Part shown: positions 1 to 64,000 of the stretch, piece after piece
How positions within the stretch are numbered: position 1 is the stretch's first letter
How the letters are laid out: the number at the start of each line of letters is the position of its first letter
Source of the DNA: Mytilus galloprovincialis
Lineage: Eukaryota; Mollusca; Bivalvia; Mytilida; Mytilidae
DNA length: 64,000 nt
NCBI RefSeq assembly: GCF_965363235.1
Contig: NC_134845.1
Location: 69,903,261-69,967,260, forward strand
Reading direction: 5' to 3'
Translations under genes and position numbers: made by a program
The notes under the pieces: generated by a model
Seen by the model: the letters and a program-made list of their open reading frames with translations, nothing else
The model's database searches: none
What the model was told of the DNA's origin: nothing

Positions 1-1866
1 TGGAATCTCTGTGTCTGGTACACCAGCATAAAACCAAGCATATTTTAAATAAGAATGTTTGTTGTCCCAGTTTTTGTTGGAACATTTTTCATTGATGTAT
101 CCTTTTTTTGTATACTCATAAGGGCTTATAACACTGGTGTTCACCCTGCATAACTGCCATTCGTGCACAAATGTATTTTCATACAACCTGAAGAAAAAAA
201 ATCAGGGATATTACATATAATAGACAGTCTATATCAAATCTTTGAGGGTTTGTCTGACTGTATAAGAAATTTGAACTTTTGACTATTTACATTCAACTAA
301 AAACCTTATAATAGTTCTGCATAACCAAATTATTTTTAGTAACATTTTGTTGGTTAGAAAGAGTTTGGGATACACTTGATGGTTGGCTGTATTCAACCAG
401 TTGATAGTTAAATCCATTTTCAGGACAAGAACATGTTAATGTACTAGTTATATGAATGTTAAGGATTTTAGTTGCTTTTTTAAAAAAAAAGCTTTTAAAC
501 CTGCTTTTAAGAAGAAGAATATGTAAGGAATGAAATCTTTTTCTACATGTTCTACACATTGGCAACATCTTGACAACACATTTTGTTGTATGACGTCAGC
601 AAAGTGATATAACCGAGTTTTATTTCACATGGAAATCAGTTATTCATTGCAACCAATTGCAATGTAATAAATATATTTCTTGATGTTAAGTGTCCTTCAG
701 AATGCCTATTACCCATGCATACTGTTCAAAACTATTTCAATTCAAAATTCACAATACTTTGTTAACTTACAAATTCTCTGGTTCACCGTCCAATAAAATG
801 AAATCTCCACCTTTGAACTTTAAACATGCAGCTTCATGCTAAAAACATAAATAAAAAAAAATGAATTGTAGAAAAACACTTGTTTTTTTAAAGTAAAATC
901 ACATTCTAGTGTACATTTTCAAGTTTACAGTAAACATGGTGAATGTACAGCTAGAAGAATGATAGTTAGTTTAAGCATGAAAGGACAACGTAATACATCA
1001 ACAAAATTTTATATACATCCATAGGGTTACTGGTACTATTTTTTCCTGTTAAATGCACTATAAAAATGTCCCTAGTAAAATATGTCAAAGAAATAAATTC
1101 GTCCATTTTGGCAAAATGCTTTATCACATTTCCATTTCTAGTGATCCAGGGAAATCGAGGTCAAAACATTTATTCTAGCTTATATTTTGCGAATGACATA
1201 CAGGGTATATATATATATATAATAAACCTGATAAACATGTGAACTGATTTTTAAGGTATTTTTTACCATGTTTTCCATAACTTGATGGTAAATTTGTAAC
1301 CTCAAGCATAACTTTAGCGATATAACGTGTATACATTGTATATATATATATATGTTTGTTGATGTGGTTCATTATAAGTGTTTCTCGTTTAGTACTATAT
1401 ATATACATGTAGTTGTTATATATTGTTGTTTTTCCTGTCAGAATTATTTTACACTAGTCATTTTTGAGACCCTTTTTAGCTTGTTGTAGGGTCAAAGCTC
1501 CTTGTTGAAGGCCGTCTTTTGACTTATAATGGTTTACATTTACAAATTGTGACTTGGATGGAGAGATTTCTCATTGACACTCATACCACATCTTATATCT
1601 AAACATGATATATTGGACAGACTTTTTAGAATGAATGCATGCATCTAAAAAGGAAAAATATATTATGTGCCCCTACTTTAGTAGACAGGGGAAACAAACC
1701 CACACAGGACAATATTTCCTGTGTAGGACTTCAAATACTTTTTCACTTTAAGAATACATAAACTTTTTGGTTGTCATGACACTCACCAATGAAATTATAC
1801 AAAACTGAATTATAATAAACTTACCAAAAATAAAACAAAAAACAGACAGATACTAAAATATGTCAT
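1..1866 (-). CDS. Secreted protein, 5' part of gene (three exons, runs off left edge)
   Basis: Three minus-strand exons join in frame with GT-AG borders. Exon 1 coding is 1866-1825 (ATG at 1866-1864; MTYFSICLFFVLFL, a signal-peptide core, then GTAAGT). Exon 2 is 838-771 (HEAACLKFKGG..., after a TTTTTAG acceptor, ending in GTAAGT). Exon 3 is 187 to the window edge (acceptor TTCTTCAG), reading LYENTFVHEWQLCRVNTSV and later GYINEKCSNKNW and AWFYAGVPDTEIP. Phases 0 and 2 match at both junctions. The predicted mature protein starts near the exon 1/2 junction, has at least three cysteines and an NTS sequon, and is aromatic-rich. I do not recognise the family. The exons are too short to stand out as ORFs; the evidence is the matching phases, consensus splice sites and signal peptide. 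The 3' end lies outside the window. Confidence 0.7.
1410..1602 (+). repeat. Mussel interspersed repeat, family R1 (inside intron 1)
   Basis: Matches other copies in this window (15,480-15,722 plus; 51,060-51,260, 60,000-60,300 and 60,810-60,950 minus). Shared landmarks in order are TTGTTGAAGGCCG, TATAATGGTTTAC, TTGGATGGAGAG, and a terminal CACTCATACCACATCTT. Copies are diverged, so this is an old, abundant family of unknown class. Confidence 0.7.
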
Positions 1867-2383
1867 TCTTCATACTGCTTCTACTTAATATTATACGAGA
1901 AGTTGTTGCATTTTTCTTTCCGAGTGCATTTACTACCTCCAGATAGGAAACTCTGATTTTAAAGTACATGTAGCATATATATGCATCCTCAAATAAATAC
2001 AGTATTGGTGATTTCTATATCAATCTGGAATATAAAAATATAAAAGATCTATAATATATAAATATATATATCTTACTCATTGTTAAAGGTTTTACATAGT
2101 TACATGCATTAACAGTCCCTTCTTTTTGTCAGTCAGGAATAATATATACTTTTTCCTAAAAATGGATGGGGTTGTTTACTTTTAAATGTTATCAATTAAA
2201 TTACAATTACTTTAATTTGCTTTAGAATTTGATGTAATCTATTCCATTACAATTACACCTGAATTCAAATGTAACTGGTTACTTTAGATTACAATTGATT
2301 ACAGTGTACATACACACATGACACATGGTGTATACTATCGTCTTGAAAACAAACTTTTTAAAACATTTGATCCTCACATAAAC

Positions 2384-4400
2384 TAGAGCCTGAATCGCTC
2401 ACCTGTATGTCAGAGGAGAAGATTTTTAAATGTCAAGCAAACTTGATGAACAAATTGTGTAAAATTATCTTTAAAGGACAATAACTCCTTAAGGGGTCAA
2501 TTGACAATTTTGGTTATACTAACTTTTGTGCAGATCTTACTTTGCTGAACATTAATGCTGCTTACAGTTTATATCTATCTATAATAATATTCAAGATAAT
2601 AACAAAAAACTGCAAAATTTTGTTAAAACTACCAAGTCAGTGGCAGCAACCCAACAATGGGTTGTTTTGATTTGTCTGATAATTTCAGGGCCGATAGATC
2701 TTGACCTATTTTTAGTTTTTGAGATACATGTATAAGCCAAAAACTGCATTTGACTCTCTTGTTCTAATTTTAGCCATGGCGGCCATGTTTGTCAATGGAT
2801 CAAAACTTCGGATACAATTTATAAACAAGATACACTAAGGAACATTTATTTAAAGTTTGAAGGTAATTGGCTCAGTAGTTTCAGAGGAGAAGATTTTTAA
2901 ATGTTAGCAAACTTGATGAACAAATTGTTTAAAATTGTCTTGAAAGGGCAATAACTCCTTAAGGAGTCAATTGACAATTATGGTCTTATAAAATTTTTTG
3001 TAGATCTTACTTTGCTGAACATTATTGCTGTTTACAGTTTATATCTATCTATAATAATATCCAAGATACATGTAATAACAAACCAGATGCCCTGCAGGGC
3101 GCAGCTTTATATGACCGCAGAGGTCGAACCCTGAACAGTTGGGGCAAGTATGGACACAACATTTAAGCTTGATACAGCTCTGAATTTGGATTGTGATTAA
3201 ATAGTTGACACAACATAGGTTTCTAACACAGAATGAATGTGGTCTGAGAACTTAAACTTGAAAACTTAAAAAATTTAAATTGGACATTTACCTATTATGG
3301 TCCAATATCCAAAATCTAAATACATGGTTAGATTCAGCATATCATAGAACTCCAAGAATTCACTTTGTTATGAAATCAAATAATGTTCAACTTTAGACCC
3401 TTTAGACCTCAATGTGGACCAATTTGATAACAGGGCCCAAATATTAAAAATCTAAATACATGTACATGGTTAGATTCAGCATATTGAAGAACCCCACATA
3501 TTCAAAGTTTAATTTTGGACCCCGATTTGGACCAACATGAAAACTGGTCCTATAATCAAAAATCTAAGTACATGTTTAGATTCAGCATATCAAAGAACCC
3601 CAAGAATTGATTTTTTATTAAAATTAAACTCAGTTTAATTTTGGACCCTTTGGACTTTAATGTAAAACAATTTGAAAACAGGACCAAAAATTAAGAATCT
3701 AAATACACGGTTAGATTTGGCATATCAAAGAACCCCAATAATTCATTTTTTGATGAAACCAAACAAAGTTTAGTTTGGGACCCTTTTGGCCCCTAATTCC
3801 TAAACTGTTGGGACCAAAACTCCCATAATCAATTCCAACCTTCCTTTTATGGTCATAAACCTTGTTTTAAATTTCATAGATTTCTGTTTACTTAGACAAA
3901 AGTTATAGTGAGAAAACCAAATGTCTTCGGACGACGATGACACCAACCTCATATCAATATACGACCAAAAATTTTTGCGGTCGTATAAAAACTGCAAAAT
4001 TTCCTTAAAACTACCAACTAAATGGCAGCAACCCAACAATGTGTTGTTCGATTCGTCTGAAAATTTAAGGGCTGATAAATCTTGACCAATTGAAGAATTG
4101 TACCCAATGTCAGATTTGCTCTAAAAGCTTTAGTGTGCATTTGACCCCTATGTTCTATTTTTTGCCATGATGGTCATGTTTGTCAATGGATCAAAATTTC
4201 TAATACAATTTATAAACTACATGTAGATACCCTTATGAACATTTAGTTAAAGTTTGAAGGTATTTGGCCAAGTACATGAAGTAGTTTCAGAGGAGAAGAT
4301 TTTTTAAATAGTTTACCATGACAGACAATGTCGACAGAGGATGGACGCCAAGTGATGGCATTATCTCACATTGGGCCCTTCCGAACCGGTGAGCTAAAAA
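2384..4400. mobile_element. Non-autonomous TIR element with internal tandem units, carrying a nested insertion
   Basis: The ends carry inverted GCTCACC (2397-2403) and GGTGAGC (4388-4394). Inside are direct units starting with TCAGAGGAGAAGATTTTTAA at about 2410, 2880 and 4286 (the third is only a stub). Each unit holds CAATAACTCCTTAAGG, ATCTTACTTTGCTGAACATT and GGCAGCAACCCAACAATG. The spacing between units 1 and 2 is about 470 bp. Units 2 and 3 have a similar spacing once the 3,083-3,989 insertion is subtracted. No coding potential was found. The DNA-transposon class is inferred from the ends. Confidence 0.6.
3083..3989. mobile_element. TIR element R5, nested inside the 2.4-4.4 kb element
   Basis: It begins near GCCCTGCAGGGCGCAGC and has inverted ends TTTATATGACCGCAG (3105-3119) and TGCGGTCGTATAAA (about 3976-3989). 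It interrupts a sequence that is continuous in the first unit of the host element (AATAACAAA then ACTGCAAAAT). The body holds four tandem units of about 105-140 bp, each with an ATCTAAATACATGGTTAGAT-like motif, near 3315, 3450, 3558 and 3694. A degenerate terminus of the same family may lie at 49,450-49,500. The nesting shows it is younger than its host. Confidence 0.65.
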
Positions 4401-4689
4401 GCTAATATGAGCAAAATGTGAATACATTTTAATTGTGTTTTTCTCATTTATCTTAAACATAAACATGTCATGCATGTCATTCATAAGAACTTAGAACAGG
4501 AGTAGTGTAATATTTGTATTGGTTGACAACATAATTTTATTTGACAAATTTACTTTGAATGTAAATGTATACATGGTATATGTGCTTTCTCTGTAAAGAG
4601 AAAAACATTTTTTTTTTTTTTTAATATATGAGCTCAAAACACTGAATGACATATTTCTAATTAAGAAAACGAAATTAACAAATGGTGAT

Positions 4690-4806
4690 TATTTAATGAT
4701 CAAGCAGTCATTGAAGACCTGTTGGTTGCCTTCGGCTGTTGTCTGCTCTATGGTCGGGTTGTTGTCTCTTTGACACATTCCCCATTTAATGCATTCTCAA
4801 TTCTAT
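4690..4806 (+). repeat. 3' fragment of retroelement family R3
   Basis: Reads ATTGAAGACCTGTTGGTTGC, then TATGGTCGGGTTGTTGTCTC, then CACATTCCCCATTT. This is the reverse complement of the ends at 24,690-24,870, 26,860-27,560 and 55,025-55,300. It is only the extreme 3' part, a typical target-primed truncation. Confidence 0.65.
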
Positions 4807-5424
4807 TTTTGTCTATGTGGACATAATGGACACTTTAATTTGTTTTTACAGGTGTTAATCATTTACCGGTATATATTTTAAAAGAAGGTTGTTGAGTAAG
4901 TATTTAGTTTAATAAAGTGTCACATATTGAATCTGATCGACATAATAAGAAGCAACATAAATTACATAAACATAAGGATAAATATCTACACATGAACAAT
5001 CCATATCCAGAAATAAAAACTATAAAACTTAAGTTAAAATTCTATAAAAATTTCAAATTAATCACATAAAAGCATACAAGTCACAAAAAATGACCATATA
5101 ATATTATTAATCAATATACATGATATATTCACTTATAGTATATGTTATTGGGTCTCAGACAGCGTAAATACATTTACAAAGGTGAAGGGGCCTAATAAGG
5201 GGGTGTCTTCCTCCTATTCCCACTTTTTAAAAATACTATTCCTTCTATTCCCACTTGCAAATAACAATAGATGTTTTGATAAATAATTTGTTTTTATAGC
5301 AATCAAGGTTAATTAGAATTTCACCTAAGATTTACCTGTATTTGTTTTCAAAGTATAACATATTTGATATACTCATGCATATATTGTTTAGGTAATCAGA
5401 TTTGATTAACTTTAATTGACTGAG

Positions 5425-5616
5425 TTATCCAAGCTAAAAAAATCCGAATCATTTTTGCAAGCTAAGAACTCAGCCGGTGGGAAGAGAGCAGCCCCCAAGA
5501 AGAAGTATGTAGAAATCAACATCAGATTAGACGAACTTAAACTTAGACACCGCAACCAAGAAGTAACTACAATAGAGTTTGGTGATGCAGCCTTCCATCT
5601 TCTTCACGTAGAATAG
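5425..5616 (+). CDS. Possible 3'-terminal coding exon of an unrecognised gene
   Basis: The open frame ends with TAG at 5614-5616. A possible acceptor is the AG at 5423-5424 (...TTGACTGAG), and an in-frame stop at 5413-5415 rules out extension upstream without splicing. It would encode about 63 residues: a Lys-rich start, AKNSAGGKRAAPKKKYVEI, then a charged stretch (RLDELKLRHRNQEV) and a C-terminus AAFHLLHVE. The segment is less AT-rich than its surroundings and balanced in codon use. An AATAAA lies about 125 bp downstream (near 5,741), as expected for a last exon. No partner exon was found between 1.9 and 5.4 kb, so it could be a gene remnant. Family not recognised. Confidence 0.4.
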   Translation, partial: LSKLKKSESFLQAKNSAGGKRAAPKKKYVEINIRLDELKLRHRNQEVTTIEFGDAAFHLLHVE

Positions 5617-5869
5617 ATGATAAACTTTAATAGACTTATATACAATGATTGTTGCTACAATGTGTGATTTGATTTAGTGTTGTTGTATAATTTGTTATAT
5701 TATGCTTGCTTGAATCCAAAGTTGAATTTGTGTTATAAAAGTAATAAAATAATTATACTCGTGTTTGTTTTAATTTCTTTCTTTGTTTAAAAAAACCCAC
5801 AGAATTCATACAGATACAAAAATGACTTATTACCTGTTCTCATAAAAAAAAAACGGCAACACTCCTTTT

Positions 5870-5985
5870 GCATTGTTTTGCGCCAATTACCGTTTTTCAG
5901 GGGTATCATTTGCGCCAAAATTTTGTTTTCCAAATGTATCAATTGCGCCAATATTCTGAACTCATTTGCGCCACTTTACCTGTAC
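5870..5985. repeat. Four spaced TTGCGCCA motifs
   Basis: TTTGCGCCA or ATTGCGCCA occurs at about 5878, 5909, 5943 and 5968, spaced 25-34 bp, in otherwise AT-rich DNA. It looks like a decayed short tandem repeat. No coding frame supports it. Confidence 0.5.
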
Positions 5986-6169
5986 ACATGTATATGGACC
6001 ATAATTTGCTATTGGGCTCGTTTCCTATAACTATAGAAAAGTGATAAAAATGTGTATTACTGTAAGAAAAGTTGTAACTACATCTAAAGATGCCTTTATT
6101 TTTATCAACATACAAGTGTATGCTACTCTTCCCTAGAAAAAAATTTGAAATTAACAAATTTTAAAGATT

Positions 6170-7500
6170 ATACGACCGTATTTTTGTGTCGTTTCTCGCG
6201 TTACTTTTCGCTTCCGAAGTGCATAACGCTGACTGATTTATAGATAATCGTCACCGGCAAATTCGTAACTTTTGCTTTCAAATAATAAAGAACATCGACC
6301 AATAAGAATAGTCAGAAGAAAATGCCGAGAACTATAAGTATTTCTGTAGCAGGTGTAAGAACACTAGCGTTACTTTGGTTTCCATTTTCGTAACGCAAAT
6401 TTTAGATGATGTAATCTGCTTTGTTGTAATAGAATTCTTTATAACAATATGCAAATATGAACTATCGCGAGATGTTCAAACAGGTAAATCAGAGATGATT
6501 TACATTCTAGTTTTGTTCTTCGTAACAATCAAGTTAGAAAATGACGTTATCGTTATGCGTTACATTTCAAACAAAACAGAAGTCCAGTTATTTCCTTTTT
6601 TTTATTAAAATTGTTTTTGTCGTTAAGTTCTAATCATTTGCGGTCATACGTGAAACATGTGACTAAACATGTGATCACGCCCTTACGGCCGGATGTATGA
6701 AATACTAAGTCTAAACATTGTTTTTGTTTCCAACGGGATGTTAGCAAACATAATCTGTAGACTTGTTTCGTCTTTTTTAAAAAAGGAAAATACAATTTTC
6801 AAAGAGATTGCGCCGGGGGTCTATTATTTTTCCTATGTGCATAATGTTACATACGATCTTGTGTGAAAATAAATGCCCAATGACTTGACAAAATCGATTT
6901 CAGATTTGACAGACGTTATAACACACTTTGTTTCCTGATAACGATGTAAAGGGTCCTTGGAAAATTCAATAGACATTACGTCTCTTATCATTATGCCGAT
7001 GCTCGTTGGATTGATTTTGCTTCAGCAGTAAATATTACTGGATATTTTAGGTGATTAAAGATAATTTAATAAAAAATACATGTTAATATACCGTTACACT
7101 TGGAATGTACAAAGTTGGTGTCTTTGTCACAATTTTTAATTATTTTTTTTTATACATGTTCTGCAAACACTTTTCAGAAACGCAATAAACTTGTCAAAGG
7201 AGAAGTAAACTTTTACCATGCATGACTTGAAAGGAAGTACTTTATTGATTTTAGCCCACTAAAGTAGGTTAAAATGTGGAAACCATGTAGATGGTGTACA
7301 GGTCACAAATATCACATGGTGCCTATTTTAAAGATTTTAATTCCAAAACCAAATATAAATACATTTTTTTTGGCTAAAACATCAAGATACAACGATTATG
7401 CTATCCTGTATCAATGAAGAAAATATGGAAATTTCTGAATAAATTGTACTAATTGTTTTCAAAACAAGCACATATTTAGGAGTTTTATAATACTGTTACA
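6170..7500. other. Intergenic stretch without recognised genes
   Basis: AT-rich, with several CGTTAC/GTAACG words between 6,190 and 6,570 and homopolymer runs. No exon with matching splice sites, no RNA gene and no clear transposon end was seen. The short ORF at 6,375-6,608 looks like chance. Confidence 0.4.
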
Positions 7501-7505
7501 TTTAA

Positions 7506-8263
7506 CTCATTGCCCCCTGAATCTATTTTTAGAAAACTTCACTGTATTCCTGATAAGATTTTCAACAGCAGCATCTCTCTCCCTGAAGGAAAATGGCTGC
7601 CATAGATTGTAAACATAGGGTGTATTTAAAAAAATAATTAAAAATATTTATCAAATAGATATAATTGTTGTGTTTTGTTTTTTGTTTCAATAATATGTTA
7701 TATTTTATAAATAAGTAAAATAAAAATTAATACATTCTTACTTTTGTTTTTATTTCATTGTTTATTGCACTCTATCGTAGTTTTGTACTGTAAAAATTTT
7801 TCATATATTTCTCCCTTAGTTAGAAAAACATTGTTTGCAACGTCCACTTTTCTCATTTTCACAAGGCCATTGTTTACGTTTCACAGATCGATGACTTTGT
7901 AGTGAAATTCCAATGTGTATTTTGTGAATGAAAACTGTGCCACGTGTTAAATCTTATTAATATTCATTAGAGAATCATGTGACTCTAAAGCCATGCTCCT
8001 ACTAGGAACCAATCAGCAGAGGTTTAACAAAAACGGGACCCAACCAAAATGACGCTTATATGCGTCATTCGGAAAATACAAAATGGCGGATTCAGACGCA
8101 CATATCAATCGTAACTACTCGGCCATTCTCGCTACGCAGTACAATAGTTATTTCTTCGTGCAACCAGAAAGGCCGAGTTGTTCCGATTGACGCACATATG
8201 CGTCACCAGAGAGCAAAACGAAAGTAAAAATGACGCATATCTGTGTCAACAGGGGCCAATGAG
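7506..8263. mobile_element. TTAA-flanked TIR element (piggyBac-like, non-autonomous)
   Basis: Both ends abut TTAA (7502-7505 and 8264-8267). The inverted termini are CTCATTGCCCCCTG and the complement of AGGGGCCAATGAG. The right part holds several TGACGCATATGCGTCA-like palindromes (near 8,050, 8,188-8,203 and 8,231-8,247) and a CGGCCATTCTCGC ... AGGCCGAGTTG inverted pair. A TTAA target duplication is the hallmark of piggyBac-type transposons. There is no transposase frame, so family assignment is inference. Confidence 0.55.
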
Positions 8264-9054
8264 TTAAGATGGATTTTAAGAAAAAGTATACTGTTCAGAT
8301 TATTTTAAGCAGATTTTGCAATAAAATAAAACTAAAAAAATGCTTTCGGTTTCTTATGGTTTCCTGTTGCGTTTCATATTCTTTAATTTAAGTAATTAAC
8401 AATTGTATCGAAAAGATTAATACTTGATTATCATAATAAAATGTGTTGTTTTTATTTAAAATGATTAAAAGGACAAATAATTTTTATTTTGTTTCATTTA
8501 TTTCCCGACAAAGTTATTTGCCATAGGTTTTACTTTGATATGCGTCAAGTAATAAGTAAGGGACAAAGGGTGTGGTCAGCTTGGTAAAATGTTTATGTAA
8601 GAGACATGAAGACAAAATGAATATATATATTTATAACTTTATTGTTTTTATTTAAATTCCGACAAAGATGCGTGTATATACAAATGGCTTCACTAAAACA
8701 TGAGTAAATTCCGAAAAAATACTATAAATCATGATTTTTATTTTTACACTTTCTATTACTGCTTTATACGTTCTAGTACGAATAACGATTGAATTGAGAG
8801 AAAAAAAATTCATGTGGCGTCCTTGGGGTTTATCAAAACCACTAGTTTTTAACCAGTTTGATATCAGTTTACAAAGGCTTCATACGGTACTTATTTATTT
8901 GAAATTGTTTGACATTTTTTTTTCTAAAAGTAAAAGAAGTTCAAAATAATCATTTAACGAATTTTAGTCAGATTAGGTTTTATTTCAAATATATAAATAT
9001 GAAAGAGATAAATGTTTTTCAAATGTTCCACAGGCTATGTGGTATGTGCTTTAC

Positions 9055-9170
9055 TCGTATGTGAATTACTCACTGTTGAAGGCCGTAGGGTAACTTATAG
9101 TTATTAATTTCTGTGTCATTTTGTCTCTTGTGAATAGTTGTCTCATCGCCAACCCTATCACATCTTTTTT
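9055..9170 (+). repeat. R1-related repeat tail
   Basis: Contains TGTTGAAGGCCGTAGGGTAA, TCTGTGTCATTTTGTCTCTT, and ends near GTTGTCTCATCGCC...ATCACATCTTTT. It shows the same landmark order as the R1-like copies at 17,140-17,390 and 48,900-49,060, which are inverted. Confidence 0.6.
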
Positions 9171-9178
9171 AATATTGG

Positions 9179-9602
9179 TTGCATGTAGTAAAAATTTATT
9201 ATCGTATTGAACTCGATCGTTTTTGTTCAGAAATATATTACTCAAACGTGTTCTTCATATGATAAGAAATTTTGAAAATGAACCATAGCATACGCAAAAA
9301 AATAATCGCTGTCTAAATCCGTCTGTTTACTTGTACATGTAGCTTGAATTAAATAAGTTTGGTTACATGTAGTAAATATTTTTTATCATATGGATTTTTT
9401 TTGTCCTCAAATACATTACTCAAACGTCTTCATATGTAAATTAAAAAAAAAGAAAAAAAAAATGAAAATGTACCATAGCAAACGCACAAGGGTGGTTGCA
9501 TGTAGTAAAAAGTTTATTATCTTATTGATTTCGTTTTGTCCAGCAATACATTGCTTAACGTCTTCATATAAGAAAATAAATATTGAAAAGTGCACCACAT
9601 GA
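9179..9602. repeat. Three imperfect direct repeats of about 110-125 bp
   Basis: Each unit starts with GGTT(G/A)CATGTAGTAAA, continues with TTATTATC or TTTATCATAT and CAATACATTACTCAAACGT, and ends near ACCATAGCAAACGCA. Units start near 9,178, 9,361 and 9,492; the last two are adjacent and the first is separated by about 60 bp of other sequence. The small ORFs here come from the repeat. Confidence 0.65.
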
Positions 9603-9683
9603 AATAAAATAATGTGTAACTGGAAACCAAAAAGCATACCAGAACTTGTTAAAATCTCCACGAACTAGTCAAGCTGAAGTTTG

Positions 9684-9971
9684 CCGACTTAAGACGAGCA
9701 CTGTACAGGCCAAGGCAATTACCTGCTGTTTGGATACTATAAGCGCCACCAATTATTGTATCAATGCTGGCTCACAAAATCATCTGACCAAAAAGATCGT
9801 CTTTTTCATAAACTTATGAAAGACAGTGACAAGTCAAGATTGACTGCAGAAAAAGAAAAAACTATGACAAGTACTCTGTATGACTTTACTATGCCGTTAC
9901 CCCAAAGACTTGCCAAGAAACCATGCCAGACAAAAAGACCTAGGGTTGCCCGAACACAGCCGCGATTTTGA
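9684..9971 (+). pseudogene. Possible coding remnant or 3' exon, family unknown
   Basis: A plus-strand frame is open from about 9,688 to TGA (9969-9971) with no convincing ATG start. It reads through YLLFGYYKRHQLLYQCW, then a basic region (LFHKLMKDSDKSRL), then PLPQRLAKKPCQTKRPRV near the end. Codon composition differs from the surrounding AT-rich repeats, hinting at former coding use. It could be a terminal exon or part of a transposon. No splice partner or homology is recognisable by eye. Confidence 0.25.
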
Positions 9972-10017
9972 ACATTTAAATGTCTTATATTCAGTGCTAT
10001 GAAATGTAATGTAAATA

Positions 10018-10020
<3 letters not shown>

Positions 10021-10053
<33 letters not shown>
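10021..10053. repeat. (TA)n microsatellite
   Basis: About 16 uninterrupted TA dinucleotides. Confidence 0.9.
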
Positions 10054-10056
<3 letters not shown>

Positions 10057-10599
10057 GTGAATTAAAATATTTAAAAGAAATATATATATTCTGTCATTTA
10101 TTAATATGAACATGAAATTAAACAACCTTCATTAGATATAATATGTTGTTCTAGAGACAAATTTATTATTTACAAAAAATAATTACAAGATACACTTGAG
10201 AAAAAATATTTCTTCATTCTGAAAAAAAACAACACATTAATAGTATTTCAACAACAATTCATTTATTAGTATCCAACTTTACCAATCTTGTCCATTAAAC
10301 ACAACAAATAGCATGATTCCCGTGTAATCAGTTATGTAATTTGACACGTGTCAAACGGTTCATTGATTTTCGGCACATCAAAGAAATACGGGCACGTGTC
10401 TAAATAATGTTGAATATCTTATTTATCTATGATTATTTTTATACAAAAATTGAAATTTATCCATTAAATATCATTCTCTACCATAATATGAAAAGAAATT
10501 ACATGTAACAGCACCCCATCTAGTCCTTAGTGCACTAAGGACTCCTTAGCAGTGTTTAGACGCACCCCTCTTCAAGTGGCAAATATAATAATTAACGCA

Positions 10600-11150
10600 T
10601 GTTAGGACAGATTCTGTCAGAAAGTCACAGGACAAAAAGTCAAAATTCAGTTATGAGTTTATTTTTCTTTAAACAATGTTAAACAAGAAAACACTTATTT
10701 TGAGATTTTTTTTTTTTATTTTTCTTGAAGTTTTATAAAAGAAGCAACTTTGTAATTAAAATTCATTCATTAAATATCAATAATGATCAGGTTATTCTTA
10801 TGAAAACAAAATGTCAAAGTGGCTTGGTACTTAAATGGCTTCATTTTGCCAATAAACATATCCTTTGCATGATTAAAATTTAATACATTTTCATTTATCA
10901 AGGTTTATGAGCAATATCCTTAACTTAAAAATGAAGATATATGTAATAAAAATACAATATTTCAAAATATATTTAAACATTTGTCAAAATATTATTTGTG
11001 ACTTTTTGTCCTGTGACTTTTTGTCCTGTGACTTTTTGTCCTATCAAATTTGTGACTTTATGTCCTGTGACTTTTTGTCCTATCAAATTTGTGACTTTAT
11101 GTCCTGTGACTTTTTGTCCTGTGACTTTCTGTCCGTTTACCAGCTTACCA
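10600..11150. mobile_element. Short TIR element with a subterminal 15-bp minisatellite
   Basis: The left end holds CAGAAAGTCACAGGACAAAA (10,618 onward). The right end holds its complement at about 11,106-11,131 (GACTTTTTGTCCTGTGACTT then TCTGTCC). Between 10,998 and 11,131 the 15-mer TGTGACTTTTTGTCC repeats about seven times, twice interrupted by ATCAAATT. Because 15 is a multiple of three, both strands stay open (KVTGQ-type repeats in one direction); these frames are artefacts and not genes. Confidence 0.65.
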
Positions 11151-11844
11151 TTCATGACAAGAGAAAATATAAATTGATATCTTTATGATGATGAGGGTGG
11201 TAAAGGGGGCTATGAACATGGAAACATGTGAAATAAAAGTTGAAAATACTTTGCACAGAAAATATAAATGGTGAAAAACGAAGCATGAGCAACTAAATTG
11301 TAAGTATTTAGGAAAAAAATACTAGAAGTTATTAATCAGACATTCTTAGGGATCATTATTAAATGACATGCAGATTCTGTGGTCAACTTTTAGCGTCTGC
11401 TAGTTCAACTGATTTGAAAAAGAAATATATTCATAGTATTCGTACTAATAATTAACTTGCATTGATAGCTGTCATTAATATCTACCGAACAAACAATTTA
11501 AAACAATCTCCGTACCTACTATGAATTAACTTTGTAATCAATTGTAGGACAAGCACAAGAAATTGAAAGTACCAACACGAAACACAGAAAATACACCTTA
11601 TCGCTATTTCAATCTTCAATCTTTGTCGTGATGACAGAGTAATCTCTCTTGTAAATTATCCTCTCTTGTAAAATAATTATCACAAATGTAGTTTCTCCTT
11701 TGTACTTATATATTGTAGGTGGCGCTTTAAAAATATTATAGAATTATTGTATGAAGTGAAATAAATTTAAAAAATGGTTTATTAGGTTATTGAAATGGCA
11801 TGAAAAATTAAAAATATAAAAAATTTAAAGAAATTTGTATCAAA

Positions 11845-13043
11845 TTATCCACTAAAACGGTTTGTTTCCTCTATGTACTCCGCTAATAGTTGATTGATAT
11901 TTTCTGCATTTGGCAAATTGATTGTTAATAAATTGTCTAGATCTGTTGGAATTTGTCCTGTTATGAAGTATATTTGATGAAATAATTTGTCTCTAGCATC
12001 TGAATACAGGTCACATTCAAAAAGGTAGTGTTGTACATTTTCTTTTTGTTTGCAGTGATGACAGGTTTCCGAGTTGATGTGCTGGTTTATTATAAATTGG
12101 TATGCATTTAATTTAGAATAACCTGTTCGTAAACTGTTGATTATGTTGTACATTTTTTTTGACGGGAAGTCTTTTTTAACTTTATCTTTAACTTCAGGAT
12201 GAAATCTGAAATAGTGACGTCCAGTATCACTATTTTCCCATCTGCGTTGCCATTTTTTGTAACAGAATTTCTAGCTGCTTTTTTTACATCTTGTTTTGTA
12301 AACACTATGTCATCACTGGCTAGCGTTTCTGCTTCTTTAGCAGCTTCTTTTGCCAAGGAGTCTGCCTCGTCATTTCCTTTTATGTTGGCATGTCCTGGTG
12401 TCCAGTTTAAGTTTATTAAAAATCCATGTTCGTTTAAATTTTTTATTTTCCCTTTGATTTCGTTAATGGTTTGATGATAGCTGTCACTTTTCCAATTGAG
12501 AGTTAAGATACCTAATGCTGTCTGACTGTCCGAAAATAAAGTTAAAGTATTAATTTGCTCTTTTGAAAAAGATTCTATGTAGTCCAGAACCATTTTTATT
12601 GCTATAAGTTCAGCTAGCAAGATTGATCCTTTGTTAGAGACAGGTCTTTTTAATTTTTCTTCTTTATCATTAATGTAAATTATAGCTCCTGCACCGCAGG
12701 GGCCTGGATTTCCTAAACATGACCCATCTGTAAAAGCAACTGCTGTGTATGGTGTTTGAGATTGGACTTGTTCCGAGATGATTTGTTTTCCTTCCTCTAT
12801 TTGGGCTGTTGTTCTGGATTTTGAGCTGCCTATGTTACGCCAGTAGTCAGGGGCTCTAATGACTGATACTAGACCTTGGTATTCATACTGCGGTTCTATC
12901 TTGTCTATATCAACCAATTCTGTATCTTTCATATCTTCAGTTTGTTGGTACATTTTCCCTAGTGGTGATATAAATTTTTCTGGATTTTTCTCCTCTTTCC
13001 AAATTTCAAATTTTCTTTTAATTGGGACATTATTTGTCCGCCA
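11845..13043 (-). mobile_element. 5'-truncated LINE: RNase H domain plus C-terminal zinc-knuckle-like region
   Basis: The minus-strand frame is open from 13,043 and encodes an RNase H domain. All acidic catalytic residues are present, numbered from the Met at 12,953: FTDGS (D76), LLAEL (E115), LFSDS (D142), NDEADS (D198), plus TPGH (H188). A one-base frame change lies at the six-T run 12,253-12,258. The following frame continues through YNIINSLRTGYSK and a C-x2-C...H...C region (CHHCKQKENVQHYLFEC), ending at 11,845. This arrangement (reverse transcriptase, RNase H, then Cys/His tail) is known from I/Jockey-type LINEs. The reverse transcriptase is absent, so the copy is truncated and dead. A domesticated RNase H gene is less likely because of the frame break. 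Confidence 0.75.
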
Positions 13044-13259
13044 TTACTGGATATCACACAGGTTGCCGAAAAATTTTGACGTCATAAAACAAAATATGTG
13101 ACGCCACAATGGAAAAGTGATTGTTGTTGATGTCAAAAGTTTAGCCGGGATTAGCGATAAGGTGTTTAAATAAGGGGAAACACGAAGCACCCAAGTTGAA
13201 CTAAACACTAGAAATTGAGAAATAGAACATTCTCTCTTCAAAGAAGTGTAGAATTATAA

Positions 13260-13512
13260 AACCTGATATCAAACAGGTGGGTTCCTAGTCTGGTGCTTTA
13301 GAACGATTGCTACAGTGCTGAAGGTCCCGAGTTCTACATCACAAGGACAAGGGTTTTTACCCTCCCACACACTTCTCTGGTATTATAAACCAGACCAGAG
13401 ACTGGCAGAGTACCCGGGTGGTTCTCCGAGTACTTCGGCTTCCTCCACCATAAATTATAATAGACTTCCCGGTGTCCTACCACTACCTTTGTGTTGGGTG
13501 TGGATTTAAAGT
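13260..13512 (+). repeat. Short interspersed repeat (SINE-like), relatively GC-rich
   Basis: Contains a tRNA-like A-box candidate (GTCTGGTGCTTTAGAACG), a B-box-like GGTCCCGAGTTC, and then a body with ACCCGGGTGGTTCTCCGAG and GGCTTCCTCCACCATAAA. It ends near GTGTTGGGTGTGGATTTAAA. The compact size, tRNA-like head and contrast with flanking AT-rich DNA suggest a SINE. The open frame across it is incidental. Confidence 0.4.
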
Positions 13513-13789
13513 TACGTTTTCATATCTAAATATTATTGCATTCAAATTACCTGAATGAATATTGCTCATTGCAAATTTCATTATGATTGTTTCCTGGTTT
13601 TGAGATTTTGATGAAAGTAGAGTACATGTCTAAATACCTCTAGCACAATTTTGAAAGATAGTATACCACAACGTACTCAGAAGTATTTTACAACATTTGG
13701 TTGTAACATGCGTCCTTTCTCTTAAATGTATAAGAGGTTATGACTTTAAAAATGTTTTACTTGAAAATACATACTATGTGTCCCATACA

Positions 13790-13950
13790 AACATAGGTGG
13801 ATCAGGGGGCACCCTTTTTGTAGGTGTAACGGAGGGGGTCGGTAACGACACCTCCCGGGACGTGTAGTGGCCAGTACTTCGCCCCTATTCGACCTTCTTC
13901 TCTAAGTCAATGCCTCCGCAACGGAGCACCCGTGTCACACGGTATAAAAA
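13790..13950. other. GC-rich patch of unknown origin
   Basis: About 160 bp much richer in GC than its surroundings (GACACCTCCCGGGACG; ATGCCTCCGCAACGGAGC), followed by TATAAAAAAA. No open frame or tRNA cloverleaf was seen. It could be a repeat fragment. 13,950-15,430 shows nothing else that I can name. Confidence 0.35.
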
Positions 13951-15479
13951 AATCCCTTATTTTTATTTATTGCTGTTTAAAAACATGGAGCAGACTAGAT
14001 TAGAATATATACAATCCTTAAAAGATTATTGTTGTCCTAAAACCGTTTATTAATGTAAAAAAACACTAAAATAAAAATATTTACACCTACTATTTTATGT
14101 ACATTAAGCATATAATAATGTTAGTCAAAATATCTTAAAACGCACAGATTAAAAAGGAGTGAAATAGATTTACTGTTAAAAGGTAAAAGGACATAGTTTA
14201 CTTATTTATTTATTTCTTGACAGAAAAAAAATAAAAGGATTAATAAAAATATAGATTGTTATTTAATGGTCTGGGATTTATCATTACTATGTACACCACT
14301 AAAATTAAAATTAACTGTTATGTTACTGTACAGAACATGCATAATTTATATCAGTATATTTCTATTTTACCAGTTGTTCTACAGTTAAAATAGAGGTTGA
14401 TTATATGGAATCATGGAACTTTTATAAAATCTAAAATATTTGATCTGAAACATTACTAATTTAGGCTTTTTTTTTTAAAATCTAAAATATTGAATATTCC
14501 TTTTTTGTGTTACTTTGTCCATTTACGTTTACTCTCAAGCTTCCTTTTAAGATATATGTCTGATAATTAACTAACTTAATTTTTTTGGGGGGTAAAAATT
14601 AATAGTTATTTAGACATTGCACCATCGGGATACCTGATATCAGATTATGGCTGAACAACAAACAATTAGTCAAAAGAAAACTATATTTTATTCACAAATG
14701 TACAATAAATGTATTAATTTAAACAAAATCGGAAAGAACACAGGAGTCAGAAAACTTTCTTAAATGAAGTTCAAAAATAAAGTAATTTCAAATGTAAAAT
14801 GAAAATAAATGTGTTCCCAGAGTTAGTCTTTAAAGGTTAAGTAAATTAGCTTCGCGTTGTTTTTTATAGTAGTATAATTGCACCAAAAAAGGTGACTTAC
14901 TCTGGCGAACTGCCCCGAAATGGTGACTAACTCTTAACTCGAGTGAACTGATGCAGTCCGGCGAGTATTTGGAGGAGTATTTGGAGGCTTGTGCAAAGCC
15001 GACTCCGACTGAATATCAAATAAAATTCTAAATTTGTCATTAATCAGGCTAACTTTAACAGAAAAGGTACTGAAGAAAAGTTAAATAAATGAATATTCTT
15101 AAAACATTATAAAAATATCAAAAGTGAATACTAAAAACAGTTAAATTAACATTCTTTACTTTTATCCTACTATATTTAAATCAAATTTAACATAAAATAA
15201 ATATTTAAATACTAAATAATTAATTTGTCCAAATTAAGGGGAATTAACCTAGGCATATCAAGGCACATCTATTACAGTAGGGAAAAAAATGATTGATTAT
15301 CTGATAGGGATTCACTGAAGCATGACTTAAGAGGGTCCACGGCTCTTATGGCAGACAGTGACCTCTTGCAAAAAGTTTTGGATCCGCAAATTACAAAATA
15401 CTTTTTTACCATTATTACAATAGGGATGAATTCCTAGTTGACATTTTGTTTAACAAGGTGATTCACAGATTTATTTATT

Positions 15480-15722
15480 TTTTGTAATTTATACGTGTTT
15501 CTCGTTTCTCGTTCTTTTATTTTATATAGATTAGACCGTTGGTTTTCCCGTTTGAATGGTTTTACACTAGTAATTTTTGGGCCCTTTATAGCTTGTTGTT
15601 CGGTGTGAGTCAAGGCTCCGTGTTGAAGGCCGCCATGCATTAATTGACCTATAATGGTTTACTTTTTTTAAATTGTTATTTGGATGGAGAGTTGTCTCAA
15701 TGGCACTCACACCACATCTTCC
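15480..15722 (+). repeat. Interspersed repeat R1, one of the clearer copies
   Basis: Runs from CGTGTTTCTCGTTTCTCG through GGGCCCTTTATAGCTTGTTG, GTTGAAGGCCGCC and TTGGATGGAGAGTTGTCTCA to CACTCACACCACATCTT. It gives the reference order for the R1 landmarks used elsewhere. Confidence 0.75.
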
Positions 15723-16769
15723 TGTTATGCTTAACAGGCACATTTCTATCTACTATGGAGCATAGGGTTGATAAAAAATGAAAACTGAAAATTATAAAAA
15801 AGAGAGAAAGTATGAAGCTAATAAACGTCTAAAGAAAATGTAAGAAATATTAATACTAAGTGAGACAAGTGATAAACAATTTTACACCAATTGATTGATT
15901 AATTGGCCGTGTAAATAAATAACTTAGTTAGCTTTTTTTTTTTGGTGAATGAATATTCTGCAGCACAAAATGCTAGAAACAATTTTAAAATGTGTACACG
16001 AAGGCGGGGAAAAAGCAAATAAATTAACAATATGACAAAGAAATCATATTAAATGTCTCCCTCCCCACCCCCAATAAAAATCAAAATCACGCTCCTGGTT
16101 GTCAATTTTCAAAGTTATGGAACTTGACCTATATATTTGCTTTTATTGTTAGAAAATCAAGAGAATTCAACCATCAAACATATGAAATTAATCGAATCTT
16201 TAGTGAGATGCTAAAATATTTTTATGAGAAGAAACTGAGTACAACTAATTAAAGCACGAAAACACCATGAAATGTGAAAGGCGTATCCGACTTACTTTAA
16301 TTACTCTTCACGATTTCAATTTACCTATTTCTGTATTTTAACCAAACAATATTCAAGGGCAGACATCTAAATTTACGCTTTATCAAATAAATCTTTACTA
16401 TTTGATCGATTTTTCAAAACAGATTAAAAGAATTATACACTTTCTGGATCTAAACTGATTTTCACACCACCAGAAATCGGCAGCCTTTGTGTAGCATTCT
16501 GTAGTCTCAAAATGAGATACTGAACGGCATGTTATTTAAAAAAATTCAAGCAGAATAAGTCGCGAAGTTGTACTCTTTTTTTCGTTTATATTTGAAATGG
16601 TTATTTTTTTTACCGGAGACATTTATAGTGGCCAATTGAAATCAAAGACGTTCATATACAAAATAATTCTGCTCTACATTAAAGTATTGGACGATCACCA
16701 GCTGCAAATGATAGAAAAATAAAACTAGGAAATACTCTGTGCCATAACTCTGCTTTCTCTCGTCATTCT

Positions 16770-17070
16770 GAAATTAATCTTCATATTAAAATGAAATGCA
16801 ACATTCATGATGACACGAACTTTCACAATATAAAGTGCACATGTAATTAAAAGAAAAACTTGATAGAAATCGTGTTTTCACGATCCTAGCAAAAACGAAT
16901 TCATAACATGTATAAGTAATGAATGTTTCTGTTAGAAATTTTACAGGGTTGTGAAAGCATTGACCGTGTGCATATTTAAAGAATGAAGCGCTTTTGCCAT
17001 TCAAATTAAAAGTTCTTCGGTCAACGCTTTAATTTCCACCTCCATAAATTTATAAAAAGAAGCTATCAAT
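16770..17070 (-). mobile_element. Hairpin-containing element, copy 1 (diverged)
   Basis: The reverse complement aligns along its length with 31,385-31,650: GCTTCTTTTTATAAATTTAT, AAAGCGTTGACCGAAG, GCGCTTCATTC, GGTCAATGCTTTCACAACCC, GATCGTGAAAACACGA, ATGTGCACTTTATATTGTGA. The inverted-repeat arms are less well preserved than in the 31.4 kb copy. The ORF on this strand is not a gene. Confidence 0.6.
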
Positions 17071-17139
17071 TCTTAAATATATGTCTCTGTTTAAATGGGT
17101 TGTATTTATATTAAAAAATAAGTCAATACTCATAAAATA

Positions 17140-17390
17140 AGTAGATGTGATATGATTGTCATTATGGCGACTATCCAATAGATTCCAAATAAAGCGGATT
17201 TAAGCATTTAAAGGTCATCATATACGGCCTTTAACAATGCGAAAATCACATGCCCTAAAGTTAGTTATAAAAGGCCCCGTGTAACAATGGTCGGATTTAT
17301 GACAAAACGATAAATGAAAAACGAATATGACAGACAGCAACATACAACTACTAAATTTCAGGCTCCTGACTAGGAACTGGCATATATATA
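17140..17390 (-). repeat. R1-related repeat, inverted
   Basis: Starts with GATGTGATATGATTGTCATT, then AAGGTCATCATATACGGCCT, TATAAAAGGCCCCGTGTAAC and CAGGCTCCTGACTAGGAACT. This is the same order as at 48,905-49,200 in the same orientation. Confidence 0.6.
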
Positions 17391-18574
17391 GATTTTAATT
17401 CCTAAAAAGGAAGGTATCTATGATCTTTTAACGCGGCTAGTTGCCATTCAGTCGGAAAACAAATTGCCAAACGATAAATCTGTAAACACGAACAAGTTGT
17501 CGTATCCTAGGCCAAAATGCGATTCTCAGTACAAAATGCTGTCACTATCATAGTCTCAAAAAAAAGTTAGGAAAAAGAATAAAAACCGTCGAATACATGT
17601 GTCTGGGAAGCGGGACGTCGGAGGGCGATCAACTGCGAAATTTCTGGTTCAATGTGCACATTTTTAACGTATAGCACAACATCTCGTCTTTGTTTGATAA
17701 TTGTTAAGATAAAATATAAAGCAATATCCATCTCAACATTGTTTCATTATCGGTTAATCTCATCACAACGGTATAAATGTTTTAAATTAAAGGATTCCAT
17801 ACCTTGAGTTTATTTTCATCTCCTTTCTCTCCGTTTCGTAGATTCTCAAATCTGCAAAGCGATCAAGGGAATATTTTGTGATAACTTTAACTAGCTAATA
17901 TGCAATGTAGGGTTAATTTCGAGTAAAGTTGATTGTTCCATGTTTGATTTTTGATGTATTTTTTTGTTTGTTCATAAGGCCGAAAGTATCTTTCTATCTT
18001 AAGTCATTGGTTATTTTCGTACAAATTGAAATGACCATCAAATGACAGACTGCAATTAACAGGACCCCAAGTTCATGGCTTGAGACAGGGTTAAAAAGCC
18101 AAAATATCCATTTGTATATATTTCAAGGAAGAAATTAATTCGTAAATACCATTCTCAGTCGAATCAAGGACTTCCGAGACACGACTATTTTATGTCATTA
18201 ATAAGTTGATAAACTCAGTTACTCGTTCTTTTATATAATTTGTTGTTATACTGATATTTAATAAACATCTCAATAATTTGTTATTATACTGATTATCAAT
18301 AAAGGTCACAACATTCCTTTTAATTCATATATATTATGCCATAAATCGTTGTAAACTTTCATTCCTACTAGTCTGCCATCGCATGTCAATTAAAAAGTGG
18401 TATTCAGTTATTATGAACATGGAATTTTTGAACCATATATATCCAAACTTGTACTTTATATATCAATTTGAACAATTGTCTTGTGTTTGATAATCCTGCA
18501 AACAAACCCCTATTTTCATGCTTCATTGTATTTTCCTTAGCCGTTGCAACCAAGGCATCGTTATGCTAGCTGCG

Positions 18575-18680
18575 GACTGTAGCTCTTATATATATATATA
18601 TAGATCCTATATGATATTTTTTCACTATTTGCGGATATCATAAAAAATATCATAAGGACATTAGAGCTATGGCTCGACAG
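18575..18680. repeat. Imperfect palindrome (hairpin)
   Basis: Inner arms TATGATATTTTTT and AAAAAATATCATA surround about 15 bp. Outer arms GTAGCTCT and AGAGCTAT extend it past a (TA)n run. It sits in intergenic DNA, and 17.4-19.0 kb otherwise shows no gene. Confidence 0.5.
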
Positions 18681-19099
18681 CTATCGTTATGTTGACCCAA
18701 AAAAATATACAAGTTTGAGTATTTTGTTTGATTTGTTAATTAACAATTGGAAATCTCATTTTTATTTAATTCACATACCACTGTTTAAGAACAATTAAAT
18801 GTGCAATTGCAATTGAAGAGTTGCTTCAAAATTACTGTGTACATGTATTTCAAACGGAGTTTTTATACACTATCCAACATAAATGATCATGATGCCTAAT
18901 CATATTCCTGACAGTGTAATTTCCTTAAGGTGTAAATATGTAATACGACCAATCACAGTACGTCACATCCGAAAGAGGGTCGAAAAATACTCTTGAATCT
19001 GATATATATATAGTTGTAGGAAATTAATTCTACATTCATTGCATGAAAAAAGTCATTAACATACATCTAGCTTGGTGTTTCAAAGCACCATTTTGTTTT

Positions 19100-19330
19100 T
19101 ATTTGGCGTTTCTATGGAATATTTTGGAAACTTGAGGTTACATGGTTACTAAAGCTTTTATACACAGGAAAACAAAAACTTAAGGTTGAACATTTGATTA
19201 GTTAACTTCCAGTGATGGTTATTTTCTTAAAGCAATGCAATGTTAACTTAGATGAAATTTTGTCTATATTACTGGACAGGATAAAACAAAACTCATACCA
19301 ATTATTTCTTTATTTGAAACAAACATAAAT
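19100..19330 (+). repeat. Interspersed repeat shared with 63,520-63,830
   Basis: GGTTGAACATTTGATTAGTT, AACTTCCAGTGATGGTTATT, TACTGGACAGGATAAAAC and CTTTATTTGAAACAAACAT recur in the same order at the right edge of the window. There the run is split by a hammerhead-bearing element. Confidence 0.55.
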
Positions 19331-20063
19331 TCTGCACAATTTTTTGAAAAATGAACATTTAACAAAGACTAATTGGGGACATCAATGGTAATAATACACC
19401 TTAAGACATGTCAATTTCTAAAGGAAAACTCCATACTAAAATTTACGATAAAATAAACGAAGAGGGATGCCCTATTTTTAATTTTCCTTTTGTTAGACGG
19501 CGATGTTGCTTTGGCTCCTTCATACAGTCTTTCATATCCCAACTCGTTCGTTATGCCCGTGTGTGAAATGAAGTCAAAGATTTAAACGAACGGAATCAGT
19601 GCATTACTGGCAAATCATTAAGTCAGGGATTTCGTTATTATGAATTACTTAAAACTTATGCAATGACTCTAATTGTATGTCCGTCTTTTATTATTATTCT
19701 GTACATGTATCCTTTAGAAAATATATTCCTCTTCGAACTGATTTCAAAGATAATTAAAATATTTACTATCAACCATAACTAACGATGAATGAATTCGGAA
19801 ATGGACATCTTGTGATGATAATGAAACTGCAATATAGTGATAATGTTTATTTCAATTTTAAATTCGTTGTATCAACAGTATGATATAGTCACGATTTATT
19901 CAGATAATAAATTATATGATCAATGTTTCCCAAGTAACAAAACGATTCGAATATGTTGTTAAATCTTCGAAACTTCATATTCTTATCATAGTTAATGTAA
20001 AATACGTTTCATTTGCAAACTGCAAAACCAATAGTTAATTGTATCATAATATCAGTGAAAATT

Positions 20064-28399
<8,336 letters not shown>

Positions 28400-28557
28400 A
28401 ATGTTTAGCCTTCAATTTGATTGGTTAGTAATTGTGTTTTTTATTGCAGATATCTGTCATAATTATTCATTTGATATTGCATTTTTATTCAAATAGACCG
28501 ATTCATATATTCAAACTTTCTCCTGACAGTGTGTGATATTTCTGTTTATAATCAAGC

Positions 28558-28563
28558 AATAAA
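28558..28563 (+). terminator. Poly(A) signal of FREP gene A
   Basis: AATAAA lies 159 bp after the stop codon, in a stretch (CAAGCAATAAAACTCACTGA) also found after the paralogue. There the hexamer has changed. Confidence 0.7.
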
Positions 28564-28806
28564 ACTCACTGAATTATGAATTTATGCTTTGATTTAAGAA
28601 TTTATTTTTTGCAAAACTAGAACAGTGATATGGAATCATTGTTACGACTTCCTGGGAATTCGAAATTTCTTCACAAGCGATCTTTTACGGTAAATTATTG
28701 AGAAGGATTTATCTTTTTTGTATACTTATCTGACTTTTCATACTGAAGATATTCTTCGTATCTGTTTACAGATAGTTTTAGTACTTGTGTAACAGTTGTA
28801 TTGTAT

Positions 28807-28827
28807 TCTCTCTCTCTCTCTCTCTCC
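28807..28827. repeat. (CT)n microsatellite
   Basis: About ten CT dinucleotides. Overlapping minus-strand ORFs with ERERER runs are artefacts of it. From here to 30,060 I see no gene; an 11-G run lies near 29,293. Confidence 0.85.
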
Positions 28828-30068
28828 CCGTATGTATATTTTTTCTTTATATTGGGTATGTTGAATAACTTGCAAGAAAAGTTCACTACATGTCAATAAG
28901 ACAGCAACATAACGCCAAAACAAATGATAACTAGATGTCAGTATGACTAATTTATATAGAACATATTCAATAGAGCAGTGTTGGTTCATTAAAATTATAA
29001 CATGAACTCATAGAATGAGTTATATTATGTAAACGATACATCGCTCACCATTGTGTCTATTATTTGAACTCTTGTTGATACGTCTTTCCGAAGTTTTGTA
29101 TACTAGTAATCAATTAAGCCCTTTTGGTATGGGCATCAAATCACCACATTACTATCTTGACAGATTGACAAGAAAAGGTCAAAAGTAAGAATTCTAGAGA
29201 TAGTGGATTCAAATGATGAAATTATATCTTTAAACAAAATCGCATGCACTTCAGCATGTTCAGGATACAGGCGCTGATCACGAACTTGAAGCGGGGGGGG
29301 GGGATGTTTACTACACTACAGAACTTGAGTTTTCTTGTTATACCAAACCATATGTTGCTCAATAAATGGCACACTTTTTGTTCATCCGGCATATGGTAAC
29401 TCTAAATAGACTTTTGATTAGTTTAATTGTTTAATCACAGATCGTATCTTCCCGTTTTGCAATTGCTTTATCACCCCTTGCATCTATTCCAGCGTCTTAT
29501 CACGTGTGTTGGTAAAGTTTTATGATCTTAATAAAGCTGTTTGGTGGTATTTTTTGTTTGTTTGTGAGATTAACATTCACCGTTTGCTTTACACAATTCT
29601 GAACGTGTTTTTTTTTAACAAACTGTCCTGGGTTGTCGTCAGTAGCGAACAACACGCAATATTTGCACTAAATTTCGTCCTTTGAAGTTGAATAGACAAT
29701 GCGTGGGAAATAGTGCAGACACGCATATTAGAAGCATCTTTATAACCCGTACATTTCACATTTATGAAAATGGAAAAGAACTAGGTGGATTCCAGTTTTC
29801 ATTTAGAATGCTATACATGTGAGCACTAGGTACAGATGTGGAAATACAGTTTGCAATATCCTTAGATTCAGCAAGTGTCATTTTCTAAAAAGAAATCTTA
29901 TATATGATAGGGTGAAAAAGTATTTTTCTTCAAATCAAGCTAACAAAAAACGTCGTTTTTATCATAAAACCAACAAAGTAATAGAATATAGTGATACCTG
30001 CCTTTGATTGTCTTAAGTAAATCCTTTGATCCTTTAATTATCAAGTTACCCTCATGTCTATGTCATTA

Positions 30069-31329
30069 TGGCCGTGTTCACACCGAACGCCATGTACAGT
30101 AAACTTGTTTACAATTAGTTTAATGTACTGGACATTGGTTTCACATTAAATTTGTTCACATCTATACACCTTGTTTAATTACCTGTACATAAGATTTGTT
30201 CACACTTGTAAACTCTATGTCATTTAAATGTTCATTACGTAGAACCGAATGCAAAGTTTTCGGACATCTTTTCTAGCAGTAAGGGAACGACCATTTGACT
30301 GGGGGGGAGAGGGGGGGGGGGGGGTCGATGGAAATATTCTAAACCCCAATTGGATAAAAATGTTAAATGTTGAAAAAAAAAATTGATTACCAGCATCGAA
30401 AAAAAACCCGGAATAAAACGTTTGCGCGGAAAAATTTCTGGCTCATATAAATTAACAAAATCCCCCCCCCCCTCCCTCCCTTTTTTTTAAGTTTAGTGGT
30501 TGCTTCTTTATGAACGCCATTTTGATGATTTGAAGTAGTTTAAAAATAGTAAAGATGTCTCGATTAAGCATTAGAAAACGTAGGCTGCAGCAGCATGCTT
30601 ACAGGCGAAGAATATATATTTTTATTCTCATAAAGCCAATGCATTACATCGGTACATAGAATGAAGGAGAAGAAGGAATGATATATTAGGGATCACTATA
30701 TTCCTATCTTTTCTTTTTGTTTCAAATGGTATTTATTCTCCAAGGAGTATTTGGCAAAGGGAGGGGGTAATGTTTTTTTTTAGTTTTAAGGGTAATTTAA
30801 CGGATCCGAGATACATGTACTAGACAAACAATACATTTACCTCACACTTTTTAAGTAATGCGTTTATGAGTGAATCGTTGTTTGAGTAAAAACCAGTGGC
30901 AAACATTTCTGTGCAAGTCAAGTCGATTCGGAAAGACCTTAATTTTCAAATGAGTTATGTGTTCGGCAATGATGCTGCTTTGAGTCTTGATAAGGGCTTA
31001 ATAAAGCTACGTTAAGTTTAAAAAAAATATATATCAAGTTCAGACAAATATTTCTGTAAAGAACTTTATCAATAATTGTTATAAATATCAATTTTATTCA
31101 AACATTGTTTCTTCCTTTAATATACACGGTGAAACTAATGTTTTAAATGCCTAGTTTTGTGTACACTTAATCTACACAAGGCCTACATCGAGTATCGACT
31201 GCATGTAGACAAAACATGTTTTACACTACATGTAAGCATTGTGTTTTATCAATGGGAACGTAATTTTGTTTAGTTTACGTGTGAGTTACACTTACACAAC
31301 ACCGAGTTTATGTCAATGTGAACACGGCC
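30069..31329. mobile_element. PIF/Harbinger-like TIR element, internally decayed
   Basis: Inverted termini GGCCGTGTTCACACCGA and the complement of TCAATGTGAACACGGCC are flanked by TAT on both sides (a 3-bp duplication, as PIF/Harbinger elements make). Subterminal sequence repeats words such as TTGTTCACA and GTAAAC. A short ATG frame near 30,555 (MSRLSIRKRRLQQHAYRRR) is basic and may be a remnant of element coding. No transposase core was seen. Confidence 0.55.
30280..30515. mobile_element. Small inverted-repeat element with G/C homopolymer ends, nested in the PIF-like element
   Basis: The left end GGGAACGACCATTTGACT, followed by a long G run broken by AGA, faces a right end of a long C run, CTCCCTCCC and GTTTAGTGGTTGCTTC. 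Reverse-complementing the right end gives the same order (GAAGCAACCACTAAAC, then G runs). No coding content. Confidence 0.55.
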
Positions 31330-31359
31330 TATGACATGTGTATATTTAAAGGAGTGTAG

Positions 31360-31650
31360 CGACAACACTATTCCGTGCTAGATATTCAATTAAGAATTGA
31401 ATGCTTCTTTTTGTAAATTTATTGGGTGTAAAAGCGTTGACCGAAGTACATTTTGTATGAAGCGCGGAAACGCTTCATTCTAAAAATGTACGCACGGTCA
31501 ACGCTTTTACAACCCTATAAAGTTACAAAAAGAAGCATTCAATACTTATAATTACATTTTTTAGCTATGATCACGAAAACACGAATTTTATATATTTTAT
31601 TATTTAATTCACCTGTGCACTTTATTGTTTGAGTGTCACGGAATATAAGT
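31360..31650 (+). mobile_element. Hairpin-containing element, copy 2 (near-perfect arms)
   Basis: Arms of about 49 bp: AATTGAATGCTTCTTTTTGT ... GTAAAAGCGTTGACCG (31,394 onward), and the complement CGGTCAACGCTTTTACAACC ... AAAAAGAAGCATTCAAT, ending near 31,544. The centre (GAAGCG-CGGAAA-CGCTTC) forms its own stem-loop. A tail with ATGATCACGAAAACACGA and CACCTGTGCACTTTATTGTT follows. The same order occurs inverted at 16,770-17,070. Confidence 0.65.
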
Positions 31651-31800
31651 TCCTGCATAATATAAGTTCCAAATGGAAAAAATATTACAGTATATGTTCC
31701 TAACGGAATAAATAGTATAAAATATTTGTTCCAACAGGAATAGGTATTCTGACATTGTTTATAACAAAGTTTCCAGTGGAACTTCTGTTAGGCGGAACAA
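31640..31800. repeat. Cluster of TTCC-N4-5-GGAA palindromes
   Basis: GTTCCAAATGGAA, GTTCCTAACGGAA, GTTCCAACAGGAA and TTTCCAGTGGAAC occur within about 130 bp, with further GGAATATAAGTTCC and GGCGGAAC half-sites. It may be a diverged tandem repeat. The match to STAT-type TTCnnnGAA sites is noted but no regulated gene is adjacent. 31,900-34,490 shows no gene or repeat that I can name. Confidence 0.45.
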
Positions 31801-34501
31801 ATATACATTGACAGGAGCACGTTTTATTAGAATGAAAAGTTGTATTGAGCAATGCAACTGCTTACGGAATAATACATGATGTGCAGTTAGCCAATCAGAA
31901 TAAAATATTATAATGAAACATACATCTAATGTAATTATTTTATAGTAAAGATAACATTAAAACAAGAAATGTTTAATACAAAAATTATTTTAAGATTTTC
32001 AAACCTCCCTATATCAGCTAGTGGGATAGTGTATTGAACTAAACATTCCATTTGATAACTATAAATTTGATTGTATATTATCCGTATTTAAAAAACTGAG
32101 GCACATTTGAACTTAATAAAATTGAGAATTGAGTCTTAGTAAATGAAATACGTATGTCACTAAATGTCTAGCTAGAAATCCAATTTTTACACACATATTC
32201 ATTTGTTTTGAAATACCTTGAGAAGTCAATAATATATATAAAAACAAACCAAACACAAAATAAAAATCCGTACTGGTTACAAAAATATCAACAATGGTCT
32301 AATCGTCATCACGAGATGTTTGACCGTTATGGAACATTGACTTCACTTACGACGACGGATATGTTCTAATCCCCTCGAGCTCCCCTTTGGTAAAAATGTG
32401 ACCAACCGACAGGTTCATACTTGCACGAGGAACATGACGGATGCCTACCCATTTATATCACGTTTCCGAGCTAACCTCTGGGTTTTTTGTTGTTGCTCAA
32501 CCTTTAGTTTTCTATGTTGATTTTATGTTTACTGGCATTTTCGACTTCTAAGTTTAAATATACGTTGACATGTTTCGCCTTTCTTCAGAATACATATCAG
32601 ATAAAAAGGAAAGGATAATCTACAGAAAAGATACAAAAAGAAGGAATCGACATAGCTGTATTTCTAATTATGAATCTATAACTAATTCCTCTACACCATG
32701 CGACAACCAACTTATGTCATACAAGTTTTAAATACTATATAAATGTGGAAGCCTCTATCAAGGGTCTAGTGTAGTATAAAATATGTATTTCCAAATAATT
32801 CTGTCGATAGGTGATTGCTATATTTGATTTTGTATAAATTGATAGGTTTAATACAAGATAGTTAAATAATTCTGGTAGTCATTGAAAATGTTTCTATATT
32901 GATATCGCACTTTGGTGGAATTAGAACATGATTTTTTCAAAGAATTTATACAAATATTTAGGAATTTTTGTTAATAAAAAATAACGTAACATGTGTGTTT
33001 CTTTTCTTTCATTCTTATTTAGTGTTTATGAGGTGTCAAAAACTGTCAGCTGCAAGCTTAAGCTTGTTTTAACGGGGAAACTCGAAATACAATTAAGACT
33101 TTAACTGATTATACTTTTCTATCCAGCATTCAAATCGGACTTAAACGTCACATTCGTCTCAACTTGGCCGATTCTGTACCCTCATCTAACCTCGTCCGTA
33201 ATATATAGTTTTCAATTACTGATATCCTGTAAAGGAAGGGAATACAGTGTTAAAAATATTAGCACTAGCAGTAAATAGTTCAGCCTCCGGCTAAGAAATG
33301 TAAGGCGTTGACACATATCACATACCATATTACAGCCGAGGGATAGAAGGAGAGTAGCGGATTCTACCGCGGATTGCCGAATGTAAAACGTACCTTCCTG
33401 ATAACTTATGATTACCAAAAAAATTTACAAACATTCGATTTTCTACGTTAAAAGATGGAAGATACAGTTATACACTTTGTGAATGTGTTTACTTCTTTAT
33501 ATTATGATGATCGAATTTACATAAATAGTAAAAAATCTCGCGAATTTAATATCGTGTAAGGGCAACGAAATGAAAATATGTAAAACAATTTAAAACAAAT
33601 CCAACTGCTTGATTAGTATACAAAATTAAAAACAAATATGGTATCCAGCAGGAAACGACAAAGTAAACACAGAATAACAGCGACTAACTTCTTCAGAATG
33701 TGGCGGGGAAACATTTTTTGCAAGCAGACTACCTTGGAGGGTAATGGTATGGCACAACATAAAACAAACTGTAAAAAATCAATTTGAAAAGACTTGGTAC
33801 AAATCACACATCAACAATTAAGAAACAACTACCTCTCTAGGGGAACCCCCAACTACAGACAGATAGTTCGACGGAAATAACAAGTAAACATAAACAAGAC
33901 CAAGTATCAAATTCATATTGTAATTAAAGACGCCATAGACAATCTGTACCATAGGTGTTTACAGGTGGAATATATATTTTGTTATGATATCGAAACATTA
34001 AATGTCAGTGTTGTAAAATCAATTTTCAAAGTATTTCTTTCGACATAACATTGATAACCTCTGAAAATAAGTTTATCTTACGGATCTATATTATTTTTTC
34101 ATGGCTTATATCAAAATAACGACATCAGCCTATAAATAAGGATGCGATATCTTGTTTGTTAATACAGTGTAACCTGCCAAATCCGACACATGAGTATTCC
34201 AAACATCCTGCTTTAACCGAAACATTTTATGGTCCTAAATTAGCCCCATCCTTGCAGCAAAACCTGAGTATTCAAACACCCTGCTTAATCCGTCTTTTTT
34301 TCTGATCCCCAAGTGTATCGGATAAGGCAAGTTCCACTGTTTTATTACAGATGCAGCAAAACTTCATGTTCAATTTTTTGTTAAAAAATGAGAAAAACTC
34401 TTTATAAACGAAAAACACTTATAAACCACATAAACAGACGACAATCACTGAACATCCGATTCCTGACTTAGGACAGGTGCAAACAATTGCAGCATATTAT
34501 T

Positions 34502-34631
34502 AGCTACATATATAGTGTGTTAGTGACCTAATATGATATATACAGGGTCAGTAAATTCCATGTGGGGTGAGAGCGAAGGGAATTTACTTACCCTGTATAT
34601 ATCATATTAGATCACTAGCACACTACGTAAC
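34502..34631. repeat. Long hairpin, copy 1 (arms about 55 bp)
   Basis: The left arm AGTGTGTTAGTGACCTAATA ... ATACAGGGTCAGTAAATTCC faces GGAATTTACTTACCCTGTAT ... TAGATCACTAGCACACTACG. The centre contains GAGCGAAG. A close relative lies at 58,632-58,771, again followed directly by GAATTTATCTTACCGACTAT. Confidence 0.75.
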
Positions 34632-35003
34632 GAATTTATCTTACCGACTATCTTTATTTGTTGAATTTAGACTAAAGTTGTCTTATTTGCTATCATAACA
34701 TATCTTCCTATTTCTGTATTAAAGTGTTCAAGTGTTCAATTTTAAGAACCTTCTTCAATTGGTCTGCACTAAAAAACTAATGTAAACGATAAATATCTAT
34801 ATTATCAACAAACTTGATATAATAATATTAAACAGAACTTTCAATACTTTTAAATAATCAAACAGTGCCTAAGTCGTAAATCTACTACTAACCGTTTATT
34901 GAAATAATCACCGCCTCCCTACTTACCTCATATGGACGAGATCGGTTTTAACCAATGATATTCCCTAGAAATGTATAGGAGGTAAGATAAATATATGAAT
35001 ATA
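34632..35003 (+). mobile_element. MITE with ATTTATCTTACC termini, copy 1
   Basis: Begins GAATTTATCTTACCGACTAT and ends near GAAATGTATAGGAGGTAAGA, giving inverted ATTTATCTTACC / GGTAAGATAAAT. Internal words CACCGCCTCCCTACTTACCT and GTTTTAACCAATG match 58,772-59,165 (plus) and 43,612-43,995 (minus). Confidence 0.65.
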
Positions 35004-35479
35004 TATATCTGTTCTCTACAGTTCATTCATCCGGTTTTCTCTTTCAAAATACATAAAGGTAATGTTTATTGTATGTTCTTTAGTCAAATGTTGTTCTTTA
35101 AAGAATATAATTTGAGGAGGATATTATTCGGGTTATTCTGAAAATATTATTTTATATAATATCGAACACATTCATGTTTTAATAAGTATCGTTAATGACA
35201 AAAACATTGATATCACGATATCAGATTATCAATAACATCTTATCAAATATGCAATCGCACATGTTAGTCGTTACGGAGATGTATAATGCATACAGTGTTT
35301 GAATAATAGTATTTTATTTTTGTCGCATCATAAGTAATTAAAAGATGTGATGTGATATGATTGCTAATAACACAAAATCAACAAGAATTTATATAACGTA
35401 GATGTTTGCATGCGAAAGTTTCTATACGGGCTTGATTAGTAAAACACACACCGTAAGGTCATTACGATAGGCCCTGATG

Positions 35480-35650
35480 TAATGCAATGTGAAACAAGTC
35501 AACGAGAAAACTTCAATTTTGTTCATGTTTGGCTTTATAACTATTTGATCTGCGCGTCACTGATGAGTATTATGTGGACAATACGCGCGTTTGGCGTATT
35601 AAATCATAATCCACTTACCTTTGATAACTACTTACGATCAAATACATCAC
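35480..35650 (+). mobile_element. Hammerhead-bearing repeat R2, decayed copy
   Basis: CTGATGAG is kept (35,560-35,567), but the GAAA core and GUC cleavage triplet are changed. The tail TAAATCATAATCCACTTACC and ACCTTTGATAACTA identify the family. Upstream, 35,340-35,480 looks like a weak R1-type fragment. 35,700-36,700 shows no gene. Confidence 0.6.
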
Positions 35651-37639
35651 AATACAATAAAAAAAAAAAAATATGAAAGACATGAAGCGACAGCAACGAG
35701 TGAATTGCAGACTCTTGACTTAAGCACGGTAGAAATCCCGGTACAGTACGAATGTAGAAGGGTAAAACATGTTTGTGAGCTCTGAACCTTTCTTATCTAA
35801 ACCAGTGGTCCAACAAGCATTAGAACTAAATTAATTTATTGGTAAGGCGCACACACAAAAACGAATACAAGCCAGTATTTACAAAGTAGCGACGTAAGAG
35901 TACTCACAGCTACTGAATCTTGTTTAAATAAAAATCCAATTATAAATTTGATGAGTTCATACTATAAGCTGTGTGATTGGCTATTATTTTATTTAATCAA
36001 AATTTTTAAAATTGCATAATGTTTTCCGATGAGACTTTAAAAAATTAAAACACAAAATTACACGAATACCTATATTTCTTTGGAATGTTAAATAAATCAA
36101 CTTTTCAGCCTTTTAGAAATCAATTTGTTGTTCTACTGAAAATCGATAAAGGTCCAGGTACTGTTTCATGCCATATAACTCATACGATAAATCTCCGTAA
36201 ATTGTTAATGTAAATAACAGTGTTAATAAGTTTTATAAATATAACATTTTTGTATTAATGTATTAAAACTTGTCATTCATATTAATTAAAAAAAAAACAA
36301 TGTTTGGTCCATTTATTTTTTTCACTATTTTTCTTGATTAATATTTTTTCCATAGCCGTTGCACTCAATATTGTGAATCTGAGAAAGAAAAACAATGGGG
36401 TAATTGTTTTTTAATTGAGTAAATGCTTTTTTTAAATTGGAAATTTATAATCTTTTTTCAATTTATATACTACTGTTAAGAATGGCATAATAAAAAATCA
36501 TGTAGGTACCACGTTCTGACTACGGAGCTGATGTAAACCATCAAATGTATCTGCAAACTACAAAATAGAAATAAAACTTTATAACTGTTCTAGGTAGAGT
36601 GGAAATTTATTCTGCACACAGTAATGGCCACTCTTTATACATGTTTTAATATCTATTTCATTTTTTTAACAATAAAACTTATGCTATTTTATATATATAA
36701 AAAAAAATGTTTTACTTTCTGTTTGTGATCTGAATCCTATGGTTATGTGTTACATAAATAATCTTATTGCACGTTCGCCTTTTGATTGTTATTCTCTACA
36801 TGTGTCATTTAGACTGAAGTTGTACTGCTCTTCAAATGGATTTTATTGATATTCAATATATTTAATAGTACCAACAATAGCGATACATTATTTGGAAATG
36901 GGCATCTTGTGATGCAATATAGTTATAATCATTGGCTATTTTATTCTGAAGATGTTGTATCAATATTATATTATAATATAGACACAATTTATTCAGATAA
37001 TCAATTATACGATCAATGTTTTACATGTATCTCCGTTAAAGTTTGATTCGTATCCATTGCAAACTCCATTAAATTAGTTTATCATATCGGAATTTAGATA
37101 AAAACTATGTTGTATATTACAACAATAACAGCAATTTTTGCACTTTTTATGCATTTCATAGCAAATTTTGCTTTGCAATCACAAACATTTAACAAACAAA
37201 CAGACACGCGTATAGTTTCAAGTGGAGCATCAATGGTGACAACAAAAGTGGAATTTGGATTCGAATGTGCTATCATGTGTACAAATGACAATAGCTGTTG
37301 TTCCAGTAGCTTCGACAAATACTTAAAACAATGTCAGCTTTCATGTTTATGCAATCCTACAGTGGAACACCATAACGGATCATTTTCATTTATAAAGACT
37401 CTGAAATCAGGTATAGATTTGACAAATATTTTCAATTTAAGTTAGTACGTTTACAATAGTTATTAAAGGTACGAGGATTATAATTTAGTACTGCACTATA
37501 AGTTTGTAAAATTAAATTGGATTCAACATTAATTTTCATTTTGACGTGCAAACAAACTGGATTGTATTTTATCACTGTACGATGTCTGAGGCTAGAAATA
37601 CAACCTAACAGGCATAAGATAATGCAAATTTGCAAATCT

Positions 37640-38485
37640 AATGCATCGTAACGTATTACATTTTTTCTAATAAATTGCAAGAAATGTGTAATGCAGCAAT
37701 TTTTGCATTACATGTCATTGAAATTTAATGCATAACTTGAGAAAAAATTGTGTAACGTCATGCATTCCATTGCATTACATGGCATTACTTTTTTCACATA
37801 CAATATATTTTTCAAAGATTATTGAAGATTCAGCTAAAGCCGAATTTAAGATTTTTGGATTAATTAAGAACATAATCATTTGGATATTTCTTTTTTTAAT
37901 CTGAAAGATATAACTATATTATAGTGTTTTATTGTTGTTAACACATCAATGAATACCTTGTCATGATTAAATAACAGGTACTTGACCATTGTCATAAACA
38001 CTAATTAGTTTGTTTGACAATCAATCTTTTCAACATTTTTTCAACATTTTGACACTTAAATTAAGCTGTTTGTTTATTATATAATTGGAAAATATTAAAC
38101 TTCATCTATATTATTTCTGTGTTTTTTTATACCTTGAAACCCTTATGATTTTAAAATGTAATTGTTGTATTGAAAAACTCTTTACTTGATACTTAAATTT
38201 AATAGGTATACGGAACAGTTATTGTATAGGCTAGATTGTTTTGTGACTTCATGTTGTTTTTCAAAATGTTTGATTTTTTCACTTAATTAATAACATTTCC
38301 AAATGTCATGTCTAATTCAATGCATTACTTTGCAAAAGTAATTGTAATATAATGCATTCCTTTGATAAATGCATGTAATTGTAATTGTAATTTAATGCAT
38401 GCTTTTGTAAAAGTAATTGTAATTTAATGCATGTTTTTGTAAAAGTGATTGTAATATGATGTATAACATTGCAATGTAGTTCGCC
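37640..38485 (-). mobile_element. About 0.8-kb element, intron 1 of gene B; inverted sister of 24,885-25,655
   Basis: Ends are rich in AATGCATTACATG-like words (37,640-37,800 and 38,310-38,480). The centre carries the complement of CATAAGGGTTTC, GATGAAGTTTAATA, ACAAACAGCTTAATTT and AATTAGTGTTT. The two copies lie in different introns, so they inserted independently after the gene duplication. Confidence 0.55.
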
Positions 38486-39298
38486 CCATGCCTGAAAACT
38501 AGACACTATTTTTCACGTACTCGCAAAATTATTGGCATAACAAAACATCATATCACCTGAGCTCATAATTCATACATTATCGGCCAAGAAAGAATAAGAT
38601 TGAAACTCTCAGACAGTATTTTCCCGCTAGACTACGAAACGCGAAGACACTATATCATGTATATATCTTATTTGTTTTCCATTTTTTCATAACATTTGTT
38701 TTTAAGTATTTTCCACGTTTGTTGCATAACCAAACTTGATAGTTAAACAAAAGTTTCATAATTTTTAAATTATCCTCAAAAAATATTTTTTTATAACTTG
38801 TTAAAAGTGATTCTCTTATGTCTTGAAAACAAACTTAAAATGTTAAAAGGAAAAGGCATGCACCACGACCTAACGATATGTCCTTTTTTCTTGTCGTTTG
38901 TCTATATTTTTTTTGGTTGAAATAAACCTTTTTATTTCTAAATCATTTGGGAATTCAATCAATTTTCGGGTACACATAATCGATACTGATGTGATATTTC
39001 TATGTAATATTTTCTCTAAATATATTAAAATTATTGGAAAACACCGTTTATAAATTCTCTCAGGTAAAGTTTGCCGTTGATTAATTGATATTTGTATATC
39101 ACTTTTGTTTCTATAGTTTTTAGAATTCTTTGTTTTTATTCATATGTGACGTACCAATGCTCAGAATTAAGCATTCGAAATAAAGGTAAATTCAGTATGA
39201 TGCTTCAGACATTCATAAGGCTATACTCACATTTTAGTGCGAAACAATGCATTGATTGATTGATTGATTGATTTATGTATTTACATTAAATTTTCAAT

Positions 39299-39350
39299 TT
39301 TTTATTTTTTATTTATCTAATCTTTTATTTATCTAATTTCTTATTTATCC

Positions 39351-39430
<80 letters not shown>
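39299..39430. repeat. TTTATTTATCTAAT repeats and (TA)38 microsatellite
   Basis: Three imperfect TTATTTATCTAAT units are followed by an uninterrupted TA run at about 39,354-39,429. An ATTG tetranucleotide repeat lies just upstream, near 39,251. Confidence 0.9.
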
Positions 39431-39434
<4 letters not shown>

Positions 39435-39559
39435 TTTCTATGACTGTATCTTACATTAATTTGTAGGATCCTTTACTATAGATAATTTAGCTGATCTGTA
39501 AAAATAACATATCTTCATGCCTTATATTTCATGTACTTTAGTATGACGCTAGATTAAAA

Positions 39560-39900
39560 CTGACGTGGAAAGGTAACACCGGGCCACATAAAGCTTCATT
39601 TTTATGAAGCCAATCTAGTCGTGTGGTCTAGAGAGACGGCTACAGTGCATGCGATTTGGTGTCATGATATCACAGTAGCATGGGTTCGAATCCCGGTGAG
39701 GGAAGAACAAACATCTGCGAAAGCAAATTTACAGATCTAACATTGTTGGGTTGATGTTTAGACGAGTTGTATATACATAATGTACACAGCAATTTACCAT
39801 CACTACTGGTGATTCGATGGATAAATGTGTAGAGTTGTCACTGGCTCAGACGTACTTATATGCATACGGGGTATACATCTCCCAATTGATACGATATTCC
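39560..39900 (+). repeat. tRNA-derived SINE, copy 1
   Basis: An A-box-like TGGTCTAGAGA (39,617 onward) and a B box GGTTCGAATCC (39,683 onward) are set about 60 bp apart, preceded by GAAAGGTAACAC and followed by CGGTGAGGGAAGAACAAACA. The same order occurs at 46,090-46,330. The box pair with no foldable cloverleaf indicates a SINE and not a tRNA gene. Confidence 0.65.
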
Positions 39901-40559
39901 CGTGCTTGTCACAAAAAAGCTATTTTACGACGCCATCACGAGCTAGTTGGTTGACTGTTATGAAATGACCGTTTCACAAATGATATCGGATATGTTCCTT
40001 ACGTCGTAACTACAACCCCCTTCCCGTTCATGAATGTTACCTACCGAATTAGACTATTTACCGGATTTGTTATCTCATAAACAACACGACGGGTGCCAAA
40101 TGTAGAGCAGGATCTGCTTACCCTTTCGGAGCACCTGAGATCACCCCTAGTTTTTTGGTGGGGTTCGTGTTGTTTATTCTTTGGTTTTCTGTGTTGTGTC
40201 GTGTGTGCCTTTGTTTGTTTGTCTTTTTTCATTTTTTGACCATGGCGTTGTCAGTCTGTTTTAGAGTTATGAGTTTGACTGTCCCTTTGGTATCATTTGT
40301 CCGTCTTTTATATATAGTGAAACCTGTAAAATAGATTTGCGACTGTAAATGGTACCTGTAATGTACTACTAGACATTTAAGACTAGTTTTTGTGAAACAA
40401 ACCTTAATCATTGTTGGATTGTGTTGGATTTTGTCGGTTTTATGAAATGTTACTGGCTGTTTTCTGTTGTACTTCAGTTTTATCATGTATATCTTTTATA
40501 TAGTCATTTTATAAAATTTACTGTTTGCAAAAGTATTAATTATTCTAAATAACAGGGAT

Positions 40560-40745
40560 GTTCTGGTACAGAAAACCCTGGCCGTTTTTGGCACAACTTT
40601 TGCGAACGTTTGGTCCTCGATGCTGTTCAACTTTTGAACTTTTGTATCTGGGCGTCACTAGTAAGTCTTTCTTGTGTGGACAAAACGCACTTCTTGCGTA
40701 TTAAATTTTAAACCTTGGTGCCTTTTGTTAGCTATTATTCGTGTG
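40560..40745 (+). mobile_element. Hammerhead-bearing repeat R2, decayed copy
   Basis: TTTGGCACAACTTTTGCGAA, GGTCCTCGATGCTGTTCAAC and GGGCGTCACTAGTAAGTCTT identify the family, ending near CCTTGGTGCCTTTTGTTAG. Core bases are mutated. It lies between exons 1 and 3 of the FREP paralogue. Confidence 0.6.
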
Positions 40746-40839
40746 TTTCTTTGTCAATTATGTTCTCCTAATAATTTGTATTGTAGACCTGTTATGTTGT
40801 GTTGTCATTTTAATGTTATATTTAACATGGCCATAAAAG

Positions 40840-41290
40840 AGGGAGGGTTGACATGCCACAAAACCAGGTTCAATCCACCATTTTCTTTGCTTTTAAAAAA
40901 AAATGTCCTGTACCAAGTCAGGAATATGGTCATTGTTATATTTTAGTTCGTTTCTGAGTGTGTTTAATTTTGATGTTGTGTTTCTTTTGTGTCGTTTGTT
41001 TCTTCTTATATTTGATTGTGAATTTACATTATTATAAGACGTGTCACGGTACTTTTCTATCCCAAATTCATGTATTTAGTTTTGATGTTATATTTGTTAT
41101 TCTCATCGGACTTTGTCTAATGCTTAGTTCGTTTCTGTGTGTATTACAATTTTATGTTCTGTCGTCATTCTCTTATATTTAATGCGTCTCCCTCGGTTTT
41201 GGTTTGTGACCCGGATTTGTTCGTTTTTTTCTATCGGTTTATGAGTTTTGAACATTGGTGAACTACTGTTGCCTTTATTAATCTTTAATG
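40840..41290 (+). repeat. Repeat R4 and associated tail (intron of gene B)
   Basis: GGTTCAATCCACCATTTTCT, TGTACCAAGTCAGGAATATG and, further on, GTGACCCGGATTTGTTCG, GGTTTATGAGTTTTGAACA and GAACTACTGTTGCC. The two blocks are joined here, so R4 and its tail are probably parts of one element. The ORFs are repeat artefacts. Confidence 0.6.
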
Positions 41291-41689
41291 ACTACAGCGG
41301 AAACGGTCTATGTCACAGTTAATATTGTTTTAACTTTATTTGTGACACTATTTAAAAAAACAGACACATTCTAAGCAACCTAGAGTCTTTTTTTCTACAA
41401 TTCATTTTCATAGCTATATAATCTATTCATCTAAAGCAACTGCAAAACTTCATGCATTAAATAAAAGTATAATGAATCATTACGACATTGTTATGAACTT
41501 TATTTATAATAACAAAATAAAACATTGAGATTAGACAATTCTGAAGACCATGTATAGACAAAAACATAAAATGTACACTTCCTAGCAACTGTCTTTGAAA
41601 TGGATATGTAAAATGAATACACAAACAAAACAAGCATATCGTAATATTTTAATTCCAAAATATAGTTTTCAGTATTCCAAAAAGGGACT

Positions 41690-42630
41690 GCACTTATACC
41701 ACATCCTCTCATTTCTGCTCTCTTTACCAAAATTGAAGCAAAATATCAAAAGTCGAACTGGATGTATAAAGCAAGTTATTAATTTCTTAGCTTTTTTATT
41801 TTTTTCTAGAATACCACATGTATTCGGCGAACTTCTTGTTCTTTTCATGGGTTTATTTCTTTGCTTGAGTGATGGATGTATATTAGAAACTTCTCTAGAA
41901 AAAGTCAAATTCATATTCACTGAAATTGGGGTTGTTGATTTGAAATGTTTGGTACTTTTTCTGTTTGTTTCCTTTTGTTCTGTATATAGAGCATTTGCAT
42001 ACATGGTCTCAGATATAAAAAGAAAACTTAATGAAATGTCACAAAGTTCACAAATTGAGGATATATTTAAGTTTCTGTTTGAAAAAAAACCCACAGCGTT
42101 GACATTATCAAATGCGACCACTGTACGTATTTCCGTTACTAATTGTTACCAGTACATATTTAAAACTACAAAAAAATCAGAAAAAAAAAATCAATGTTTA
42201 AACTGGTATTCAATTATAAATATTTCATATATCACATGTAACTGTACTACAATAGGTATAAAGATCAATTAAATTGCCTCTAATAATTGTGGCTAGCCGA
42301 AGACTACTACTGCAATCAAAGATCGAATTAAAAAGAAATATTAGAAAAAGAATTATGTAAGATTAGGAAATTCCAAATTTTTTTTATTGATTTCTGCCTA
42401 AATTATTTGACTGTTTAAGTCACTTGTTATTGTTTGCAAATTTCTATCTCATAATACTAGTTTATGTTTCTAGTGTACAATGAACGAAAAGGTACCGGAG
42501 TAGACATACAAATCAAAGTTCAGTTTAAAATATAGATCGTTGAAAACGGAAACACATTACAATAAAAAGACACAATACAAAAATAGAACTGGTCAATGAT
42601 TACATATAAATTTAAGAAATATTTTAAAAA
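41690..42630. other. Unique segment replacing exon 2 and most of intron 2 in the FREP paralogue
   Basis: Alignment with gene A stops at about 41,690, just after the former acceptor, and resumes near 42,630 (ATTATAATTTGTTAAT). The segment between has no match elsewhere in the window. It is open over about 585 bp on the plus strand (hydrophobic translation, FGELLVLFMGLFLCLS) and about 450 bp on the minus strand (42,121-41,669; basic translation, KQRNKPMKRTRSS). I recognise neither. It could be inserted DNA or a gene-conversion product. Confidence 0.45.
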
Positions 42631-43611
42631 CCATTATAATTTGTTAATATTCAAAACAGAATTAATTGTTTCTATCTATATTCAATTGATCAAATACAAT
42701 AACTTTGTATATAATTATTCATCTTTCATAGCTTTGCCTTTAGTTTATCATCTTGCATAGCATTGCCTATAGTTTATCCGTTGAGATATAATTATTGCCT
42801 ATAGTTATAATCGCATTTTATCAGACAATCCAGAGAAGATATGACGGCACTGTGGACTTCTATCGGTATTGGGAGGATTACAAATCTGGATTCGGGGACA
42901 TAGATGGTGAACACTGGCTTGGTATGTACCTAAACTTTATTATCATCTAAATGGTTAACGAATGGCTATGTTTGACATCTTCCTGCACTCAACAGTAGCA
43001 TGGTCTGACAAACTTGATTTTTATGCAAACCATTGCTATGTTTTGGTAGCAAACGTACAAGGATTGATACAAACATACATGGCCGTTATTAAATATATAG
43101 TTGATTCAGCTGTATCTGCCACTTTGTTTCATTAACTGAATGATGATATTCATACCTTTTTTTACAAGCTGAAGCACAGTTGAAGGTAGTGCTAGTAACA
43201 CTGTCAGTATAAATTGTTCCTGTCGTACCAGGACTTAATTAATGTACAAAGTCGTTTTCTTTAATTGAAAATGCTCATCGCAAACCAAACTATTAATGAT
43301 TGCTACAATTAAAAGCATGCATGTCTAAACTGTTTTCAAATTGTTGTCCAACTCACAGGTACATACTGTATCAAGCAGCAGCAACGTTTTCATCAAGGAA
43401 ATTATTTTCATTTTTTCTTCTTCAGGAAATGATAATTTGCATTTCATTTTACGACAAGGCTCCTACAGAGTCCGATTTGACCTTGAAGACTTTACAGGGG
43501 ATACATCGTATGCTATTTATGATACCATATATGTTGGGGATGAGAGTACAAATTACACACTAAGCATCACTGGTTACAATGGAATCGCAGGTAATATCTG
43601 CTACAGTGGAT

Positions 43612-43995
43612 TCATTATTATCTTACCTTCTATACATTTCTAGGAATATGATTGGTTAAAAGCGTCCTCTTCAATTTGGAAACCGTGTATGTTGAATAGT
43701 AGGTTATTTGGAAGGCGGGGCTTTTTCATACACGGTTAGTAGTGGTGTTACGGCCCTTTAGAAAAACAAAACAGTACTGAGAAAAAATCAACTAACGAAG
43801 AAAGTGATGATAAAGTGAAATTAATTCATAAAGCACATTTGAATCTAACAACTTGTCATTGTTGGTATCTGTTTTTGTAGGATCAAAAGAAGTAGTTTTT
43901 TTATCATGTTAATGCTAACTGTATTAAAGACTTGCTCCTTTTGATAGGTTTCTAGTCAAACTTTTACACGTTAAGATAGTCGGTAAAATCTACTT
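43612..43995 (-). mobile_element. MITE with ATTTATCTTACC-type termini, about 20 bp after exon 4 of gene B
   Basis: It runs from TTATCTTACCTTCTATACAT to AAGATAGTCGGTAAAAT and contains TATGATTGGTTAAAAGCG and GGCGGGGCTTTTTCATACAC. It is an inverted copy of 58,772-59,165. The gene A intron has no such insertion. It begins within about 25 bp of the exon 4 donor. Confidence 0.65.
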
Positions 43996-44789
43996 GTAGT
44001 TCCAATTACTGTATATTGTATACAAATTTATGTACACAGTTTCAAATATACATTAAACATTATTGTTGCTCTGAGATATCCAGGCTATGGTTAATCCACA
44101 AGAGTCCTTCGAACACATAGAATGATGACAGAATGATTTTAATATTCTTTTTTGCTCGTCCAAATTATTGCAGGTTTATTGATGTGAATAGTGTTAAATA
44201 ATGGTGTTACCTATCTTTTAACATGCCTTGCAGGTCATGCAATGAAGGATTGGCATCCAAATGAATTGGATGGTATGATGTTTACTACACGTGACAGGGA
44301 CAACGATATTAGCCCCACAAACTGTGGTTTTAAAAAACAAAGTGGGTGGTGGTATGCGGCATGTTCCTATTCCAATATCAATGGTGGTTATGGAGAACTG
44401 TATGATACAATCGCGAACATATATTGGAAAACATGGAAACCAAATGCACTAAAAAAGACAAGAATGATGATCAAACCAAATTAAACAGGCGAAATTGGAA
44501 TATTTGGTACTAAGAAAACAAACTTGAAGCATCACACATTTTTCCAAACAGAATATGTTTAGATTTCATTTGGATATATTTGTATTGGCGTTACACATGG
44601 TAGAAGTCTGTTCATAATCTATCATTATGTGTAGAGAATTTGTTTCAGGCAAGATTGACTGAACCAAGTATTTTAACTATTCCAAATGTAATATTCTGTT
44701 AAGTATCAAATGATAGAACTCACTGACCGTTATTTTACGCAGATGTAAAAGTTAAGTTGTGATAAATGACCAAATCAGAATTGATATAT

Positions 44790-45127
44790 GACATTTATGT
44801 TACTACGTCTTGGCGAGGGTATCACCAGCCCAGTAGTCAACACTTCGGTGTTGACATGAATATCAATAATGTGGTCATTTTTATAAATTTCCTGTTTACA
44901 AAAATTTGAATTTTTCGAAAAATTAAGGATTTTCTTATCCCAGGCATAGATTACCTCAGCCGTATTTGGCACAACTTTTTGAAATTTTGGATCCTCAATG
45001 CTCTTCAACTTTGCACTTGTTTGGCTTTATAAATATTTTGATATGAGCGTCACTGATGAGTCTTATGTAGACGAAACGCGCGTCTGGCGTACTAAATTAT
45101 AATCCTGGTACCTTTGATAACTATTTG
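44790..45127 (+). mobile_element. Near full-length R2 unit with hammerhead ribozyme
   Basis: The unit runs from GAGGGTATCACCAGCCCAG through ATCCCAGGCATAGATTACCT, TTTGGCACAACTTTTT, CTCAATGCTCTTCAAC and TTTGGCTTTATAAATA to the ribozyme, then ends ATAATCCTGGTACCTTTGAT. The overlapping minus-strand ORF (44,775-45,008) is also partly open in the 48.5 kb copy, but its coding status is doubtful. Confidence 0.7.
45047..45090 (+). ncRNA. Type I hammerhead ribozyme (complete core)
   Basis: Core CTGATGAG (45,053-45,060), GAAA, and cleavage triplet GTC (45,082-45,084) are all present. Stem I pairs GCGTCA with TGGCGT. Stem II is GTC/GAC around TTATGTA. Stem III is a very short self-complementary CGCGCG. 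Such minimal stem III hammerheads are known from animal repeats and generally cleave best as dimers. Cleavage would follow position 45,084. The only inference is activity. Confidence 0.75.
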
Positions 45128-45799
45128 GAATAAATATATGATTTTACTAATCATATTGAGTACCATTGTTATCAATATCGATGACAAAAAAGGAAATTGC
45201 AGAGGAGAAACACTCATTTAGTTTGATAACATATAAAGTCTTTTAAGTGACATTCATATTTCGTTGATAGTAAAAAAAATCAATAATAAGTTTTTGTTAG
45301 ATAATCATGGAACCTTGGAAAAAATGGACTTAACAATGCATCGTTTAGTTAAACAAATATCTTTAATTTCCACTTTTAAACAAAAGCCTGTTCAAATAAT
45401 CATGATGATACTGAAAAGATTCTGAACATATTTTTATGTTTTCTTGGACAAACCCAAGTAAGAAATGACCACATAAAAGGAACATACATAGAACCATATA
45501 AATATTACATGCATGCACGTTCTCGGATACCATATCTCATACTACAATCACATCATTCAGAAATGCATCTAATGGGGTCCTCTTCTTATTTTGAGATTTT
45601 GCTGCTATCCAAGTTCAAATTTTGACTTATTTTATTGGAATAATTTGGCAATCCTTCAAATCTTTTGCTTCTTCTGTAATTCAGTGGTTGTTGTTCGTGC
45701 TGAATTACATATTTGTTTTACTTTCATTTTTTCGTACATTAATTATGCCATTAGTTTTTTTTTTATCTTAATCATGTGTTAATTGATTTAAAGTGGTCA

Positions 45800-45925
45800 T
45801 TTCAGGCCCTTTTTAAAAGTTGGCTATACGGTATTGTCTTTGTTCATTATTTAAGATTGTCGGGTGTCCTATATTTATAAATTTGGTCTTTTTGTCTCAT
45901 TGGCAATCATACCATATCTTTATAC
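45800..45925 (+). repeat. R1-type tail repeat
   Basis: AAAGTTGGCTATACGGTATT, TTTGTCTCATTGGCAATCAT and ACCATATCTTT match the R1-family end. 45,130-46,090 is otherwise featureless; small ORFs here and at 46,395-46,835 look like chance. Confidence 0.5.
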
Positions 45926-46089
45926 TTATTTCTAGTGACTGTATAATGAAAAGCATCATGATCCCATATGATATATATAAATTGTTGAGTTAGATTACTG
46001 ACAAATGAAAAATACATTGTGTATAAAAATAATAATATAACATCTACACACGCTTAAAAAAAAAACACGTGTCTCATGTCTATCTCTAG

Positions 46090-46330
46090 ATTAGCCTTCC
46101 GTGACAAGGTAACACTACGACTATTGAAGTTATATTTTTATATAGCGGATGTGGTCGAGTGGTCTAGAGCGCTGGACATGAGGCTAAGCGATTGGTGCTG
46201 TAGTGTATCAAAGGTGTGAGTTCGAATCCCGCTGAGGGACGAACAAAAAATTGTCAGTAGAAAATCTAACTCTAACACTGTTTGGAGTAATTTTCAGACT
46301 TATATATTAACAACAGTTTACAACACAACA
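46090..46330 (+). repeat. tRNA-derived SINE, copy 2
   Basis: GTGGTCGAGTGGTCTAGAGC (A box) and GTGAGTTCGAATCCCGCT (B box), preceded by GACAAGGTAACACTACG and followed by TGAGGGACGAACAAAA. The head is closer to a Leu/Ser-type tRNA than copy 1. It ends near AACAGTTTAC. Confidence 0.7.
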
Positions 46331-48399
46331 AAATAGAAAACTAAAAACTGAAAAACACTCCCCCTCCCCCATTCAGAACCGTAGATGATCTATTGTGCTC
46401 AATATTATCCCATACAACGCATGGTATGATATTAATCATTCGTTACAAGAACACATGTATAATATAGTTGAATGTGTAAGTTTTTACGAACATGGTATCG
46501 GTAATCGAGTCAGATGGCATACCTTAATTGGAATATGTAATACCTATATAATATTGATATATCTTTTTTGTTATTCTACCGATCGAGATAAAAATATGAA
46601 GGATTTATATCTTTTGATTGACACATGTAAATTAATGTTTGCCATCAAATCAGGTCCTGTCAAAATTTGTAATTTAATTAATTTTTTTCAAAGGAAGTGC
46701 GTTTGGTTCATTGGTTGGACGTTTTTGTCGATAGAACAACCTTTAATTTGTCGTGTAAAATCTACTCATTTGTCTACATTCGGGTTGATTTCTATAAAGG
46801 ACAGTCACCTGGTAATATTACCGAAACCGTATTAATTAAATTAACTATTATAATGATGTATTATTATGATAAACGATAAAAATGAAAAAAAAAAACCAAA
46901 AAAAAATCGTACATGAAATAGAAACCTGACGTTATAAAAACCAACATACTTCCAGAGATCGCTCAATTACGAATGAGTGTAGGTAATCCAACATATCGAA
47001 CAGCAATAGTTTAAATATCTCAAACACAAACACAACAGGAACAAAATGACAACAAATAAATACATGCTCAATGGTAACATATGAACGTTGTGGATATATT
47101 GGTTTTATGCAAATTTGTCGTAAATAACTGCAAAAAATGATCAACCCTTTACGTTATAAGCAGTGTAGTTAACCAGTTATGTTTTAAACAGTAAATTATG
47201 AAACTGGTCTAACCATGAAAGGATACAAAATACAGTGATCGTAAACACTACTTTTCTTATAGCTTTATCAAAAGTCAATCTAGCTTCAAAGAAAGATTTT
47301 AAATCAAAGTTTCTAATTTGTTTCCATTTTATATCTTATCACTGTTAACGAATCAGGTTGTGATTTAACTTCAATATTACATCACTGTTTTCTGATGCAA
47401 ATCAGCAGTGTTTTGACAACTCGTGATCGTGGACCCAAATTGTAAACCTTCTCCACTTATTAAAGTTTAATGTTTTATTATATTTTCGTAGAATGAAGCG
47501 GATTCATTATGGTATACACGAGGTATCCTTGTTTTTAAATAGAAAACTAAAAATGGAGTAACACTCACTAATTAGAAATGGTCTGAACTAGGTTTAGTAA
47601 GAAAATAAGATGTATGGTTTGTCTATATAGTTAAAATACATCTGTTTCGGGAAGTATTTAGGCATTACAAAAATATGGTTTGATATGATTCAATGACGTA
47701 ACGATGTTTCGTTCAACTATTTGAAGAGGAGGTTAATATCCTTATCAAATTGGATCTACGTGAGCTGTACTTACTACATTTAAGTAAATTTAAATTCTAT
47801 GCTCTTAATATAAAGAAATTTGCCGTTCTTCGTCTACTAATTTTTACTTTATTTTTTTATTTATGTATGTATAGTTCATAGTTTAACTTTTCGATATAGC
47901 AAAGCTTCACATTGTATGTATATGTTGTTTTGATGTATAAAAACATGTTTAAATGTATTTTTTTATAAGAACTGTTGATATTGGTTGTCATATATCATGG
48001 AAGCTGAGGATGGTATGACTCTCACGCAAAATAATAATTATATTCGGAAACATGATGGAAACATATGGGAGCAAGTTTATAGATTTTGATTTTTTCAAAG
48101 TCTTGTATTGATTTTTGCTATAAATCGTTATACAACATTCTATTCATTCAGTAAGATTTGAAGTTGCAATTGCAAATATTGATGACATGAAGGATATCTA
48201 ACATGTCTATAATTAAGCATAAATTGTTTCAATACCTCACCAGGGAATTGCAACAGATAAATTAATCCTCATAAAACAATAAAATAGGAAAGTAATGCTG
48301 TATACTTTAATGTCACTCATTAACAAATACAGGTGTAGATTTTGAAAAAAATTGAAGGAAGACAGATGAATTGATACACACATAAATTTATTTTAAAGG

Positions 48400-48900
48400 T
48401 ACCAGGTTTATAATTTGATACGACAGACGTGTGTTTCGTCTACATAAGACTCATCATTAGCGATCAGAATAAAAGAGTTAGAAAGTCAAACAAACATATA
48501 GGTGAAGAGCATTTTATAACCTAAAATATTAGAACGTTGGGCCATATACGGCTAAGGTAATCTATGCCTGGGATAAGAAAATCCTTATTTATTTGAATAA
48601 TTCATATGTTTACGGACAGTTAATTTATAAAAATGACCATATAATTGATATACAAATTGCAGACTTCTAGGCTGGTGGTACCTTCATGGACAAAACTTCC
48701 ACCAGCAGTGTCATCAACCAAGTTGTGTAAATAGTTAAAAAGTTAAAAAAAAAAAAGGTTCCTGGCTTATAGTCTACATAAGACTCATCAGTTAAGCTCA
48801 GATCAAAAAAGTTAGAAAGCCAAGCAAGAATAAAGTTGAAGAGCATTGAGGACTCAAAATTCCAAAGGTTGTGTCAAATACGGATAAGGTAATCTATATA
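48400..48900 (-). mobile_element. Tandem R2 copies with two hammerhead motifs in direct orientation
   Basis: On the minus strand the order is TTTGACACAACC, TCAATGCTCTTCAAC, first motif AACTGATGAGTCTTATGTAG (its 3' half deleted), unit body (CACTGCTGGTGG, ATCCCAGGCATAGATTACC), CCCAACGTTCTAATATT, then the second motif TGATGAGTCTTATGTAGACG with GAAA and GTC kept but one core base changed, then CAAATTATAAACCTGGTACC. The two motifs lie about 345 bp apart. Confidence 0.65.
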
Positions 48901-48904
48901 AAAA

Positions 48905-49345
48905 AGAAGATGTGGTATGAATGCCTATGTGAAAAATTTCTATTAGAAATCAAATGACACAGAAATGTACAACTATTGGTCACCTTACGGCCTTCAACAA
49001 AGACCATACCGTATAGTCATCTATAAAAGGTCCTGAAATGAAAAATGTAATACAATTCAAACGAGAAAAATAACGACCTAAATTATTTACAGTAAAAGAA
49101 CGAAAAACACATATGTAACAAATCAACAAACGCAAACCACGGAATAATGTCCTCCTGAGATGGGATAGACGTATACATACATAATAATGGCGAGGTGTAC
49201 CATGCTAGCAGGATCCCAACCCTCCCCTAAACAAGGACAGTGGTGTACCAGTACAACATGAGAATGAACTATAAAAATCGGTCGAAAAAGGCTTAACTAG
49301 GCAGATGAATACAAAAACACGAAGTTGAAGTGACCGGGCATTTGT
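48905..49345 (-). repeat. Long R1-type repeat
   Basis: GATGTGGTATGAATGCCTAT, ATGACACAGAAATGTACAAC, CACCTTACGGCCTTCAACAA, TAGTCATCTATAAAAGGTCC, ACAAACGCAAACCACGGAAT and GGATCCCAACCCTCCCCTAA occur in order. This is the most complete example of this arm in the window. 49,500-51,050 shows no gene, only AT-rich sequence. Confidence 0.6.
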
Positions 49346-51059
49346 ATATCCCAAAATCTAAAAGACACTAAGTACTGATTTGAAATTATGCATCTAAGAC
49401 TAAATAATCAATCAGCACACATCCAACATCCAATGGATTTAGTGTAAGAGGACATAAATAGTCTTCGGACATCGTGGACGACAACGATGTGGTACCAATA
49501 TACGACCGTTTTCTTTTTTAGATAAACTATAGGTTGGTGTAAATAAAAGAAAGTTTTATCATATTTTGATGCTTTTTTGTGTCAAATTTACCATGTTGTC
49601 AATTTTGTAAAGGAGTAGGTCCAGTAAGACCTCTTTTCGACCCCAAAATATAGCAGTTTTAGAAATTGTTTTACAAATTGTGAAAATGTAAACTTTAAGT
49701 TATTTATTGGAAAGTAGAATGCTTCGTTACATAAATATGGGCTGTTTTTGGACATTACAATGCACCTATATCGGGTACTAGCATCATTAAGTCATGCTAA
49801 ATTTACTGAAATCTTCACTATTTTAGCATTTTAGTTGAATTTTATGCCTGGAATACGAAATCTTAAGTCATGCAATATTCACGCTTTTCATAACAAACAA
49901 AACATTTGAAAGTATGAACACTGTTTTTATTTTTATGAATTTTCAAAAGATAAAATTCAAATAATTGAAAAATTGCTATATCAAATTATTCATTGATCAA
50001 TTAGGTTAATATTTAATCACTGTTGAAATAAAAATATTTCAAGGATCATAAATCATGACTTGTTATACGACTGCATGACTCAAAAGACATGAGTACTATG
50101 AATTTGATGCAGACCCTTAGTAAGTTAAATGAGGTCTAACTGCATTATTCTTAACACTTTTTTAGACTCATTTGTACAACTTTTTCATTGGAGAATTATT
50201 TAACAATATATTTGCATTTAACCAGACATTAAAAGTTAAATGGAGACACGTTTTCCAAATCTGTTCAATAAAAATCTACATGGCATTGATATTGGACTAT
50301 TCTCATTTTACATTAGCTGTCACGATCAGTTAACAGCGAAGGCAAAATGGGAATACACATTGCTATTGTAATGCATGCAACCAAGAGAAATTTAAATTAA
50401 AATTGATAATCCTTTATAAAAGAGATTGACCAAAGGGGGCTTAAAAACCCTTCTACAAAACACAGTTTTTGTTCATTACAGAATGATATATCTGCCAGGT
50501 CTAGTCTTTATCATCCATAAAACGTGATAATGTGAGTTCTACTGATTCACTGAATGCAAATATGACAAACTTATTGGCATTACAACAATAAAAACTTATA
50601 AACAAAATTTCAAAAGTGGCAGGACTTACAAACAAATCGACCTCGACACCTTAACGAAGATGCCGAAAAAAAAACCCACATAAAACGAAGCAAACTGAAA
50701 TTTTCAATAAATAAATTCATCAAAGATACACGGATTAAATTTTTATTTTTACGCCAGACGTGCGTTTTTCACATGCAAAATGAAATAATACAAAAACGAA
50801 AACAAAATCCTGTAAAATTTAATTATTAAACTGAAATAAAAACAAGCAAATAAAAAGAAAAATGAAAATTTTGACAACATATCATCAGGTAACGAAGGAT
50901 TCTAAAGAACTACCTGCTGAGATTATATCCTGGTAACTAATGCGCACACGTTTATAAATGTTCAAGTCTTGTAAAAATATTAAAGGACAACAAAAATTAT
51001 AAATACTACAATCGGCCTTTTAGAGGTTAACAGATTTACCTAAATTTTAAGATTTCAAT

Positions 51060-51262
51060 AGATATTAGATGTGGTATGAGTGCCAATGAAAAACTGTCCA
51101 TCTAGGTCACAATCTGTAAAAGTAAACCATTGTAGTTCAAAGCTCGGCCTTCAACAAAGAGGCTTGATTTACACCGAACAGCAAGTTATAAAGGGTCTCA
51201 AAAATGACTAAGTGTAAAACCATTCGAACAGGAAAACCAATGATATAATTAATATACTAGAT
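51060..51262 (-). repeat. R1 repeat upstream of the C4-like gene
   Basis: GATGTGGTATGAGTGCCAAT, ATCTAGGTCACAATCTGTAA, AGCTCGGCCTTCAACAAAGA, CACCGAACAGCAAGTTATAA and ACCATTCGAACAGGAAAACC. It ends about 480 bp before the start codon. Confidence 0.7.
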
Positions 51263-51742
51263 AACCCTTTAAACCACTGGTCGTTAAAACAGCAAAGATT
51301 AACCCACATCATTTTTCATTTTTTTTTTTAAAGATATTCGATAATGGGAAATGAAGATTTTGGCAAGCCTTCTTAATCCATGTTATATCTAGTACCCAGA
51401 TTATTTACAAACGATTATAGAAAGTCTTTTAGTCTAACAACAGGCTAACAAAAGGTGTATGATGTAGATTTGTTAGTCTTCATTCGGATACACATTGTTT
51501 TTATTTATATTTCGTTGTGAACGGCTGTTTATTTATTTTATTCTTAAGTGTCACTAACAAGTCTTTTTAGACGAAATGCTCAATTTTGATCCCCGATTTT
51601 ATGATAAGTTTTTATGTCGATAAAATTTACCTATAATTTTACTTTCAACAAAATATGGATTTTTTCGACATATGTTTGTCATTAATATAGTTTATACAAT
51701 CATTTCAAGGGAATTTCGGTTTATTTTGGGCTTGCTTGTACG

Positions 51743-54700
51743 ATGAAAATGAAGTCTTTTGTTTTAGTGCTCTGTATTTTGTTCTCTGGTGTGTTTTCTA
51801 AAAATGCTTTAAAAAGAAATGAACCTGAGAAAAATCAGAAAAGCAATCCACTGATTTGGCTAATTTTACAACAAAATGAACAATTACATGCATTAAGAGC
51901 TCGTTTGGTTAAGCTCCGAGATATAGCACATGAAAGCCAAAAAGACATGATTTCTCTGAAAAGAGACATGGTGGCTTTAAAATCTAGATTCGGGAATTTT
52001 GCCATTGATAGAAATGATAAATCACTTGATGAAATAAATTCTAAAGTTATTGCAGTCGCCAACAAAAAGAAAATTGACAATTTAACTACACAATTAGAAA
52101 AGTTCCACAACGGCAAATTAGAAAAGCAAATTAAGCAGCAGGTGTTATCACAGATGGAAAGATTCAACAGTTACAAAGGTAACTTAGGTAAGTTGTAAAT
52201 ACTGTTTAATACGAGGGTTTTTCAATACCTTTTACTTGACTATCCATGAAGGTCTTGCTTGGTCGGTTTAACTTACAATCAGCTAATACATGTAATAGAA
52301 CAACTTATTTTATGATTGAAGGCTTTTTGCATGTGTTTGATGTTTATTTTGATAATGAATAAGATTAAAACGCAATGTTGACTGCTGAACTTCTTCTATT
52401 GACATTTTTACCTGTTATGTCTGTTTGTGTTGTTCACATATCGATGTCAGTCTAAGGGAATTTACTGTCATACTTATGAGAGGTTTGGCTAGCTATAAAA
52501 TCAGGTTTAATCCACCATTTCTACACAAGGAAATGTCTGTACCAAGTCCGGAATATGCGTTTTTTATATTTATTTGAATTGTTTGAGATTTTAATTTTGA
52601 CATTTAATTAGGGACTTTCTGTTTTGAATTTTCCTAAGAGTTCAGTATTGTTGTGATTTAGCTTTATGACAGGAAGCTTAACTTTTACAAGTTTAGTTGA
52701 TAAGTCGTCTCAGTTTTGCAAAATTTTAAACATTTCAAAATTGATATGGTAGATCTAATTTAATCATTAGATATTTACTTTCTGATAACAGTTTTAATTA
52801 ACCCATCTCGACTTAGCTTTCACTTCTGACATCCCGATGAACAGTCAATGGAAACAAAGTACTTACAATGTTATATGTCATAGTAATAATAAATACCTAT
52901 CAATATCATATGTCTACCCTACCATATTTGCATTTAATATATGATAAATATTTGATTAATTTCAATGTATCTAACTTATTCATAACCACTATAATTTGTT
53001 TACTTACAAAAAAAACCCAAAAACCCACTTAAAATAAATCAACCAGGTAGCATTGGTTGTTTTTTTATTAATTGGGATCGTTCGCTTTATAATTCAGAGT
53101 AACTTGTCATTTGGTGTGTGTTTGCAATTTTGCACGGTTCTTTTCAGGTTGAAAAAAGGTTAAATGTTTTAACTATAGAATCAACATTCTGTTTGTTTTC
53201 TCGTTAGAAATGTTTCACGTTGTGTTATTCTTTGCCTTTTAAATCTTATTATATGAATTGTTTTGCTCAATGTTGATTGCCATTTTGTCATTTGCTGCTT
53301 GGTGTTTGTTGTCTTTCTTGCAGTAGTGCCACATCTCCATATATTTATTTTAAGTAATCCTTGGCCTTTTTAACTTTTTTGGATTCGAGAGTCACTGATG
53401 AGTCTTTTGTAGACGAAACGCGCGTCTGGCGTATATACTAAATTTAGTCCTAGTATCTATGATGAGTTTATTTACAGGTGGAGGAGATACATATGTTCGG
53501 TGGGGGAGAACAACCTGTCCAGCGAAAAATGGCACTACACTTGTGTATGCTGGTAAGTACGCATATTTCAGTCGTCGTACAATATTGATAATGATCATAA
53601 AAATGTCAGTGCGTCACTACGTGTAGATTTTGTTGAAATCACATAAATACTAAATGTTTTTCTAACAGAAGAAAATTTCCTTGAAAGTTGTTCGTGGGCA
53701 ATAATTTTCATTTAATTTTTTTTTTTTTTTAGTGTCTTTGTGCAAATCGCATTACATAATCAATTACATTATATATTGACAATTCAGTTTGAAACTCAAC
53801 ATATAGGCACATCGAAATAACCAAAAGGAAATCGAAAACAATCGATTATCAATCTGTTCTATGTTCTTTCTAAATTTAAAACCAATGATGAAGAATGTAA
53901 TGATGTGGAAAACAAACTTCTGTAGAATTTATTTTATGTTTAAATGTTTGTCACATTTGTTATAGTATCACTTTAAGGAACTGTCAATTTTATTTGTATG
54001 ATTTTGCTCATGAATCATGTGATACAGTATTTGTAAAATACATGTTTTTTTTCCATTTTCAACATAGGATATGTAATATCATTGTAAATGGAACTTGCCA
54101 TCTTTTGTCTATAGTTAGCTGTTATTATGATGCCAGTCTTTACTTGTTGATAGTTGTCCCTTTCGCCATCATACCTCATCTCCTTACTTTTATAATGGTA
54201 GGGTTTATGAAAGTCAGACAGGATTTATCTTAAAAGTCAGCTTAAACCAGTCGCGATTTATTGTTTTGCTAAGTAAAGGCAACAGTACTATACCGCTGTT
54301 TGAAAGTCATAAATTGATTGAGAAAAAAACAAACAAATCCGAGTTACAAACTAAAACCGAGAGAAACACATCAACTATAACATGTATAAGAGGGGGGAAA
54401 TTTGGAACAAATAATTGCATAATATATTAAGTGATATGTGTACATTTTTTAAATGTATATAATGAATACCTTATAATCGACAAATATTTCATTCAATTAT
54501 GAGTGAACGTAAGTTTTTGCTGCTTATTAATTTTTTGTGGTTTTGTTGCCGAAGTTTACCGATCATGATAAAAAGTCGACACAGAATCAGGCATGTCAAA
54601 CAAGAGAGATAATTGAGCACTTTGTATTTGCTTTTTAGACAGTTCTACCCTAGAACTGATCCTGACAGTTCTACCTAAAACTGATTTAGCCAGTTCTAGC

Positions 54701-56334
54701 TAGAACTGATTCTGACAGTTCTACTTAGAACAGTTCTATGGTAGAACTGTTCTAGGTAGAACTGTTCTATGACAGGTTAGAACAGTTCTATGACAGATTA
54801 TTTGTATGTGTTCATGAATATCCGACAGGATGTACCAACAAAACGAGATTCCAGTTATTGTATTATAAGGAAATTTTTATAATCAATTTACAATATACAA
54901 TTTACACTGATATACATGTTCATAGTCATCAGTGTACGGTTTTATATATGTAAATAACGATTCAATACTTTATAACATGCATAATCACAAAAAAAGTTTT
55001 AGATTTTGTAGTACATTTATCAAAATTGTGAACAGAAATGGAGAACATGTCAAAGAGACAATTACCAGACCAAAGAGCAGACAACAGCCGAAGGTCACCA
55101 ATAGGTCATCAACGCAGCGAGAGAATCCGCCATCCGGAGGTGGTCCCTAGCTGGTCCCTAAATACAATTGTGTTATAGTTCAGTGAAAACGGACGTCACA
55201 TTAATCTCCAAAACAAATAAATTAACTAAACCTAAAAAAACATACAAGACTAATAAAGGTCAGAGGCTCCTCACTTGGGACAGGCATAAAGATGTGATCG
55301 TGACCTTGATAGTTTATCAACACAGAACCATAGAGCACGTAAAATATACAGGTGATCATCAAGCAAATGTGTACATAGTGTCCCTGCGTAACTTGTTTCA
55401 CATGTACTAACCTTTTTTCATCACGGGTTTACCTCGCATTTGTTCTGTGCGATTGACGAAGTTAAAACAAAATATATCATGGCTCATTACACTGTATTCA
55501 GAAAAGCAGTCGACGAATATGAGGACTGGAAAACTATATATTTCTGAAGGATTGCGCAAGACGAATGATTTTCTTTGCAATGTTTTTCACCCATGTTTTA
55601 TAGTAAAACATTGCCAACAGTAATAAGCATATTCTTCTTTTCCAATTTAAAGTATATGATCTTAATGAAACACATTTTCATAGTTCATTGAAATATAGAC
55701 TTCATGAAATGTATAGTCAATCTGTAATACGTTGCCTATTATATGAAAACGGGGATTTCTTATCATGTAGATTACCTTGAATGATAGTATTGATAATGAC
55801 AAATATCAGATAACTTATCAATTATTCAGACATAAAGTAATTAAGTTACCGTGTTTCTATTTTTGTTTACTTACAGGTCACGCAGGTGGTGGTCATTACA
55901 CTCATGTAGGGGCACCTGCAGAACCAGTATGTCTACCAACAAACCCTAATTTCTTAAAAACATCTGGTAGCAATAACGCTTACATATACGGAATGGAATA
56001 CGAATCCGATACCCTCGGTACGAAAGCTATTAATAACGATGTACCATGCAGTGTATGTCATGTTCAATTCGGAACAACAATTATGATACCTGGAAAAACA
56101 ACATGCAATAAAGGCTGGACATTAGAGTATGCAGGAAATTTAGCTGCAGGTGGTGCAGGACAGGCTGCCGCCTCTACCTATTTATGTATCGATATGACCC
56201 CTGACTACATTCACCATGGAAGTGCTGACTACAATGGTAAGCTGTTGTATGATGTAGTCGGCCAGTGTGGATCTCTGCCGTGTCCTCCTTATCGTGAAGG
56301 ATACCCTTTAACATGTGCTGTGTGTTCTAAATGA
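51743..56334 (+). CDS. Secreted coiled-coil protein with short-chain-collagen-C4-like domain, three exons
   Basis: Exons 51743-52187, 53478-53552 and 55877-56334, all GT-AG (AG before each acceptor; GTAAGT donors) and phase 1 at both junctions; 325 residues. Residues 1-19 are a signal peptide (MKMKSFVLVLCILFSGVFS). Residues about 40-140 are charged and heptad-like, a predicted coiled coil. Residues 149-325 form the conserved domain seen at the end of sponge short-chain collagen C4 and many molluscan secreted proteins: GGGDTYVRWGRTTCP, LVYAGHAGGGHYTHVGAP, MEYESDTLG, DVPCSVCHVQFGTTIMIPGK, CNKGWTLEYAGNLAAGG, YLCIDMTPDYIHHGSADYNG, CGSLPCPPYREGY, and a terminal LTCAVCSK. There is no Gly-X-Y collagen tract; the coiled coil replaces it. 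Probably a trimeric extracellular protein. Its function in mussels is not established here. Confidence 0.85.
52465..52690 (+). repeat. Interspersed repeat R4 (intron 1 of the C4-like gene)
   Basis: GAGAGGTTTGGCTAGCTATA, GGTTTAATCCACCATTTCTA, GTACCAAGTCCGGAATATG and TTGAATTTTCCTAAGAGTTC align with 22,980-23,180. Confidence 0.65.
53375..53470 (+). ncRNA. Hammerhead ribozyme motif in an R2 fragment (core kept)
   Basis: CTGATGAG (53,395-53,402), GAC-GAAAC, and GTC (53,424-53,426) followed by TGGCGT are present. Stem II pairs GTC/GAC around TTTTGTA. Stem I is weaker than at 45 kb (AGTCA with TGGCG, one mismatch). The R2 unit is truncated upstream and ends about 10 bp before exon 2 of the C4-like gene. 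Transcripts of that gene carry it in sense orientation. Confidence 0.65.
54275..54405 (-). repeat. R4-associated tail, inverted (intron 2 of the C4-like gene)
   Basis: AAAGGCAACAGTACTATACC, TTTGAAAGTCATAAATTGAT, AATCCGAGTTACAAACTAAA and ACCGAGAGAAACACATCAA. Confidence 0.6.
54637..54798. repeat. Array of AGTTCTA/TAGAACT palindromes
   Basis: About ten half-sites in 160 bp: CAGTTCTACCCTAGAACTG, CAGTTCTACCTAAAACTG, CAGTTCTAGCTAGAACTG, CAGTTCTACTTAGAACAG, TTCTATGGTAGAACTGTTC, GGTAGAACTGTTCTATG and GGTTAGAACAGTTCTATG. Alternate units are separated by ATYCTGA or TGACAG. It lies in intron 2 of the C4-like gene. Confidence 0.75.
55020..55305 (-). repeat. Retroelement 3' fragment, family R3 (intron 2 of the C4-like gene)
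   Basis: CAGAAATGGAGAACATGTCA, AAAGAGCAGACAACAGCCGA, AGGTCACCAATAGGTCATCA, GTTCAGTGAAAACGGACGTC and CAGAGGCTCCTCACTTGGGA. It is cut short compared with the 26.9 kb copy. Confidence 0.65.
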
Positions 56335-56445
56335 AGTTTCAACATTTTGAATGATACTATTCTTTATAACACATCGGTGATACCACTTAGAAGAATTGAT
56401 TTACAAAGCTATTTCATACCCAACCATCTTTCTAGAAGTGATTTT

Positions 56446-56451
56446 AATAAA
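56446..56451 (+). terminator. Poly(A) signal of the C4-like gene
   Basis: AATAAA lies 112 bp after the stop codon. Confidence 0.65.
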
Positions 56452-56624
56452 GCAGTAAACTAATTTTACACGTACGAACTGTTATATAAAATCTATATGT
56501 AAAAGAATATCAATATAATTCAAACAAAACTATGTATTACAACACATAAAACGTTAAATTAAACAGCTACATTACTTTTCTGTGGTTTTTGTTTTGTTAA
56601 TTTGTTAATTGAGTTGATTTTGGG

Positions 56625-56701
56625 TGTTTTTATTTATTCATTGTTTTATTTTATTTTTATTTTTATTTTTATTTATTTTATTTTTTTAGGGGGGGGGGGG
56701 T
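56625..56701. repeat. TTTTA repeat and 12-G run
   Basis: Imperfect (TTTTA)n at 56,640-56,688 is followed by an uninterrupted G run. From here to 58,620 I see no gene; small ORFs at 57.2 and 58.3 kb are unsupported. Confidence 0.7.
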
Positions 56702-58631
56702 AGCCGTAATGATTAGACTAAACGGAAATGTAAACTGTATATAACAGAATGCCATGGAAGTTTCATATGATGTAGCAACAATCTCTCCTCAGTCGGAAAC
56801 CAGGTTGAACTAGAACAAAAGAATCGAAGCTCTTTGTAAGAGAAGGCGATAAATGTTTACTGTATTGTTTACTATAGTGACAAAATTTTTAAAAGTTAAT
56901 AGAAACAAAAAAAATTGCAATTTTCTTCTCAATTACGAGGTGTTTTCTTTTAAAAACACCATTTGCATAAGTTTTCAATTTATCTAGTACATAGTTAAGC
57001 AGAACAATTAGATATCAAGTCGACGACATGGGTATCTTTCAAGTTGGATGAAGAAAATGCATAACCTTCGATTTTTATGAAAAAATTACCACAGACGGAA
57101 AACATATCAATCTATTAGTTCAGTAATTTTCGTGTCTGCCCTTCCATTATGTGACTGAAGAAAAAAATCCAAAAAATGGGTAACAATTGTATCGAAAAGA
57201 GAAAATCGAGTGCACTTTTTTATGCTAGGGCGTGTTTGAGTTCAGTATTTTGTCTTGATATCGTACAAAGTAAGAATATTTCATACATCGTCTCGCTTCA
57301 GATTCTATCATTTTATATATTAAAGCTACAGGTTGACTTTATAACACAAAAAAATCACAGTACTAAAAGATGAAATATATGGGTCAAGTGAAATACCTAT
57401 CTAATGAGTCACAAAAACAGAGAAGGTGTGTTCGAATAGCTATTTTCTAACTGAAAGTACTTGACGACAGTCTTTCAAGTTGGATGGTGAAAATGCATAT
57501 CTTCGAAAAATTCTATTTTTTTGTTTGTGATTACTAGGGTTAATAGTCTTCATACACTAAAAAAATCTAGTCTGCCCTTCCACGAAATATCTAATTAGAA
57601 TTTTTTTAAATGTTTATGAATTTTCGAAAATTCCACCTGACAACCGATCAGACAATAGTTTAAAGTTCAATCAATGCAGACAAGATTATTAACCGATGCT
57701 CATCAGCTAGTTGATACATTTGTCTTTTAAAATACAACTGACATAAAAGGATCGTAATGGTGCAATGTGGATAAATTTATCGGTTTCCAAGAGCAATATT
57801 GGTAGCGCGTCATCCCTACAATGGCTTCCATTTATACGATTGTGAAAATGAACTGGCGTAATGGGGAGATAATTTTGACGAAGTAGACTCCTGACTGTCC
57901 TTCCTTAGGATGTCATTGATTTCAACCAAACAACCAGGTTTCTACTTGTGTACTGTGTTATTTCATGATGCTACTGGAGTAAAAAATACATTCCTTTCAT
58001 CCACATGAGTTAAGACCTTGTGGGGTTCAGGTTGATATTGTTTCATTTTTGTTGTTGTATATCAAAAGAAATGTTTTTTTCTCACTGTTTATGATTATCC
58101 TTTTGATAATGATCTTGTATAACGTTCGTCTGGGTAAACTTTCCTTTTAATCTTTCAAGTTTTGACAAGTAATACATTTACTATATTTACCATAACTGAC
58201 AATGATGTCATTTGGTAACTACAGTACACGAGATACAGAAAAGAAAAGACTGAAGAACATAAACCTTTACAAAATTGGGATAATCTGAGGTGTTTCGGAA
58301 GGATAAGCAGATCAACCTCCACTTGTTGCACCCATCGTGTTGTTCATATAAGTTCAAACCCAGTTATAAGTCTTATTTTGTAGATCACATTCGGGAGAAG
58401 GGGAATATAATTTTATTTACGATATTAGGAACATATACGTCGCAATCTAAAAACAGATATTCGATAACTGCCAACCAACTGGTGTCCGTAAAATTATCAA
58501 AGGGATTATTTAAACTTCACCACTTGGAACATGTGGAACTCTTGGTTGTTTATCTCCCTTTTTAGAAGCAATCCTCTATCACGGATATCATACAGGCCCT
58601 TGAATATCATTTCAAGTGTGAGATATTATTA

Positions 58632-58771
58632 GTTACATAATGTGCTAGTTACCTAATACGGTATATATGGGGTCAGTAAATTTCATATGGGGTTAGAGCG
58701 AAGCATGAATCCCCATATGTAATTTACTGACCCCATATATACCGTATTAGGTCACTAACACACTATGTAAC
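58632..58771. repeat. Long hairpin, copy 2 (arms about 58 bp, nearly perfect)
   Basis: The left arm TTACATAATGTGCTAGTTAC ... GGTATATATGGGGTCAGTAA ... CATATGGGG faces CCCCATATGTAATTTACTGA ... ACCGTATTAGGTCACTAACA. The loop is TTAGAGCGAAGCATGAAT. It is a homologue of 34,502-34,631. Confidence 0.8.
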
Positions 58772-59165
58772 GAATTTATCTTACCGACTATCTTAACGGT
58801 TAAAATGTAGACAAGTGACCTTTCAAAATGAGCAAGTTTTCAATACTGTTTGCATTAATAAACTACTCCCGCTGAGCATGGCCTACACAAACAGATGCAA
58901 ACAATAACAACTTGTTAAGTTTAAATGTGTTTTATGCATTTATTTCAATATTAATCATCAATTTCGTCGTCTGTTGAAACCTTTACGATTTTTTCTCAGT
59001 GCCGTTTTGTTTTTATAAAGGGACGTAACAGCACTACTAACCGTGTATGAAATAAGCCCCGCCTCCCTACTAACCTTATATTAAATATACACGGTGTGCA
59101 CGCCAATGCTTTTAACCAATCCCATTCCTAGAAATGTATAGGAGGTAGGATAAATTTTTCGTATG
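58772..59165 (+). mobile_element. MITE with ATTTATCTTACC-type termini, copy 2
   Basis: GAATTTATCTTACCGACTAT opens it, GAAATGTATAGGAGGTAGGA closes it, and TGAAATAAGCCCCGCCTCCC lies within. 59,200-59,990 shows no gene or named repeat. Confidence 0.65.
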
Positions 59166-59999
59166 CAAGTTCTGTTAGAATGTTTCTATATATTCTATAT
59201 ATGAATTGAAGGTGTTTTTTTTAGGAGAACCTCCATTTGGTTATGGCGTAAAGAAGGACATTTAACACAATAAATCGGTACAAATTTAATGTGAGAGTTT
59301 GTCTGTCCAATGTCCTATAATAGGTACAATGTAGTAAAACATACAAATAAACACTAAACTTATTCGCCCATCCTACAACTATGAAAAATGCAACATATAA
59401 AAATAACTATATCAAAATTAAGTGAAAGGTCACCTAAACAATAAACAGGAAACCGCTAAAGACATACTTGAAATCCAAACCGATACTGCTAAATGCCCAG
59501 TTGTTGTAGTTGTAGGTTGTAGTAAGAAAACAAGAACTGATTCCAACAGAAAGCAGAGAAAATTGTTTACCTTATAATCGTCATTGACTTGATCAGATGA
59601 TAATATTAATACTAAAAATTTAGGCTCAAGATAAATCTAAGCTAATTTTTGAAATAAAAAGCTAAGATGTCAAATATTTCAACTCTGTTTTATAATGTGT
59701 TATTATTATTTTCGTGGTAGCTCCATATGTTTTCAACAATGATCATCTTTCAATTGATACCTATATGACTTAAGGTGGTAGACCTTGGTTCAGGGAGATA
59801 ACTCTTTAATTCAGTTAAGCGTTTGTAAAAGTCAAGTTCATCAATGTATTTTAAGCATTTACCTGAAACAGATTGAAAAAAATCTATGTAACCTAGAAGC
59901 TTAAAATATATTTTTGAAAATGGTTGACACAAACGTACTGATGATTTTAAGAGTAATTTCCCTTAACCTAGGTCTACCTCCTTAAATGACTTATTCTAC

Positions 60000-60310
60000 A
60001 TAGATATAATAACATGTAGTATGAATGTCAATGGTGCATCTCTCAATCCAAGTCAAAAGTTGTAAAATGTAAACCATTATAGACAAAAGTACGGCTTTCA
60101 ATACGGCCACCTTAGTGTTAAACAATTCAAACAGTAAAACCAACGTCTAATCTAAAGAAAAACAAGAAACGAGAAACACCACATTGACTAATGAACTACA
60201 TCAACAAACGATCACTGATCAACAGGTTTCCACTTTCTGACTCTCGACAGGTGCAAATAAATGGAGCGGGTTTAAACGTTTGAGCCTTCACCATCACCTG
60301 AAACAGTAGT
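60000..60310 (-). repeat. R1 repeat
   Basis: TAACATGTAGTATGAATGTC, AATCCAAGTCAAAAGTTGTA, AGTACGGCTTTCAATACGGC, TTTCTGACTCTCGACAGGTG and CAAATAAATGGAGCGGGTTT. A long copy, quite diverged. Confidence 0.6.
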
Positions 60311-60809
60311 ATAACATTCCAACGCAGAAAGACACGCTATAAAATATTAATTAAATTGCTCAACTAAATCAAAAAGAAATATTAACTAAAAAAGGTAAAG
60401 TCACACTGAACGAATAATTTTCATTTTTGACGCTATGTAAATAAAACAATGTCAAAAAGACAACTATAACCTGGGATGTAATGGTGTTAGATATAACAAC
60501 GTACAAAGTTGACTGTATTATCATTGTGTAGTAAAGAGTACAGATAAAGTTATTACAAAATATTTTTTTTGTTCAAAGTACGAGAACAAAAGTGAAAATG
60601 TATCGGAATACACAAGACTTATTAAATGTGGTAAAAAAGTGAAACATTGAATAATAAATTTTTATTATAAATTGTGTCAAAAGGTCAAATTAAATAGTTA
60701 AATAGTAACACCTATGAGTAAGAAATATTTTGTTTTGAATATGTACTACTTTCCAAATGTTCTAATGCTCGGGTCCCGATTCGTTAATGTAACATCTAAC
60801 AAATGGATA

Positions 60810-60955
60810 TAAGAAGATGTGGCAACAGTGCTAATAAGACAATTCTCCATTCATGTCACAATTCTTAAAAGAAAAACCCTCATAGGTCAAAGTACGGTCT
60901 TCAACACGGAGACTTGGCTCACACCGAACAGTAAGTCAATTTATCAAGAGTGATT
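60810..60955 (-). repeat. R1 repeat, short copy
   Basis: AAGAAGATGTGGCAACAGTG, CTCATAGGTCAAAGTACGGT, CTTCAACACGGAGACTTGGC and TCACACCGAACAGTAAGTC. Confidence 0.65.
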
Positions 60956-60999
60956 TTGCAAAGAATTTGGCAATAACCGGTTCTATGAACCATCATGAT

Positions 61000-61110
61000 T
61001 TTTTTGCTTTTTTTGCATGGTCTTGGAGGCCTCACTGTGACTTTGAGATGAATAACAGCAATGCGAGCGCTGTTCCTTTTTTCTGCGTGTTTTTGTTGTT
61101 GTGCATGTAC
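61000..61110 (+). repeat. Interspersed repeat shared with 27,990-28,060
   Basis: GTGACTTTGAGATGAATAAC and AGCAATGCGAGCGCTGTTCC here match GTGATTTTGAGATAAAGAAC and AGCAATTTAAGCGTTGTTCC just before exon 5 of gene A. 61,110-62,250 holds nothing that I can name. Confidence 0.5.
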
Positions 61111-62254
61111 TGATTATATGTCATGGAAATTCCTTACCATTTTGTTTTTCTATTCGACCACAATTATGTCCTTTTCGTCAAGAAACTAGAGATAGTGTAA
61201 CACTTCCTTTATCACAATTTCAAGGACTGAATTCGGTTTAATTAAAAACTATATGGTGAGGAGATTGAAATTTGTTTTTTTTCTAAAGCAATCAAATTCA
61301 AATGTTTTAATTTATTCAAACTGTTGATAAGATGAAATCTTTTAAAGACAAACTTATCATTTCTTTTTATATTATCCTCGTGAAATTAAATATTGTAATA
61401 TCATGAAAATTACAAATTTCTAATCTCATAACGAAAATGATTTTTCAGAAGTGAATTCAACAGTTTTTTGATACATTTATCAAACCAATAAACGTATTTT
61501 GCAAAATCTATTTTTTCAGCTTAAAATGAAAAATGTTTGGCGTAAATATACACGGTCTGTGAGTACATGGTTTGTATAAAATACACATGGTTTTGGCAAT
61601 CGTTTGAACAATTAAGAAATATTCGAATGTTTATTAGAATAGAACAATATTTTCAAAACAATTTACTAGTTATTAGAACTTTTCATGTCTTTGTTCACTC
61701 ATTTTTGTCTATCGTTTTCCTTTTTTAAATGTAGTTTATAGTTTACTTTACGATAATCTGTATTCTGTGTATATTCTAACATTTATTGATTTTTGTTTTT
61801 TAGTTTTACCAATAACTATCGGATGCAATGCTTCTTAGAATTGTTGATATTGGTTGTCATATGTCATCAAATTTATGGATGATATTACTTATTATTACTC
61901 TCACGCAAAATGATAATTATATGTTGAAACATCATAGATACACGAGAGTACGTTAACATATTATGGATTTTTGCTTATGCTTGTATTTATTTTTTCTATT
62001 GATCGATTACCACAGTCTTTCCTGTCCATAAACATTTGAAGTTGCAATGTCAGATGCAATATAGATGACGTGATGCTCAAGTTTAAATTTCAAGTGGCTA
62101 TTTTTATATAAAAAAAACAATCCTTGGGTATGTGCACATGAACATATTTATTTAACAGTAACTAACTAATGCGGTGAACTTTAAAGTCTTTCATAAAAAT
62201 ATTCATATGAAGTAAAACAGTTTAAGAATGACAATCAAATTGAAATAGACATAT

Positions 62255-62410
62255 AATGCGTATTGGCACAACTTTTGGGGATTATTTGGTTCTCAATGCT
62301 TTTTAACTTCATTGTTGGTTGGCTTTCTAACTATTTTGATCTGCGTGTCTCATGTAGACGAAACGAGCGTCTGGCGTATAAAATTATAAGACTGGTACTT
62401 TTGATAAATA
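62255..62410 (+). mobile_element. Hammerhead-bearing repeat R2, decayed copy
   Basis: ATTGGCACAACTTTTGGGGA, CTCAATGCTTTTTAACTTC, then TAGACGAAACGAGCGTCTGG and GACTGGTACTTTTGATAAAT. The CTGATGAG half of the core is deleted. Confidence 0.65.
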
Positions 62411-62934
62411 TTTATAACAGTTTAAAATAACACGTTAATTTAAACAATTATATCAAGTTATACATGTTATAAATATGATTAGTTTTTTTGGCAAATGTCA
62501 CATACTGTAGCAGCATACGACACCCTGAAAAGTAATCTCTTTCAAAGAGAGGGGTAAATGCATGTATTTAAGCATCTTTATTCACCTAGAATTCTCTTGT
62601 AATCATCTGGTATGACTTTAAACCGGTTTTTTTTAATTTGAGTTTCTACAGTCAACTTAAAGGTGATTTGATGAGTTAGCTAGAAGAGTCTAAGTACTAT
62701 ACTTTTCTTTAAAAAAGATCACAGTCTTTATCCGTGTTCTCATTTGCCTAAACTCATTGTTGAAAAGAAGAAATATTCAATTCGACCAAAAGGAAGCATG
62801 AATATAGCTTCTATCAACCAGGCTTTTTCTTACAAAAATTGAAACTTCAAACATGCTTAGTACTTTTTTCTGATGTCCGTGCCTATATCAATTATATAGG
62901 CTTATCTTGGTGATATTTCGTTTGTTATTGATAA

Positions 62935-63470
62935 TGTTGTTGGTATTTGTTCTGAATGTCCTTTCAAAGTGTTGTTGAAATAGATTTTAATTCTTTTTCA
63001 GACATACATTGTAGGATATAACATTTTGGTAAAATTTTCATCCACATTATTTGAATTAATATCATTAATTTTATATATATCTAATTTTGTTATATTGCGG
63101 ACATTCAATCAAGAAATGTATCTCATTTTCAATTTTTCCTGTGCAAAATTTACCAAATCTCTCATTATAGGGTATTTTTGGTCTTGAATACCTACCAGTT
63201 TCTATTGCTAATTAGTGTGCACTTATTCTTAATTTAGTGAGTTTTTTTCTAAGGTCTTTAGGAATATTAAAGTTTAAATATTCTTGTTGTTTAAATTTAG
63301 TATAAATTTTACTAAAAAATAAAGGTTTACCACAGTTTCCATCTTTTATCTTCAATAGTTCAAAAATAATCTTATTTTTGTAGAAATCTTCTAGTTTCTG
63401 TTTAAAATTACTATTACAAATAGCTAATTAATCTGAGTCAAAGACATATATCGTGGATGTATAAGAGCAT
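62935..63470 (-). mobile_element. LINE 3' coding remnant (C-terminal Cys/His region)
   Basis: The minus strand reads NFKQKLEDFYKNK, YLNFNIPKDLRKKLTKLRIS, then AIETGRYSRPKIPYNERF and KFCTGKIENEIHFLIECPQY. This LRISAH...RY-RPKIP-ER...C...HFL-ECP-Y signature is the C-terminal tail of many animal LINE reverse transcriptase proteins. One in-frame stop (63,212-63,214) lies between SAH and LAIETG, and the first expected Cys (R-F-C) is Gly. No reverse transcriptase core is present upstream (63.5-64 kb), so the copy is truncated. It differs from the RNase H-bearing LINE at 12 kb. Confidence 0.7.
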
Positions 63471-63603
63471 TTTTTTTTTAATTTGCTGTGCTATAAAAAT
63501 GTTGGAAATTTCAACTTCATAAGCTAGTAAAGCTTGTTAAGAAGAAAATACGGGTTGAAAATTTCATTGGTTAACTGCCGGTGATGGTTATCAAATTATA
63601 TGT

Positions 63604-63757
63604 TATGAAATGTTGGGTCCTCAATGCTCTTCAACTTTGTACTTGTTTGGCTTTATAACTATTGTGATCAGAGCTTCACTGGTGAGTCTTATGTAGACGA
63701 AACGCGCTTCTGGCGTACTAAATTATAATCCTAGTACCTTTGATAACTTTTATATGG
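63604..63757 (+). mobile_element. Short R2 element with hammerhead motif and 10-bp target duplication
   Basis: It is flanked by AATTATATGT on both sides (63,594-63,603 and 63,758-63,767), and it splits a repeat that is continuous at 19,100-19,330. The insert is about 154 bp: CTCAATGCTCTTCAACTTTG, TTGGCTTTATAACTATTGTG, a hammerhead with two core changes (CTGGTGAG; TTC for GTC), and a tail ATAATCCTAGTACCTTTGAT. Confidence 0.75.
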
Positions 63758-64000
63758 AATTATATGTGAAATTTCACTGTAGTACTGGACAAGATCAAAC
63801 TTCTTTATTTGAAACAAAGACTTATAGATGGAAATAAATAGTGGTACAGGTATGTTTCCTTCACTCCGACCGTTAAAACATGTGGCCAACATTGCTATGA
63901 TAAAGTTCTGTTGATTTTTATTCGAATACATATTTTCAATTTTTTTTTCTCAATTTGTTGTAAAAGTGGCATATTTTGTCGACAAAATTTACACTTCATA

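Follow-up and report, generated by a model that had tools for sequence, protein, structure and literature searches.

The window, that is, the whole stretch of 64,000 nucleotides of Mytilus galloprovincialis DNA that was analysed, carries a type I hammerhead motif at 45047-45090 on the forward strand. The motif lies within a metazoan retrozyme copy that is truncated and belongs to a non-autonomous, non-LTR kind of element, published and studied in M. galloprovincialis (Cervera and de la Pena 2020, PMC7229834). The features of this copy, followed by the other copies in the window, are:

44810..44813 (+): TTGG, left side of a candidate 4-bp target duplication (read directly; the class is enriched)
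44814..45126 (+): 5'-truncated A-type retrozyme copy of 313 bp, less than one unit, holding the hammerhead (sequence match)
44836..44855 (+): UUCG-capped hairpin P4 of a conserved domain (P4 covariation)
45047..45090 (+): type I hammerhead ribozyme (Rfam RF00163, 33.0 bits, E 4e-6; 70.9 bits with model R1, of which it is a building sequence)
45116..45126 (+): common 3' end of the family (..GATAACTA/TT), 39-42 nt beyond the cut, where reverse transcription putatively starts
45125..45128 (+): TTGG, right side of the candidate target duplication (read directly)
35511..35631 (+): truncated A-type copy (47.7 bits)
37456..37495 (-): 40-nt remnant of an A-type 3' tail (15.6 bits, weak)
40471..40734 (+): diverged A-type copy (108.6 bits)
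48393..48897 (-): decayed A-type copy in two pieces with damaged hammerheads (35.1 and 20.5 bits)
50713..50767 (-): short T-type copy (23.5 bits)
53358..53470 (+): T-type copy with a second hammerhead at 53389-53432 (68.3 bits; also an R1 building sequence)
62259..62411 (+): truncated A-type copy (93.0 bits)
63605..63748 (+): A-type copy with a mutated hammerhead (52.8 bits)

Together, nine retrozyme insertions occupy 1,707 bp of the 64-kb window. Aligned with a tandem unit at C1:73 kb, the copy at 44814..45126 was 93.6% identical across 314 columns; it scored 373 bits with nhmmer. The GC content was 0.382 in one A unit and 0.355 in the window copy, below 50% in both. The longest stop-free run in a doubled A unit was 47 amino acids in sense and 94 in antisense, indicating that the unit holds no protein gene.

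The initial annotation had described a complete type I hammerhead, and direct reading found the invariant bases that it named and all of its stems in place. Stem I pairs 45047-45052 with 45085-45090 (6 bp, including two G-U pairs), stem II pairs 45060-45062 with 45070-45072, and stem III is the self-complementary ACGCGCGU at 45076-45083; the predicted self-cleavage site is 45084/45085. The covariance-model search that had been proposed as a check gave a full-length match to Rfam Hammerhead_1 (RF00163) with 33.0 bits and an E value of 4e-6 in a 1.1-kb search. This score is 1 bit below the gathering score of 34, and a gathering-threshold Rfam scan of the whole window therefore listed no family. 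The hammerhead core pattern occurred twice in the window, the second time at 53395, against 0.02 occurrences expected from shuffles.

For comparison among copies, we built a covariance model (R1) from three sequences, one each of the A, T and B types described below. R1 gave 137 matches at E ≤0.5 in 79 sources (330,237 bases), with one weak match appearing twice because L032 and L033 overlap. In the alignment of 77 distinct rows, which was fitted to R1 and for whose related sequences the shuffle figures are not probabilities, 92.3% of the stem cells paired (90.8% in shuffles), and 14 cells were changed on both sides, against a shuffle mean of 3.4 and with none of 500 shuffles reaching 14. The covariation score of 0.118 exceeded that of all 500 shuffles. 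Two measures were weaker: the pair-type count was reached by 12 of 500 shuffles, and the five pairs in which a double change occurred (2.5 in shuffles) were equalled in 27 of 500, the number rising to 7 when the alignment was slid by -1.

Cleavage only as a dimer, as the initial annotation had suggested for this motif, was borne out in part. The 44-mer alone folded no better than shuffles (z 0.85), and its monomer hammerhead fold had a nearest-neighbour energy of -3.4 kcal/mol against -9.2 kcal/mol for the minimum free energy structure. With two 44-mer strands, the minimum free energy structure was the double hammerhead, at -29.5 kcal/mol, which favours the dimer. Against an exclusive need for it, a cloned M. 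galloprovincialis repeat is described as self-cleaving during transcription at ~0.1 per min, more slowly than a coral clone, and the abstract of the same paper states that most invertebrate motifs cleave efficiently and ascribes the dimer need to vertebrate motifs, the paper itself to amphibian ones (PMC7229834). The window copy has a single hammerhead, and so it could probably not yield a unit-length circle alone. The motif in this 5'-truncated copy is more likely than not a relic with no present role; its sequence is the commonest hammerhead form in our sample, which speaks against a relic, though it shows youth rather than use.

The repeat is abundant. An exact 32-nt core gave 12,678 matches in the genome (1.385 Gb, 331 contigs), and the reversed control gave none. 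Two subfamilies share this core: A, with units of ~356 nt (..TCTTATG..), and T, with units of ~368 nt (..TCTTTTG..). The units of a third subfamily, B, are 350 nt long; B has 3,378 exact cores, and in its hammerhead all three stems (I, II and III) carry paired changes relative to A and T. The family forms tandem arrays of short units, within 150-450 bp, while the window copy itself is shorter than one unit. The exact A/T core was absent from a viral contig collection, from which records of this genome may have been left out. In open-licence literature text, three element sequence strings that we tried were not found in print.

We sampled the first 100 listed core places, which we grouped into 80 arrays, and took 60 of these with ~2 kb on each side; the sample comes from one contig, is biased to copies with an intact core, and includes two overlapping locus pairs (L032/L033 and L039/L040). 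Using three joined units as the query, so that no end was imposed, we delimited 94 copies in the 60 loci, one of them a 35-nt edge fragment at a place already counted in an overlapping locus. Of these copies, 73 ended near one internal point past the cleavage site, and their starts were scattered. Among 62 A-type copies, 42 had their 3' end at unit positions 36-47 (41 of 61 once the doubly counted place is dropped) and the other 20 ended elsewhere; among 32 T-type copies, 31 had it at positions 34-55, 29 of them in one 12-nt window. By comparison, the best 12-nt window for 5' ends held at most 7 of 42 (A) and 5 of 31 (T), and the 5' ends occupied 38 distinct positions in 42 A copies and 29 in 31 T copies. 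The 5' ends were non-uniform (Rayleigh z 4.59 and 4.51), partly because the sampled arrays were required to hold the core. Copies shorter than one unit made up 23 of 42 in the A type (22 of 41 without the double count) and 24 of 31 in the T type. Searching 310,419 bases with a profile yielded 103 insertions that lay clear of stretch edges, and 82 of them ended no more than 15 nt from the 3' end of the model; the profile model ends at the shared point by construction, and the three-unit query is therefore the fair test of ends.

Short target duplications accompanied the shared 3' end. In an offset-resolved test on the 62 of 71 loci with a recognised end motif (..(GA)TAACTA or ..(GAT)GAGTTTA), with mispaired loci giving the expectation, duplications starting right at the 3' end were found for 4-mers in 21 of 62 loci (6.0 expected), for 5-mers in 11 (1.9 expected) and for 6-mers in 5 (0.3 expected); four lengths and eight offsets were tried, and three sites had already been inspected by eye when the test was made. 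Two wide tests gave weak signals, with 23 of 71 loci scoring ≥7 against 103 of 568 controls, and 13 of 71 with ≥6 against 348 of 4954. Many loci had no duplication, and the published retrozyme criterion is a duplication longer than 4 bp when present. By eye, the window copy is flanked by TTGG on both sides, the B array at C1:433,306-448,387 has ATTA at both ends, and TTAT is apparently repeated in L026 when compared with related host copies. An occupied/empty pair was also read by eye: a B copy in L084 breaks a stretch that is intact in L071 and L075, with ATAT repeated. In the copies counted for the second of the wide tests, the first and second bases after the junction were T in 89% and 81% of A-type copies and in 93% and 70% of T-type copies; these bases could come from the element or from the target. 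Similar 3' flanks were seen in nine pairs among the 71, one of which (L014 and L051) starts near the junction. The placement of the hammerhead inside a mobile animal repeat, a kind already published for mussel (PMC7229834), is thus supported, and the mobility of the family, first put forward as an inference, now has genomic evidence in the common 3' end, the short target duplications and the occupied/empty site pair.

Directly downstream of the putative start point lies a 92-nt domain that is kept in all three subfamilies. We proposed four helices (P1-P4) and tested them on 33 of 55 copies, which we chose to cover the subfamilies. The helices paired in 93.5% of cells (89.2% in shuffles), with 38 double-change cells against 8.4 in shuffles, and none of 500 shuffles reached either value. 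Seven pairs had a double change, a number reached by 3 of 500 shuffles, and the pair types were less clearly raised (36 of 500 shuffles reached them). The covariation score was 0.179 against at most 0.070 when the alignment was slid, a control that somewhat favours helices proposed by eye from the same sequences. P1 had no double changes. RNAalifold backed P1 and P4 and preferred another inner helix over P2 and P3; this alternative helix together with P2 would be a pseudoknot. The domain may be bound by the reverse transcriptase, since its place resembles that of the protein-binding stretch in the RNA of the PAc enzyme. In the window copy, truncation has removed P3 entirely, as well as the 5' strand of P1 and that of P2.

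Which RNA is copied can be judged from the copy boundaries. Genome-wide, a boundary exactly at the cut was found 26 times against 5,327 read-throughs, and at a control point 8 nt upstream 17 times against 5,834 read-throughs. Corrected for base composition by our own arithmetic, the rates were ~1.1% at the cut and ~0.8% at the control, with no clear excess; the template was therefore mostly joined across the cut, as a circle or an uncut multimer. We rejected linear RNA left by self-cleavage as the usual template, because copies start at the cut without clear excess over the control. L021, L022 and L039 start at the cut or within 4 nt of it, and these starts would then be chance or minor events. 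Read-through of the cut is not proof of a circle, because in the published in vitro system of a Penelope-like element insertion persists when the hammerhead is mutated, and the template is mainly unprocessed RNA (PMC11167929). In mussel, circles are described as the main RNA form, with the linear form at <5% up to 25% (PMC7229834).

Units of one array had about ten times more derived changes in common than units of different arrays. For the A type, 2.14 derived changes per 100 positions were in common within arrays (28 pairs) against 0.22 between arrays (954 pairs), and for the T type 3.36 (7 pairs) against 0.25 (224 pairs); none of 2000 permutations reached the within-array excess in either type. 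This argues for one template per array, or for later homogenisation. L029, L033, L042 and L053 were exceptions with few common derived changes. Overall identity within arrays (mean 0.948) was not above that of the best match elsewhere (0.953) and was higher within in 7 of 19 arrays. The B array at C1:433,306-448,387 (ends L010 and L088, inner part L087) contains 44 exact cores at an exact 350-nt spacing, and all 10 inner units sampled were identical; many laps of one circle, a recent expansion or an assembly error could each account for it.

To consider which enzyme does the copying, we surveyed Penelope-like elements through their GIY-YIG domain, the survey being confined to these elements. 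The describing paper leaves the enzyme open and names LINEs or Penelope-like elements, the latter as a strong candidate (PMC7229834), and a review names Penelope-like elements or Terminons as its source (PMC7761336). Frangieh et al. (2024, PMC11167929) report that reverse transcription by a Penelope-like enzyme begins within the RNA, beyond the hammerhead, with a preference for ATT in AT-rich DNA; internal initiation at an RNA site without homology to the cut DNA is presented there as unique to Penelope-like elements. Our genome search gave at least 147 GIY-YIG matches (150 of 1001 candidates were scored), some of them in open frames of 699-911 aa. From the sequences downstream of the matches we defined three hammerhead end motifs; 14 of the 18 stretches carried at least one of these, in some cases with an altered core, and (TA)n lay within 650 nt in 15 of 18. 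One Penelope-like family (L073, L074, L081 and L083) ends at two points ~90 nt apart, both of which recur inside the 5' pLTR of the long copy L090, like the published two-start pattern (PMC11167929). In the L090 family, five of five copies compared cease to match at (TA)n; among retrozyme junctions, 1 of 71 does so. This family is therefore an unlikely donor as it stands. A tail shared by retrozymes and Penelope-like elements was not found in 18 downstream and 2 upstream stretches. Retrozyme pieces were present within L075 and L084, with weak matches in L073 and L081. Penelope-type mechanics fit retrozyme insertion, and for a specific partner they point to a candidate class only.

Two further observations were made near the GIY-YIG matches. 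Downstream of them, L069-L072, L075, L080, L084 and L086 carry hammerhead-like motifs whose stem III is a very short palindrome (AGCGCT); the motif in L072 looks complete, and the core is changed in L071, L075 and L084. A ~440-nt repeat with a tRNA-like stretch (GGTTCGAATCCCGGCGAG) stands beside Penelope-like copies in either orientation (L075 ~546-700 and 987-1140; L083, L085 and L086).

The best explanation of these data, to which we give a probability of about 0.6, is internally started, target-primed copying by a Penelope-like enzyme of an RNA joined across the cut, perhaps a circle. Tandem loci would be transcribed, the hammerheads would cut the RNA to ~356-nt units, and a host ligase would circularise them, as published for M. 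galloprovincialis and presumed here. AT-rich target DNA would be opened by a reverse transcriptase, most likely Penelope-like, whose copying would begin at one set position inside the RNA, ~40-50 nt beyond the cleavage site. This position lies immediately upstream of the conserved structured domain, which the enzyme may bind. Copying would then proceed upstream across the joined cleavage site and halt at different places, in some cases beyond a first full lap. A fixed start with varied stops would account for the constant 3' end, the scattered 5' ends, the fractional arrays and the short duplications. We infer the circle as the template, the writing of arrays by laps and the Penelope-like nature of the enzyme. 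The full form of this model is a rolling-circle, target-primed insertion: the conserved and possibly pseudoknotted domain on the circle would be recognised by a Penelope-type enzyme, which would start at the fixed point upstream of this domain and write arrays into AT-rich DNA in one or many laps. It is a tentative proposal that we hold at less than even odds.

The same internal start could instead act on uncut linear multimers transcribed from genomic arrays. Read-through of the cut fits such a template equally well, and unprocessed RNA is the main template, with hammerhead mutants inserting, in the published Penelope-like system (PMC11167929). Many copies are shorter than one unit, though, and read-through transcripts of these should carry upstream host sequence. 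No such copied host DNA was seen: the 71 5' flanks included two similar pairs, one within the palindrome of L038 and the other off the junction, so that no 5' flanks were shared at the junction. This argument is weak if long arrays are the sole sources. Circles being the main mussel RNA form (PMC7229834) also weighs against the linear multimer, which we regard as improbable. Arrays could alternatively have arisen by unequal crossing-over or slippage, as in satellite DNA, after insertion of about one unit or less. The sharing of derived changes within arrays fits this as well, and the B array of 44 evenly spaced cores with identical inner units could equally reflect recent amplification; crossing-over alone, however, leaves the common 3' end and the scattered 5' ends of the sub-unit copies unexplained, and we consider it somewhat unlikely.

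LINEs likewise leave short duplications, truncated 5' ends and a fixed 3' end, so a LINE rather than a Penelope-like element could have done the copying. The (TA)n context of the one Penelope-like family, which differs from that of the retrozymes, points the same way, and LINEs are named alongside Penelope-like elements as candidates (PMC7229834). The description of RNA-internal initiation at a non-homologous site as Penelope-specific (PMC11167929) argues against a LINE, and we judge its involvement unlikely. Copying by a Penelope-like enzyme remains our preferred reading.

The family resembles the published M. galloprovincialis retrozyme in its type I hammerhead, its tandem repeats of ~350-390 bp, its thousands of copies and its low GC content (PMC7229834), and is presumably the same family, a comparison made by description. 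That paper gives ~5000 motifs in two families, against 12,678 exact A/T and 3,378 exact B cores here, in another assembly, and it reports expression of circular retrozyme RNA in M. galloprovincialis. The Penelope-like element PAc of Anolis, as described in PMC11167929, is alike in its fixed internal start past the hammerhead, its AT-rich targets and its tandem or partial-tandem copies. It differs in that its start lies 85-92 nt past the cut in that paper's coordinates, against ~40-50 nt for the retrozyme, and cleavage is unnecessary for its insertion (PMC11167929). A Penelope-like element also has a gene for reverse transcriptase and GIY-YIG, whereas the A unit of the retrozyme has no long open frame. 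Plant LTR retrozymes, the subject of PMC4918200, are likewise non-autonomous and make circular RNA with hammerheads; they differ in having type III hammerheads, LTRs, PBS, PPT and a length of ~700 nt (PMC7229834, PMC7761336).

Among the open-licence papers searched, no title or abstract described insertion anatomy or such a domain for retrozymes. The element kind itself is already published; the insertion anatomy in 60 loci and the conserved domain are new here. The enzyme that spreads animal retrozymes and their source RNA were left open in the describing paper (PMC7229834), and the pattern of the copies suggests how retrozymes get written into DNA. With a fixed start, a candidate recognition domain and target duplications at that point, retrozyme spread becomes testable in vitro and by polymorphism.

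Two other arrangements were noted in the sample. In L009, an array of two full and two part retrozyme units (1327-2287) interrupts a decayed Penelope-like reverse-transcriptase gene, which lies on either side of it. Three abutting pairs of opposite-strand retrozyme pieces, resembling inversions or nested insertions, were found in 2 of the 60 loci (L038 1447-2211 and L046 1845-2090).
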